Below, in pieces: positions 1-64,000 of a stretch of 64,000 nt of DNA (within the stretch, counting starts at the first letter, position 1; each line of letters starts with the position of its first letter). A model generated the notes under the pieces. It worked only from the letters and a program-made list of their open reading frames with translations, made no database searches and was not told the DNA's origin. Source of the stretch: Stutzerimonas nosocomialis (lineage in GTDB: Bacteria > Pseudomonadota > Gammaproteobacteria > Pseudomonadales > Pseudomonadaceae); NCBI RefSeq assembly GCF_005876855.1, contig NZ_QLAE01000006.1, positions 62,001-126,000 on the forward strand. Direction: 5' to 3'. A program made the translations under genes and the position numbers.

Positions 1-720
1 CTCGAGGGCGAGGAAGCCAGCTTCATCGTCATGGTCGACGGCACCAACGTCCTGCCGATGGCCACCAGCCAGGACCACAAGCGCGTCGGCGACGGCGACA
101 CCGGCCCGAACACCGGCGGCATGGGTGCGTACTCCCCCGCCCCGGTGGTGACGGACGAGGTCCACCAGCGGGTGATGGACGAGGTGATCTGGCCGACCGT
201 CAGGGGCATGGCCGCCGAAGGCAACGTCTACACCGGCTTCCTGTATGCCGGCCTGATGATCGACAAGTCCGGCGCGCCCAAGGTCATCGAGTTCAACTGC
301 CGCTTCGGCGATCCGGAGACGCAACCGATCATGGTGCGCCTGGAGTCGAGCCTGGTCCTGCTGGTCGAGGCCGCACTGGCGCGCGCGCTGGACAAGGTCG
401 AAGCCCGCTGGGACCCGCGCCCGACGGTCGGCGTGGTGCTCGCCGCCGGTGGCTATCCGGGCGACTACGGCAAAGGCGAGGTGATCGAAGGCCTGGATGC
501 GGCCGCGGCGCTCGACGGCAAGGTGTTCCATGCCGGTACGGCGCTGCGTGACGGCCAGGTCGTGACGTCCGGGGGCCGTGTCCTCTGCGCGACGGCCATC
601 GGCAGGAGCGTCGCCGATGCCCAGCAACAGGCCTATCGCCTGGCCGAGAAGATCCGCTGGAACGGCTGTTTCTACCGCCACGATATCGGCTATCGGGCGA
701 TTGCCCGCGAGCAGGCATAG
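1..720 (+). CDS. purD: phosphoribosylamine--glycine ligase (GAR synthetase), C-terminal part
   Basis: The reading frame is open from the first base, so the N-terminal half lies outside the window. The visible part covers the end of the ATP-grasp domain and the C-terminal domain: the DGDTGPNTGGMGAYSP segment, the FNCRFGDPETQ metal/ATP-binding motif and the GGYP turn are typical of PurD. The enzyme joins phosphoribosylamine and glycine using ATP in cytosolic purine synthesis. The next gene is retS in the same direction, the order known from pseudomonads. I saw no clear terminator after the stop codon. Identification is secure; only completeness is unknown. Confidence 0.97.
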   Translation, partial: LEGEEASFIVMVDGTNVLPMATSQDHKRVGDGDTGPNTGGMGAYSPAPVVTDEVHQRVMDEVIWPTVRGMAAEGNVYTGFLYAGLMIDKSGAPKVIEFNCRFGDPETQPIMVRLESSLVLLVEAALARALDKVEARWDPRPTVGVVLAAGGYPGDYGKGEVIEGLDAAAALDGKVFHAGTALRDGQVVTSGGRVLCATAIGRSVADAQQQAYRLAEKIRWNGCFYRHDIGYRAIAREQA

Positions 721-780
721 CGCCCGAACAACCGCTCGGCGAAATCAGCCCAAAGTCCAATGGTAAACCCCCTTTGCGCA

Positions 781-809
781 TTACAGCGCCTTGGGGGCAT
801 GGCTATAAT
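781..809 (+). promoter_or_regulatory. sigma-70-like promoter for retS
   Basis: TTACAG at 781-786 and TATAAT at 804-809 are separated by 17 bases and lie about 30 bases before the GTG start of retS. This is a good match to a vegetative promoter and suggests that retS is transcribed separately from purD. It is based on sequence only. Confidence 0.6.
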
Positions 810-839
810 CCGCTGTCATACCCCTGAAGGGACTTCGCC

Positions 840-3653
840 GTGAGCCGGCTTTGGATTGCCATCGGTATCGTTTGCTGCCTGCTGCTGACGGCCTGGAGCC
901 CTCAGCCGGCGCAGGCCTTTCCGGTACCCCCTTCGGCCGGCGCCGGTGACTCCCCGCAAGAGGACGACCACCATCCGAACTGGCGACTGCTGATCGACGA
1001 ATCCGGACGCCTGTCCCTGGACGAGGTCCTCGCCCAGCGCAACCTGTTCCAGCGCCTCGACAAGCTCTCCTATACCGCTCCGGCCAGCGACAAGGCCATC
1101 TGGCTGCAGGTCAGCCTGGACGGCGACGCCGATCCCAGCTGGCTGTGGCTGTTCGCGCCGCGCGTCCAGCTGCTGGATTTCTACCTGCTGCGCGGCAACC
1201 AGCTCGAGCAGCATATTCGCAGCGGCGAGCAGCAGCCCATGAGCAGCCGACCGCTACCGGCCCGCGCGTACCTGTTCTCGCTGCCCAATGACGAGCGCGC
1301 GCGCGAGGTCTATGTGCGCATGCAGTCGAACCATCCGCTGATGGCCTGGTTCCAGATCATCGACGAGACCGGGCTGGTCAGCCAGGAAAAGCCGGCCTAT
1401 CTCTTCGGCGCGCTGCTCGGCGCGCTGGCGCTGCTGATGATCCACAACCTGCTGCGCTTCGCCTACACCCTGAGCTACACCTACATTTCGCTGGGCCTGC
1501 TGCATGGCGCGCTGCTGGCGTGCACCGCCGCAAACCTCGGGCTGCTGGCCGTGTGGGTGCCGGAGCTCGGCTTCAGGCAATCACTGGTCGCCGACGTCTC
1601 GGCGCTCTGCGCGTGTCTTGCGCTGCTCTCGTTCACCATTGGCTTCTTCCGCTATCGGCCGAGGCGCTGGGTGAACTGGCTGATCGGCATCGAGCTGTGC
1701 GCGGTGGCGATCTTCACCCTGGTCATTCTGCTGACCGGCTGGCTCTGGCACAGCTGGCTGATCTATTCGCTGGTGCTGGTCGTGGCGATCAGCGTTCCGG
1801 CGGTCGCGATCTATCACTGGCGCCAGGGCTATCGTCCGGCGCGCCTGGTGGTCGCCGGGATGCTGCTGTTCAACACGGGTTTCGCCTTTTTCGTGCCGGT
1901 GCTGTTCGGCCTCGACCAGCTCAATCCCGGCTGGCTGGTCAGCGGTGTGTTCAGCGTCGCCACCATCAGCGGCATGGTGCTGAGCTTCGCCCTGGTCGAA
2001 CGCCAGCGGCATATCCATGCCGCCCGGTTGTCCCAGCACACCGCCGCCGCGGTGAATACCGCCGAGCTCAAGACCAAGGCCGACTTCCTGGCCAAGATCA
2101 GCCACGAGATCCGCACCCCGATGAACGGCGTGCTCGGAATGACCGAGCTGTTGCTGGGCACCTCGCTTTCGGCCAAGCAGCGCGACTACGTGCAGACGAT
2201 CCATAGCGCCGGTAACGAGCTGCTCAACCTGATCAACGAGATACTCGACATCTCCAAGCTCGAATCCGGGCAGATCGAACTGGACGACGTGCAGTTCGAC
2301 CTCAACGCGCTCGTCGAGGACTGCCTCGACATCTACCGGGCCAAGGCCGAACAGCTCAAGGTCGAGCTGATCAGCTTCATCCAGCCGCAGGTGCCCCGGG
2401 TCATTGCCGGCGACCCGACCCGGCTTCGCCAAACGCTGCTGAGCCTGCTGGACAATGCCTTCAAGCAGACCGACGAAGGCGAGGTCCTGCTCGTCGCCGC
2501 CATGGACGGTCCGGAGGACGCCCCGCGCCTGCGCATCACCGTGCAGGACAGCGGCCAACCGCTGGACCAGGCCGAGCGCGAAGCCCTGCTCAACGCCGCC
2601 CTCAACAGCCGCGACGTGCTTTCGGCGACGCGCTTCAGCGGCCGCCTGGGGCTGATCATCGCCCGCCAGCTGGTCGGCCTGATGAACGGCGAGTTCGGCA
2701 TTCACAGCGGCGCCTCCCAGGGCAATACGCTGTGGGTCTCCCTGCCCCTGGGCCGGCAGATCCACCTGCCGCCGAGCGCGGACCTCGAGAGCCCCTTGCG
2801 CGGCGCACGCCTGCTGGTGGTCGACGACAACGAAACCTGCCGCAAGGTGCTGGTGCAGCAGTGCAGCAGTTGGGGCATGAACGTCAGTGCCGTCGCCTCG
2901 GGCAAGGAGGCGCTGGCCCTGCTGCGCACCAAGGCGCACCTTCGCGAGTTCTTCGACGTGGTGCTCCTGGACCAGGAAATGCCCGGCATGACCGGCATGC
3001 AACTGGCCGCCAAGATCAAGGAGGACCTCAACCTCAACCATGACCTGCTGCTGATCATGCTCACCGGCATCAGCGCCGCGCCGAGCAAGATCATCGCCCG
3101 CAACGCCGGCATCAAGCGGATCCTTGCCAAGCCGGTGGCCGGCTACACGCTCAAGACCACCCTGGCCGACGAGCTGGCCCAGCGCACCCACGGCTCGCTG
3201 CCTCACCAGCAACCGGAGCCGGAACCGCAGAGCGCGGCTGCCCTGGGCGTACCGGACGACTTCCGCATCCTGGTCGCCGAAGACAACAGCATCTCGACCA
3301 AGGTCATCCGCGGCATGCTGAACAAGCTCAACGTCAAACCCGACACCGCGAGCAATGGCGAGGAGGCGCTCAAGGCGATCATGTCGCAGCCCTACGACCT
3401 CGTCCTGATGGACTGCGAGATGCCGGTGCTGGACGGCTTTACCGCCACCGAACGGCTACGCGAATGGGAGGCCAGCCAGCAACGCCCCCGCACGCCGGTG
3501 GTCGCGCTCACCGCGCACATCCTCAGCGAACACAAGGAGCGCGCTCGCGAGGCCGGCATGGACGGTCATATGGCCAAGCCGGTCGAGCTGTCGCAACTGC
3601 GCGAACTCATCGACTACTGGATCGCGCAGAAGGCCGCCACGACCGCCCGCTGA
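840..3653 (+). CDS. retS: RetS-type hybrid sensor kinase / response regulator
   Basis: This 937-residue inner-membrane hybrid kinase is the size and architecture of Pseudomonas RetS, and the position right after purD also matches. In order: a signal peptide (about 1-26, ending AQA), a periplasmic 7TMR-DISMED2 sensory domain (about 50-180), seven hydrophobic segments (about 190-390), HisKA with motif SHEIRTPMNG (phospho-acceptor His422), a HATPase domain with weak ATP-binding boxes, and two receiver domains with candidate phospho-acceptors Asp711 (LLDQEMPG) and Asp858 (LMDCEMP). In P. aeruginosa RetS binds and inhibits GacS, lowering rsmY/rsmZ RNA and favouring the planktonic, virulent state; the same role is inferred here. 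The start is GTG, with GAAGGGA upstream. The 3' end is only 6 bases from the convergent P450 gene. Confidence 0.92.
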   Translation: MSRLWIAIGIVCCLLLTAWSPQPAQAFPVPPSAGAGDSPQEDDHHPNWRLLIDESGRLSLDEVLAQRNLFQRLDKLSYTAPASDKAIWLQVSLDGDADPSWLWLFAPRVQLLDFYLLRGNQLEQHIRSGEQQPMSSRPLPARAYLFSLPNDERAREVYVRMQSNHPLMAWFQIIDETGLVSQEKPAYLFGALLGALALLMIHNLLRFAYTLSYTYISLGLLHGALLACTAANLGLLAVWVPELGFRQSLVADVSALCACLALLSFTIGFFRYRPRRWVNWLIGIELCAVAIFTLVILLTGWLWHSWLIYSLVLVVAISVPAVAIYHWRQGYRPARLVVAGMLLFNTGFAFFVPVLFGLDQLNPGWLVSGVFSVATISGMVLSFALVERQRHIHAARLSQHTAAAVNTAELKTKADFLAKISHEIRTPMNGVLGMTELLLGTSLSAKQRDYVQTIHSAGNELLNLINEILDISKLESGQIELDDVQFDLNALVEDCLDIYRAKAEQLKVELISFIQPQVPRVIAGDPTRLRQTLLSLLDNAFKQTDEGEVLLVAAMDGPEDAPRLRITVQDSGQPLDQAEREALLNAALNSRDVLSATRFSGRLGLIIARQLVGLMNGEFGIHSGASQGNTLWVSLPLGRQIHLPPSADLESPLRGARLLVVDDNETCRKVLVQQCSSWGMNVSAVASGKEALALLRTKAHLREFFDVVLLDQEMPGMTGMQLAAKIKEDLNLNHDLLLIMLTGISAAPSKIIARNAGIKRILAKPVAGYTLKTTLADELAQRTHGSLPHQQPEPEPQSAAALGVPDDFRILVAEDNSISTKVIRGMLNKLNVKPDTASNGEEALKAIMSQPYDLVLMDCEMPVLDGFTATERLREWEASQQRPRTPVVALTAHILSEHKERAREAGMDGHMAKPVELSQLRELIDYWIAQKAATTAR

Positions 3654-3659
3654 GCCCGC

Positions 3660-4907
3660 TCAGCGCCTGCGCACGTCGCTGATCACGAAACAGCTCTCCG
3701 GCTGGGCCGGCATCCTCGAGGTGTCGATCCGCAGGTCCTGCGCCGGCACGCCGTAGGTCATCGCCTGCGTCAGCATGCGCAGGGCCAGCTTGAGCAGCTC
3801 GATGGACAGGCGTTCGCCGGGACAGCGGTGATTGGTCGCCGCGTCGGCACCGCCCTGGGTGATGAAGCTGTACGGATTGCCGTCCCACTGCTCGAAGCGT
3901 TCCGGATGAAAGTGTTCGGGATCCTGCCAGTTGCGCGGGTCCCGGTTGGTCCCGTACAGGTCGAGCATCACCCGGGTCCCTTCGGCGAAGTGGTAGCCCT
4001 TCCATTCGAAATCCTTGCGCACCCTCGCGGCGGTGAACGGGAAGAAGGCGTAGAGCCGGCGAACCTCCTGCGCGAACAGCTCGCGGTCCTCGTCGGAGCC
4101 GTCGGCGAGCCGCTGGCGCCACTCCGGATGGGCCAGCAACTCGAGCGCCGCGTAGACGATGAAGCGCGACACCGCGACCGTCGGGCGCAGCAGGTTGAGC
4201 AGTTCGACCGCCGCGATGCGCGTATCGAGCCGCTCGCCATTGGCGTCCCGGTGCGTGGCCACCGCCTGCAGCGCGCTTTCGGCAGGCGCCGGAAGCGCTC
4301 CAGCGCGCACCTGCTCGATCAGGCCAGCGGTCCATCGCTCCGCCTCCCGGCGCGCCTTGCGTGCCTGCCAGTGGCGCGCGCCGACCCCTCCGGCACCGTC
4401 GATCATCGCAGCCAATTGCGCACGCCTGATCTCGACCTCCTCGTCGCCCAGCGGCACGGCGGCCCATTGGCATGCGGCCTGGGTGAGGATCCGCTGGGCC
4501 TCGATCAGCAACACCACGCGATCGGCCTGGCGCCAGCGCTCGATGGCCGCCTCCCATTGCCCCTGCGCCAGCCGGACCATTTCGGCCACGCCCTGGTCGT
4601 CGAGCAACGAGACGAACAGCCGCTTGCGCTGCAGGTGGGCATCGCCGTCGAGCCCCTGCACGCCGCCGCGCCCGAACAGCGTCTGCTGCAGCATCCGGGG
4701 CGCGGCATGGGCGCGCTGGAACAGCGCCTTGTCATAGAACAGCCGGGCCGCTTCTTCGCCGCTCATGCAGATGGTGTTCTGCATCAGCAGGCGTGTCTGG
4801 AACACGTCGCTGCCGAGGGCACGGCAACGGTCGCGGATGAAGGTGTAGCCTTCGCGCAGCAAGGCTGTAGAGCTTTCCAGGCTGTCGTCACGCGGGATAT
4901 CGGTCAT
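3660..4907 (-). CDS. CYP152-family cytochrome P450, probable fatty-acid peroxygenase
   Basis: 415 residues, the usual CYP152 length. The heme-binding segment NHRCPGERLS places the proximal cysteine at 362. Helix I carries LLRPTVAVSRF (Arg241-Pro242) in place of the acid-alcohol pair of ordinary P450s. That Arg-Pro pair is the hallmark of H2O2-using peroxygenases, where it holds the fatty-acid carboxylate. Gln84 (GGVQGLDG) aligns with Gln85 of Bacillus BS-beta rather than the His of OleT, so alpha/beta-hydroxylation is more likely than decarboxylation to a terminal alkene (inference). The ATG at 4907 was chosen over one five codons upstream because AGAGGG lies just before it. No redoxin partner gene is nearby, as expected for a peroxygenase. 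It converges on retS. Confidence 0.88.
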   Translation of the reverse strand: MTDIPRDDSLESSTALLREGYTFIRDRCRALGSDVFQTRLLMQNTICMSGEEAARLFYDKALFQRAHAAPRMLQQTLFGRGGVQGLDGDAHLQRKRLFVSLLDDQGVAEMVRLAQGQWEAAIERWRQADRVVLLIEAQRILTQAACQWAAVPLGDEEVEIRRAQLAAMIDGAGGVGARHWQARKARREAERWTAGLIEQVRAGALPAPAESALQAVATHRDANGERLDTRIAAVELLNLLRPTVAVSRFIVYAALELLAHPEWRQRLADGSDEDRELFAQEVRRLYAFFPFTAARVRKDFEWKGYHFAEGTRVMLDLYGTNRDPRNWQDPEHFHPERFEQWDGNPYSFITQGGADAATNHRCPGERLSIELLKLALRMLTQAMTYGVPAQDLRIDTSRMPAQPESCFVISDVRRR

Positions 4908-5150
4908 GGTCGCCCTCTGCATCGTCTAAACCCTTTGGACGACAACGGACGGACAACCGGGGTTGCGTCTACCGGACGAGAGGTGTCCACAGAAATCGAA
5001 CGGAACGAATGGGGCGATGCGACGATCGATTCATGCATCAGTGGCCGATTGATGCGGCGGCGTGCATGATACGGGCCTCCCTGCCCGACCCGCTGCAGAT
5101 CGGCCAAATCGATCCCGCAAGCAAGGGCCCACCTGCGTGATGAATACCCG

Positions 5151-6098
5151 ATGATGAAAAGGAGCGATGCCGCCTGGACTTTCGTTGGGCTCGCGGCAGT
5201 GGTGTTCTCCAGTTACCTGCTCTATCACGAGCTGCGCGACATCTCGCTCGCCGAGATCGCCGGCAGCCTTGCCGCCATCGGCCATCGCAACTGGTGGCTG
5301 GCGCTGGCCGCCACGCTCGGCGCCTATAGCGCGCTGGCCTGGTACGACCGCATCGCCATGGCGCACCTGGGCAAGAAGATCTCCTGGTGGTTCATCACCC
5401 TCTGCTCCTTCACCACCTATGCCCTGGCCCACAACATCGGCGCCTCGGTATTTTCCGGCGCGGTCGTGCGCTACCGCGCGTACCGCAGCAAGGGCCTCAC
5501 GCCCCACGAGATCGGCGTGCTCATCGTGTTCTGCTCGCTGACCTTCGTCCTCGGTACCTTGCTGGCCATCGGCGCGGTGCTGTTGCTGCGCCCGGACCTG
5601 TTGAACCGCCTGGTCCGCGTCGACCCCTGGGTTTCCTACGCCATCGGCAGCGCGCTCCTGGCCCTGGTGGCGCTGTATGCGGTCGGGGCCTGGCGCGAAC
5701 GCGCGCCCTGGCGGCTCGGCAAATGGCACATCGAATACCCTCGCCTGGCCATCGTCGGTCGGCAGCTGCTGGCCGGCCCACTGGAGTTGCTCTGCGCCGC
5801 GGCGATCATCTACTTCGCACTGCCCGCGGAGCACAACCCCGGCTACCTGGTGGTGCTCGGCGCATTCCTCGCCTCCTTCTCCCTCGCCCTGCTGTCCCAC
5901 GCCCCGGGCGGGCTCGGCGTGCTGGAGGTGACCTTCATCGCCGCGCTGCCGGAGCTGCAAACGGCGGACGTACTCGCCGCGCTGATCGTCTTTCGCTGCC
6001 TGTATTTGCTGTTGCCGTTCGCCCTGGCGATCCTGGTGGTGGTAGGCTTCGAGGTCGGTCAGTGGTCGCGCAAGCGCGTCGAACTACCCGGCGATTGA
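5151..6098 (+). CDS. UPF0104 / lysylphosphatidylglycerol-synthase-like membrane protein
   Basis: 315 residues with about eight hydrophobic segments. It resembles the YbhN/UPF0104 family, which matches the flippase-like membrane part of MprF. The conserved NIGASVFSGAVVRYRAY stretch and the late GLGVLEVTF motif are characteristic. No soluble aminoacyl-transfer domain is attached, so lipid aminoacylation itself is not predicted. A role in lipid handling is possible but unproven. Two adjacent ATG codons begin the frame and the ribosome-binding site is weak. It is followed 85 bases later by another membrane-protein gene on the same strand. Confidence 0.85.
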   Translation: MMKRSDAAWTFVGLAAVVFSSYLLYHELRDISLAEIAGSLAAIGHRNWWLALAATLGAYSALAWYDRIAMAHLGKKISWWFITLCSFTTYALAHNIGASVFSGAVVRYRAYRSKGLTPHEIGVLIVFCSLTFVLGTLLAIGAVLLLRPDLLNRLVRVDPWVSYAIGSALLALVALYAVGAWRERAPWRLGKWHIEYPRLAIVGRQLLAGPLELLCAAAIIYFALPAEHNPGYLVVLGAFLASFSLALLSHAPGGLGVLEVTFIAALPELQTADVLAALIVFRCLYLLLPFALAILVVVGFEVGQWSRKRVELPGD

Positions 6099-6183
6099 GA
6101 CGGCGTCCTCATCCGACGAATATGGTCTAGCGACGCCGGGTCTCGCAGGCGATCATGCCCCTCCAGCCAACTCCCTTGATGAT

Positions 6184-6915
6184 ATGACTGACACTCAGAA
6201 CGCCCCTGCTCAACACAAGCCCCGCCCGCTCATCGACCTGGCGGTCAGCATCCTGATCCCCTCGCTCATCCTGATGAAACTCAGCGGCGAAGAACGGCTC
6301 GGCCCGGACGGCGCGCTGCTGCTGGCCCTCGCCTTTCCCCTGGGTTGGGGAGCGCTGGAACTGATCAAGTACCGCAAGTTCAACTGGATCGCCCTGCTCG
6401 GGCTGGTCAGCGTGCTGCTGACCGGCGGCATCGGCCTGTTGAAGCTCGACCCGCAGTGGCTGGCCATCAAGGAAGCGACGATCCCCGGCATCCTCGGCAT
6501 CGTCGTGCTGGCCTCGACCCGTACGCGCTACCCGCTGATCCGCACCATGCTCTACAACCCCAAGGTGCTCAACGTCGACAAGATCCACCAGCAACTGGAG
6601 CGCAACGGCCAGGTCGAGCACTTCGAGACACGCCTGCAGCGCGCCACCTACTGGCTCAGCGGCACCTTCTTCTTCTCGTCGTTCATGAATTACGTCCTGG
6701 CCAAGTGGATCGTTCACAGCCCGGCGGGCAGCGAAGCATTCAACGAGGAGCTGGGGCGCATGACGCTGCTCAGTTATCCGATGATCGCGATTCCGAGCAT
6801 GATGATGATGATGGGGATCTTCTACTATCTCTGGCGAACCATTCACGGCCTCACCGGACTCGGCCTCGAAGAGATCATGGCGACATCGTCGACGAAGGAG
6901 CCGTCCCAGGGCTGA
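6184..6915 (+). CDS. VC0807-type integral membrane protein
   Basis: 243 residues with about six hydrophobic helices. I recognise the pattern of the VC0807 family, often labelled MFS-like in pseudomonads (segments such as SILIPSLILMKLSG, TRTRYPLIRTMLYNP and YWLSGTFFFSSFMNY). A methionine-rich helix (MMMMMG) lies near residue 210. The function of the family is unknown to me. It is shorter than a real MFS transporter, so that label should not be taken literally. It may be co-transcribed with the UPF0104 gene upstream. Confidence 0.75.
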   Translation: MTDTQNAPAQHKPRPLIDLAVSILIPSLILMKLSGEERLGPDGALLLALAFPLGWGALELIKYRKFNWIALLGLVSVLLTGGIGLLKLDPQWLAIKEATIPGILGIVVLASTRTRYPLIRTMLYNPKVLNVDKIHQQLERNGQVEHFETRLQRATYWLSGTFFFSSFMNYVLAKWIVHSPAGSEAFNEELGRMTLLSYPMIAIPSMMMMMGIFYYLWRTIHGLTGLGLEEIMATSSTKEPSQG

Positions 6916-6963
6916 GGGGTACAGCGCCATGACTTCAGGGAGAAGCCGTGGCGCAGCGCAAGG

Positions 6964-7050
6964 TCAGAAGATCAGCTTGAAGATGCCGATGACCACGATG
7001 AGCCCGATGATGAAAATGATGCCTGCGGTACCGCCGATGAATTTCAGCAT
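6964..7050 (-). CDS. 28-residue single-pass membrane peptide
   Basis: A very short gene encoding MLKFIGGTAGIIFIIGLIVV followed by IGIFKLIF. It is one hydrophobic helix with lysines at both ends. A good ribosome-binding site (GGGAG, 6 bases before the ATG) decides the start, and the codons look normal for the genome. The residue pattern reads as a real membrane peptide rather than chance. Its function is unknown; small single-helix peptides often modulate a larger membrane protein. It is convergent with the VC0807-type gene and lies about 190 bases downstream of rmlD on the same strand. Confidence 0.7.
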   Translation of the reverse strand: MLKFIGGTAGIIFIIGLIVVIGIFKLIF

Positions 7051-7242
7051 GGTGTTCTCCCGGTAATGAAAGGGGTAATTTTCAGACACCCCCTCCCCCC
7101 ATCCGTTCGCCGGCCTCCAGGCAAGGCGGCCGTCTCCCCCCTCACGGCGCATCCGCCGCGCCCGTCCCGCATACCCTTCGAGCGCGCAGGCAAGCAGGCT
7201 TCCGAGCGGTCATCGGCCAGGCTTCTTCGCGAGTAGAACGTC

Positions 7243-8166
7243 TCAGGCGCGCGCCCGCTGCTCCATCTGTCGAGCACTGCGCTCGACCTGGGCAAGGTGG
7301 TCGATCACCTCGGTCAGCTCGTCGCGCCAATCGCGCGTCGGCAGGCCGAAGGTGGACTCGAAACGTGTGCAGTCGAGCACCGACCATAGAGGCCGTTGCG
7401 CCGGCGTCGGATATTCGCGGGTGGGAATGGCGAACACTGTCGGTCGAGTCTCCAACAGGCCTTGCGCCTGCGCCTGCTGAAAGATCTCGACGGCAAAGTC
7501 GTACCAGGAGCAGGGAGAACGCCCACTGTAGTGGTAAAGCCCCCAGGGCAGGTCGCCCTGGAGCTTGTAGCGGCGCGCCAGCTCTAGCAGCGTGTCGGCA
7601 ATGCTGCTGGCCTTGGTCGGACACCCGAACTGGTCGCAGACCACCGAGAGCTCGTCACGCTGGGCGCCGACCCGCAGCATGGTCTTGACGAAGTTGTTGC
7701 CGTGAATGCCGTACACCCAGCTCGTTCGCAGGATCACATGCCTGTCCAGGCGCTCCTGGATCACGGTTTCACCGGCCAGCTTGCTCGCACCGTAGACCCC
7801 GGTCGGCCCGGTCTTGTCGGTTTCCCGATACGGCGCCTTCGCTTCGCCCGAAAAGACGTAATCGGTGGAGATGTGCAGCAAGGCGATGCCGTGCTTCTGG
7901 GCGACCGCCGCGAGGTTGCCCGGACCGTCGCGATTGACGGCGTCAGCGAGCGCCTGCTCCTTCTCGGCGCCATCCACGTTGGTGTATGCGGCCGAATTGA
8001 TGATCAGTTCCGGCCGGTAGCGCAACACCGCCTGCTCCACCTGATCGGCCTGGGTAATGTCGAGCTGGCTACGGTCGAGGCTGATGGCCTCCAGACCGAA
8101 CGCCGGCGCGCGGTTGATGATGTCCCGTCCAACCTGCCCTTTGGCGCCACATACAAGGATCTTCAT
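7243..8166 (-). CDS. rfbD: dTDP-4-dehydrorhamnose reductase
   Basis: 307 residues of the RmlD short-chain dehydrogenase family, the last step in dTDP-L-rhamnose synthesis. The N-terminal NADPH fold MKILVCGAKGQVGRDI, the STDYVFSG segment and the catalytic-type YGASKLAGE (Tyr-x-x-x-Lys) are all present. The start at 8166 was chosen because the Rossmann strand begins directly there and GAGGT precedes it; an upstream in-frame ATG would add 26 unlikely residues. The partners rmlA, rmlB and rmlC are not in the window. The gene is therefore isolated, and its other pathway genes must be elsewhere, or it serves a different NDP-sugar. Confidence 0.88.
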   Translation of the reverse strand: MKILVCGAKGQVGRDIINRAPAFGLEAISLDRSQLDITQADQVEQAVLRYRPELIINSAAYTNVDGAEKEQALADAVNRDGPGNLAAVAQKHGIALLHISTDYVFSGEAKAPYRETDKTGPTGVYGASKLAGETVIQERLDRHVILRTSWVYGIHGNNFVKTMLRVGAQRDELSVVCDQFGCPTKASSIADTLLELARRYKLQGDLPWGLYHYSGRSPCSWYDFAVEIFQQAQAQGLLETRPTVFAIPTREYPTPAQRPLWSVLDCTRFESTFGLPTRDWRDELTEVIDHLAQVERSARQMEQRARA

Positions 8167-8346
8167 TTCTACCTCAAGTGAATCAGTGAGCGCCGAAGCC
8201 ATCGCCTGGACGCTATCAAACAGGCCGCTCGTGCGGCGGCTCAAGGCTCAACTCCGGGCCTTCGCGCAACGGATAACCGACACCGTATGAACAGGCCACT
8301 CCCTCGGCAGGCAAGAAGGGTCTTCGGAGCAATGCCCGGTTCAGGC

Positions 8347-8387
8347 CAATTGCAAAGGGTTTTGTTCCCGAGGGGAACCCTTAATTG
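8347..8387. repeat. nested inverted repeat with two mutually exclusive stems
   Basis: CAATT (8347-8351) pairs with AATTG (8383-8387), and AAGGGTT (8355-8361) pairs with AACCCTT (8376-8382). Inside, GTTCCC (8364-8369) pairs with GGGAAC (8373-8378), which overlaps the second arm of the outer stem. The two folds therefore compete. No T-run follows on either strand, so it is not a classic terminator. Confidence 0.6.
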
Positions 8388-8579
8388 CGTCCATTTCTCA
8401 TCAACGAACCGGCAAAAGACCCTAATGATGGCCAACTACCAGCACATTGAGCGCAGTTTGCCGACAATATCGGACATGATCAATTCAAAGTAGCTCGTTT
8501 TAAGCCGCCTTGAAAAACACCGGAAGAATCCCGGCCTCCGCCTCGCAGTGTTTCTAATTCTTTCCAAAAGTGAAACTCA

Positions 8580-8607
8580 TTGACCTTTGCACGGCCCAAT
8601 CTACAAA
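8580..8607 (+). promoter_or_regulatory. possible osmE promoter
   Basis: TTGACC (8580-8585) and TACAAA (8602-8607) are 16 bases apart and end 23 bases before the osmE ATG. I did not find a clear AlgU/RpoE type GAACTT box with its partner. Prediction from sequence only. Confidence 0.4.
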
Positions 8608-8630
8608 CCCGTCATTGAAGGAAAGTACGC

Positions 8631-8969
8631 ATGATCAAGGCTACTGCTTCGCTAATCACGATTGCCCTTCTCGCCGGTTGCGCCGGCCATGTTCAGAACC
8701 CGGTCGATCGCGTGACCTTCCGCGATGAGCCGCTGGTCAAGGACGTGCGTGACGGCATGACCCGCGCCGAGGTCCTGACACTGGGCGGAGAGCCGTCGGC
8801 CACCAGCGACAGGGTCGCCAGTCCGGGCACCTGCAATGACTACATCCTCAGCCACAAGGGCGACCAGCAACCCTACTTCGTCAGCTTCGATGCCAATGGA
8901 CGCGTCGATGGCAAGGGCTTCCTGACCTGCAGGCAGATGGACGAAAACCAGCGCGCACGTCGCCTGTAA
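8631..8969 (+). CDS. osmE: OsmE-like outer-membrane lipoprotein
   Basis: 112 residues with a lipoprotein signal peptide. The lipobox LLAGC puts the lipidated cysteine at residue 17. The mature part is a small SmpA/OmlA-like (BamE-type) fold with the motif DGMTRAEVLTLGGEPS, as in OsmE. In E. coli osmE is osmotically induced; the exact function is not established. GGAAAG precedes the ATG. The next three genes also look stress-related, which fits an osmotic or stationary-phase group. Confidence 0.88.
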   Translation: MIKATASLITIALLAGCAGHVQNPVDRVTFRDEPLVKDVRDGMTRAEVLTLGGEPSATSDRVASPGTCNDYILSHKGDQQPYFVSFDANGRVDGKGFLTCRQMDENQRARRL

Positions 8970-9011
8970 GGCGCTGCGCCCTACCAGCCACCCAGATGGG
9001 AGGTACACGTC

Positions 9012-9410
9012 ATGCCTCAAGGCGACAAGAGCAAATACACCGAGAAACAGAAGCGCAAGGCCGAGCACATCGAAGAGAGCTACGAAAGCAAGGGCGTTTC
9101 CGAGAAGGAGGCCGAAGCCCGTGCCTGGGCGACGGTGAACAAGCAGTCGGGCGGTGGCGAACGTCAGGGCGGTTCGGGACAGAAGAAGTCTTCGACCACC
9201 AAACGGGCCGAGCGCAAGGATTCGGCCCACCGCGCGGCACAGGCGCGCAAAGGCGACTCCCCGAACAAGGGCTCGGCCCGCAGCGGCAAATCCGGCAGCA
9301 CTGCGCTCAGCGACATGACCCGCGACGAGCTGATGAAGAAGGCCAGGGAACGGGACATCTCCGGTCGATCGAAGATGCGCAAGGACGAGCTGATCCGCGC
9401 CTTGAGCTGA
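9012..9410 (+). CDS. basic low-complexity protein with C-terminal Rho_N-like domain
   Basis: 132 residues. The first third (about 5-45) is a charged KQKRKAEHIEESYESKG module that ends in the EAEARAWATVNK motif. A lysine/serine/glycine-rich, probably disordered stretch follows (about 45-95). The last 35 residues (LSDMTRDELMKKARERDISG and on) match the SAP/Rho N-terminal helix-extended-loop-helix, a nucleic-acid binding module. Such proteins are often annotated 'plasmid stabilisation protein' without real evidence. GGGAGG lies about 10 bases before the ATG. A nucleic-acid-binding stress protein is plausible; its function is otherwise unknown. Confidence 0.75.
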   Translation: MPQGDKSKYTEKQKRKAEHIEESYESKGVSEKEAEARAWATVNKQSGGGERQGGSGQKKSSTTKRAERKDSAHRAAQARKGDSPNKGSARSGKSGSTALSDMTRDELMKKARERDISGRSKMRKDELIRALS

Positions 9411-9419
9411 GGAACGTTC

Positions 9420-9560
9420 GTGCAACGTCCAGAACCCGATCCGCGTGACGACGGCTCGCCAGGGCCCGGACACATTCCCTCCAGGGAAGAGCCCGGCGAG
9501 CCGGCCCCCATCGAGGAGCCGAACGATCCACCGGCGTCCGGCACGGATCGACCCGGCTAA
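9420..9560 (+). CDS. 46-residue proline/glutamate-rich small protein
   Basis: A GTG-started frame just 9 bases after the previous stop. GAGGAA sits 6 bases upstream of the GTG. The product (starting MQRPEPDPRDDGSPGPGH) is almost entirely Pro, Glu, Asp, Gly and Ser, with repeats of the EEPGEP / EEPNDPP type, so it is acidic and probably disordered. No domain is recognised. The close spacing and good ribosome-binding site argue for translation with its neighbour; the biased composition leaves some doubt. Confidence 0.5.
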   Translation: MQRPEPDPRDDGSPGPGHIPSREEPGEPAPIEEPNDPPASGTDRPG

Positions 9561-9675
9561 ACTTTCGCTACGCCCGTCGATCAGAGTAGCGAGCCGGGGA
9601 TTTCCGTGACCTCGGCATCCAACAGGCAGCGGACAGCCCTTCGGCGCCGCTACGCCATATCAAGGGAGACGCCTG

Positions 9676-10209
9676 ATGAGCTATGTGCAACTGAGCGACA
9701 AGAACACGCTGCGTGAGCGCGCGCGCCAGCATGTCGAGAACGGAGCGGTGACCGAAAGCTACTCGGCCGACCGCGAAACCGTGATCAATCTGCTGAACGA
9801 AGCGCTGGCGACCGAGCTGGTCTGCTACCTGCGCTACAAGCGCCACTACTACATGGCGACCGGCCTCAAATCCAGCGTCGCCGCCGACGAGTTCCTCGAG
9901 CACGCCAACGAGGAGCAGGAGCATGCCGACCGCCTGGCCGAACGCATCGTCCAGCTGGGCGGAGAGCCGGACTTCAACCCCGACAACCTGACCGAGCGCG
10001 CCCATGCCCAGTATGCCGAGGGCAACGGCCTGCGCGACATGGTGTTCGAGAATCTGGTCGCCGAGCGCATCGCCATCGACAGCTACCGCGAGATCGTCCA
10101 GTACATCGGCGACAAGGACCCGACCACCCGCCGTATCTTCGAAGACATCCTGGCTCAGGAAGAAGAACACGCCGACGACCTGGCCGGCTTGCTGGACGGA
10201 ATGAACTGA
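9676..10209 (+). CDS. ferritin-like (bacterioferritin/Dps-type) protein
   Basis: 177 residues of the ferritin-like four-helix bundle. Iron-site residues are visible in ALATELVCYLRYKRHYY (Glu), EHANEEQEHADRLAERI (ExxH) and the C-terminal AQEEEHADDL (ExxH). The arrangement matches the pseudomonad bacterioferritin-like family (the PA4880 type) rather than BfrA/BfrB, which carry the Met heme ligand. Storage or oxidation of ferrous iron in the cytosol is expected. AGGGAGACGCCTG precedes the ATG. It closes the stress-type gene group. Confidence 0.88.
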   Translation: MSYVQLSDKNTLRERARQHVENGAVTESYSADRETVINLLNEALATELVCYLRYKRHYYMATGLKSSVAADEFLEHANEEQEHADRLAERIVQLGGEPDFNPDNLTERAHAQYAEGNGLRDMVFENLVAERIAIDSYREIVQYIGDKDPTTRRIFEDILAQEEEHADDLAGLLDGMN

Positions 10210-10218
10210 CCTGGGCAT

Positions 10219-10269
10219 TGCCGGAATCGCAATGATTCCGGCAAAAAAAAGGCCACCCGAAGGTGGCCT
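10219..10269 (-). terminator. rho-independent terminator of the dcw-lpxC transcription unit
   Basis: Read on the minus strand, AGGCCACC-TTCG-GGTGGCCT is followed by eight T residues (10250-10269, T-run 10243-10250), a textbook terminator just after lpxC. A second hairpin (TGCCGGAAT / ATTCCGGCA, 10219-10243) follows the T-run. In the plus direction the hairpins are not followed by T, so they give the ferritin-like gene no classic terminator. Confidence 0.9.
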
Positions 10270-10290
10270 CTAAAGAAAGGAGAGTATTGC

Positions 10291-11220
<930 letters not shown>

Positions 11221-11314
11221 CTAGTTGCGAATGGTTTTCAACAAAACGAAGGCGATCATAGCAGATGCCTACTTTGCTGAACACCAATCAGCACCATCAC
11301 TGTGATTGACTCCA

Positions 11315-12502
11315 TCAATCAGCCTGACGACGCAGGAATGCCGGAATGTCCAGGTAATCCAGATCCTCCTGCGGGTTCATTTTCGCAGCGGTCGCAGCGC
11401 CATGAGCCTGGTTGCGCATCACGGTCGGACGCTCCAGATCACGATAGTTCACCGACGACTGCTCGGCACGCTGGGGCTGTGCCGCCGGGGCAGCCATGGC
11501 AGCGGTCTGAACGGTGTTGTCGACGACCTTGACCGGCTTTTCCATGCGCGGTCCGAGACCGGTGGCGACGACGGTCACGTGCAGTTCGTCGTGCATGTCG
11601 GCGTCGATCACGGCGCCGACCTTGACGGTCGCATGCTCGGAAGCGAACGCCTCGATGATTTCACCGACGGCGGCGTATTCGCCCAGGGACAGATCCAGGC
11701 CAGCCGTGATGTTCACCAGGATGCCGCGGGCGCCCTGCAGGTTCACGTCCTCGAGCAGCGGATTGCGGATCGCCGCCTCGGTGGCTTCGCGGGCGCGGTT
11801 CGGGCCGCTGGCGCAACCGGTACCCATCATCGCCATGCCCATTTCGCCCATGACCGTCTTCACGTCGGCGAAGTCGACGTTCATCAGGCCTGGACGCTGC
11901 ATGATGTCGGAGATGCCGCGTACCGCACCGGCCAGCACGTCGTCGGCCTTGGCGAAAGCGGACAGCAGGCTCGCATCCTTGCCCAGGATGGTCAGCAGCT
12001 TCTCGTTGGGGATGGTGATCAGCGAGTCGACGCACTCGGACAGCGCGCGAATCCCCTCGTCGGCCACCTGCATGCGACGACGGCCTTCGAACGGGAACGG
12101 ACGGGTGACCACGGCGACGGTGAGGATGCCCATTTCCTTGGCCACCGAAGCGATGATCGGCGCAGCGCCGGTACCGGTACCGCCACCCATGCCGGTGGTG
12201 ATGAACACCATGTCGGCGCCCTGCAGGACTTCGGCGATACGCTCGCGGTCCTCCATGGCGGCCTGACGGCCGATTTCCGGATTGGTGCCGGCGCCGAGGC
12301 CCTTGGTGATAGCCGAACCCAGTTGCAGCACGGAACGGGCTTCGACCTTCTTCAGTGCCTGGGCATCGGTGTTGGCGCAGATGAACTCCACGCCTTCGAC
12401 GCTGTTGCGCACCATGTGGTTGACGGCGTTGCCGCCGCCTCCGCCGACGCCGATGACCTTAATCACTGCGCTTTGCGGGGTATGATCTACGAGTTCGAAC
12501 AT
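11315..12502 (-). CDS. ftsZ: cell division GTPase FtsZ
   Basis: 395 residues. The tubulin-type glycine loop GGGMGGGTGTGAAP, the GTP-contact VGGGGGNAV near the N-terminus and the T7-type NVDFADVKTVM loop are intact. A variable linker leads to the C-terminal peptide DYLDIPAFLRRQAD that binds FtsA and ZipA. FtsZ polymerises at mid-cell to form the division ring. It lies 48 bases downstream of ftsA; AAAGGAGAGAGGG lies before the ATG and indicates strong translation. Confidence 0.99.
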   Translation of the reverse strand: MFELVDHTPQSAVIKVIGVGGGGGNAVNHMVRNSVEGVEFICANTDAQALKKVEARSVLQLGSAITKGLGAGTNPEIGRQAAMEDRERIAEVLQGADMVFITTGMGGGTGTGAAPIIASVAKEMGILTVAVVTRPFPFEGRRRMQVADEGIRALSECVDSLITIPNEKLLTILGKDASLLSAFAKADDVLAGAVRGISDIMQRPGLMNVDFADVKTVMGEMGMAMMGTGCASGPNRAREATEAAIRNPLLEDVNLQGARGILVNITAGLDLSLGEYAAVGEIIEAFASEHATVKVGAVIDADMHDELHVTVVATGLGPRMEKPVKVVDNTVQTAAMAAPAAQPQRAEQSSVNYRDLERPTVMRNQAHGAATAAKMNPQEDLDYLDIPAFLRRQAD

Positions 12503-12550
12503 TTCCCTCTCTCCTTTCAGCTTTCTAGTTTTGGTGTTGCGGTTGCACTG

Positions 12551-13798
12551 TCAGAAATTGCCCTGGACCCAGCTCTTGAGCCGTTCCAGAACGGATGGTT
12601 TTGATTCGTCGCTAAAATTGCCGAGGCCGGACAGGGGCACGCCGTCGGTCTGCTTTTGCAATCCGTACAGCAGCAGGCCCACGCCTGTGGAATAGATGGG
12701 GTTGCGCACTACGTCGGCCAGGCCCTTGACGTTCTGCGGTACGCCCAGGCGCACCGGCATGTGGAAGATTTCCTCGGCCAGCTCGACGGCACCTTCCATC
12801 TTGGAAGTACCGCCCGTGAGGACGATCCCTGCGGGGACCAGATCCTCGTAGCCGCTGCGACGCAGTTCGGCCTGGATAAGGGTGAAGAGCTCGTCGTAAC
12901 GCGGCTCCACCACTTCGGCCAGGGCTTGGCGCGAGAGTTCCCGCGGCGGACGTTCTCCGACGCTCGGTACCTTGATGGTCTCCCCGGCACCCGCCAGCTT
13001 GGCCAGCGCGCACGCGTAGCGGACCTTGATCTCCTCGGCGTACTGCGTTGGCGTACGCAGCGCCATGGCGATGTCGTTGGTGACCTGGTCGCCGGCAATC
13101 GGGATCACCGCCGTATGGCGGATGGCGCCTTCGGTGAAGATGCAGATGTCGGTCGTACCTCCGCCGATGTCCACCAGGCAGACGCCCAGCTCCTTCTCGT
13201 CGTCGGTCAGGACCGCATGGGCCGAAGCCAGTTGCTCGAGGATGATGTCGTCGACTTCCAGGCCGCAGCGGCGCACGCATTTCTCGATGTTCTGCGCCGC
13301 GTTCACCGCGCAGGTCACCACGTGCACCTTGGCTTCCAGGCGCACGCCGGACATGCCGAGAGGCTCGCGTACACCCTCCTGGTTATCGATCACGTAGTCC
13401 TGGGGCAGCGTGTGCAATACGCGCTGGTCGGACGGAATGGCGACTGCCTGGGCGGCGTCGAGTACCCGCTCCAGATCCGCAGTGCTGACCTCGCGATCGC
13501 GAATGGCGACGATGCCGTGGGAATTCAGGCTGCGGATGTGGTTGCCGGCCAGGCCGACGAACGCCGAATGGATGCGGCAGCCCGCCATCAGCTGGGCTTC
13601 CTCGACGGCGCGCTGGATCGACTGCACGGTGGACTCGATGTTGACCACCACGCCCTTCTTCAGGCCACGGGACGGATGGGTACCGATGCCGACGATCTCG
13701 ATCGAACCGTCCGGGGTCACCTCGCCCACCAGCGCCACCACCTTGGAGGTGCCGATGTCGAGGCCGACGATCATCTTGCCGCTTTGCACACTTGACAT
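12551..13798 (-). CDS. ftsA: cell division actin-like protein FtsA
   Basis: 415 residues with an actin/Hsp70 fold. The phosphate-1 motif VGLDIGTSKVVALVGE, phosphate-2 motif VDIGGGTTDICIF and adenosine motif IVLTGGTSKMEG are present. The C-terminal amphipathic helix (SVLERLKSWVQGNF) tethers it to the membrane, where it anchors FtsZ. It lies 13 bases after ftsQ and 48 bases before ftsZ, within the dcw order ftsQ-ftsA-ftsZ. Confidence 0.99.
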   Translation of the reverse strand: MSSVQSGKMIVGLDIGTSKVVALVGEVTPDGSIEIVGIGTHPSRGLKKGVVVNIESTVQSIQRAVEEAQLMAGCRIHSAFVGLAGNHIRSLNSHGIVAIRDREVSTADLERVLDAAQAVAIPSDQRVLHTLPQDYVIDNQEGVREPLGMSGVRLEAKVHVVTCAVNAAQNIEKCVRRCGLEVDDIILEQLASAHAVLTDDEKELGVCLVDIGGGTTDICIFTEGAIRHTAVIPIAGDQVTNDIAMALRTPTQYAEEIKVRYACALAKLAGAGETIKVPSVGERPPRELSRQALAEVVEPRYDELFTLIQAELRRSGYEDLVPAGIVLTGGTSKMEGAVELAEEIFHMPVRLGVPQNVKGLADVVRNPIYSTGVGLLLYGLQKQTDGVPLSGLGNFSDESKPSVLERLKSWVQGNF

Positions 13799-13811
13799 GT
13801 TTTTCCGTTCC

Positions 13812-14669
13812 TCAATTCTTTACCGCAACGGCAGTTTCCGTTGCGGCCGGGATGGGCTCGCGCCACGCCACGGCCAAGCCGTTGGGGTAGCGCAGGTCGA
13901 TCCGCGCGATGTTCTCGCTCTGCTGCTTGAGCGCCGTGTCGTAAATGGTGATGAATCGACGCACCTTTTCCACGACGTGATCGCGACCCAGCAGAAGCTC
14001 TACCCCCTGCCCGGTCGTCAGGAACCAGCTTCCGCGTTCGCGCAGTTCCAGTCGGGTGATGGAGAAGCCCATCGGACGCAGCATCTGGCTAAGCATCTGG
14101 TACTGCTGCATTACCCGTTGCTGAGCGCGCTTCGGACCTTGGAGTTGTGGCAAGTGTTCGTAGTTGGCAAGTTCGTTGGGCGCAAAAGCCTCGCCCTTGT
14201 TATTGAGCAATGCCTCTTCGCCCCAGCGGGCGATCGGCAATTGTTCGTCCAGCCGCACCATTACCTGGTCGGGCCAGACGCGTCTCACTTCGGCGTGGGC
14301 AATCCAGGGCATCTGTTCAAGGTCGTGGCGCATGGCCTTGAGATCAACCGTGAAAAAGCTCGCTTCGACGAACGGCGCGATGCGGCGCTGGATCGCCTGC
14401 TGGCTGACGTAGCCGAGCTCGCCCTGGACGCTCACCTTGGCGATCGGCCGATCCGCATAGGGCAGCAGTATCTGGCTCAGCTCGTAGCCACCCACCGCCA
14501 GGCCGGCCAGCAGCACCGGCCACATGATCCGCTTGAGGCCGTTCAGGCTCGGCTTGGGCAGCCGGGCCGAAAGTGGCTCGCGCGCCACCAGCCGACTGGC
14601 ACCGCGCGGCGCGGGTTTGCGCAGCGGGCTACGGCCGATCGGTTGAGTGTGACGCAGCATGGCGACCAT
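13812..14669 (-). CDS. ftsQ: cell division protein FtsQ
   Basis: 285 residues with a basic cytoplasmic N-terminus, one membrane helix (about 45-65), then the POTRA domain ([20 protein letters not shown]) and the beta domain. It bridges early and late divisome proteins in the periplasm through the FtsQLB complex. The start lies 3 bases after the ddlB stop, so the two are translationally close. Confidence 0.97.
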
Positions 14670-14672
14670 GGA

Positions 14673-17069
<2,397 letters not shown>

Positions 17070-17077
<8 letters not shown>

Positions 17078-18140
17078 GAGCCACCTCCAGGCAAATGTCG
17101 ACAACCGTGCGAGTCGCATCCGGTCGCGCCAGACGGCGCGCGGTGGCCCCCATGGCCTTTAGTTTTTCCGGCTGCATCATTACCTCGGTCAGCTGCGCGG
17201 CGAGCAGCGCCGCATCGGTCTTGGCTTGTGGAAGAAGGACGGCGGCGCCCTCGTTGGCCAGATACTGCGCATTGCGCGTCTGGTGGTCGTCGATCGCATG
17301 GGGCAGCGGAATGAGGAACGAAGGAAGCCCCGCCGCCGCCAGTTCGCTGACCGTCAGCGCGCCTGCGCGGCAGATCACCAGATCCGCCCAGGCATAGGCG
17401 CGCGCCATGTCCTTGATGAAAGGAGCCACCTGCGCCTCGACCGCGGCCTCGCGGTAGCGCTCGGTGGTCAGGTCCGCGTGCTGCTTGCCGGCCTGGTGGA
17501 AAACCTCGGGGCGCAGCTCCGGCGCCAGCATGGCGAGCGCGGCAGGCACCAGCTTGTTCAGCGGCTCTGCTCCCAGGCTGCCGCCCAGGACCAGCAAGCG
17601 CGGCCGACGGTCGTGCAGCGTCTGGCGCGGTGTTTCGAGAAACAGCTCCTCGCGTACCGGGTTGCCGGTGGTGCGGCGCTTGGCGCTGCTGGCGAAGGTG
17701 TCGGGGAAGGCTTCGCACACACGACGAGCCATCGGCACGAGGCTGCGATTGGCGGTACCGGCCACGGCGTTCTGCTCGTGAATGATCAGCGGCGCCCCGG
17801 CAAGCCTGGCGGCCAGGCCACCGGGGCCGGTGACATAGCCGCCCAGCCCCAGCACGCATACCGGCTCCAGCTGGCGCATCAGGCGGCGCGCCTGGAACAG
17901 CGAGCGCAGCAGCTGGAACGGCGCCTTGAGCAGCGACAGCGCGCCTTTGCCGCGCAGGCCGCTGACCGGAATCAGGTGCAGCGGCAGCCCCGCAGCCGGC
18001 ACCAGTTCGTTCTCGATCCCACGAGGCGTGCCCAGCCAGTGGACCGAATAGCCGCGTGCCTGGAATTCCTTGGCGCACGCCAGCGCCGGGAACACGTGGC
18101 CCCCGGTGCCGCCCGCCATGATCAACACGTTACCGGCCAT
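17070..18140 (-). CDS. murG: UDP-GlcNAc:undecaprenyl-PP-MurNAc-pentapeptide GlcNAc transferase
   Basis: 356 residues of the GT-B glycosyltransferase family. It converts lipid I to lipid II at the inner face of the membrane. The N-terminal G-loop [29 protein letters not shown] and [10 protein letters not shown] are diagnostic. The ATG at 18140 was chosen because the G-loop begins there and a G-rich sequence precedes it; it lies inside the last codons of ftsW (11-base overlap). Upstream in-frame codons belong to ftsW in another frame. Confidence 0.97.
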
Positions 18141-19359
18141 GGACGAGCCCCCCGGTCTTCGCGTCTTCGGGGAAATCGTCTTCGCTGAAGTCGGCGTCTT
18201 CGCTGCCAAGCACCGTGCGGCTTTCCCACTCGATGCGCAGCAGCAGCGCCATGCTCATGCAGGTCACCACCAGCGAGCTGCCGCCGTAACTGAGAAATGG
18301 CAACGTCAGGCCCTTGGTCGGCAGCAACCCGACGTTCACCCCGACGTTGATCAGGAACTGGCCGATCCAGAGGAATGCCAGGCCCCAGGCGACATAGGCG
18401 GCGAAGAACTGCTTGGCCTTTTCCGCCCACAGGCCGATGTACAGCGCGCGAACCCCGACGAAACCGAACAGCGCCACGGTCGCCAGGGCGCCGACCATGC
18501 CCAGCTCTTCGGCCAGTACCGAGAACACGAAATCGGTGTGCGCTTCGGGCAGGTAGAACTGCTTCTGAACGCTGTTGCCCAGCCCGACGCCGAACCATTC
18601 GCCGCGGCCGAAGGCGATCAGCGCCTGGGTCAGCTGGTAGCCGGCACCGTACTGGTCGGCCCAGGGGTCGGTGAAGGTGATCAGGCGTTGCAGGCGATAT
18701 TCCTGGGTCTGCACGAGGACGAACACCGCCGCCACCGCCAGCACCACCATCAGGCCGAAACGGAACAGGCCGACACCGCCGAGGAACAGCATCGCCGCCG
18801 CCGCGCCCATCATCACCACGGTCGCGCCGAAGTCGGGCTCCATCAGCAGCAGGCCGGCCATCGGCAGCAGCACGACGAAAGGCTTGAAGAAACCAGCCCA
18901 GCTTTCGCGGACCTCTTCCTGACGCCGCACCAGATAGCCGGCGAGGTAGATCACCACGAACAGCTTGGCCAGTTCGGACGGCTGCACGTTGAAGGCGCCG
19001 AAACCGATCCAGCGCATCGACCCGTTCACCTCGCGGCCGATGCCGGGCACCAGCACCAGCACCAGCAGCACGAAGGCGCCGAGCAGCAGCATCCAGTCCA
19101 GGCGCTGCCAGTTGGCCAGGGGCACCAGCAGGACCAGACCCGCGACGCCCAGGCCGATCATCAGGTACACCAGGTGACGGATCATGTGATAGAGCGCATT
19201 GCCGGCGTTCACCGCGGCGACCTCCGACGAGGCCGAGGCGATCATCACCAGGCCCAGGCCGAGCAGTGCCAGGCAGCCGGCCAGCATCGGAAAATCGACG
19301 TCCATCAGGCCGCGACGGCTGAAAAGAGGCGATGGCGAATTGAGCAGGGACCGGAGCAT
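18130..19359 (-). CDS. ftsW: septal peptidoglycan glycosyltransferase FtsW (SEDS family)
   Basis: 409 residues with about ten membrane helices. SEDS hallmarks include GSMRWIGFGAFNVQPSEL, the catalytic-type loop aspartate region near FTDPWADQYGAGYQL, and LPTKGLTLPFLSYGGSSL. FtsW polymerises lipid II at the septum together with FtsI. Its ATG overlaps the murD stop by one base (TGATG), which sets the start; a longer frame upstream would run through murD and is not credible. Confidence 0.97.
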   Translation of the reverse strand: MLRSLLNSPSPLFSRRGLMDVDFPMLAGCLALLGLGLVMIASASSEVAAVNAGNALYHMIRHLVYLMIGLGVAGLVLLVPLANWQRLDWMLLLGAFVLLVLVLVPGIGREVNGSMRWIGFGAFNVQPSELAKLFVVIYLAGYLVRRQEEVRESWAGFFKPFVVLLPMAGLLLMEPDFGATVVMMGAAAAMLFLGGVGLFRFGLMVVLAVAAVFVLVQTQEYRLQRLITFTDPWADQYGAGYQLTQALIAFGRGEWFGVGLGNSVQKQFYLPEAHTDFVFSVLAEELGMVGALATVALFGFVGVRALYIGLWAEKAKQFFAAYVAWGLAFLWIGQFLINVGVNVGLLPTKGLTLPFLSYGGSSLVVTCMSMALLLRIEWESRTVLGSEDADFSEDDFPEDAKTGGLVHGR

Positions 19360-20702
19360 CAGGCGAGCGCCTCCACCGCAGCGGCGAACAGGCGGCCGCG
19401 CTCTTCGAAATTCTTGAACATGTCGAGGCTGGCGCAGGCCGGCGACAGCAGCACCGCATCGCCCGGCTGCGCCTGTTCGGCGGCTTCGCGAACCGCCTCG
19501 TCCAGGGACTTCACGAAAACCGTGGTCACCGCGCCGTCGAGCGTCTCGGCAAGGCGTGCCGCATCGCGCCCGAGCAGGATCACGCAGCGGCAGAAGCGTG
19601 CGACCGGCGCCCGCAGCGCATTGAAGTCGGCGCCCTTGCCATCGCCGCCGGCGACCAGCACCAGCTTGCCTTCGATATCGGCGCCCAGCCCTTCGATGGC
19701 CGCCAGCGCCGCGCCGACATTGGTCGCCTTGGAGTCGTCGTAGTAGGAAACGCCGCGACATTCGCCGACCCACTGGCAACGGTGCGGCAGCCCGGTGAAC
19801 GCACGCAGCGCTTGCAGCATGGGCTCGAACGGCAAGCCCACCGCATGGCCCAGCGCCAGGGCCGCCAGTGCGTTGGACTGGTTGTGGGCGCCGCGCATCT
19901 TCAGCTCGCGCACCGGCAACAGGGGCTCGAACTGGAACGCCAGGTACTTCTCGCCACCCTCTTCGACCAGGCCGAAGCCCTTCAAATCCGGGCGCCCGAG
20001 GCCGAACGACCAGAGCGGGATGTCTTCGCGAATCAGGGGGCGACTCAGTTGATCGTCGCGGTTGAACACCACCTGGCGCGCGCCGCGGAAGATCCGGTGC
20101 TTGGCCTGGTGGTAAGCCGGCAGGCCACTGTAGCGATCCATGTGGTCTTCGCTGATGTTGAGGCAGGTGGCGACCTCGGCGTCCAGCCGGTCGGTGGTCT
20201 CCAACTGGAAACTCGACAGCTCGATGACGTACAGCTCCACCGAATCGTCGAGCAGGTCCAGCGCGGGCGTGCCCAGGTTGCCGCCCACGGCGACGCGGCG
20301 CCCCGCAGCGGCTGCCATTTCACCCACCAGCGTGGTCACGGTGCTCTTGGCGTTGGAACCGGTGATGGCCACGATCGGCGCCCTGGCTTCACGGGCAAAG
20401 AGTTCGATGTCGCCGCTGATCTTCACGCCGCGCGCCGCGGCCTCCTGCAAGGCCGGCGTGCTCAGGGCTAGCCCGGGGCTGACCAGCAGTTCGCTGGCGC
20501 GGCAGAGGAATTCCACGTCCAGCTCGCCGCAGCGAACCTCGATCTGCGGATATTCGCTCCTCAGCGCCTGCAGCTCCGGCGGGTTCGCACGCGTATCGGC
20601 CACGGCAAAGGCAAGTCCCCGGCGCGCCAAGTGGCGAACCAGGGACATGCCGCTCTTGCCGAGACCGACAACGATGCGGAACTGGTCGGAAGCGATCAGC
20701 AC
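19359..20702 (-). CDS. murD: UDP-N-acetylmuramoylalanine--D-glutamate ligase
   Basis: 447 residues. Adds D-Glu to UDP-MurNAc-L-Ala. The ATP loop ITGSNAKSTVTTL, the LNISEDHMDRY motif and the C-terminal LLSPACASLDMFKNFEERG are typical MurD signatures. It begins 6 bases after the mraY stop and overlaps ftsW by one base. Confidence 0.98.
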   Translation of the reverse strand: MLIASDQFRIVVGLGKSGMSLVRHLARRGLAFAVADTRANPPELQALRSEYPQIEVRCGELDVEFLCRASELLVSPGLALSTPALQEAAARGVKISGDIELFAREARAPIVAITGSNAKSTVTTLVGEMAAAAGRRVAVGGNLGTPALDLLDDSVELYVIELSSFQLETTDRLDAEVATCLNISEDHMDRYSGLPAYHQAKHRIFRGARQVVFNRDDQLSRPLIREDIPLWSFGLGRPDLKGFGLVEEGGEKYLAFQFEPLLPVRELKMRGAHNQSNALAALALGHAVGLPFEPMLQALRAFTGLPHRCQWVGECRGVSYYDDSKATNVGAALAAIEGLGADIEGKLVLVAGGDGKGADFNALRAPVARFCRCVILLGRDAARLAETLDGAVTTVFVKSLDEAVREAAEQAQPGDAVLLSPACASLDMFKNFEERGRLFAAAVEALA

Positions 20703-20708
20703 TCTGGG

Positions 20709-21791
20709 TTACCTCAGCTTCAAGGTGGCAAGGCCGACCAGCACCAGGATCACGGTGATGATCCAGAACCGCACGATCACGCGTGGCTCGGGCCAGCCTT
20801 TGAGTTCGAAATGGTGGTGAATCGGCGCCATACGGAACACGCGCTTGCCGGTCAGCTTGAACGACGCGACCTGGATCATCACCGACAGGGTCTCCATGAC
20901 GAAGACACCGCCCATGATGAACAGCACGATCTCCTGCCGGACGATCACGGCGATGGTGCCGAGCGCAGCGCCAAGGGCCAGCGCGCCGACGTCGCCCATG
21001 AAGACCTGCGCCGGGTACGTGTTGAACCAGAGGAAGCCAAGGCCCGCACCGATCAGCGCGCCACAGAACACGATCAACTCGCCGGCACCGGGCACGTTCG
21101 GGATCAACAGGTACTCGGAGAAGTTCGCGTTACCCGAGAGGTAGCAGAAGATGCCCAGCGCACCGCCGACCATCACCGTCGGCATGATCGCCAACCCGTC
21201 CAGACCGTCGGTGAGGTTGACCGCATTGCTCGAGCCGACGATGACGAAGTAGCTCAGCACGATGAACCCCAGGCCCAGCGGAATCTCAATGTTCTTCAGA
21301 AGCGGCATGATGAACGTCGTCTCGATCGGGTTCTGCGCCGTGGCATAAAGGAAGGCCGCCGCGCCCAGGCCGAAGACCGATTGCCAGAAGTACTTCCAGC
21401 GGCTCGGCAGGCCGCGGGAATTCTTCTCGATCACCTTGCGGTAGTCATCGACCCAGCCGATCGCGCCGAACAGCAGCGTCACCGCCAGCACGACCCAGAC
21501 GTAGCGGTTCGACAGGTCGGCCCAGAGCAGCGTGGCGATCGTGATGGCGCTGAGGATCAGCGCACCGCCCATGGTCGGCGTGCCGGATTTGGACAGGTGC
21601 GATTGCGGGCCGTCGTTGCGCACGGCCTGGCCGATCTGGCGGATCTGCAGGGTCCGGATCAGCCACGGACCCATGCACAGCGACAGCACCAGCGCGGTGA
21701 GCACGCCGAGAATGCCGCGCAGGGTCAGGTACTGGAAAACCGAGAATCCCTTGTAGAACTGTTGCAGATACTCCGCGAGCAGCAGCAGCAT
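20709..21791 (-). CDS. mraY: phospho-N-acetylmuramoyl-pentapeptide transferase
   Basis: 360 residues, the exact usual size, with ten membrane helices. It makes lipid I from UDP-MurNAc-pentapeptide and undecaprenyl phosphate. Motifs: GTPTMGG, the [13 protein letters not shown] aspartates, [10 protein letters not shown] and the IHHHFE histidine triad. The ATG (MLLLLAEYL) overlaps the murF stop by one base, which fixes the start; a longer frame upstream is murF sequence read out of frame. Confidence 0.98.
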
Positions 21792-23167
21792 CAGTGTTTC
21801 TCCCTGGCCTGAGGGCACAGGGCGGCGACGATCTTGTCCATCGCCGCGCTGCGCGAGCCTTTGATTAGTATGGTGGTGGTGCTGCCGCGCTCTGCCTGGA
21901 GCGCTTCGATCAGGCTGGCCTGATCGTCGAAATGCCGGCCGCCAGCGCCGAAGGCGGCCACCGCGTGGGTCATCAGCGGGCCGATGCCGTAGAGCGCGTC
22001 CACTTTCCCGGCGGCGTAGGCGCCGACCTCGCGGTGCCCTTCCTCGGCCCACTCGCCCAGCTCGCCCATATCACCGAGCGCCAGAATCTTGCGCCCGGAG
22101 AAGCCGGCCAGCACGTCCACCGCGGCGCACATGGAAGCCGGATTGGCGTTGTAGCTGTCGTCGATGACCCGCACGCCGTTGGCAGCGATCTGCGCCACGG
22201 CCCGCCCCTTGACCGGCTGCAGTTGCTCCAGACCGGCGACGATATGTTCCAGGCTCACGCCCAGGGCATGGGCTGCCGCAGCCGCCGCCAGGGCATTGGC
22301 CACGTTGTGGCGACCGAGCAGGTTCAACTGCACCCGCGCACGCCCCGTCGGACCGAACAGCATGAAGCTCGGGCAACCACGCAGGTCGTAGGCGATCGAA
22401 CCGGGGTAGAAGTCGGCCAGCGCGCTTTCCAGGCCGAAGCTCAGCACCCGATGGCCCGCCGCACGCGTTTCCCAGACCGCATAGGCCTTGTCGTCACGGT
22501 TGAGAATGGCTACGCCGCCATCGCTCAACCCTTCGAGAATTTCGCCCTTGGCCTGGACGATCTTGTCCGGGCCGCCGAACTCGCCGACGTGGGCGGTTCC
22601 GGCATTGTTGATGATCGTGACGTGCGGACGAACCAGCCCGACCGTGTAGGCGATTTCGCCCAGACGCGATGCGCCCAGCTCGATCACCGCGGCGCGATGG
22701 TCGGGTGCGAGTTCGAGCAGCGTGAGCGGCACGCCCAGCTCGTTGTTCAGGTTGCCGCGCGTCGCCAGTACACCGGTCTCGCCAAAGCCCGCGCGCAGGA
22801 TGCTGGCCAGCAGCTCCTTGACGCTGGTCTTGCCGCTCGAACCGGTGATGGCCGCGATCGGACCGTCGAAGCGGTCCCGATTGAGAGCGCCGAGCTGGCC
22901 CAGCGCAAGGCGTGTATCGGCCACCACCAGCTGCGGCAGCGCGGCGCCCTGGACTTCACGTTCAACCAGCGCGGCGACGGCGCCGCTGGCCGCCACCTGT
23001 TCGAGGTAGTCGTGGCCGTCGAAGCGCGGTCCGGTCAGCGCGACGAACAGCTGCCCGGGCTCGATCACGCGGCTGTCGGTGCTGACGGACGAAAACTGCA
23101 CATCCTGACCGACCAGTCGTGCCGAAAGCGGCTGCGCCAGCTGACTCAAACGCATCTGCTCAAACAT
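21791..23167 (-). CDS. murF: UDP-MurNAc-tripeptide--D-Ala-D-Ala ligase
   Basis: 458 residues. Adds the D-Ala-D-Ala dipeptide made by DdlB. Signatures: the ATP loop [17 protein letters not shown], the [13 protein letters not shown] motif and [11 protein letters not shown]. The ATG at 23167 overlaps the end of murE by 8 bases, and the product then begins [14 protein letters not shown] as in homologues. Translation is probably coupled to murE. Confidence 0.98.
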
Positions 23168-24622
23168 GGGCCGGCTCCCAGCTGTCGAGCGCCGTGCGCG
23201 CCTGCTCGAGGTCGGAGAAAGGCAGGCGCTCGCCGTTGATTTCCTGATAATCCTCGTGGCCCTTGCCGGCGAGCAGCACGACATCGTCCGCCGCGGCGCT
23301 GGCGATGATCTCGGCGATGGCCCGCTCCCGCCCCGGCACGAAGCGAACCGCGCCCGGCTGGGCGAAACCGGCACGGATATCCTCGAGGATCTGCGCCGGA
23401 TCTTCGGTACGGGGGTTGTCGTCGGTGACCACGACCTGGTCGGCCAGGCGCTCGGCGACCTGCGCCATGAGCGGCCGCTTGCCGCTGTCACGGGCGCCAC
23501 CGCAGCCGAACAGGCAGAGCAGCTTGCCGCGCGCGTGCGGACGCAGGGCGTCGAGAACTTTTTCCAGCGCGTCCGGCGTGTGTGCGTAGTCGACCACCAC
23601 CAGCGGCTTTTCACCGCCGCCGACGCGCTGCATGCGCCCTTCCGGCCCTTGCAGCGCCGGCATGACCTTAAGGATCTCGTCGAGCGGGTAGTTCATTCCC
23701 AGCAGCGCACCCACCGCCGCGAGCACGTTGCTCAGGTTGAAGCGCCCCAGCAGCGGACTGCGCAGCGCGTATTCGCCCTGGGGCGTGACCAGCCGTGCAT
23801 GGATGCCATCGTCCCCCAGCGTCGCCTCGGGGCAATACAAATAGGCGGAGGCGTCTTCGAGGCTGTAGCCAATGACGCGCGACTCGTGTGGCGTGCCCGC
23901 GAGCAGGCGGCCGAACGGATCGTCGAGATTGAGGACACGGCAGCGCAACCCCTGGAAGGCGAACAGCTGCGCCTTGGCTTCGCCGTAGGCCTGCATGCTG
24001 CCGTGATAATCAAGGTGGTCGCGCGACAGGTTGGTGAACACCGCGACGTCGAACTTCAGCGCCGCCACGCGGCCCTGGGCCAGCCCGTGGGACGAGACTT
24101 CCATCGCGACCGCGCGCGCTCCAGCCTTGCGCAGCGTGGCCAGGGTCGCCTGCACGCCAATCGCATCGGGGGTGGTGTGGCGCCCCTGCTCCAGCTGTCC
24201 ATGGAAGCCGGTGCCCAGCGTGCCGATGATTCCGCAACGCTCGCCAAGCGCATCGAGCGCCTGGGCGACCAGCTGGCTGACGCTGGTCTTGCCGTTGGTG
24301 CCCGTCACTCCGACCATGTGCAGTCCACGGCTCGGCTCGCCATAGAAACGCCCGGCGATCGCCGACAGCTGTGCGCCGAGCTGACGGACCGGCACCAGCA
24401 CGGCCCCTTCGACCTGCATCGGCTGAGCGCCTTCGGCCTCGTACGCGACGGCCGCCGCGCCGCGCGCGATCGCGTCGGCGATGTGCGAGCGCCCGTCCTG
24501 TTCCAGACCTGGCACCGCAAGGAACAGATCGCCCGGCAGCACCTTGCGGCTGTCGAGCGTGAGCTCGCGCACCAGAACGGCGCTGTCGGCCTGGATCAGC
24601 AACTGGTTGAGCGGCATGGGCA

Positions 24623-24623
<1 letters not shown>
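23160..24623 (-). CDS. murE: UDP-MurNAc-Ala-Glu--meso-diaminopimelate ligase
   Basis: 487 residues. The ATP loop GVTGTNGKTSVSQLVAQ and the DNPRTEDPAQIL segment (the DNPR motif) show specificity for meso-diaminopimelate rather than lysine. It has the usual three-domain Mur ligase layout. Its ATG overlaps the ftsI stop by one base; GGAGGACGGAG precedes it. A second ATG two codons later is possible. Confidence 0.98.
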
Positions 24624-27577
<2,954 letters not shown>

Positions 27578-27581
<4 letters not shown>

Positions 27582-28033
27582 AGGATGAGATCACGCATTT
27601 CGTCCGGCAGACCGCCGGGTTGTTTGATGGCCGCCAGGTCCGCGTCGGATATCGCGTTCCAATCGTCCTCGTTCCACAGCTGAAACTTGTTGAGCTGGCC
27701 GACCAGCATGGCGCGCTTGTCCAGCCCGGCGTACTCGCGCAAACGCGGCGGCACGAGCACCCGGCCACTGCCGTCGAGCTCGATATCCACCGCATTGCCA
27801 ATCAACAGGCGCTGCAGCCGCCGCGCCTCTTCACGCAACGAGGGCAACTCGCGCAACTTCGCCTCGATGACTTCCCATTCGGGCAGCGGATAAATGCAGA
27901 GGCAGCGATCCACGGCGTCGATCGTGACGATCAACTGGCCATCGCAACGCGAAACGAGCTCGTCACGATACCGGCTAGGCATCGCGAGCCGCCCTTTGGC
28001 GTCGAGACTGATGGCGTTTGCTCCGCGAAACAC
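27578..28033 (-). CDS. mraZ: transcriptional regulator MraZ
   Basis: 151 residues with two SpoVT/AbrB-like DNA-binding repeats (N-terminal [22 protein letters not shown] and C-terminal [21 protein letters not shown]). MraZ forms ring oligomers and represses its own dcw operon by binding tandem repeats in the promoter; such repeats are present just upstream (28064-28098). It begins with GTG, with AGGGGAA before it. First gene of the division cluster. Confidence 0.97.
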
Positions 28034-28063
28034 GGCTGCTTCCCCTGAATTCAGCTATCCATG

Positions 28064-28098
28064 CCCATTTTTATCCACTTCGTACCACTTTCTACCAC
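28064..28098 (-). promoter_or_regulatory. MraZ operator: four direct repeats with exact 10-base period
   Basis: Read on the minus strand, TGG triplets start at 28097, 28087, 28077 and 28067 in the runs GTGGTAGAAA, GTGGTACGAA, GTGGATAAAA and ATGGGCATGG. The strict one-helical-turn spacing and the place between the promoter and mraZ match the known MraZ box architecture. Autoregulation of the whole division cluster is inferred. Confidence 0.85.
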
Positions 28099-28106
28099 CT
28101 GGGCAC

Positions 28107-28136
28107 ACTATAGGAATGCGCCCACCCCACCGTCAA
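28107..28136 (-). promoter_or_regulatory. mra (division cluster) promoter
   Basis: On the minus strand TTGACG (28136-28131) and TATAGT (28112-28107) are 18 bases apart. The predicted start of transcription falls right at the first MraZ repeat, so MraZ binding would block promoter clearance. Confidence 0.75.
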
Positions 28137-28248
28137 GGCACGCTCAGCGGGAAAACCCTTACAGGACGGCCATTTAGCGAAGCGGTTGGAAACATTGGGG
28201 AAGCTCGCGAGGAGCGAAAAGGAGGGAATCTTCAGGCGAAGCGAGGAG

Positions 28249-28278
28249 TTAACAAGCACACTTAAAGTGACTTGTTAA
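28249..28278. repeat. near-perfect 30-base palindrome
   Basis: TTAACAAG (28249-28256) pairs with CTTGTTAA (28271-28278), and CACTT (28259-28263) pairs with AAGTG (28265-28269) around a single central base. It lies between rnpB and the mra promoter. On the rnpB strand it is not followed by a T-run. In the plus direction a CTTTTT run comes about 9 bases later. It may be an rnpB 3' structure or a protein site. Confidence 0.6.
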
Positions 28279-28332
28279 GAATAAGACTTTTTAGGCATTA
28301 GAAATGTAGCGAGCACAAGCGAAAGGAAGGAG

Positions 28333-28691
28333 GAGAGTCGATCTGTAAGCCGGGTTCTGTCGAGGACAGCCATTCCTCTACGACAGCCATCACTGACTGC
28401 CTCTAGCAACCTACCCGGATCCAGCGCGGGCCACGCCAATGGATCCCTATTTGGTCTTGCTCCAAGTGGGGTTTACCTAGCCACGGACTGTTGCCAGCCG
28501 TGCGGTGCGCTCTTACCGCACCTTTTCACCCTTACCGGCGCCGAAGCGCTTAGGCGGTTATTTTCTGTGGCACTTTCCGTAGGCTCACGCCCCCCAGGCG
28601 TTACCTGGCACTTCGCCCTATGGAGCCCGGACTTTCCTCCCTCCCGCTCTGCAGGCAGAACGGAACAGCGACTGTCCGATCGACTCTCCGC
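28333..28691 (-). ncRNA. rnpB: RNase P RNA (type A)
   Basis: The minus strand begins AGAGTCGATCGGACAGTCGC and ends with the complementary CAGATCGACTCTCC, the P1 helix of bacterial RNase P RNA. Inside are the conserved GGAAAGTCCGGGCTCCATAG block, the GGGTGCGCCAGG-type region represented by CCAGGTAACGCCTGG, and the 3' AACCCGGCTTACAGA. This is the catalytic RNA that matures tRNA 5' ends. The position between mraZ and rsmI is as in other pseudomonads. The ends are accurate to a few bases. Confidence 0.95.
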
Positions 28692-28745
28692 TGACAAGAA
28701 TACGGGCTAGGCACGGGCAGCCGCAACCTGAAAGCCATCATTCGG

Positions 28746-29612
28746 CTATGCCTTGCGCTCCAGAGCCGCCTGATACAGCAGGTTCTTGCGCACCCCGGTG
28801 ATCTCGGCAGCCACCGCAGCGGCGCGCTTGAGCGGCAGCTCGGCCAGCAGCAGATCCAGCACCCGCAAGGCACCGGCATCCAGCGCCTCTTCACTCGCTG
28901 GCGCCTGCCATCCGGCAACGACGAGCACACATTCGCCGCGCTGCTGATTGCTGTCCGCCTCGACCCAGCGAACCAGCTCACCCAACGGCAAACCCTGCAG
29001 CGTCTCGAACGTCTTGGTCAGCTCGCGCCCGAGCACGGCGGAACGCTCCTCGCCGAACACCTCAGCCATATCCTTCAGACTTTCGAGAAGCCGATGGGGC
29101 GCCTCATAGAACAGCAGCGTGCGCGACTCCTGCTTCAAGGACTCGAGCCGCGCCCTGCGCCCGGCCACCTTGGCCGGCAGAAACCCCTCGAATGCGAAGC
29201 GGTCGGACGGCAGGCCCGCCGCACTGAGCGCAGCAATCAAGGCGCACGCCCCGGGAACCGGCACCACGCGAATGCCGGCCGCACGCACCTGGCGCACCAG
29301 ATGAAAGCCGGGATCGGAAATGAGCGGCGTTCCCGCATCGGAAATCAGCGCCACGTCGCCGCCGGCCAGCAACCGATCCAGGAACCGCCCGCCTTCGTCA
29401 CGCTCGTTGTGATCGTGGCAAGCCGCCAGGGGGGTCGTGATGCCGAAGTGCTGCAGCAGTCGTGACGAGTGCCGCGTGTCCTCGGCAGCAATCAGTGACA
29501 CTTCCTTCAATACGCGCAGCGCCCTGGCACTGATGTCCTCGAGATTGCCAATCGGCGTGGCGACTACATAGAGCACGCCCGCGGCGGAATTAGCACCAGC
29601 TGTCGCAGTCAC
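28746..29612 (-). CDS. rsmI: 16S rRNA (cytidine-1402 2'-O)-methyltransferase
   Basis: 288 residues. Tetrapyrrole-methylase-type SAM enzyme with [31 protein letters not shown] and [14 protein letters not shown], typical of RsmI. I chose the GTG at 29612 ([12 protein letters not shown]...) because GAGG lies 8 bases upstream and the length then matches the family. An ATG 10 codons earlier lacks a good ribosome-binding site. It is divergent from lpoA. Confidence 0.95.
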
Positions 29613-29727
29613 AGGGCATACCTCGCTAACGGAAACGCGCATTGTAGCCCGTTTCGGGGATGCACCATCGCAGCCCCATAGGGGCTTGGGTACAATCCGT
29701 TCACTATTGCTTTCAGGAACCTTTCCC

Positions 29728-31503
29728 ATGACGGCCCGTCTGCGCCCGCTCCTCATCCTCTGCCTCGTTGGCCTGCTGTCGGCCTGTGGCAGCAGCCCGA
29801 CGTCGACCCTTGGCGAATTGCCCCGCACACCCCAGGCATCCACCCAGCAACTGCTGGAGCAGGCCGCCACCAGCGACGCCGAAAAAGCCGCGCTGCTGCG
29901 CCTCACCGCCGCGGACCAGTCCTTCAAGCAGGGCGAACTCGACCGCGCCGCGCAGATCCTCCAGCAGGTTCCGCTGGACGTGCTCAAGCCCGCGCAGCAG
30001 ATCTTCGCCAGAACGCTGCAGGCCGAACTGGCCCTCGCGAAAGGCGAGCCACAGCAGGCACTGGCGCTGCTGCAACACCCATCGTTCGAGCGACTTTCCG
30101 AACTGCCGGTGGACCAGCAGGTTCGCAGCCAGCTCGCCCGCGCCGAAGCCCTTGAGGGCGATGGTCAGCTGCTGGCCGCCGCGCGCGAGCGCGTCTTCAT
30201 CGCCCCGCTGCTCGGCGGCCAGGCAGCCGAGCAGAACAACGAAGCGATCTGGGAACTGGTCTCCAACCTACCCACCGAACAACTCGGCAGCGCCGAAGAG
30301 CCCGACCTGGCTGGATGGCTGTCGCTGGCAGCAGCGCTCAAGCAGGCCGGCACGCTCGGCCAGCAACAGGCGGCCATCGACACCTGGCGCGCCCAGCACC
30401 CCGGCCACCCTGCCGCCGAGCGCCTGCCGGAAGCACTGGTAAAACTCAGGGAAATGGCCGACCAGCCACTGACCCACATCGGCCTGCTGCTGCCTACCGA
30501 TGGCCAGCTGGCCTCGGTAGCACGCGCCTTGCGAGACGGATTCCTCGCCGCGCACCTGCAGGACCGCCAGATGGGAAACACCTCGCCGAAGATCGAACTG
30601 TACGATCCGGCCCGCTTCCGCTCCTTGGATGACTTTTATCAGCAGGCCCAGGCCGATGGCGTCCAGCTGGTCGTCGGCCCGCTGGAAAAGGAGCAGGTCC
30701 GCCAGCTCGCCGAGCGCGAGCAGCTGCCAATCATCACCCTCGCACTCAACTACAGCGATGCCGGGCAAAAGACGCCGCCGCAACTGTTCCAGTTCGGCCT
30801 CGCCGCCGAGGACGAAGCGCGCGAAGTGGCTCGCCGGGCATGGGCCGACGGCCACCGTAGCGCCATCGCCCTGACGCCTCGGGGCGAATGGGGCTCACGC
30901 GTGCTGGAGGCCTTCCGCCAGACCTGGCTGGACCAGGGCGGCACCCTGCTTGCCGCAGAGCCACTGGCTGAGCCGGTCGAGCTGGCCAAGCAGATCGCCG
31001 ACCTGTTCCAGGTTCGCTCCAGCGGCCCCAATGCCGAGCCAACGCGGCGCCAGGACGTCGATTTCGTGTTCCTGGCCGCAACGCCGCAACAGGCGCAGCA
31101 GGTCAAGCCGACGCTGATCTTCCAGTACGCCGGTGACGTGCCGGTCTATGCGACCTCTCACCTGCACGCCGCCACCAACAACCGCACCCAGTATCTGGAC
31201 CTTGACGGCATCCGCTTCGCCGAGACCCCCTGGCTGCTCGACCCCAACATCCCACTGCGCCAACAGGCCGAACAGCAGTGGCCGCAGGCCGGTGGCAGCC
31301 TGGGCAGGCTGTACGCGATGGGTGCCGACGCCTATCTTCTCGCACCGCGCCTGAGCCAGCTGGCGGCCCTGCCGGGAATGCGCCTCGAAGGGCTCTCGGG
31401 CATCCTCAGCCTGACGCCCGACCAGCGCGTCGAGCGCGAGCTGCCATGGGCCGAGTTCCGCGACGGCCAGGTGCAGCGCCTTCCCGACAGCCTGACGCCA
31501 TGA
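29728..31503 (+). CDS. lpoA: LpoA-type lipoprotein activator of penicillin-binding protein 1A
   Basis: 591 residues. The signal peptide ends in the lipobox LLSAC, so the product is an outer-membrane lipoprotein. The N-terminal half is a helical TPR-like domain. The C-terminal half (from about residue 245, [22 protein letters not shown]) is a periplasmic-binding-protein-like fold, as in E. coli LpoA/YraM. It is expected to reach through the periplasm and stimulate PBP1A. A TACAAT -10-like box is at 29691-29696. The ATG at 29728 is chosen because the signal peptide starts there. Confidence 0.92.
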
Positions 31504-31865
31504 GCGAGGACCGCCAGAGCAGCGGTCGAGCGGCCGAAGCCCTGGCGCTGGCGCACCTGAAGCGGCACGGCCTGCGCCTGGTGACGCAGAATTGGCTCTG
31601 CCGCAGCGGTGAGCTCGATCTGGTCATGCTCGATGGCGATACAGTAGTATTCGTCGAAGTTCGCTACAGGCGCCACGGCGCCTGGGGCGGCGCCCTGGAA
31701 AGCGTCGACGCGCGCAAGCAGCAGAAGCTCATCAAGGCAGCCCAGCTGTTTCTGCAGAAGGAAACGCGCTGGGCCAAACACCCTTGCCGCTTCGACGTCG
31801 TCGCCCTCAGCGCCACCGCGCAGCCCAGCGAGCCGAACTGGATTCGCAACGCCTTTGACAGCTGA
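31500..31865 (+). CDS. yraN: YraN / UPF0102 endonuclease-fold protein
   Basis: 121 residues overlapping the lpoA stop (ATGA). The conserved pattern G-x-x-x-E...A..L...G..., RSGELDLVMLDGDTVVFVEVRYR and Q-x-K is that of the restriction-endonuclease-like UPF0102 family (ELD...VEVR replaces the usual EID...VEVK). A nucleic-acid-processing role is suspected, but no activity is firmly established. It belongs to the lpoA-yraN-gmhA-dolP block. Confidence 0.92.
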   Translation: MSEDRQSSGRAAEALALAHLKRHGLRLVTQNWLCRSGELDLVMLDGDTVVFVEVRYRRHGAWGGALESVDARKQQKLIKAAQLFLQKETRWAKHPCRFDVVALSATAQPSEPNWIRNAFDS

Positions 31866-33109
<1,244 letters not shown>

Positions 33110-33128
33110 CCCAGCGCTCCACGCAAGG

Positions 33129-33165
33129 CAAAAAAAAGCGGCGACCTCCAGGTCGCCGCTTTTTG
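33129..33165. terminator. bidirectional terminator between dolP and sspB
   Basis: AAGCGGCGACCT / AGGTCGCCGCTT forms a 12-base-pair stem with a 2-base loop. It is flanked by an A-run on the left and TTTTT on the right, so it can serve both convergent units. Confidence 0.9.
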
Positions 33166-33175
33166 TTCGCAAGGC

Positions 33176-33583
33176 CTACTTGACCACCTTGAGACTCGGG
33201 CGCCCACCCGGGCCGGGGCGCGGGCCACCCGCTGAGGAAGAAGAGTCCTCAGGTGCACCATCATCAGGGGGCGTGGGCTCGACCTCGAATACCATGCCCT
33301 GGCCGTTTTCTCGCGCGTAGATCGCCATCACGGCTGCCGACGGGATATAGAGGCTATGGGGAACCCCACCGAAACGCCCTTCGAAACTGACAGCGTCGTT
33401 ATCCATCTGCATCTGGCGCACCGCACTGGGCGATACGTTCAGAACGATCTGCCCGTCGCTGGCGAAACCGGCCGGCACCCGCACGCCAGGATGCTCCGCA
33501 TTGACCAGCAGGTGTGGCGTGCAATCGTTGTCGACGATCCACTCGTACAGCGCGCGAACCAGATAAGGACGACTTGAATTCAT
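33176..33583 (-). CDS. sspB: ClpXP adaptor SspB (stringent starvation protein B)
   Basis: 135 residues. The substrate-binding core is visible from SSRPYLVRALYEWIVDNDCTPHLLV to the MAIYARENGQGMVF region. A long acidic/proline linker then ends in the short basic GGRPSLKVVK tail, the ClpX-binding XB motif. SspB delivers ssrA-tagged proteins to ClpXP. It lies 17 bases after sspA. Confidence 0.95.
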   Translation of the reverse strand: MNSSRPYLVRALYEWIVDNDCTPHLLVNAEHPGVRVPAGFASDGQIVLNVSPSAVRQMQMDNDAVSFEGRFGGVPHSLYIPSAAVMAIYARENGQGMVFEVEPTPPDDGAPEDSSSSAGGPRPGPGGRPSLKVVK

Positions 33584-33600
33584 GGGGGCTGCCTCTTCTC

Positions 33601-34218
33601 TTAGCGCATTCGGCGCTCGACGTCGGAAAGACTGACCTGGAAGGCCTCGCGAACGAAATTACGCTCCATGTAATCGAGCAGCGGCTTGGCTGCTCGCGGT
33701 AGCTCGATACCCAGACTGGGCAAACGCCACAGGATTGGCAACAGGCAGCAGTCCACCAGGCTGAGCTCTTCACTGAGGAAATAAGGCTTGTCCGCAAACA
33801 CTGGCGACACACCGGTCAGGCTTTCACGAAGCTCCTTGCGTGCCTGCACCTTGGCCGCCTCGGCGACACGTCGCTCGCCGATCTGATCGACCAGCCGACA
33901 CCAGTCACGCTGGATGCGGTGAACCAGCAGGCGCGTATTGGCCCGCGCAACCGGGTAAACGGGCAGCAAGGCGGGATGCGGATAACGCTCTTCGAGGTAC
34001 TCCATGATCACGGTGGACTCATAGAGCGCCAGATCGCGATCGACGAAAGTCGGAACGCTGGCGTAGGGATTGACCTCGGCGAGTTGCGGCGGGCAACGCT
34101 GCGGGTCGACGTCGATGATCTGGGCGTCGACACCCTTTTCCGCAAGAACCAGGCGCACCCGATGGGAGTAGTGATCGGCGGGATCGGAGTAACAGGCCAG
34201 CTTGTTGTTCATGGCCAT
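33601..34218 (-). CDS. sspA: stringent starvation protein A
   Basis: 205 residues with a glutathione-S-transferase fold. The N-terminal thioredoxin-like part ([23 protein letters not shown]) lacks the catalytic serine/tyrosine context of true GSTs. SspA binds RNA polymerase with sigma-70 and alters transcription under starvation. Start at 34218 is set by AAGGA four bases upstream; a second ATG two codons later is possible. Confidence 0.94.
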
Positions 34219-34328
34219 AGGGTCCTTCCTCGCGTATGAATGCAATTCGTTGGGTGGCGAAAGCCAAACCACGAGTGTCGTAGCGTGCCCCGCGCGACGG
34301 CGCCGATGGCGGCGCCTTCACGGAGCAG

Positions 34329-34358
34329 AAAAAACACGCGCGCCCATCAGGCGCGCGC
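34329..34358 (-). terminator. terminator of the petABC operon
   Basis: On the minus strand CGCGCGCC-TGAT-GGGCGCGCG is followed by TGTTTTTT, 20 bases after the petC stop. Confidence 0.85.
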
Positions 34359-34378
34359 GGTGCAACAGGTGCTGCGGC

Positions 34379-35161
34379 TTAGTGGACGTCTTTCCAGTAC
34401 TCACGCTTGAGCAGGTAGGCGAACACGAAGAAGACCGCCAGGAACAGCAGCACGTACGTGCCGATGCGCTGGCTCTGCAGCTTGACCGGATTGGCGGAGT
34501 ACGCCAGGAAGGTCACCAGGTTCTTCACCGTCTCGTCGTACTCGGCCTCGGTCTGGCTACCGGTGCCCGGCATGACGGTCAGCTGGTCACAGGCTTCGTG
34601 AGTGATGGGCGTACCGGTCAGCGGGTCGAACTGACGACGGCCGCTCTCGACCACCTGAACCTGCTTGCAGCCCACCACCTGACGACCTTGCAGCGGCGCC
34701 AATACGTGCGGCATGCCGACGTTCGGGAAGACACGGTTGTTCACGCCATACGGACGGGTCGGATCTTCGTAAAACGCTCGCAGATAGGAGTACAGCCAGT
34801 CGTTACCACGGACACGTGCAACCAGCGTCAGGTCCGGAGGCGCGGCACCGAACCAGTTCTTGGCATCGTCCGGACGCATGCCGATCTGCATATGATCGCC
34901 AAACTTGGCGTCATTGAAGACCACGTTCTCCATCATGACTTCCTCGGGAATGCCGAGGTCGGTCGCGACGCGCTCGTATCGCTGGTACTGCGCGCTGTGG
35001 CAACCCATGCAGTAGTTGGCGAACGTGCGCAGACCATCCTGCAGTGCGGCCTTGTCGGTCAGATCGATATCGACCTTGTCCAGCTCGACGCCATGGCCAC
35101 CGGCAGCGAAGGTGAAGGCCGGCATCAGCGCGAGAATCAATGCAGCTATTTGCTTTTTCAT
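34379..35161 (-). CDS. petC: ubiquinol-cytochrome c reductase, cytochrome c1
   Basis: 260 residues. The signal peptide ends near TFAAG, and the heme c motif CMGCH (NYCMGCHSAQYQRY) follows at about residue 51. A distal methionine ligand candidate is in the FPNVGMPHVL segment. A C-terminal membrane anchor (YVLLFLAVFFVFAYLL) holds it in the inner membrane. It carries electrons from the Rieske protein to cytochrome c. It overlaps the cytochrome b stop by one base. Confidence 0.98.
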   Translation of the reverse strand: MKKQIAALILALMPAFTFAAGGHGVELDKVDIDLTDKAALQDGLRTFANYCMGCHSAQYQRYERVATDLGIPEEVMMENVVFNDAKFGDHMQIGMRPDDAKNWFGAAPPDLTLVARVRGNDWLYSYLRAFYEDPTRPYGVNNRVFPNVGMPHVLAPLQGRQVVGCKQVQVVESGRRQFDPLTGTPITHEACDQLTVMPGTGSQTEAEYDETVKNLVTFLAYSANPVKLQSQRIGTYVLLFLAVFFVFAYLLKREYWKDVH

Positions 35162-36372
35162 CAGCCATCCACCCTATCCGGTACTACTTTGGTCTTCTCG
35201 AGCTTGGTGTAGAACGGCATCAGGAGGAAGTACGCGAAGTAAAGGAACGTACACACCTGGGACAGCAGCGTCCGCCCCGGAGTAGGAGACAGAACGCCCA
35301 GGACGCCGAGAATTACGAAGGATACGCAGAACACCACCAGCCAGATCTTGCTCATCCAACCCTTGTAGCGCATCGACTTGACGGGGCTGCGGTCGAGCCA
35401 GGGCAGCACGAACAGCACGGCAATGGCGGCGCCCATCGCAACGACACCCAGCAGCTTGTCGGGCACCGCACGAAGGATGGCGTAGAAGGGTGTGAAGTAC
35501 CAGACAGGCGCGATGTGCTCAGGCGTCTTGAAGGCGTTGGCAGCTTCGAAGTTCGGCTTCTCGAGGAAGTACCCTCCCATTTCCGGGAAGAAGAACACCA
35601 CGGCGCAGAAGATGAACAGGAAGACCACGACACCGACGATGTCCTTCACCGTGTAGTACGGGTGGAACGGAATGCCGTCGAGCGGAACGCCGGCTTCGTC
35701 CTTGGACTTCTTGATGTCGACGCCCATCGGGTTGTTCGAGCCGACCTCATGGAGCGCCAGAATGTGCAGCACGACCAGACCGAGAATGACGATCGGCAAG
35801 GCGATCACATGAAGCGCGAAGAAGCGGTTCAGGGTGATGCCCGAGATCAGGTAGTCACCACGGATCCACTGGGTCAGATCGTCGCCTATCACCGGGATGG
35901 CGCCGAACAGAGAGATGATCACCTGGGCACCCCAGTAGGACATCTGCCCCCACGGCAGCAGATAACCCATGAAGGCTTCGGCCATCAGCGCCAGATAGAT
36001 CAGCATGCCGAAGATCCATACCAGCTCCCGGGGCTTCTGGTAGGAGCCGTAGAGGATGCCGCGGAACATGTGCAGGTAAACGACGACGAAGAACGCCGAA
36101 GCGCCAGTCGAATGCAGGTAACGGATGATCCAGCCGTACTCGACATCACGCATGATGTATTCGACGGAGGCGAAGGCACCTTCAGCCGACGGCTCGAAGC
36201 TCATCGTCAACCAGATACCGGTCAGGATCTGGTTGACCAGAACCAGCAGCGCCAGGGACCCGAAGAAGTAAAGAACGTTGAAGTTCTTGGGCGCGTAATA
36301 CTTGCTCAGATGGTCTTCCCACATCTTGGTCGCGGGGAAGCGCGCATCGACCCATTCCATGAACTTGCTCAT
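35161..36372 (-). CDS. petB: ubiquinol-cytochrome c reductase, cytochrome b
   Basis: 403 residues with eight to nine membrane helices. Paired histidine ligands for the two b hemes lie in helices B and D (RYLHSTGASAFFVVVYLHMFRG and RFFALHVIALP...VLHILALHEVGSNNP). PEWY-type Qo-site residues are partly represented around HIAPVWYFTPFY, i.e. PVWY instead of PEWY, a known proteobacterial variant. The gene is full length (undivided, unlike b6/subunit IV). Confidence 0.98.
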   Translation of the reverse strand: MSKFMEWVDARFPATKMWEDHLSKYYAPKNFNVLYFFGSLALLVLVNQILTGIWLTMSFEPSAEGAFASVEYIMRDVEYGWIIRYLHSTGASAFFVVVYLHMFRGILYGSYQKPRELVWIFGMLIYLALMAEAFMGYLLPWGQMSYWGAQVIISLFGAIPVIGDDLTQWIRGDYLISGITLNRFFALHVIALPIVILGLVVLHILALHEVGSNNPMGVDIKKSKDEAGVPLDGIPFHPYYTVKDIVGVVVFLFIFCAVVFFFPEMGGYFLEKPNFEAANAFKTPEHIAPVWYFTPFYAILRAVPDKLLGVVAMGAAIAVLFVLPWLDRSPVKSMRYKGWMSKIWLVVFCVSFVILGVLGVLSPTPGRTLLSQVCTFLYFAYFLLMPFYTKLEKTKVVPDRVDG

Positions 36373-36965
36373 CAGGCGTTCTCCTGGTCCACGCCGATGA
36401 TGAGCACATCATCCGTCTCGTACGAGTGCGGAGGCACCGGCAGGTTCAAGGGCGCTGGCTGCGCTTTGTAAACGCGGCCGGCCATGTCGTATTTGGAGCC
36501 GTGGCACGGGCAGAAATAGCCGCCTTGCCAGTTCGCACCGAGATCCGCGGGACCGACTTCCGGGCGAAAGGACGGCGAGCAGCCGAGGTGCGTACACAGC
36601 CCCACCAACACCAGTAGTTCGGGCTTGATGGAGCGTGTCTTCGGATCGACATACTCTGGCTGAACCGACTCCTCGGACTGAGGATCGGCCACTTCCGCTT
36701 CGACCTTGTCCAGTCCGCTCAGCACCTCGTCGGTCCGGCGCACGATAAATACCGGCTGCCCCCGCCATTCGGCCACCAATTGCTGGCCCGGCTGGATCTT
36801 GCCGATATTCACCCTAACCGGCGCACCGGCCGCCTTGGCCTTGGCACTCGGGAACCATGACCCCACGAACGGGACCGCGGCACCCACCGCTCCTGCCGCA
36901 CCCACCACCGAGGTGGCGGCAACCAGGAAGCGACGCCGGCCAGCATTCACGCCGTCATTGCTCAT
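36372..36965 (-). CDS. petA: ubiquinol-cytochrome c reductase, Rieske iron-sulfur subunit
   Basis: 197 residues. An N-terminal twin-arginine-type signal anchor (NAGRRRFLVAATSVVG) is followed by the soluble [2Fe-2S] domain with CTHLGCSPSF and CPCHGSKYD, giving the Cys-His pairs. It is the first gene of the bc1 operon and precedes cytochrome b with a one-base overlap. Confidence 0.98.
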   Translation of the reverse strand: MSNDGVNAGRRRFLVAATSVVGAAGAVGAAVPFVGSWFPSAKAKAAGAPVRVNIGKIQPGQQLVAEWRGQPVFIVRRTDEVLSGLDKVEAEVADPQSEESVQPEYVDPKTRSIKPELLVLVGLCTHLGCSPSFRPEVGPADLGANWQGGYFCPCHGSKYDMAGRVYKAQPAPLNLPVPPHSYETDDVLIIGVDQENA

Positions 36966-37048
36966 TCAGTCCTCTCCCATCAGCTTCTTATGGCCTGCTT
37001 GGAAGCAGGCGTCTACTACGTAAAATCGGGCCGCGAAAAATTCGCCAA

Positions 37049-37077
37049 ATGGTAAAGAAAACCCCCTCCTCTGACAA
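37049..37077 (-). promoter_or_regulatory. petABC promoter
   Basis: TTGTCA and TACCAT on the minus strand are separated by 17 bases, about 85 bases before the petA ATG. The remaining 250-base gap between petA and rpsI holds only this and the rpsI terminator. Confidence 0.6.
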
Positions 37078-37165
37078 GGTAATAGCCCGACACAAAGAAC
37101 CTGTAAGCCTTTATAAATAAGACATTGAGCGCGCGACATGCTGTCGCATCAATGAATCGAAGGGC

Positions 37166-37200
37166 AAAAAAAAACGCCCCGATTCGAATGAACCAGGGCG
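37166..37200 (-). terminator. terminator after rpsI
   Basis: On the minus strand the hairpin with arms CGCCC(TGG) and (TCG)GGGCG around TTCATTCGAA is followed by nine T residues, 19 bases after the rpsI stop. Confidence 0.85.
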
Positions 37201-37218
37201 CTTTCTTCGCAAGCGGGA

Positions 37219-37611
37219 TTAACGCTTGGAGTACTGAGGACGCTTACGCGCCTTACGCAGACCAACTTTCTTACGCTCGACTTCGCGCGCATCGCGAGTC
37301 ACGAAGCCGGCCTTGCGCAGCGGGCTACGCAGAGTCTCGTCGTATTCGATCAGTGCACGGCTGATACCGTGACGGATCGCACCAGCCTGACCGCTGACAC
37401 CACCACCCAGGACGGTGACATACACATCGAACTTCTCGACGGTAGAAGTCAGCTCGAGCGGCTGACGAACAACCATGCGAGCAGTTTCACGACCGAAGAA
37501 GTTGTCCAGTGCGCGGTTGTTGATGGAAATCTTGCCAGTACCCGGACGCAGGAATACGCGTGCGGTTGCAGTCTTGCGACGGCCAGTGCCGTAGTTTTGA
37601 GTCGCCGACAT
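37219..37611 (-). CDS. rpsI: 30S ribosomal protein S9 (uS9)
   Basis: 130 residues. The family sequence is clear: [18 protein letters not shown] at the start, the [19 protein letters not shown] core and the C-terminal [17 protein letters not shown] tail that reaches the P-site tRNA. It lies 14 bases after rplM in the conserved rplM-rpsI operon. Confidence 0.99.
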
Positions 37612-37625
37612 AATGAACTATTCCG

Positions 37626-38054
37626 TTAAATCTTCAGTTCTTGGGGCTGCTGAGCGGTGTGAGGATGGTTCGCACCCTTGTATACCTTCAGCTTGCGGTA
37701 CATGTCGCGACCCAGCGGATTCTTCGGCAGCATGCCCTTGACCGCGGTCTCGATCACACGTTCAGGCGCCTTGGCGATCAGCTTTTCGAAGTTGATCGAC
37801 TTGATGCCACCCGGGAAACCGGAGTGAGAGTAGTACATCTTGTCGGTAGTCTTTGCACCGGTCACACGCACTTGCTCAGCGTTGATTACAACGATGTAGT
37901 CGCCAGTATCAACGTGAGGAGTGTATTCCGCCTTGTGCTTGCCACGCAGACGGCTGGCAATTTCGGTAGCCAGACGACCCAGGGTCTGACCAGCAGCGTC
38001 GACGACAAACCAGTCGCGCTTGACGGTTTCCGGTTTAGCAGTAAAAGTCTTCAT
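37626..38054 (-). CDS. rplM: 50S ribosomal protein L13 (uL13)
   Basis: 142 residues, standard length. Signatures: [43 protein letters not shown] and [19 protein letters not shown]. First gene of the rplM-rpsI operon, with a good promoter about 40 bases upstream. Confidence 0.99.
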
Positions 38055-38095
38055 TCGTTATAGCCTCAGGGGCCGCCCTGAAAATAAGACGGCGA

Positions 38096-38124
38096 ATCTT
38101 ACTGAATAGTGCTCGCCCTGACAA
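38096..38124 (-). promoter_or_regulatory. rplM-rpsI promoter
   Basis: TTGTCA and TAAGAT on the minus strand with a 17-base spacer, ending about 40 bases before the rplM ATG. Confidence 0.7.
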
Positions 38125-38192
38125 GCAGGGCAGCCGGAAACAGACGCTATCGGGGGCTCGGGTCAGCGCGTCCGCTACGGCGGAGGTTCGGT

Positions 38193-38237
38193 AGGCTAGG
38201 CATCCCCTACCTTCATGTCGCCAGGCTAGGCATCCCC
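38193..38237. repeat. direct repeat AGGCTAGGCATCCCC, two copies 30 bases apart
   Basis: Identical 15-base copies at 38193-38207 and 38223-38237 in the 347-base gap between rplM and the aldo-keto reductase gene. The rest of the gap holds the rplM promoter and no gene that I can support. The exact 30-base period (three helical turns) would suit a paired binding site. Confidence 0.55.
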
Positions 38238-38401
38238 GGCGATAAGCTGCGCAATTATCCGGATAACGAGAAGAATAGCAACCGCTTTCAGTACCCCTAT
38301 CCATGTGAATCGTCGTCACGACACGCCCCGCGCTTCCAATAGACCTGCCCCTGACGTTCAATGGCGCAACCTCTAATCGCCATCGCCATAAAGGAGCCAC
38401 C

Positions 38402-39439
38402 ATGGAATTGCGAAAACTCGGCCGCTCGAACCTGGACGTCAGCTCCCTGTGCCTGGGCACCATGACCTGGGGCGAGCAGAACAGCGAGGCCGAGGCCTTC
38501 GCCCAGATCGACCGCGCCAGAGCTGCCGGCATCAACTTCATCGACACCGCCGAGATGTATCCGGTACCACCGAAGAAGGAAACCTACACCGCCACCGAAC
38601 TCATCATCGGCAGCTATTTCAAGAGCCGCGGCAACCGCGCCGACTGGATACTCGCCAGCAAGATCGCAGGCCCGGGAAACGGGATCGACTACATCCGCGG
38701 CGGGAACCCGAAAATGAACCGTCAGCACATCGCTGCCGCGGTTGATGCCAGCCTTAAGCGCCTGCAAACCGATTGGATAGACCTGTACCAGCTGCACTGG
38801 CCGGAACGCAGCACCAACTTCTTCGGACAACTCGGCTACCGCCACAAGGAACAGGACTTCACCCCCCTGCAGGAAACGCTCGAAGCCCTGGACGAACAGG
38901 TGAAGGCCGGCAAGATCCGCCACATCGGCCTGTCCAACGAAACGCCCTGGGGGACCATGACCTACCTGGCACTGGCCGAAGCCCGGCAATTGCCCCGTGC
39001 CGTCTCGATCCAGAATCCCTACAACCTGCTCAACCGCACCTTCGAAGTAGGATTGGCCGAAGTCGCCATTCGCGAGCAGTGCGGCCTGCTCGCCTACTCG
39101 CCACTGGCCTTCGGCATGCTGTCGGGCAAGTACGAAGCCGGCGCCCGCCCCGCCGGCGCCCGACTGAGTCTGTTCAGCCGATTCAGCCGCTACACCAACC
39201 CGCAATCGGAGACCGCATGCTCGCGCTACGTCGCGCTCGCCAGGCAGCACGGACTCGACCCGGCGCAGATGGCGCTGGCGTTCGTCACCCAACAACCTTT
39301 CGTAACCAGCAACATCATCGGCGCAACCACCCTCGAGCAACTGGAGAGCAACCTGGCCAGCGCCGAGATCACGCTATCGGATGAACTGATCGCGGCGATC
39401 AACGCCATCCACACCAGCCAGCCCAACCCGGCGCCCTGA
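38402..39439 (+). CDS. NADP(H)-dependent aldo-keto reductase, Tas-like
   Basis: 345 residues, a TIM-barrel aldo-keto reductase of the Tas (AKR11/12-like) type. The catalytic Asp-Tyr region FIDTAEMYPVPPKKETYTATE, Lys in WILASKIAG, and His in YQLHWPER are seen. The C-terminal TSNIIGATTLEQLESNL is the usual NADP-binding end. Tas suppresses tyrosine auxotrophy in E. coli when overproduced; the natural substrate is unknown. AAGGAG lies upstream of the ATG. Confidence 0.9.
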   Translation: MELRKLGRSNLDVSSLCLGTMTWGEQNSEAEAFAQIDRARAAGINFIDTAEMYPVPPKKETYTATELIIGSYFKSRGNRADWILASKIAGPGNGIDYIRGGNPKMNRQHIAAAVDASLKRLQTDWIDLYQLHWPERSTNFFGQLGYRHKEQDFTPLQETLEALDEQVKAGKIRHIGLSNETPWGTMTYLALAEARQLPRAVSIQNPYNLLNRTFEVGLAEVAIREQCGLLAYSPLAFGMLSGKYEAGARPAGARLSLFSRFSRYTNPQSETACSRYVALARQHGLDPAQMALAFVTQQPFVTSNIIGATTLEQLESNLASAEITLSDELIAAINAIHTSQPNPAP

Positions 39440-39551
39440 GCGCCCCTGCACAGCACCCTCGCAACCACCTGACGACCTTCGTGTCGTAACTGCAGGTGGT
39501 TGCAGCGCCTGGATTACCGCTCGCAGCCTGGACACATCATCGAGCGCGCAC

Positions 39552-40229
39552 ATGATTTCCGCTGAACTGCTTTCGGACTCGACCCTGCTCACCGGCTGGG
39601 TGATCTACTGCCTGGCGCTTTGCTGGGCCGTGATCCGAGCGCCCTGGGTAGAGCTGTTCAGCGATACGCGCCGGCAACACCTGCTGTTCGGCTCGGTGCT
39701 CGCGATATTCCTGCTATGGCTGGTACGCCGGGATTTCGAGTCGGGCCTGTCGTTCCATTTCATCGGCCTGACGGCAGTGACCCTGCTGCTCGACTGGCCA
39801 CTGGCGATTCTTGCCGCTTTTCTGGCCCAGCTTGGGCTCATGGCACTGGGTCACCAGGACGCGAGCGCGATTGGAATGAACGGGATTCTGCTGATCCTGA
39901 TACCGGTCGCCGTCACGGAAACCTGCGCCCTGCTGGTGGAGCGCCGGCAGCCGAAGAACCTCTTCGTCTATATCTTTTTTTCCGGCTTTTTTCCGGCCGC
40001 CCTCGCCGCGCTGTTCTGCATACTGGCCTCGCTGGGCGTGCTGCTCGTGGACGGCCGCTATCCCATGCCGCCCTGGCTCGACGACTTTGCCGGTTACATC
40101 TGGCTGGTGATGTTCCCGGAAGCCTTCATAAACGGCACCGCGGTCACGGCGCTGGTAGTGTTCTATCCGGACTGGCTGGAAACCTTCAACCGCAGCCGCT
40201 ACCTGCAGGCACCCTGGAAAAATCCCTGA
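39552..40229 (+). CDS. CbiM-like / energy-coupling-factor-type membrane protein
   Basis: 225 residues with about six hydrophobic segments. The order and the motifs FHFIGLTAVTLLLDWPLAIL and FPEAFINGTAVTALVVFYPDW resemble the proteins annotated as ECF-transporter permease components (CbiM-like) in pseudomonads. The N-terminal Met-His metal site of true CbiM is not visible and no ATPase gene is adjacent. Transport of a metal or vitamin is therefore a guess. Its stop lies immediately next to the convergent yacG gene. Confidence 0.6.
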   Translation: MISAELLSDSTLLTGWVIYCLALCWAVIRAPWVELFSDTRRQHLLFGSVLAIFLLWLVRRDFESGLSFHFIGLTAVTLLLDWPLAILAAFLAQLGLMALGHQDASAIGMNGILLILIPVAVTETCALLVERRQPKNLFVYIFFSGFFPAALAALFCILASLGVLLVDGRYPMPPWLDDFAGYIWLVMFPEAFINGTAVTALVVFYPDWLETFNRSRYLQAPWKNP

Positions 40230-40427
40230 TCAGTGGCGCCGCGGCGGCAGGTCCTCGGAAAACAACTCATCCGCCAGCTGATCCCCCGGTATGGCATGCG
40301 CCTCGGACGCCCAGGCGCCCAGATCGATCAGCTTGCAGCGCTCCGAACAAAACGGACGCTGCGGGCTTTGCGGGCCCCATTCGACCGGCGCCCCACAGGT
40401 TGGGCATTCGACCACTGTTGCGCTCAC
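40230..40427 (-). CDS. yacG: DNA gyrase inhibitor YacG
   Basis: 65 residues, a small zinc-finger protein with CPTCGAPV and [14 protein letters not shown] (CxxC...CxxxC). YacG binds the GyrB C-terminal region and inhibits gyrase. Its ATG overlaps the coaE stop (ATGA), the usual coaE-yacG pairing downstream of pilD. Confidence 0.95.
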
Positions 40428-41032
40428 GGCTGACCTCCCCTTAGCGTCAGATAGAAGGAATGCAGGCGCTCGACCTCTGCGTTGAGCCAGGCCAGATCCC
40501 GGTCATTGACCAGCACATCGTCGGCGTGACGCAAGCGCTCGGTCCGCGACGCCTGCACCTCGAGAATCGCACGCGCCTGCGCTTCACTGACACCGTCACG
40601 CTGCATGGTGCGCTCAAGCTGCACCGCTTCGGGCACGTCGATCACCAGGATGCGCTGTGAAAGCCGGTGCTGCCCGGACTCCACCAGCAAGGGTGAAACC
40701 AGGATGGCATAGGGCGACCGGGCCTGCGACAGATGACGGGAAATCTCCTCGCCGATGAGGGGATGAAGCAGCGCTTCGAGCCATTTGCGCTCCTCGGCAT
40801 TCTGGAACACCAGCCCCCTCAGCGCAGCGCGATCCAGCGCACCATCGGATCGCAATATCTGCTCACCGAAATGCTCGACGATCCGCTCCAACGCCGGCCG
40901 ACCAGGTTCGACCACCCAGCGCGCAGCATGATCGGCATCCACCAGATGGACACCCAGGGCGGCAAAGCGCTCGGCCGCCGCGCTCTTACCGCTACCAATG
41001 CCGCCGGTCAGTCCAAGAATCCAGGGTTTCAT
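40424..41032 (-). CDS. coaE: dephospho-CoA kinase
   Basis: 202 residues. The P-loop [19 protein letters not shown] at the N-terminus and the [13 protein letters not shown] motif identify CoaE, the last enzyme of coenzyme A synthesis. The ATG at 41032 places the P-loop at the usual distance; further upstream codons are out of keeping. Order pilD-coaE-yacG is the common pseudomonad arrangement. Confidence 0.96.
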
Positions 41033-41144
41033 CCAGTTCGCGCGCCCACAAAAAAGGACGCGCAGTAGTAACGCCTTCGGGTTCGGCGCGCAAGCCGCGC
41101 TGGACGAAATTGACAGGCCGATCAGCTCGGCCTGAAGAAGGGCT

Positions 41145-42020
41145 TCAGTTTCCGAAGCCAGCGAATTGCAGATAATTCGCCGTGATGACATCACCCCAGA
41201 GCAAGGCGATCCAGCCAGCGATAGCAAGATAGGGCCCGAAAGGAATTGGCGTACCCCTGCCGGCCCGCTGAAGACGCAGCACGATACTGCCCAGCACGGC
41301 TCCGACTAGCGACGACAACAGGATGGTCAGCGGCAACACCTGCCAGCCACCCCATGCCCCAAGCATGGCGAGCAGCTTGAAGTCGCCATACCCCATGCCT
41401 TCCTTGCCGGTTGCCAGCTTGAACAGCCAATAAACCGACCAGAGCGCCAGGTAGCCTGCAACGGCACCCCAGACAGCATCCTCGAGGGAAACGAACAGTC
41501 CGCCAACATTGACGAGAAGGCCCAGCCAAAGCAGCGGCAGGACCAGATCATCTGGCAGCAGCTGGTGATCTACATCGATCAGGCTCATCGCGAGCAGGCC
41601 CCAGGTCAACAGCAACATCGCACCGGCCTGCCAGCCGAAGCCGAAATGCCAGGCGACATACCCCGAAAGCAACCCACAGGCCAGCTCGACCAGCGGATAG
41701 CGCCTGCTGATCGGCGCCTTGCAGCTGGAGCACTTGCCCTTGAGGGCCAACCAGCTGACCAGCGGAATGTTTTCCCAGGAGCGAATCTGGTGATTGCAAT
41801 GCGGGCAGCGCGAGCGCGGAACGACGAGATTGAAGCGCGCACCTTGCGGCTCGGCAGGCAACTCCAGCACCTCCCGGGCCTGCCGCTGCCAATCGCGCTG
41901 CATCATCAGTGGCAGACGGTGGATGACCACGTTCAGAAAGCTGCCAATCAGCAGACCCAGTACGGCAGCGCAGAAAACAAAGGCCAGCACGTGGCTGGCC
42001 AGAAGCTCGAAGGCGGACAT
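41145..42020 (-). CDS. pilD: type IV prepilin peptidase / N-methyltransferase
   Basis: 291 residues of an aspartic membrane protease. Two CxxC pairs form the cytosolic zinc-type loop (CPHCNHQI and CSSCKAPIS). The catalytic aspartates are in [13 protein letters not shown] and GYGDFKLLA (GxGD). It cleaves the leader of PilA-type and type II secretion pseudopilins at the Gly/Phe site and methylates the new N-terminus. It begins immediately after the pilC stop. Confidence 0.97.
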
Positions 42021-43238
42021 TTACACTACGGCGCCCAACTGGAAGATGGGTAGATACATCGCAACGATCAAGCCGCCCACTAGCACACCGAGCACCGCCA
42101 TGATCATCGGTTCCATCAGAGCCGTGAGACCGTCAACCATGTTATCCACCTCATCCTCGTAAAAGGTCGCGACCTTGCCCAGCATTTCGTCCAGCGCCCC
42201 GGACTCTTCGCCGATTGCAGTCATCTGAATAGCCATACTGGGAAAAGTACCGGTGGTGCGCATAGAGAAGTTAAGTTGCATACCAGTAGAAACATCGGCT
42301 TTTACTTTCATAGTTGCATTGCGGAAGACCACGTTCCCTGTGGCACCAGCGACCGAATCCAGTGCATCCACCAGCGGCACACCCGCTGAAAAAGTCGTCG
42401 ACAAGGTTCGCGCAAATCGCGCAATCGCTGACTTATATATAATCTCCCCTACTATTGGCAACTTTAGAATAAATCTATCCATCCAGTTGCGAAATTTTTC
42501 GGACCGCTTATGCGCCTCTTTAAACACGAACCCGAAAGCTAACGCCCCGCCAACCACCAACCACCACCATGACTGAAGCGCTTCGGAAAGACCAATGACC
42601 ATCATAGTAAACGCTGGCAACTCGGCACCAAAATTCGCGAAAACTTCCTGAAACTGCGGAACCACTTTAATTAGCAGAATAGCGGAAACGATAAGAGCGA
42701 CCAATATCACCGCAACGGGATAGTTCATCGCCTTTTTAATCTTTGCTTTCAATGCCTCGGTTTTTTCTTTATATGTAGCAACACGATCTAACAAAGTTTC
42801 TAGTGCACCAGACTGCTCACCAGAGTCAACCAGATTGCAATAGAGGTCGTCAAAATATTGCGGCTTTTTTCGTAGCGAAGCAGCAAAACTATTACCCGCA
42901 GCAACCTCTTGCTTTAGATCATCCACGAGCTTGCGCATATTCGGATTCTCGAAGCCCTCAGCAATAATATCGAAGGACTGCAGCAGCGGTACGCCTGCCT
43001 TCATCATGGTCGCCATCTGCCGTGTAAACAGGGCGATGTCCATCGGCTTGATTTTCTTACCAGCACTGAACAGCGACACGCTCTTCTTGCGTACCTTCTG
43101 CGGATTAATGCCCTGCTTGCGCAGCTGCGCTTTGACCAGGGCCGGATTGACGCCACTAAGCTCTCCCTTGAGCTTCGCCCCTTTGCGGTCAGTGCCTTCC
43201 CAGACAAAAACGCTGTTCTTTATCGCTTTCTGCGCCAT
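42021..43238 (-). CDS. pilC: type IV pilus inner-membrane platform protein PilC
   Basis: 405 residues of the GspF/PilC family: two homologous cytoplasmic helical domains (about 70-195 and 275-400) and three membrane helices. FTRQMATMMKAGVPLLQSFDII and FARTLSTTFSAGVPLVDALDSV are the paired F-domain signatures. The gene is intact, but the part at about 42250-42930 is clearly richer in A/T than its two ends, suggesting a recombined segment. It lies 4 bases after pilB. Confidence 0.96.
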   Translation of the reverse strand: MAQKAIKNSVFVWEGTDRKGAKLKGELSGVNPALVKAQLRKQGINPQKVRKKSVSLFSAGKKIKPMDIALFTRQMATMMKAGVPLLQSFDIIAEGFENPNMRKLVDDLKQEVAAGNSFAASLRKKPQYFDDLYCNLVDSGEQSGALETLLDRVATYKEKTEALKAKIKKAMNYPVAVILVALIVSAILLIKVVPQFQEVFANFGAELPAFTMMVIGLSEALQSWWWLVVGGALAFGFVFKEAHKRSEKFRNWMDRFILKLPIVGEIIYKSAIARFARTLSTTFSAGVPLVDALDSVAGATGNVVFRNATMKVKADVSTGMQLNFSMRTTGTFPSMAIQMTAIGEESGALDEMLGKVATFYEDEVDNMVDGLTALMEPMIMAVLGVLVGGLIVAMYLPIFQLGAVV

Positions 43239-43242
43239 GTGT

Positions 43243-44946
43243 TTAGTCCTTGGTCACCCGGTTCACTTCTTCCAGGCTGGTCACGCCCTGCATCGCTTTC
43301 AGCAGCGCCGAGGTCCGCAGGTCATTGAAGCCATCTTTGCGCATCTGGGTGGAGATATCGATGGAGTTACCGTCTTCCATGATAATGCGCTGCAAGGCAG
43401 GCGTGTTTTTAACCACTTCATAAATACCGACACGGCCTTTGTAACCGCCTTTGCAATTTTCGCAGCCTACTGGGCCATATATCTTGAAGGTACCAATGGC
43501 TGCTTCCGGGAAGCCCTCTCGCAAAAGCGCATCGCGTGGCACGTCGACTTCCTTCTTGCAGCTGCCGCAGAGCTTGCGAGCAAGGCGCTGGGCGATGATC
43601 AGGTTGACCGAGGTGGCGATGTTGAATGCCGGCACGCCCATGTTTCGCAGGCGCGTCAGGGTCTCGGCAGCGCTGTTGGTGTGCAGGGTGGACATGACCA
43701 TGTGCCCCGTTTGCGCCGCCTTGATGGCTATCTCGGCAGTTTCGAGGTCTCGAATTTCCCCCACCATGATCACATCGGGGTCCTGACGGAGAAAGGCACG
43801 CAGCGCCTGGGAAAAGTCCATACCCTGCTTGGGGTTGACGTTGACCTGATTGATACCTTCCAGGTTGATTTCGACCGGATCTTCCGCGGTGGAGATGTTC
43901 ACGTCGACCGTATTGAGAATGTTCAAGCCGGTATAGAGCGATACCGTCTTGCCCGAACCCGTAGGGCCTGTGACCAGAATCATTCCTTGCGGCTGGGACA
44001 AGGCGTTGAGGTAAAGCTCCTTCTGGCTCTCCTCATACCCAAGCGCGTCGATCCCCATCTGCGCGCTGGAGGGGTCGAGGATCCGCATCACGATCTTCTC
44101 ACCCCAGAGCGTCGGCAGGGTGTTGACCCGGAAGTCGATGGCCTTGGTCTTGGACAGCTTCATCTTGATCCGGCCGTCCTGCGGCTTGCGGCGCTCGGAA
44201 ATGTCGAGACCGGCCATGACCTTCAAGCGAGCGGATATACGCGGTGCCAGCTGGATCGGAGGCCTTGCCACCTCATGCAGAATGCCATCGGTCCGCAGAC
44301 GAACCCGGTAGGCCTTTTCATAAGGTTCGAAATGCAAGTCGGAGGAGCCGCCCCGGATAGCGTCCAGAAGCATTTTATTGACAAAGCGAACGACCGGCGC
44401 ATCATCTGCCTCACCGCCGCCATCGTCACTTTTGGCGTCCTCACCGACCGTCTCGACATCGACACCGTCGAGATCGACGTCTTCCAAGCCGTCCAATCCG
44501 CTCGAGCCGCCGTCGAAGAACTTGTCGATCGCATCGCCGAGCTTGTCATCCTCGACAAGAATGGCTTCGGTGGTCAGACCCGTGCTGAACTGAATATCGG
44601 TGATGGCTTGGTGATTACCTGGATCGGACACACCTATATAAAGCTTGTTGCCACGTTTCCAGAGTGGCAACACACGATGCTGGCGCACCAGCTTTTCGCT
44701 GACGATGTCCTTGGGCTGGTTGTCTTTATCCAGCACCGAGAGGTCCATGAAGGCGATACCGAACTGCTCGGACGCCAGCTCCGCGACGTCACGCCCTTTT
44801 GCCATCTTGTTCTGAACGACGTAGGTCACCAGTGAAAGCTTGTTGCGGACCGCCTGCTGCTGCGCCTGCTGGGCACGCTTTTCGTCAAGAAGCCCGGCCA
44901 GGACCATTTGCTTGCCCAAGCCGGAAAGGGAAATGTTTTCGCTCAT
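43243..44946 (-). CDS. pilB: type IV pilus extension ATPase PilB
   Basis: 567 residues. The N-terminal GspE-type domain is followed by the secretion ATPase core: Walker A GPTGSGKTVSLYTGL, Asp box ISTAEDPVEINL, Walker B VGEIRDLETAEIA and the tetracysteine zinc site CGSCKKEVD...CENCKGGYKG. It powers pilus extension. The ATG at 44946 (MSENISLSG) gives the family length. It is divergent from the pilin genes. Confidence 0.97.
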   Translation of the reverse strand: MSENISLSGLGKQMVLAGLLDEKRAQQAQQQAVRNKLSLVTYVVQNKMAKGRDVAELASEQFGIAFMDLSVLDKDNQPKDIVSEKLVRQHRVLPLWKRGNKLYIGVSDPGNHQAITDIQFSTGLTTEAILVEDDKLGDAIDKFFDGGSSGLDGLEDVDLDGVDVETVGEDAKSDDGGGEADDAPVVRFVNKMLLDAIRGGSSDLHFEPYEKAYRVRLRTDGILHEVARPPIQLAPRISARLKVMAGLDISERRKPQDGRIKMKLSKTKAIDFRVNTLPTLWGEKIVMRILDPSSAQMGIDALGYEESQKELYLNALSQPQGMILVTGPTGSGKTVSLYTGLNILNTVDVNISTAEDPVEINLEGINQVNVNPKQGMDFSQALRAFLRQDPDVIMVGEIRDLETAEIAIKAAQTGHMVMSTLHTNSAAETLTRLRNMGVPAFNIATSVNLIIAQRLARKLCGSCKKEVDVPRDALLREGFPEAAIGTFKIYGPVGCENCKGGYKGRVGIYEVVKNTPALQRIIMEDGNSIDISTQMRKDGFNDLRTSALLKAMQGVTSLEEVNRVTKD

Positions 44947-45107
44947 GGAAGCCTCGCGATGGATCAGTGCACGCCTTATAGCGCAGAAGCCGATCCAATC
45001 CAAACGCCAACGAGCCGGGTGACCAAAAGTGTCAGTAATTGAGAATTAAGTAAGTCGGAATGAACCGAGCCGCCTGTGAAAAGCGCATTTTGCGGCGCTT
45101 CGAAAGT

Positions 45108-45123
45108 TGGCACGACGACTGCA
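45108..45123 (+). promoter_or_regulatory. RpoN (sigma-54) promoter of pilA
   Basis: TGGCACGACGACTGCA has the invariant GG (-24) and GC (-12) exactly 10 bases apart, about 50 bases before the pilA ATG. In P. aeruginosa pilA is transcribed with RpoN and activated by PilR; the same is inferred here. The upstream activator sites would lie in 44947-45107. Confidence 0.8.
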
Positions 45124-45170
45124 ATACACTTGGCAGGCCGATGCCTAACCACACCTCCAAGGAGATACAC

Positions 45171-45647
45171 ATGAAAGCTCAGATGCAGAAAGGCTTCACT
45201 CTTATCGAACTGATGATCGTTGTCGCCATCATCGGTATCCTGGCCGCCATCGCCATCCCGCAGTACCAGACCTACGTCGCTAAGTCGCAGGTACAGCGTG
45301 TAGTTGCAGAATCGGGCGCCATCAAGACCGCTGTAGAAGCATGCATTCTGGATGGCAAGGAAACTATTGGCGACGGAGCAGGCGAATGCGATCCGCAAGC
45401 CACAGGATCTTCGCTGCTGGATGGCGACGCACAAACTAGCGTTACGCTGCCTAACGGCACCGGCGTACCTCAAGTTTCTGCCCTGACCGGTACTGACGAC
45501 ACCATCACCGCCACCTTTGGCAACAGCGCTGCCATTGCTCTGCGGGACGAAACTATCACTTGGACCCGTGCCAACGACGGCACCTGGACCTGTCAGGCAA
45601 GCGCCGGTCTGGACGACAAATATCTGCCAGCAAACTGCCCGAAGTAA
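45171..45647 (+). CDS. pilA: major type IV pilin (PilAI)
   Basis: 158 residues. A short leader, MKAQMQKG, precedes the cleavage site [20 protein letters not shown] with the essential Glu5 of the mature pilin. The C-terminal disulfide pair is probably the Cys in TWTCQAS and the one in PANCPK; two further cysteines lie mid-sequence (ACILDG, GECDP). AAGGAG lies 6 bases before the ATG. A strong terminator follows. The layout (pilA divergent from pilBCD with a second pilin behind it) equals pilAI of P. stutzeri. Confidence 0.95.
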
Positions 45648-45686
45648 GTTGATTATCGTTCAGGCTACTTGAACGGATCGATTTTA

Positions 45687-45716
45687 TGCCCCGCCATGTG
45701 CGGGGCATATTTTTAT
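45687..45716 (+). terminator. terminator between the two pilin genes
   Basis: TGCCCCGC-CATGT-GCGGGGCA is followed by TATTTTTA. It lies 40 bases after the pilAI stop and about 16 bases before the pilAII ATG, so pilAII depends on read-through or a weak promoter of its own. Confidence 0.85.
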
Positions 45717-45731
45717 GCCACCGGAAATCTC

Positions 45732-46163
45732 ATGAACACAAGGTCGTTAGGGTTCACCCTTGTTGAACTCATGATCGCCGTTGCTATTATTGGATTACTC
45801 GCAGCGATTGCGGTCCCTCTTTTTCAAGAGCGCGTTGTTATAACCCAAATGAAGCGCGCTCATGCTGAATTGTCTTCTTACAAAAGTGCCTTCGAAGCTT
45901 CCGTCAATAATGGGCAGACAGACGTCACTAATGAAGACTTAGGCTACGAGCGATCCAACCTAGTAAGAGAAGGCAACGTAGCAAGCGTTAGCAGCAACGG
46001 TGCGGGAAGTCTGCATATCACAATGGGGCAAGGAGCACATTCCGCAATTCGCGGCACGTCAATCAGCCTCCAGAGAGCGGCCTCAGGAGTGTGGAGATGC
46101 CATGTGGACACCTCGGCCGCAGGCGCATGGCGGTCGGCCTTTATGCCTCACGGATGCGAATAG
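45732..46163 (+). CDS. pilA2: second type IV pilin (PilAII-like)
   Basis: 143 residues with an 8-residue leader (MNTRSLG/FTLVELMIAVAIIGLLAAI). Beyond the N-terminal helix it differs strongly from PilAI but keeps a C-terminal Cys pair (VWRCHVD and HGCE). Base composition is lower in GC than the surrounding genes. In P. stutzeri a gene in this position (pilAII) does not make pili and antagonises natural transformation; that role is inferred here from position and size. The ATG is only about 16 bases after a terminator and has just GGAAAT before it, implying low expression. Confidence 0.85.
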   Translation: MNTRSLGFTLVELMIAVAIIGLLAAIAVPLFQERVVITQMKRAHAELSSYKSAFEASVNNGQTDVTNEDLGYERSNLVREGNVASVSSNGAGSLHITMGQGAHSAIRGTSISLQRAASGVWRCHVDTSAAGAWRSAFMPHGCE

Positions 46164-46333
46164 TCCATCCCCATAATATTGCAAGAGCACGACACCTTTG
46201 CTAACCAACCAATCAACCAAGCCCACAGATCTCGGAGGAACCAATTACAAACTTATATTTGGGTTAGGCAGCTTATAGAGATTATTGCCTTATTCCGCTC
46301 TCCACCCGAATATCCTTTATCGCTCTTACAAAT

Positions 46334-46358
46334 AGGACCCTGCATGAGCAGGGCTCCT
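46334..46358 (-). terminator. terminator-like hairpin beside the cysC fragment
   Basis: AGGACCCTGC-ATGA-GCAGGGCTCCT has a stem of ten pairs with one mismatch, ending 5 bases from the stop codon of the cysC fragment. On the minus strand it is followed by ATTTGT, a weak T-rich tail. It may be the original terminator of cysNC, left behind with the fragment. The rest of 46164-46333 is AT-rich, with no gene I can support. Confidence 0.45.
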
Positions 46359-46362
46359 CGGC

Positions 46363-46655
46363 TTAAATTGCGCCGCGCTGGCGAAGTAATTCGATCACGC
46401 TCTTTACACCTTCCTCAAGCGACACGGTTTCGGTATCGATAAGCAGCTCAGCCGCTTCAGGCTCATCATAGCCAAACGCCACGCCCGGAATATTATCTCC
46501 ACCGGCCGCATACAGCCCCTGCGGGTCACGCTGCTTGCAGATTTCAGCGGAGGCCTTGACGTAAACCGTTAGCAGGCGATGCCACCGATCAATGCCTTGG
46601 CCTGTTCGCGGCCCTCGGCATCCGGCGCCACGAAGGCCGCCAAGGTAGTCAGCCC
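46363..46655 (-). pseudogene. truncated, frameshifted copy of the cysNC 3' end (APS kinase domain)
   Basis: About 293 bases that align by eye, at roughly 85% identity, with the last 95 codons of the intact cysNC (47448-49349), down to the same ...LRQRGAI stop. Most differences are third-position changes. One base is missing at GGCGATGCCACCG (intact copy GGCGATCGCCACCG), which breaks the frame. The copy has no ATP-loop and no start, so it is dead. It stops 1-2 bases before a REP sequence. It looks like a relic of another cysNC allele. Confidence 0.85.
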
Positions 46656-46656
46656 T

Positions 46657-46680
46657 GTAGGGCGGGTGAAACCCGCGCGG
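46657..46680 (+). repeat. REP hairpin (forward)
   Basis: GTAGGGCGGGTGAAACCC and the following bases form a GCGGGT-GAA-ACCCGC hairpin preceded by the GTAG head typical of RAYT-associated REPs. It abuts the end of the cysC fragment. Confidence 0.8.
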
Positions 46681-46706
46681 TTACACACCGCCTGACCGAC
46701 CACACA

Positions 46707-46734
46707 CAAAACCCTGCCCTCCGGCGGGGTTTTG
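46707..46734 (+). terminator. terminator-like hairpin inside the REP/RAYT block
   Basis: CAAAACCCTGCC-CTCC-GGCGGGGTTTTG pairs along its whole length and is followed by TTTTGC. The A/T-flanked stem could terminate in both directions. Confidence 0.55.
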
Positions 46735-46776
46735 TTTTGCGGGCATGTCCGGACGTGACGATGTCCCTCTGAATAC

Positions 46777-46799
46777 GCGGCGGGGTTACACCGCCCTAC
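46777..46799 (-). repeat. REP hairpin (reverse)
   Basis: GGCGGGGTTACACCGCCCTAC ends in CTAC, the complement of the GTAG head, so it is a REP in inverse orientation to 46657-46680. It ends 2-3 bases before the stop of the RAYT relic. Confidence 0.75.
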
Positions 46800-46801
46800 G
46801 C

Positions 46802-47346
46802 CTATTCCATGCCGTGGATAGTTTCTGACGCTGCGCGACCTGACCAATCGATGGGGTATATCCCTTCCCTGACGCAACGATGAAAAGACGACCAAGGCCA
46901 ATCAGCAACACGCGATACCAGCCCATGTTTCAGCGGATTAGCGTGCAGGTAGTCCATATGGTGGCGGAAGTCCCGCTCATCGCGGATGAGATGCTACCAG
47001 AAGCGGTGCTGCCAAAGGGTGCCGCACCGCTTGGCTGATCGCCGCCGGGTGAGAAGGTCTGGCCGCACATAGCTAGCCGCACAGGCGCGTGTGACGTGGC
47101 GCTTGATCAAGCGCCAGCGATTGGAAAAGTCGGCGTCGCCCTCTGGCAATGTCCAGATCGCATGGAGGTGGTCGGGTAGCAAAACCCAACCGCGGATGTC
47201 AAACGGCAGCGTTTGGCGAACCGAAACGATTGCCTCGCATAGCGCAACACGGACAGCGGAATCAGTCAGAATTGACTGGCGCCGCTCCGTTACGACCGTG
47301 AAAAAGTAGATGCTCCGGGCATGGCGGCCCGACGATAGCGAGACAT
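46802..47346 (-). pseudogene. REP-associated tyrosine transposase (RAYT, IS200-like), inactivated
   Basis: The translation can be followed from MSRYRRAAMPGASTFF to ...SSFHRCVREGIYPIDWSGRA. The catalytic-type HLH segment (VLLPDHLHAIWTLPEGDADF) is the HUH-like metal motif of Y1 transposases, and IRDERDFRHHMDYLHANPLKHG is the usual C-terminal signature. Two lesions kill it: one base is missing in a T-run (about 47310), shifting the frame near codon 15, and a TAG replaces the Glu codon expected after WQHRFW (about 46993). RAYTs disperse REP elements; three REPs lie around this one. Confidence 0.88.
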
Positions 47347-47421
47347 TCGAATCACATCCTTGTTGATCGAACGAAAGACGATCGTAACTTATTTAGCTAG
47401 CAAATCCATGAAACAGGACGC

Positions 47422-47443
47422 CGGCGGGTTGCACCCGCCCTAC
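47422..47443 (-). repeat. REP hairpin (reverse), next to the cysNC stop
   Basis: CGGCGGGTTGCACCCGCCCTAC: stem GCGGGT-TGC-ACCCGC with CTAC at the end. It lies 4 bases from the stop codon of the intact cysNC, so the former terminator of that gene is missing here. Confidence 0.8.
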
Positions 47444-47447
47444 GTTC

Positions 47448-49349
47448 TTAAATCGCGCCGCGCTGGCGGAGCAGTTCGACCACCTTCTTCACCCCTTCTT
47501 CGAGCGGCAGGGCCTCGGTGTCGATGACCAGCTCAGCCGCCTCAGGCTCGTCATACCCAAACGCCACGCCCGGAATATTATCTCCCCCGGCCGTATACAG
47601 CCCCTGCGGATCACGCAGCCTACATACTTCCGCGGAGGCCTTGACGTAAACCGTCAGCAGGCGATCGCCACCGATCAATGCCTTGGCCTGTTCGCGGCCC
47701 TCGGCATCGGGCGCAACGAAAGCCGCCAGGGTGATCAGGCCGGCTTCGTTGAACTGGCGGGCGACGTGGGCGGCGCGGCGCCAGTTTTCGGTACGGCCGG
47801 CGCGATCCTGCGGCAGGCCTTTGTTCAGGTCGTGGCGCAGGTTCTGGCCGTCGAGCACGTAGACTGCGCGCCCCATGTCGAACAGCTTGCGCTCAACCGC
47901 ATAGGCGAGCGTGCTCTTGCCGGCACCTGAAAGGCCGGTGAACAGCACGGTGGCCGGCTGCTGGCCGAAGCGCGCGGCGCGCTCTTCGCGGGTGACGTGG
48001 GCCAGCGCGCCGTGGCTGCCACTGGTGTTCTGGCCGTCCAGCGGGTCGGCGATGATCATGCCGGCGCCGACGGTACCGTTGGTCAAGCGGTCGATGACGA
48101 TGAAGGCGCCGGTGGTGCGGTTCTGCTCGTAGCCGTCGAAGGCGATGGGCGCATCCAGGGCAACCTTGACCTTGCCGATCTCGTTCAGCTGCAGGCTGCT
48201 GGCAGCGCCATGTTCGAGCGTATTCACATCGACCCGGTGCACGATGCTGGCAATCGAGCCCGGCACGTAGCTGGTGGCGCGCTTGATGTCGTATTTCTTG
48301 CCCGGAAGCATCGGCTCTTCGGCCATCCACACCAGCATCGCCTCGAAGGCATCGCCAATACGGGGGCGGTTGTCGGCATGGACCAGCATGTCGCCGCGCG
48401 AGACGTCGATTTCGTCTTCCAGCGTCAGGGTGACAGCCTCACCCGGCGTCGCCTGCTCCAACTCGCCATCGAAGGTGACGATGGACTTGACCTTGCTACC
48501 CTTGCCTGACGGCAGAACCACCACTTCGTCGCCCTTGCGCACGACGCCGCTGGCGAGCGTGCCGGCAAACCCCCGGAAGTTGAGGTTCGGCCGGTTCACG
48601 TACTGGACCGGGAAGCGCAGGTCGTTGAAATTGCGGTCGCCGGCGATTTCCACCGTCTCGAGAATTTCCATCAGCGCAGGCCCGGTGTACCACGGTGAAC
48701 GCTCGCTCTTGTTCACCACGTTGTCGCCCTTGAGAGCGGACATCGGCACGAAATGCAGCGAGGTGGGCTTGAGCTCGATGCGCTCGGCGAACGCCAGGTA
48801 ATCGGCCTTGATCTGTTCGAACACCTGCTGATCGAAGCCGTTCAGGTCCATCTTGTTGATGGCGACGACGATGTGCTTGATGCCCAGCAGCGAGGCGATG
48901 AAGCTGTGGCGTTTGGTCTGGGTCTGCACGCCGTAGCGGGCATCGACCAGGATGATCGCCAGGTCGCAGGTGGATGCGCCGGTGGCCATGTTGCGCGTGT
49001 ACTGCTCATGGCCGGGGGTGTCGGCAATGATGAACTTGCGCTTGGCTGTGGAGAAGTAGCGGTAGGCCACGTCGATGGTGATGCCCTGCTCACGCTCGGC
49101 CTGCAGGCCATCGACCAGCAGCGCCAGGTCAACCTCGTCGCCGGTGGTACCGACCTTTTTCGAATCGCGGGTGATGGCTTCCAGATGATCCTCATAGATC
49201 ATCTTGGAGTCGTGCAGCAGGCGGCCGATCAGCGTGCTCTTGCCGTCATCGACGTTGCCGCAGGTGAGAAAGCGCAGCAGCTCCTTGCGCTCGTGCTGGG
49301 CCAGGTACGCGAGGATGTCCTCGCTGATCAGTTCGGATTGGTGACTCAT
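47448..49349 (-). CDS. cysNC: bifunctional sulfate adenylyltransferase subunit 1 / APS kinase
   Basis: 633 residues in two fused parts. Residues about 1-450 are the CysN GTPase ([35 protein letters not shown]) that drives APS formation with CysD. Residues about 455-633 are the CysC APS kinase (P-loop [16 protein letters not shown], then [14 protein letters not shown] and [13 protein letters not shown]). Together they make PAPS for assimilation. The gene follows cysD. A diverged fragment of its end lies 0.8 kb downstream. Confidence 0.97.
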
Positions 49350-49448
49350 TCGCTATAGCTCCACACTGCAGCCGAAGGGCGCAGCTAGCCTGAATTCTGT
49401 TTTATCAACCGATACGGGCATGCCCGCGAGTTCGTTGTCCGCTGGACG

Positions 49449-50366
49449 TTAGAAATAGCCCTGCCGCTTTTTCTCTTCCATGGAGCCCGCGGCGTCGTGG
49501 TCGATGACGCGGCCCTGGCGCTCGGAGGTGCGGGTCAGCAGCATCTCCTGGATGATCTCCGGCAGGGTCGTGGCGGTGGATTCCACAGCGCCGGTGAGCG
49601 GGTAGCAGCCCAGGGTGCGGAAACGGACCATGCGTTTTTCGATGCGGCCCTTCTCCTCTTCCGAGAGGTGTTCGAGGATGCGCTCGTCATCGATCATGAT
49701 CAGCGTGCCGTTCTTCTCGATCACCTCGCGCTCGGCGGCGAAGTACAGGGGGACGATGGGGATCTGCTCCAGATAGATGTATTGCCAGATATCCAGCTCG
49801 GTCCAGTTCGACAGCGGGAACACCCGGATCGACTCGCCCTTTTTCACATTGCCGTTGTAGACGTTCCACAGCTCGGGGCGCTGGTTCTTCGGATCCCAGC
49901 GGTGCTTGCTGTCGCGGAACGAGTAGACACGCTCCTTGGCACGGGACTTTTCTTCATCCCGCCGAGCCCCGCCGAACGCGGCGTCGAAGCCGTACTTGTC
50001 GAGTGCCTGCTTGAGCCCTTCGGTCTTCATCACGTCGGTGTGCTTGGCACTGCCGTAGGTGAAGGGGTTCATGTCCTGGGCCACACCCTCGGGATTGATG
50101 TGGGTGATCAGGTCCAGGTCCATCTCGCTGACCATGCGTTCGCGGAAGCGGTACATCTCCTGGAATTTCCAGCGGGTATCGACGTGCAGCACCGGGAACG
50201 GCAGGCGCCCCGGGAAGAAGGCCTTGCGCGCCAGGTGCAACATGACCGCCGAATCCTTGCCGATCGAATAGAGCATCACCGGATTGTCGAACTCGGCAGC
50301 GACTTCGCGGATGATGTGGATGCTTTCCGCCTCCAGCTGTTTGAGATGCGTCAGTTTGTCGACCAT
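49449..50366 (-). CDS. cysD: sulfate adenylyltransferase subunit 2
   Basis: 305 residues of the PAPS-reductase-like ATP pyrophosphatase fold. The PP-loop [15 protein letters not shown], the [16 protein letters not shown] motif and the C-terminal RQGYF are typical. It activates sulfate with ATP, coupled to the CysN GTPase encoded 99 bases downstream. The spacer shows no terminator, so the two probably form one unit, expected to be under cysteine-starvation (CysB) control. Confidence 0.98.
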
Positions 50367-50494
50367 GGCTACTCACGAGATAAAAATGAACGGCACGACC
50401 GGCCGCGAAACGCCGCACTCTAGCACGGCGAAAAATTCTAATCAGGCCCGCAGTTATACCAAAAGGCTCTATGGTTATACCTGGCGTGCTGTGC

Positions 50495-51253
50495 TCACAC
50501 CGGATTCGGAATGTCGATGAACAGGTGCTCGATCGCGAAGCGGCGCGCCAGATAATCCCCGAGCGTCTGTACGCCATACCGCTCGGTCGCATGGTGCCCG
50601 GCCGCGAAGAAACTGAGGCCGTTCTCGCGAGCGACGTGCACGGTCGGCTCGGAGGCTTCCCCGGTCAGGTAGGCATCGACCCCGGCGTTCACCGCCTGGT
50701 CGATATACCCCTGGGCACCGCCGGTGCACCAGGCGACCCGTCGGATCAGCCCTGAGCCCTCGATCATCAGCGGTTCGCGGCCGAGCGCCTCATGGATGCG
50801 GTGCATGAAATCCACTGGGGTGAGCGGCGAGTCCAGCGAACCGACCAACCCGACCGACTTGGGATTGTCCGGCTCCAGCGGCCCTTCGATGGTCAGCTCA
50901 AGCAGGCGCGCGAGCTGGACGTTGTTGCCGACCTCCGGATGCACGTCGAGCGGCAGGTGATAGGCCAGCAGGCTGATGTCGTGGGTCAGCAGCGTCTTCA
51001 GCCGCCGCTGTTTCATGCCCACCACGCGCGCATCCTCGTTCTTCCAGAAATAGCCATGGTGCACGAGGATCACATCGGCCTCGGCCTCCACCGCCGCATC
51101 GAGCAGCGCCTGGCTGGCAGTGACCCCGCTGACGATGCGCCGCACCTGCGGCCGCCCTTCGACCTGCAGCCCGTTGGGACAGTAATCGGCGATCCTGGCG
51201 GCGTTCAGATAGCGATCCGCTTCGGCAACCAATGTGTTCAGGGCGATGGCCAT
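50495..51253 (-). CDS. Nif3-like dinuclear metal-centre protein (YbgI family)
   Basis: 252 residues. Metal ligands appear as the paired His of ILVHHGYFWKNE, the D-x-H region AYHLPLDVHPEVGNN, and the C-terminal SFFAAGHHATERYGV. These hexameric ring proteins are described as GTP cyclohydrolase-1-type-2-like or metal-binding; a firm physiological role is not known. The ATG at 51253 has AAGAGG upstream. The gene is divergent from the algW promoter. Confidence 0.92.
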   Translation of the reverse strand: MAIALNTLVAEADRYLNAARIADYCPNGLQVEGRPQVRRIVSGVTASQALLDAAVEAEADVILVHHGYFWKNEDARVVGMKQRRLKTLLTHDISLLAYHLPLDVHPEVGNNVQLARLLELTIEGPLEPDNPKSVGLVGSLDSPLTPVDFMHRIHEALGREPLMIEGSGLIRRVAWCTGGAQGYIDQAVNAGVDAYLTGEASEPTVHVARENGLSFFAAGHHATERYGVQTLGDYLARRFAIEHLFIDIPNPV

Positions 51254-51277
51254 CAATCGATCCTCTTCGTCATGCAC

Positions 51278-51306
51278 GCTGCATTATTCATGCAGCTTCG
51301 TATAAT
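51278..51306 (+). promoter_or_regulatory. algW promoter region: -10 box and overlapping palindrome
   Basis: TATAAT at 51301-51306 is a consensus -10 element in front of the intron and algW. No clear -35 box is seen; instead a perfect 7-base inverted repeat, GCTGCAT-TATTC-ATGCAGC (51278-51296), covers the -35 area. It lies in the short gap shared with the divergent nif3-like gene and may be an operator for both. Confidence 0.55.
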
Positions 51307-52372
51307 GCCGCCACCTGTGCGACACGTGTGTACGTGTCGTGGTTGGTCTGGTTCACTGCACCATGGCTCCAAATCCTTTGATATCAAGGGGTTGATGCCT
51401 AAAACAGCAGTCAATGTACCGGCTTTGCCTGGTAATCCTACGCTTCGGACGCTCTGCGTTTTGTCGAAGCGAGGCAATAAATCTGCATCAATTCGCACCC
51501 AAAATGGGTCCGCAATGGGGTGTAGAAACCAGAAAGTAGCAATCCAGCCTGGCTCGATTGTTACAAATAATGTCTAACCCATGGGGTGAATTCCGCCCTC
51601 TGGGCAGATTTCGTCCCTCACGTTGGGCATAGAGCCTTTATCACCGTCGTGAGACGTTGGGGGACGTTGAACCAAGCACGGAGCGTCAAGCTCCGAATCG
51701 CATTGCTCAGCTCTGCTTGTTCAGGGAGTACCGAGCCTGGCGTGTACCCGCCAGTTCATTAGATCGGCATGCGTTGGGGGCCAACTCCAAGGTGTGAAGC
51801 CTGATTAACAATGTCTCGCTCGCAAGAGGGTGTTATCCGGTGACGGAGAACGCTTCGCGTCCGAATTGCACGGACGTGTCGAGGCTAATGACCCAACCCG
51901 CATGGCTAACACATGTGAATCGTCGCCAGAACCTCCGTAAGCATTGACGGGCCTACGGCAATTATCGGCCCCAGCCAAACGGCAACGCAGTCGGTCATCA
52001 CAGTAGGTGAGTGTGATGCGGTACCACGACGACTGCCGGGGGAAAGACGAAGCCTAAACGGGGAATTGATGCGACTCGGGGAACGTGGCAATCCCGACCA
52101 CTCGCCTGGCCAGCAACATCGGTCAGGCAGGCAAACCGCAAGGGGCGCTGATGGGTGTGGGGAATGGGAGGATGCAAAAAGCGAAGGGCTACCTGTAATG
52201 GGTGGCATACCGGTTGAGATATTACCGGCAGGGGCAACCCTGGCTGACGTGCATCTGGTTTACGAGCGTAAGAAGAGCCGCTGATTCCAGCGATAACCAA
52301 ACGACCCTATGGGCGACTACTGCCCATAGGGGAGTAGTCCGTCCTGAATGTCGTGCATATCAGGAGGACTGT

Positions 52373-54103
52373 ATGAAAACGCAACCAGCAACATCGGTCG
52401 CGTCTGCGTCCTTCGACGGGGTGAAGAACTGGCACGATCTCGATTGGGCCAGAATTCAACAAACCGTTCGGAAAACGCAGCTAAAGATTGCGCAGGCAAC
52501 TCGGGAAGGCGACTGGCGCAGGGTTAAACGCCTGCAACGACTGCTGACCCACTCGTTCTATGGTCGCTGTCTGGCCGTAAGACGAGTCACGGAGAACCGG
52601 GGTCGTAAGACGCCGGGTGTCGATGGAGAAACCTGGGGAACGCCTCAGGCCAAGCTCCATGCCGTGGGACGTCTGTCGAAACAACGAGGCTATCGGCCCA
52701 GACCGCTGTGGCGGGTATGGATACCGAAGCCCGGTAAACAGGAGAAACGCCCGCTGGGTATCCCGACGATGTTGGATCGGGCCATGCAGGCGCTGTATCT
52801 CCAAGCGTTGGAGCCTGTCGTGGAAAGCACCAGCGATCCGAAGTCCTATGGATTTCGCCCGGATCGTTCGACTGCTGACGCAATGGTTGAGCTTTTCCAC
52901 CTGCTGTCGCCGCAAACGGCGCCGGTCTGGATTCTGGAAGGTGATATCAAAGGGTTCTTCGACAACATTAACCACGAGTGGCTGTGCCGGAATGTCCCGA
53001 TGGATAGGAAGGTGCTGCGCAAATGGTTGAAGGCCGGGGTTATCGACCGGCGACAACTCATGGCTACGGAGGCCGGGACGCCGCAGGGAGGAATTATCTC
53101 GCCCTGTCTGGCAAACGCCACCCTGAATGGTCTGGAGACTCAGCTGAAGCGCCATCTGGCGCAGAAGCTGGGTGCCATGAAGGCCAGGAAGATCAAAGTG
53201 CAGTGTGTGCGCTATGCGGATGACTTCGTCGTGACAGCAGCCTCGAAAGAGCTGTTGGAAGAGGAGGTCAAACCCTGGGTAGAGCAATTCCTGTCGGTAC
53301 GAGGGGTTGCGCTGTCACGGGAGAAAACGCAGATCACGCATATCCATCAAGGCTTCGATTTTCTGGGGTGGAATTTCAGGAAGTACGTGCCGAAATCGCC
53401 GTATAGGAACGCCAAGCTGTTGATCAAACCCTCGAAGAAGAACGTCTCGGCGTTCTATCGGAAAGTGCGCGAGATCATCAAAGGCAGCGGGGCTCTGACG
53501 CAGGATGCGTTGATCGGCCAGCTGAACCCGGTACTGAGAGGGTGGGCGCAATACCACTCCCCGGTCGTGGCAAAACAGACCTTCAGCAAGCTTGATCACT
53601 TGGTGTTCTGGCGACTCTGGAGGTGGGCGAAGCGTAGGCATCCGAAGAAGTCGGCTGACTGGATCAGGAATAAATACTTCCGATCCATAGGCAGGCAGAA
53701 CTGGGTGTTTGCGTATCCCTACAAGAATGGCAAGGGAGAAAGGCAGTTCCGACGGCTGTACGGGCTGGCGGAAACCGCAATCGTGCGTCACAAGCGTCTA
53801 CCGGGTGAGTATCAGCCCTACGACGCGATGCAGGAGCTGAAGTGGGAAGCGCTGAGGGTCAAACGGATGCAGCACTCGCTGCGTTATCGGGGGCAGATAC
53901 TCAGCATCTTCCGCAGGCAGAAGGGGCTTTGTGCCCTGTGCGGACATGCGATCAACAAGGAAACCGGCTGGCACGACCATCACGTCATCAGGCGTGTGGA
54001 CGGCGGGCCGGATACTCTGAGGAATCGTATGCTGCTTCATCCCAACTGCCATGCGCTGGTGCACAGCCAGCGTGAAAAGGTAGCTCTGCGATATGGAGGG
54101 TAA
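52373..54103 (+). CDS. ltrA: group II intron-encoded reverse transcriptase / maturase with HNH endonuclease
   Basis: 576 residues. The reverse transcriptase fingers and palm include TPGVDGETW, RPLGIPTMLDRAMQALYLQALEP, the GTPQGGIISPCLAN box and the catalytic VRYADDFVV. The maturase (X) domain lies around residues 350-480. The C-terminus is a complete HNH endonuclease: CALCGHAIN, DHHVIRRVDGGPD, and LHPNCHALVHS. The chosen ATG follows AGGAGG by 5 bases; an in-frame extension upstream is intron RNA. Proteins of this class splice the intron and help it integrate into DNA. No frameshift or missing motif is seen. Confidence 0.96.
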   Translation: MKTQPATSVASASFDGVKNWHDLDWARIQQTVRKTQLKIAQATREGDWRRVKRLQRLLTHSFYGRCLAVRRVTENRGRKTPGVDGETWGTPQAKLHAVGRLSKQRGYRPRPLWRVWIPKPGKQEKRPLGIPTMLDRAMQALYLQALEPVVESTSDPKSYGFRPDRSTADAMVELFHLLSPQTAPVWILEGDIKGFFDNINHEWLCRNVPMDRKVLRKWLKAGVIDRRQLMATEAGTPQGGIISPCLANATLNGLETQLKRHLAQKLGAMKARKIKVQCVRYADDFVVTAASKELLEEEVKPWVEQFLSVRGVALSREKTQITHIHQGFDFLGWNFRKYVPKSPYRNAKLLIKPSKKNVSAFYRKVREIIKGSGALTQDALIGQLNPVLRGWAQYHSPVVAKQTFSKLDHLVFWRLWRWAKRRHPKKSADWIRNKYFRSIGRQNWVFAYPYKNGKGERQFRRLYGLAETAIVRHKRLPGEYQPYDAMQELKWEALRVKRMQHSLRYRGQILSIFRRQKGLCALCGHAINKETGWHDHHVIRRVDGGPDTLRNRMLLHPNCHALVHSQREKVALRYGG

Positions 54104-54159
54104 TGTTAATATCGCCACCATAGTTGCCGGCCAGCCATAGGCTGGCTTTTCGTAAACTT

Positions 54160-54194
54160 GAGCCGTATGCGGTGAAAGCCGCACGTACGGTTCT
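54160..54194 (+). other. group II intron domain V
   Basis: GAGCCGTATGCGGTGAAAGC and its continuation fold into the 34-base catalytic hairpin with a GAAA tetraloop and the AGC triad at its base (arms GAGCCGTATGCGG and CCGCACGTACGGTTC). This is the most conserved part of group II introns and it is intact. Confidence 0.93.
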
Positions 54195-54279
54195 TAGGGG
54201 GGGACGGGCCAGTAATGGCCTGTCCCTACCCGACTAAGGGCCGCTCCCTCTGCCCGCAACTCACCGGACCTGGAACGCA

Positions 54280-55443
54280 ATGACCAACGCCCTGCGTTTT
54301 TTTGGCTGGCCCCTGGTGGTCGGCGTGCTCGTAGCCCTGCTGATCATCCAGCGCTACCCGCACTGGGTCGGTCTCAGCCCCCATCAATACAGCCTGCAGC
54401 AGGCACCGCGGACGATCATGCCGCAACAGCAGGGACCGCACTCCTACGCCAGCGCGGTCAGCAGCGCCGCTCCCTCGGTGGCCAACCTCTACACCACCAA
54501 GATGACCAGCCAGTCCGAACACCCGATGCTCAAGGATCCGGTGTTCCGCCGCTTTTTCGGCGAAAGCCTGCCGCGCCAGCGCCGCATCGAGAACAGCCTG
54601 GGCTCGGCGGTGATCATGAGCCCCCAGGGTTACCTGCTGACCAACAACCACGTGACGGCCAACGCGGACCAGATCATCGTGGCGCTCAAGGATGGCCGCG
54701 AAACCCTGGCGCGCGTGATCGGCAGCGACCCTGAGACCGACCTTGCGGTCCTGAAGATCGACCTGGACAAGTTGCCCGCCATCACCCTGGGCCACTCCGA
54801 CAGCATCCGCATCGGCGACGTGACCCTGGCGATCGGCAACCCGTTCGGCGTCGGCCAGACGGTGACCATGGGCATCATCAGCGCCACCGGACGCAACCAG
54901 CTGGGCCTGAACACCTACGAAGACTTCATCCAGACCGACGCGGCGATCAACCGGGGCAACTCCGGTGGCGCGCTGGTCGATGCCAACGGCAACCTGATCG
55001 GCATCAACACCGCGATCATTTCCGAATCCGGCGGTTCGCAGGGCATCGGCTTCGCGATCCCGGTCAAGCTGGCGCTGGAGGTGATGAAGTCGATCATCGA
55101 CCACGGCCAGGTGATTCGCGGCTGGCTCGGCGTGGAAGTGCAGTCGCTGACGCCGGAACTGGCCGAATCCTTCGGCCTCGAAGGGCGCCCCGGGATCGTG
55201 GTGGCGGGCGTCTATCGCGATGGCCCGGCCGAGCGTGCCGGCCTGCAGCCCGGCGACCTGATCCTGACCATCGACAACGCCAGGGCGGTGGACGGACGCA
55301 GCTCGATGAACCAGGTCGCCCGCGCGCGCCCGGGCAACAAGATCGCCATCGAGATACTGCGCAACAACAAGCCGATGACGCTGACCGCCGAGGTGGGCAT
55401 GCGCCCGGTGATCACCGCCGAGCCTGACAAGCCGGACGAATGA
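54280..55443 (+). CDS. algW: periplasmic serine protease AlgW (DegS-type)
   Basis: 387 residues: one N-terminal membrane anchor (about 7-25), a trypsin-like domain and one PDZ domain (about 285-370). The catalytic triad is His124 (TNNHVTAN), Asp154 (PETDLAVLK) and Ser228 (NRGNSGGAL). AlgW senses misfolded outer-membrane proteins and cleaves MucA to free the AlgU sigma factor. Its own promoter is separated from it by the 2.9 kb group II intron, so its expression depends on intron splicing, read-through, or a further promoter. The ATG has GGAACGCA before it. Confidence 0.95.
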   Translation: MTNALRFFGWPLVVGVLVALLIIQRYPHWVGLSPHQYSLQQAPRTIMPQQQGPHSYASAVSSAAPSVANLYTTKMTSQSEHPMLKDPVFRRFFGESLPRQRRIENSLGSAVIMSPQGYLLTNNHVTANADQIIVALKDGRETLARVIGSDPETDLAVLKIDLDKLPAITLGHSDSIRIGDVTLAIGNPFGVGQTVTMGIISATGRNQLGLNTYEDFIQTDAAINRGNSGGALVDANGNLIGINTAIISESGGSQGIGFAIPVKLALEVMKSIIDHGQVIRGWLGVEVQSLTPELAESFGLEGRPGIVVAGVYRDGPAERAGLQPGDLILTIDNARAVDGRSSMNQVARARPGNKIAIEILRNNKPMTLTAEVGMRPVITAEPDKPDE

Positions 55444-55449
55444 ACCATG

Positions 55450-55479
55450 CGTTCAGCCCCGCCGCAGCGGGGCTGAACG
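55450..55479. terminator. hairpin between convergent algW and hisC
   Basis: CGTTCAGCCCCGC-CGCA-GCGGGGCTGAACG is a perfect 13-base-pair stem placed exactly between the two stop codons (6 and 3 bases away). No T-run follows on either side, so it would rely on the stem alone. Confidence 0.6.
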
Positions 55480-55482
55480 ATC

Positions 55483-56544
55483 TCATGCCGAAAGGATGGG
55501 AGCCAGGCTATCGAGCAACGCCTGGTTCTGCTCTGGCGTACCGATGGTGATACGCAGGAACTGCGCGATCCGCGGCTGCTTGAAGTGCCGCACGATGATG
55601 CCCTGCTCACGCAAGGCCGCCGCCAAGGCGGCCGCATCATGCTGCGGGTGACGGGCGAAGATGAAGTTCGCCGCAGAGGGCAGCACCTCGAAACCCAGCA
55701 CCTGCATCCGCTCGACGAGCGATTCGCGGCTTTCGATCACCCGCGCACAGGTTTGCTGAAAATAATCGCGATCGGCGAATGCCGCCGCCGCGCCGGCAAT
55801 CGCGATGCGATCGAGGGGATAGGAATTGAAGCTGTTCTTGATCCGCTCCAGCGCCTCGATCAGCTCGGGCTGGCCAATCGCGAGGCCGACCCGCAGCCCG
55901 GCCAGCGACCGGGATTTCGACAGGGTCTGGGTCACCAGCAGGTTGGGGTAGCGCTGGACCAGCGCGACGGCCGTCTGCCCGCCGAAATCGATATAGGCTT
56001 CGTCAACCAGCACCACCGAATCCGGATGGGCTTGCAGCAGGCGCTCGATCGCCTCCAGCGGCAGCAGGCAGCCGGTCGGCGCGTTGGGGTTGGGGAAGAT
56101 GATCCCGCCATTGGGACGGGCGTAATCCTCGATGCGGATCTGGAAGCCTTCGTCGAGCGCGACGGGCTCGAAAGGAATGCCATAGAGCCCGCAATAGACG
56201 GGATAGAAGCTGTAGCTGATATCGGGGAACAGCAGCGGCCGGCCATGCTGGAACAGGCCGTGAAACGCGTGCGCCAGCACCTCGTCCGAGCCGTTGCCCA
56301 CGAACACGTGGCTGGCGGGAATCTGGTAGAAGTCCGCCACCGCCTGCCTGAGCGCGTCGCCGCTCGGATCGGGATACAGCCGCAGGCCGTCGTCGAGCTG
56401 AGCACGCATCGCCTCGATCGCCTTGGGCGAGGGGCCGTAGGGGTTTTCGTTGGTGTTGAGCTTGACCAGCCGGGTCAGCTTCGGCTGCTCGCCCGGCACA
56501 TAGGGCACCAGGTCCTTGACGAAAGGGCTCCAGAATTTGCTCAT
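55483..56544 (-). CDS. hisC: histidinol-phosphate aminotransferase
   Basis: 353 residues, PLP fold type I. The Schiff-base lysine sits in [39 protein letters not shown] and [10 protein letters not shown] are typical of HisC. The ATG at 56544 is the first after the hisD spacer and gives family length. It converts imidazole-acetol phosphate to histidinol phosphate. Pseudomonads usually carry a second copy elsewhere. Last gene of the murA-hisG-hisD-hisC row. Confidence 0.96.
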
Positions 56545-56653
56545 CCGCCCTTCTCTCCTCGAATGTGGTCGGTTTTCCATTCCTCAAGGGTGGGCAAGAA
56601 AAGCGTTGCCCACCCCAGGATCTGACTTGTCGCTTGCGGCGTGAAACGTACCG

Positions 56654-57964
56654 CTAGCCCTTGATCCGGTATTCCGCGCTGCGCGCATGGGCCGTCAGCG
56701 ATTCCCCACGGGCGAGCACCGAGGCGACCTTGCCCAGCTCGGATGCGCCGTCGGCGGAGCAGTGAATGATCGAGGAGCGCTTCTGAAAGTCGTAGACGCC
56801 CAGTGGCGACGAGAAGCGCGCCGTGCCGGAAGTCGGCAGCACGTGATTCGGCCCGGCGCAGTAGTCGCCGAGCGCTTCGGCGGTATAACGCCCCATGAAG
56901 ATCGCGCCGGCATGGCGAATCTGCGGCAGCCACTGCTCGGGATCGGCCACAGACAGCTCCAGGTGCTCCGGCGCGATGCGGTTTGCCACCTCGATCGCCT
57001 GCGCCATGTCCGCCACCTTGATCAGCGCGCCCCGCCCTTCGAGCGAGGTACGGGCGATGGCCTCGCGCTCCAGCGTCGGCAGCAGCCGCTCGATGCTCGC
57101 CGCCACGCGATCGAGGAAGGCGGCATCGGGGCTGACCAGGATCGACTGGGCATCCTCGTCGTGCTCGGCCTGGGAAAACAGGTCCATGGCGATCCAGTCC
57201 GGATCGGTCTGGCCGTCACAGACCACCAGGATCTCGGAGGGCCCGGCGATCATGTCGATGCCGACCTTGCCGAACACGTGGCGCTTGGCGGTGGCCACAT
57301 AGATGTTGCCGGGGCCGACGATCTTGTCCACCGGCGGTACGCTCTCGGTGCCGTAGGCCAGGGCCGCGACGGCCTGGGCACCGCCGATGGTGAAGACGCG
57401 GTCGACGCCGGCGATCGCCGCGGCGGCCAGCACCAGCTCGTTGAGCTCTCCGCGCGGCGTGGGCACCACCATTACCACTTCCGGCACCCCGGCGACCTTC
57501 GCCGGAATCGCGTTCATCAATACCGAGGAAGGATAGGAGGCCTTGCCGCCGGGCACGTAGAGCCCGGCGCGATCGAGCGGCGTGACCTTCTGGCCCAGCA
57601 CCGTACCGTCGGCTTCGGTGTACTGCCAGGAATCCTGTCGCTGCTTCTCGTGATAGCTGCGCACCCGCGCGGCGGCCGTTTCCAGCGCGGTGCGCTGTGT
57701 CGGCGTGATGCGATCCAGGGCCTGTTCCAGGCGCTGGCGCGGCAGGATCAGATCGGCCATCGAGCCGACCTCCAGGCCGTCGAAGCGCTGGGTGAATTCG
57801 ACCAGGGCCGCATCGCCGCGCTGCCGAACCGCCGCGATGATCTCCAGGACGCGCTGGTTGACGCCTTCGTCCGAGACGCTTTCCCAGCTCAGCAGATGAT
57901 CCAGGTCACTCGAAAACGCGGGATCGGCAGCATCGAGTCGGCGAACAGCGCAGGGACGGGTCAT
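56654..57964 (-). CDS. hisD: histidinol dehydrogenase
   Basis: 436 residues. Zinc enzyme that oxidises L-histidinol to histidine in two steps with NAD+. Signatures: [49 protein letters not shown] (Gln/His) and the catalytic APEHLEL and [13 protein letters not shown] segments. The ATG at 57964 follows GAGGCCCGAT; upstream codons do not fit the family. Confidence 0.97.
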
Positions 57965-58133
57965 ATCGGGCCTCATGAAAGCAAATGCACAAGCAGGTTC
58001 AGGTCGCAGCGATGGGCTGGCGCGGCCGGCCTCGAACGCCGGCACGCGGCAAGGGCGCCAGAATATCAAGCCCGACCACGGGCCACCCGGCTATTTGAGC
58101 TATCGGGCGCATAGCGAAGCGCGAACGCTCCGC

Positions 58134-58760
58134 CTAGCGCGACTCGACCGCGGTGCGCAGGGCGTCGATCAGTGCCTGGATGCGGGCGTGCTGCATCTTC
58201 ATCGACGCCTTGTTGACGATCAGCCGCGAGCTGATCGTGGCGATCAGTTCCTGGGGCTCGAGGCCGTTGGCCTTGAGCGTGTTGCCGGTGTCCACGACGT
58301 CGATGATCTTGTCCGCCAGGCCGACCAGCGGCGCCAGCTCCATCGAGCCATAGAGCTTGATGATGTCGACCTGGCGGCCCTGCTCGGCGTAATAGCGCTT
58401 GGCGACATTGACGAACTTGGTCGCGACCAGCAGGCGACCCTTGGGCTCGGCCGCGCCGACCTTGCCCGCGGTCATCAGCTTGCAGCGGGCGATCTGCAGG
58501 TCGAGCGGCTCGTAGAGCCCCTGGCCGCCGTACTCCATCAGCACGTCCTTGCCGGCGACGCCGACATCCGCCGCGCCATGCTCGACATAGGTCGGCACGT
58601 CGGTGGCACGAACGATGAGCAGACGCACATCGTCCTGGGTGGTGGGGATGATCAGCTTGCGGCTCTTGTCCGGATTCTCGGTCGGCTCGATGCCGGCAGC
58701 CGCCAGCAGCGGCAGCGTGTCGTCGAGGATGCGTCCCTTGGACAGGGCGATGGTCAGCAT
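58134..58760 (-). CDS. hisG: ATP phosphoribosyltransferase, short form
   Basis: 208 residues: only the two catalytic domains ([34 protein letters not shown]). The C-terminal regulatory domain of the long form is absent, so the enzyme needs HisZ as a regulatory partner, which is not in this window. First committed step of histidine synthesis. It is preceded by murA on the same strand. Confidence 0.97.
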
Positions 58761-58845
58761 GGCGAATCCTTAGAAAATACCCGGCGCAGGCCGGTCGATC
58801 GCAACCGCGAGCCGGCGACCGGGCGGCCGCCGGCAGGTCAGGCCC

Positions 58846-60207
<1,362 letters not shown>

Positions 60208-60447
60208 TCAGGCGCGCTGCGCCCAATCGGTACTGCTGAAGAATTTCATGGTCACCGCATGGATGCTGCCGTTGGCGATCCAGGGGTTCAGATGGGCATA
60301 GATCTGCTGCTGGCGCTTGACCGGCCCCAGGGCCGCCAGCTCGTCACTGATGACGTTGAGCTGGAAGTTGCAGCCTTCCCCTTCGACTTCCACCTGGACT
60401 CCCGGAAGCTTCTCTTCCAGGAGGTTTTTCACTTCTGCAGCCTGCAT
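60208..60447 (-). CDS. ibaG: BolA-family protein IbaG
   Basis: 79 residues from the chosen ATG (MQAAEVKNLLEE). The C-terminal GSIHAVTMKFF and the conserved Cys-His context (EGEGCNFQLNVIS) are typical of IbaG/YrbA, which binds iron-sulfur glutaredoxins. An in-frame start 10 codons upstream would add only a basic tail. Its position between mla genes and murA is the usual one. A TATGAT box lies about 35 bases upstream. Confidence 0.93.
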   Translation of the reverse strand: MQAAEVKNLLEEKLPGVQVEVEGEGCNFQLNVISDELAALGPVKRQQQIYAHLNPWIANGSIHAVTMKFFSSTDWAQRA

Positions 60448-60546
60448 GTTCAACCTCGATCGGCGACGGACGCGCACGGCCGTGCATCATACAAAAAACC
60501 CCGCGAGCTGCGAACCCTGCGCGGTGCGCAGCCGACGAGAAACGGG

Positions 60547-60879
60547 TCAGGCCGACGCGGGCGGCGCGACGACCTCGTCGAAGGCCAGCACCTCGTGCAG
60601 GCCGTAAACCCCCGCCATCTGGCGCATGTCGCCCGGCAACGCGACGATCCGCAGCTGCCGTCCGGCCGCTGTGGCGTCGCGCTGATAGGCCAGCAGGAGC
60701 GACAGCCCGACACTGCTGGACTGCTGCACGCCGGAGCAATCGATGACCACCGCCGGGGTCGTCGCCTTGCGAATCAGCGCCTGCCCCGCCTGACGCAGCG
60801 CGGGGCCGCTACGGTAGTCGAGCACGCCGTCGAGCCGCAGCTCGCCCGGTGCGACCTCGGCGATGCGCGCATCAGTCAT
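60547..60879 (-). CDS. mlaB: STAS-domain protein MlaB
   Basis: 110 residues, a single STAS domain (LRLDGVLDYRSGPALRQAGQ; VIDCSGVQQSSSVGLSLLLA). It is the small cytoplasmic subunit of the MlaFEDB phospholipid transporter that stabilises MlaF. The ATG overlaps the mlaC stop by 8 bases. A GC-rich segment ending GGGGTTTTTTG on the minus strand after the stop may be the operon terminator. Confidence 0.92.
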   Translation of the reverse strand: MTDARIAEVAPGELRLDGVLDYRSGPALRQAGQALIRKATTPAVVIDCSGVQQSSSVGLSLLLAYQRDATAAGRQLRIVALPGDMRQMAGVYGLHEVLAFDEVVAPPASA

Positions 60880-61522
60880 CGCCGGTCGCCTGCTGACCCG
60901 CCTCGGTTTCGCGGGCACGCGCCACCACCTGGGCCCAGCCGTCGATGGTCTTGTCGAGATCGCCGCCATTTCGCTGCATGGTGTCGGCGAACTGGTCACG
61001 GAACAGCTTGCCCACGTTGATGCCGTTGATGATCACGTTGCGCACGCGCCACTCGCCACCGAGGTTGACCATGGTGTACTGCACCGGATAGACCGTGCCC
61101 TGGCGATCGACCACTTCCATGCCGACGCTGGTGCGCTCCGGATCCTGCTTGCCGCTGGCCGGCAGCACGCGAATCTGCTGGTTGTTGTATTCGAGCAGGG
61201 CATTGCCATAGAACTGCATCAGGCTGCGCTTGAAGTTCTCCTCGAAGCGCTTCATCTGCTCGGGTGAGGCCTGGCGCGAATAGCGCACCGTCATGATGCT
61301 GCGCGAGATGCCTTCGGCATCCACCACCGGCCCGAGGATCGTATTGAGCGCGTCGTAGAAGGCGCCCGGCTCGCTGCGGTACCGCTCCTTGTTTTCCTTG
61401 AGGTCGGCCAGCAGCTCGTCGGTGGTCTGCTGGATCACTTGATGGGCGCTCGGCGCCGCCAGGGCAACCATCGGCACGCTGGCAAGCAGGACCAGCAAAC
61501 CACGACGCAAGGCTTTGAGCAT
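60872..61522 (-). CDS. mlaC: periplasmic phospholipid-binding protein MlaC
   Basis: 216 residues with a cleavable signal peptide (LLVLLASVPMVALAAPS). The mature part is the Ttg2D/MlaC fold (ELLADLKENKERYRSEPGAFY; RYSRQASPEQMKRFEENFKR; VNLGGEWRVRNVIINGINVG). It ferries phospholipid between the outer-membrane MlaA complex and the inner-membrane MlaFEDB. The second ATG (61522) was chosen since GAGGAG lies 8 bases upstream, whereas the one at 61537 has none. Confidence 0.95.
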   Translation of the reverse strand: MLKALRRGLLVLLASVPMVALAAPSAHQVIQQTTDELLADLKENKERYRSEPGAFYDALNTILGPVVDAEGISRSIMTVRYSRQASPEQMKRFEENFKRSLMQFYGNALLEYNNQQIRVLPASGKQDPERTSVGMEVVDRQGTVYPVQYTMVNLGGEWRVRNVIINGINVGKLFRDQFADTMQRNGGDLDKTIDGWAQVVARARETEAGQQATGDD

Positions 61523-61533
61523 GTCGAAACTCC

Positions 61534-61992
61534 TCATTCTCTATTGACCGAATTCAGCAGAAATTTGCCGATCAGCTCTTCCAGTACCAGCGAGGACTGG
61601 GTATCACGGATGGTGCTGCCATCCACCAGCAGCTCGTCATCCCCTCCCACGCTGATACCGATGTATTTCTCACCGAGCAGGCCGGCGGTCAGGATCGAAG
61701 CGGTCGAATCCATCGGCAGCATGTCCACGTCCTTGCTCACTTCCATCGTCACGCGACCGGTGAAACTGTCGCGATCCAGATCGATCGCCGTGACCTTGCC
61801 GATGGTGACGCCCGCCATGGTCACCCTGGATCTGACCGTCAGACCGGCGATATTGTCGAAATAGGCGTAAAGCTTGTAGGTATCGGTACCGGAAACGCTC
61901 AGCCCGCTGACCCGCAACGACAGCAGCAGCAGCGCCAGCAGCCCGGCCACCAGGAACAGACCGACACCCATTTCCAGTGTGCGGATTCGCAT
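61534..61992 (-). CDS. mlaD: MlaD, MCE-domain subunit of the phospholipid transporter
   Basis: 152 residues: one N-terminal membrane helix (about 7-27) and one MCE domain (YKLYAYFDNIAGLTVRSRVTMAGVTIGKV). Six copies form the ring on the periplasmic side through which lipid passes. It overlaps the mlaE stop by one base. Confidence 0.96.
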   Translation of the reverse strand: MRIRTLEMGVGLFLVAGLLALLLLSLRVSGLSVSGTDTYKLYAYFDNIAGLTVRSRVTMAGVTIGKVTAIDLDRDSFTGRVTMEVSKDVDMLPMDSTASILTAGLLGEKYIGISVGGDDELLVDGSTIRDTQSSLVLEELIGKFLLNSVNRE

Positions 61993-62789
61993 CAGAAATC
62001 TCCAAACATCAAGGCAGTCAAAATGAAATCGAGTCCCAGAACCGCCAGGGACCCGTACACCACGGTCCGGGTAGTCGCTCGGCTGATACCTTCGGAAGTC
62101 GGCTCGCAGTCGTAGCCCTGGAACACCGCGATCCAGGTCACCACGAGGGCGAACACGACGCTCTTGATCACCCCGTTGAGCACATCGGAAGTGAAGCTCA
62201 CGCTGTTCTGCATGTTGGCCCAGTAGGACCCTTCATAGACGCCCAGCCAGTCGACGGCGACCATCGCACCGCCCCAGATACCGACGACGCTGAAGATCAC
62301 CGACAGCAGGGGCAACGAGATGAAGCCGGCCCACAGCCGCGGGGCGATGATGTACTTGAGCGGATCGACGCCAATGACTTCCAGGCTCGACAGCTGCTCG
62401 GTCGCCTTCATGTTGCCGATTTCGGCCGCCAGCGCCGAACCCGCGCGCCCGGCGAACAGCAACGCCGTGACCACCGGCCCGAGCTCGCGCAACAGTGTCA
62501 GGGCAACCATCTGCCCGACCGCCTGCTCCGACCCGTAGCTGGCGAGAATGCTGTAGCCCTGCAGCGCCAGCACCATGCCGATGAAAATGCCCGACACCAC
62601 CACGATGGCGAGCGACAGCACGCCCACCGAGTACAACTGGCGAACCAGCAACTCCAGCGAATTGTTGAGGCCACTCCGGCCGAGCAGGGCATGCCCGAGG
62701 AACAGCGTCGAGCGTCCCAGCGCCGCCAAAACGTCGAGGCCGGCCCGACCGAGCAGCCCGACTCGATCGAGCAGAGAATGCTTACGCAT
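61992..62789 (-). CDS. mlaE: MlaE permease of the phospholipid transporter
   Basis: 265 residues with five to six membrane segments of the MlaE family. The coupling segment [24 protein letters not shown] is the ABC-contact helix. The ATG at 62789 was chosen because GGAGG precedes it and it overlaps the mlaF stop by 8 bases; the alternative seven codons upstream lies further inside mlaF. Confidence 0.96.
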
Positions 62790-63597
62790 CGGCACCTCCG
62801 AGCAGGTCATCGGCGTAACCCGACGCAGGAAAGTGGAAAGGCACCGGCCCGTCGGCCAGGCCCTGCATGAACTGGGCGATTCGCGGGTCGCTCGAATGCT
62901 TCAATTCCTCAGGCGATCCCTGCCCCAGCACCTGACCGTCGCCCACCACATAGATATGGTCGGCGATGCTGGCGGTCTCGGCGAGGTCGTGGGACACCAC
63001 GATGCTGGTGATGCCCAGTGCATCGTTGAGCAGCCGAATCAGCCGCACCAGCACGCCCATCGCGATCGGGTCCTGCCCGGCGAAGGGTTCGTCATACATC
63101 AGGATCTGCGGGTCCAGCGCGATCGCACGCGCCAGCGCGACGCGGCGCTTCATGCCGCCGGACAGCTCGTCCGGCATCAGCTCCACCGCGCCACGCAGGC
63201 CGACCGCCTGCAATTTCATCAGCACGATGTCGCGGATCATGTCGTCCGGCAGCTTGGTGTGGACCCGCAGCGGAAAGGCGACGTTCTCGAACACGTCCAG
63301 GTCGGTGAACAGCGCGCCGCTCTGGAACAGCACACCCATGTGCTTGCGCATCTCGAACAGCTCGCTGCGTGACAATGCCGGCAGGTTGCGCCCCGCGACC
63401 CACACTTCGCCGGAAGCCGGCATCAACTGCGCGGCGATCAGGCGCAGCAAGGTGGTCTTGCCGCAGCCGGACGGGCCCATGATGGCCGTCACCTTGCCGC
63501 GCGGAATGGCGATATCGACATTGTCGAAAATGCTGCGCTCGCCGCGCTTGAAGGTGACACCCTTCAGCTCGACGGCAATATCGTTGGCAGCGCTCAT
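62782..63597 (-). CDS. mlaF: MlaF ATPase of the phospholipid transporter
   Basis: 271 residues. ABC ATPase with Walker [17 protein letters not shown]-loop [15 protein letters not shown], signature [16 protein letters not shown], Walker [11 protein letters not shown] and the H-loop VVSHD. It drives lipid movement in the inner membrane with MlaE, MlaD and MlaB. The ATG at 63597 follows AAGGAG by 5 bases. First gene of mlaFEDCB and divergent from kdsD. Confidence 0.97.
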
Positions 63598-63830
63598 CTG
63601 GTCTCCTTGCATGCAGCCTGCAAAACAGACGACCTCCGCCGGCTTGGAGATACTGTCGTGCGCGAGCTTTTTCGGGCGCGAACTATAGCACCGCCCCCGC
63701 AACGTCCCAAACGGGGAGCGTGTCGCCAGATTACAGATACGACTTTCGTTCAGGACCGGTTCAGCTTGGACCCGGCCCCGGATTCGCATGCCGGCACCGC
63801 GTTTTCGATGAGCGGCGCTCGCTTTGTCGC

Positions 63831-63836
63831 TATAAT
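63831..63836 (+). promoter_or_regulatory. -10 box before kdsD
   Basis: A consensus TATAAT lies about 28 bases before the kdsD ATG. I see no convincing -35 box at 16-18 bases upstream. Confidence 0.45.
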
Positions 63837-63864
63837 CCCGCGTTTTTAGCCAGACCTTCGCATC

Positions 63865-64000
63865 ATGACGAGCCAGAGCAGCCAACTGATCGACACCGCC
63901 CAGCGCACCATCCGCTTAGAACTCGAGGCGGTAGAGCAGCTGAAGAACCGCATCGACGACAATTTCGTGCGCGCCTGCGAGCTGATCCTGGCCAGCAAGG
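63865..64000 (+). CDS. kdsD: D-arabinose 5-phosphate isomerase, N-terminal part
   Basis: The first 45 codons only, cut by the window edge. The product begins MTSQSSQLIDTAQRTIRLEL and includes AVEQLKNRIDDNFVRACELI, the helical lead-in to the SIS domain of KdsD, which makes arabinose 5-phosphate for KDO. Position opposite the mla operon supports this; the catalytic part is not visible. Confidence 0.85.
   Translation, partial: MTSQSSQLIDTAQRTIRLELEAVEQLKNRIDDNFVRACELILASK

What the first reader, a model, noticed from the sequence alone, without database searches (positions are those of the whole stretch)
51301..54280. Group II intron inserted at the edge of the algW promoter
TATAAT is at 51301-51306 and the intron begins at 51317 with GTGCGAC. 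The presumed recognition bases (ATGCCG and CCACCT) overlap and directly follow the -10 box. If transcription starts 6-8 bases after TATAAT, the transcript would carry only a few bases of 5' exon and lack the IBS2 pairing, so the intron could not splice normally from this promoter. algW would then be expressed with a 2.9 kb leader or from another promoter. This could alter envelope-stress (AlgU) signalling, and the intron may be using a host promoter for its own expression.
Basis: partly seen in the sequence, partly recalled or inferred. Interest (0 to 1): 0.72.

Follow-up and report, generated by a model that had tools for sequence, protein, structure and literature searches.

The report
Group II introns that target promoters
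The mobile self-splicing intron just behind the algW promoter is not a chance case: it belongs to a family of bacterial retroelements that repeatedly insert about ten bases downstream of promoter "-10 boxes" of housekeeping genes and tRNAs, a target preference I did not find described.

Summary
A group II intron (51317-54234, 2918 nt) starts 10 nt after TATAAT (51301-51306). Intron-free relatives show the predicted junction, TATAATGCCGCCACCT^TAAGGG (20 of 23 same-genus loci match TATAATGCCGCCAC[C/A]TTAA; no intron in the stretches examined in any of the 23).

It is the rule for a lineage. In one clade of 45 distinct target-site classes, 42 carry TANNNT, with the make-up of a sigma70 -10 element, ending 9-12 nt (mode 10) before the insertion; outside the clade 0 of 40 at 9-11 nt (1 of 40 at 12). 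Seven clade classes were fetched after the prediction was written down: 6 of 7 fit at 9-11 nt, 7 of 7 at 9-12.

The intron's EBS2 pairs perfectly with the last three bases of the local box plus two more in 41 of 45 introns (shuffled mean 2.3). In 30 of 45 classes a family-identified gene or tRNA follows in sense within 206 nt (glnS, dnaX, dapA, ftsY, efp, lptD, three tRNAs). A copy identical over 2319 nt sits at another such box in another species.

The predicted 5' exon is only 3-6 nt. The recognition mechanism and splicing are inferred, not shown.

The parts
51301..51306 (+). TATAAT, -10 element of the putative algW promoter
   Evidence: conserved in intron-free same-genus relatives
51304..51308 (+). 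IBS2 (AATGC): last three bases of the -10 box plus two
   Evidence: perfect pairing with EBS2
51311..51316 (+). IBS1 (CCACCT), last six bases of the 5' exon
   Evidence: pairs with EBS1, 5 of 6 here
51317..54234 (+). group II intron, 2918 nt, GTGCGAC...CCCGAC
   Evidence: Rfam; ends fixed by intron-free relatives
51941..51945 (+). EBS2 (GCATT)
   Evidence: covariation with exon -13..-9, z 11.3; 5/5 in 41 of 45 introns
52005..52010 (+). EBS1 (AGGTGA)
   Evidence: covariation with exon -6..-1, z 16.9
51736..51883 (+). part of domain I (Rfam group-II-D1D4-7)
52373..54103 (+). intron-encoded protein, 576 aa: reverse transcriptase, maturase, HNH
   Evidence: Pfam; closest solved relative 6me0, E 2.8e-169
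54158..54234 (+). domains V and VI
   Evidence: Rfam Intron_gpII
54235..54279 (+). 3' exon: rest of the algW 5' leader
54280..55443 (+). algW-type protease gene (trypsin-like and PDZ domains)

Best explanation
The intron belongs to a lineage of group II retroelements specialised to insert, in sense, just downstream of sigma70-type -10 promoter elements. Shown: 42 of 45 distinct target-site classes carry TANNNT 9-12 nt before the insertion; EBS2 of the intron RNA is complementary to the last three bases of the local -10 box plus the next two, and EBS1 to the six bases before the insertion. Inferred: the ribonucleoprotein finds its DNA site by EBS2 and EBS1 pairing plus contact of the protein with the unpaired, near-invariant TA of the box; it reverse-splices into the non-template strand at about +4/+5 of the transcript, leaving promoter and gene intact and itself under the host promoter. 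It is then transcribed with a 5' exon of about 3-6 nt, and the host gene is expressed through a spliced or a 2.9-kb leader.
For: Clade of 37 site classes with support 1.00: TANNNT at 9-11 nt in 34 of 37, 27 at exactly 10, against 0 of 35 outside and a background of 0.4% per position. After the prediction was noted: 6 of 7 new clade classes at 9-11, 7 of 7 at 9-12, and 0 of 2 new classes outside. EBS2 pairs 5/5 in 41 of 45 introns; shuffled mean 2.3, maximum 7 of 500 shuffles; the register follows the box when the spacing is 9, 11 or 12. The EBS2 base opposite the last T of the box is A in 44 of 45 and T in L076, whose box is TATAAA. The unpaired third base of the box is A/T in 31 of 45 in flanks of 39% A+T (p 5e-5). 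A family-identified gene or tRNA starts in sense within 206 nt in 30 of 45 classes, while only 29 of 291 TANNNT in the window lie between genes and within 200 nt upstream of one in sense (simple ORF calling). Introns lie on both divergent promoters of the ppiB-glnS region, each in sense (L163, L036). L198 is 100% identical to the window intron over 2319 nt at another box in another species. Intron-free sites seen at algW, glnS and efp.
Against: The -35 signal is weak: at least 4 of 6 matches in 29% against 15% in controls, mean p about 0.09; TTG in 7 of 45 against 7%. The usual start position, 7 nt after the box, is a purine in only 14 of 45. L173 lies at a stop codon (box CAAGAT) and L057 in a coding frame, so a promoter is not strictly needed. 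No transcription start is measured at any site. For 15 of 45 classes I have no family-identified gene within 206 nt. The non-clade class L174 has TANNNT at 12 nt.
Confidence: 0.75

Rival explanations
1. Motif recognition only. The protein reads T and A and EBS2 has a nearly fixed A, which together give TANNNT; promoters are over-represented only because insertions elsewhere are purged or are not expressed.
For: L057 (TACAAT, spacing 10, EBS2 5/5) lies in a coding frame and L173 at a stop codon. The -35 signal is weak.
Against: The unpaired third base and the covarying fourth and fifth bases of the box are A/T-rich as in real -10 elements (31, 27 and 35 of 45). 30 of 45 classes precede identified genes or tRNAs. 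Even under this reading the effect is promoter targeting.
Confidence: 0.3
2. The ribonucleoprotein enters the RNA polymerase open complex and uses its single-stranded non-template strand, which would explain the narrow 9-12 nt spacing.
For: Insertion is on the non-template strand, near the downstream edge of the bubble (geometry; bubble limits recalled).
Against: Polymerase would cover the site; EBS2 pairs with bases that sigma holds (recalled); L057 and L173 are not obvious promoters.
Confidence: 0.15
3. An isolated insertion at algW that happens to abut the -10 box and cripples splicing.
For: The predicted 5' exon is about 4 nt and lacks IBS2.
Against: The same geometry in 42 of 45 clade classes, many in front of genes expected to be essential.
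Confidence: 0.03

Closest known systems
Group IIB introns with CL-type protein (sequence match to PDB 6me0; that this is the T. elongatus T.el4h intron is recalled)
   Same: Protein similar over residues 18-566, E 2.8e-169; D1, D5/D6, EBS1 and EBS2 present.
   Different: T. elongatus introns are described with relaxed recognition of the distal 5' exon by the protein (PMC2882425, passages); here a fixed -10 box is present.
Bacterial introns with a large 5' insertion, including the Azotobacter groEL intron (Michel et al. 2007, seen only as cited in PMC4465626, passages)
   Same: A longer 5' region, and the sister groups on the tree include stop-codon introns (L152, and L175 at what reads as the groEL stop).
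   Different: The target here is a -10 box and not a stop codon. The paper was not held, so I cannot say what it reports on promoters.
Group IIC introns inserting after terminators or at attC sites (PMC4424553, passages)
   Same: A lineage specialised for one regulatory DNA motif.
   Different: Different motif; the protein here has an HNH domain, while IIC introns lack the En domain.
Ty3 retrotransposon (recalled)
   Same: Insertion at a fixed distance from a transcription start.
   Different: Unrelated element and chemistry; Ty3 is aimed by transcription factors.

Membership tests
Mobile group II intron, IIB/CL type | GUGYG 5' end and AY 3' end | tested here: met
   GTGCG...AC, ends fixed by intron-free relatives
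Mobile group II intron, IIB/CL type | D1 and D5/D6 | tested here: met
   two Rfam hits above gathering score
Mobile group II intron, IIB/CL type | protein with RT, maturase and endonuclease domains | tested here: met
   Pfam, closest solved relative 6me0
Mobile group II intron, IIB/CL type | EBS1-IBS1 and EBS2-IBS2 pairing | tested here: met
   covariation across the clade
Mobile group II intron, IIB/CL type | splicing and retrohoming activity | not testable with these tools
   needs RNA and mobility assays; indirect sign of movement
Group IIC intron | protein without En domain | tested here: not met
   HNH domain, E 2e-8
Group IIC intron | insertion after terminator hairpins or at attC | not tested
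   no hairpin or attC scan of the sites was made; the sites have -10 boxes instead
Subset with large 5' insertion (Michel et al. 2007) | large insertion at the 5' extremity | tested here: inconclusive
   5' end to protein start 1057 nt here and 739-1313 nt in the clade, mostly 548-681 nt outside, with exceptions and some doubtful 5' ends there; paper not held

The most novel reading that the evidence does not exclude
A fourth target specificity of bacterial group II introns: promoter homing. EBS2 works as a guide against the -10 box and the protein reads the invariant TA, so the element can colonise sigma70 promoters in general, lives under host promoters, and splices from a 3-6 nt 5' exon, possibly by entering the open complex. 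At leaderless genes the same geometry puts the intron directly after the ATG (L096, L101, L090), which would explain initiation-codon introns.
Probability: 0.55. Interest if true: 0.9.

Novelty: new variant of a known kind. Interest (0 to 1): 0.83.

Why it matters
A 2015 review counts three target specificities for bacterial group II introns: homing sites, terminators and attC sites (PMC4424553, passages). A lineage fitted to the core promoter would be a fourth. It would explain how a retroelement can live at the head of housekeeping genes and tRNAs without breaking them, and it makes questions testable: how a ribozyme splices with almost no 5' exon, whether its protein reads a -10 box as sigma does, and whether targeting depends on transcription. 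Because EBS2 can be changed, it also suggests a way of placing DNA at promoters in laboratory strains.

Tried and rejected
Other copies in the own genome: one match only. Near-identity search of plasmids: no match. A strong -35 element was expected and not found. A purine at the usual start position was expected and not found. A published algW start site: one search, listing only, nothing usable. Ten paper searches were counted; I saw their listings, none of which showed a promoter-targeting group II intron, and read passages of PMC4465626, PMC4028801, PMC2882425 and PMC4424553. My first alignment of algW upstream regions used several loci in the wrong orientation; one search replaces it. Counts rest on classes merged at 3 or fewer mismatches in the last 16 nt of the 5' exon. 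Of 218 loci with a protein match, 40 were dropped for want of a usable 5' end. I re-examined 14 of the 40: L041, L201, L129 and L235 show no 5' part; L043, L196 and L227 lack part of it; L094 and L204 are cut by the record start; L153, L092, L184 and L185 stay unresolved; L176 starts GTGCAAC at a groEL-like stop codon. A few 5' ends outside the clade were picked by pattern and may be wrong (L178, L189, L127).
Full report
THE OBSERVATION. The window holds TATAAT at 51301-51306 and an intron start GTGCGAC at 51317. Rfam scores part of D1 at 51736-51883 and D5/D6 at 54158-54234. The 576-aa protein at 52373-54103 has RT, maturase and HNH domains. Of 23 same-genus algW loci, none shows the intron in the stretch examined and 20 match TATAATGCCGCCAC[C/A]TTAA, which fixes the ends at 51317 and 54234. 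The search of the own assembly found one copy.

THE LINEAGE. Searches with related proteins gave matches in 52 of 398 family genomes, 9 of 369 class genomes, 11 of 293 order genomes, 29 of 298 genomes of another genus of the family and 8 of 300 genomes of another order, at the E-value limits set there and with own or centre genomes counted; 80 of 99 loci were kept from genome contigs, and six loci were taken from plasmid and phage records. Of 218 loci with a protein match, 178 had a readable 5' end; they fall into 85 5'-exon classes. On the protein tree 45 of the 85 form one clade with the window intron (support 1.00), with sources such as Stutzerimonas, Pseudomonas, Azomonas, Marinobacter, a Cellvibrio MAG, Massilia, Polaromonas and Cupriavidus. 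Some classes concern the same gene: L166 and L217, L048 and L071 by the start of the downstream protein, and L036 and L078 (both glnS), so independent genes are somewhat fewer than 45.

THE TARGET. In the first 37 clade classes, 34 have TANNNT ending 9-11 nt before the insertion (27 at exactly 10), against 0 of 35 classes outside and a background of 0.4% per position. Most of these 37 were in view when the idea arose. I then wrote the prediction down. Eight further clade classes were added; one, L203, had been seen just before, so seven are strict tests: 6 of 7 at 9-11 nt and 7 of 7 at 9-12; L217 among them has the same downstream gene start as L166. One older class outside, L174, has TANNNT at 12 nt. 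Over 45 sites the box reads T43 A45 T26 A21 A35 T44, the profile of sigma70 -10 elements (recalled). The misses are CAAGAT (L173), CATAAT (L101) and TATAAA (L076).

THE PAIRING. A scan of intron columns against the exon found one strong partner for -6..-1 (window 52005-52010, z 16.9) and one for -13..-9 (window 51941-51945, z 11.3), with 44 introns. With the register left free, EBS2 pairs 5/5 with the last three bases of the box plus two in 41 of 45 introns; shuffling EBS2 among introns gives a mean of 2.3 and at most 7 in 500 shuffles. The register stays on the box when the spacing is 9, 11 or 12. In L076 the EBS2 base facing the last position is T instead of A, matching its box TATAAA.

THE GENES. 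Family searches of downstream proteins named peptidylprolyl isomerase B, PBP1a, peptide deformylase, LptD, LipB, RadC, GlnS (two sites), CbiE/CbiT, TcdA, ribosomal L28, DinG, FtsY, DapA, CoaBC, EF-P, DnaX, trigger factor and RibF (some hits are below NCBI's cut-offs, as for PpiB and LptD), and DarP, SecB, FimV, a cytochrome c assembly protein, an SLT transglycosylase, a MoCF protein and an IS66 transposase. tRNA-Met (L087), tRNA-Leu (L238) and tRNA-Arg (L060) follow at three sites. With AlgW that is 30 of 45 classes with an identified gene or tRNA starting in sense within 206 nt. Of the other 15, L059, L166, L046 and L057 were searched without a hit; for the rest I have no identification (L071, L217, L047, L089, L091, L145, L130, L203, L226, L198 and L173). 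In L096, L101 and L090 the last three exon bases are an ATG in frame with the gene and six bases after the box, the layout of leaderless genes. L173 sits at a stop codon and L057 in a coding frame. L163 and L036 lie on opposite strands of one intergenic region, before ppiB and glnS, each in sense.

MOVEMENT. L198, from another genome of the genus, is identical to the window intron over 2319 nt but lies behind another box, TATAATGCCGCTCACAT, at spacing 11; its 3' part is lost. L044 and L226 are 96.4% identical over 1000 nt, with the same EBS1 and EBS2, at two sites. Intron-free sites are seen at glnS (exact in L255, L257, L261, L262 and L264 of 25 loci) and at efp (15 of 18 loci; L275 carries the intron, L286 and L290 have diverged).

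HOW IT PROBABLY WORKS. IBS2 lies upstream of any start directed by the box, so its near-perfect match cannot serve splicing of that transcript and is best explained by DNA targeting (inference). The TA of the box is not paired with the RNA and is near-invariant, which suggests protein contact (inference). Insertion leaves the core promoter intact and gives the intron a host promoter; the predicted 5' exon is 3-6 nt. Whether the polymerase takes part is open. Against a full promoter signature stand the weak -35, the few purines at the usual start position (14 of 45), and L057 and L173.

NOVELTY. PMC4424553 (passages) names three target specificities. PMC4465626 (passages) reports that Michel et al. 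2007 described a monophyletic subset with a large 5' insertion; that paper was not held, so part of this may already be known. The paper searches, listed under Tried and rejected, showed no promoter-targeting group II intron in an open-access library.

Noticed in passing
L202 (CP075775.1, 1-2837): A P. aeruginosa 'plasmid' of 2837 bp, annotated as circular, is exactly one related intron joined head to tail (…CCCGAC|GTGCGAC…): circular intron DNA, a tandem copy, or an assembly artefact.
   Followed up: partly
L204 (KT887559.1, 1-2930): The phage phi3 record starts one base before a related intron, which ends just upstream of a tRNA-Met gene; host DNA may be included in the phage record.
   Followed up: partly
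L144 and L107, intron 5' ends: Introns of another lineage lie in a sequence that reads like a tRNA-Gly gene (recalled resemblance; no tRNA search run there).
   Followed up: no
51278-51284 and 51290-51296: An inverted repeat GCTGCAT/ATGCAGC directly upstream of the -10 box; a similar GCTGCA block recurs in relatives, possibly an operator.
   Followed up: no
28330-28687: RNase P RNA class A on the minus strand.
   Followed up: no
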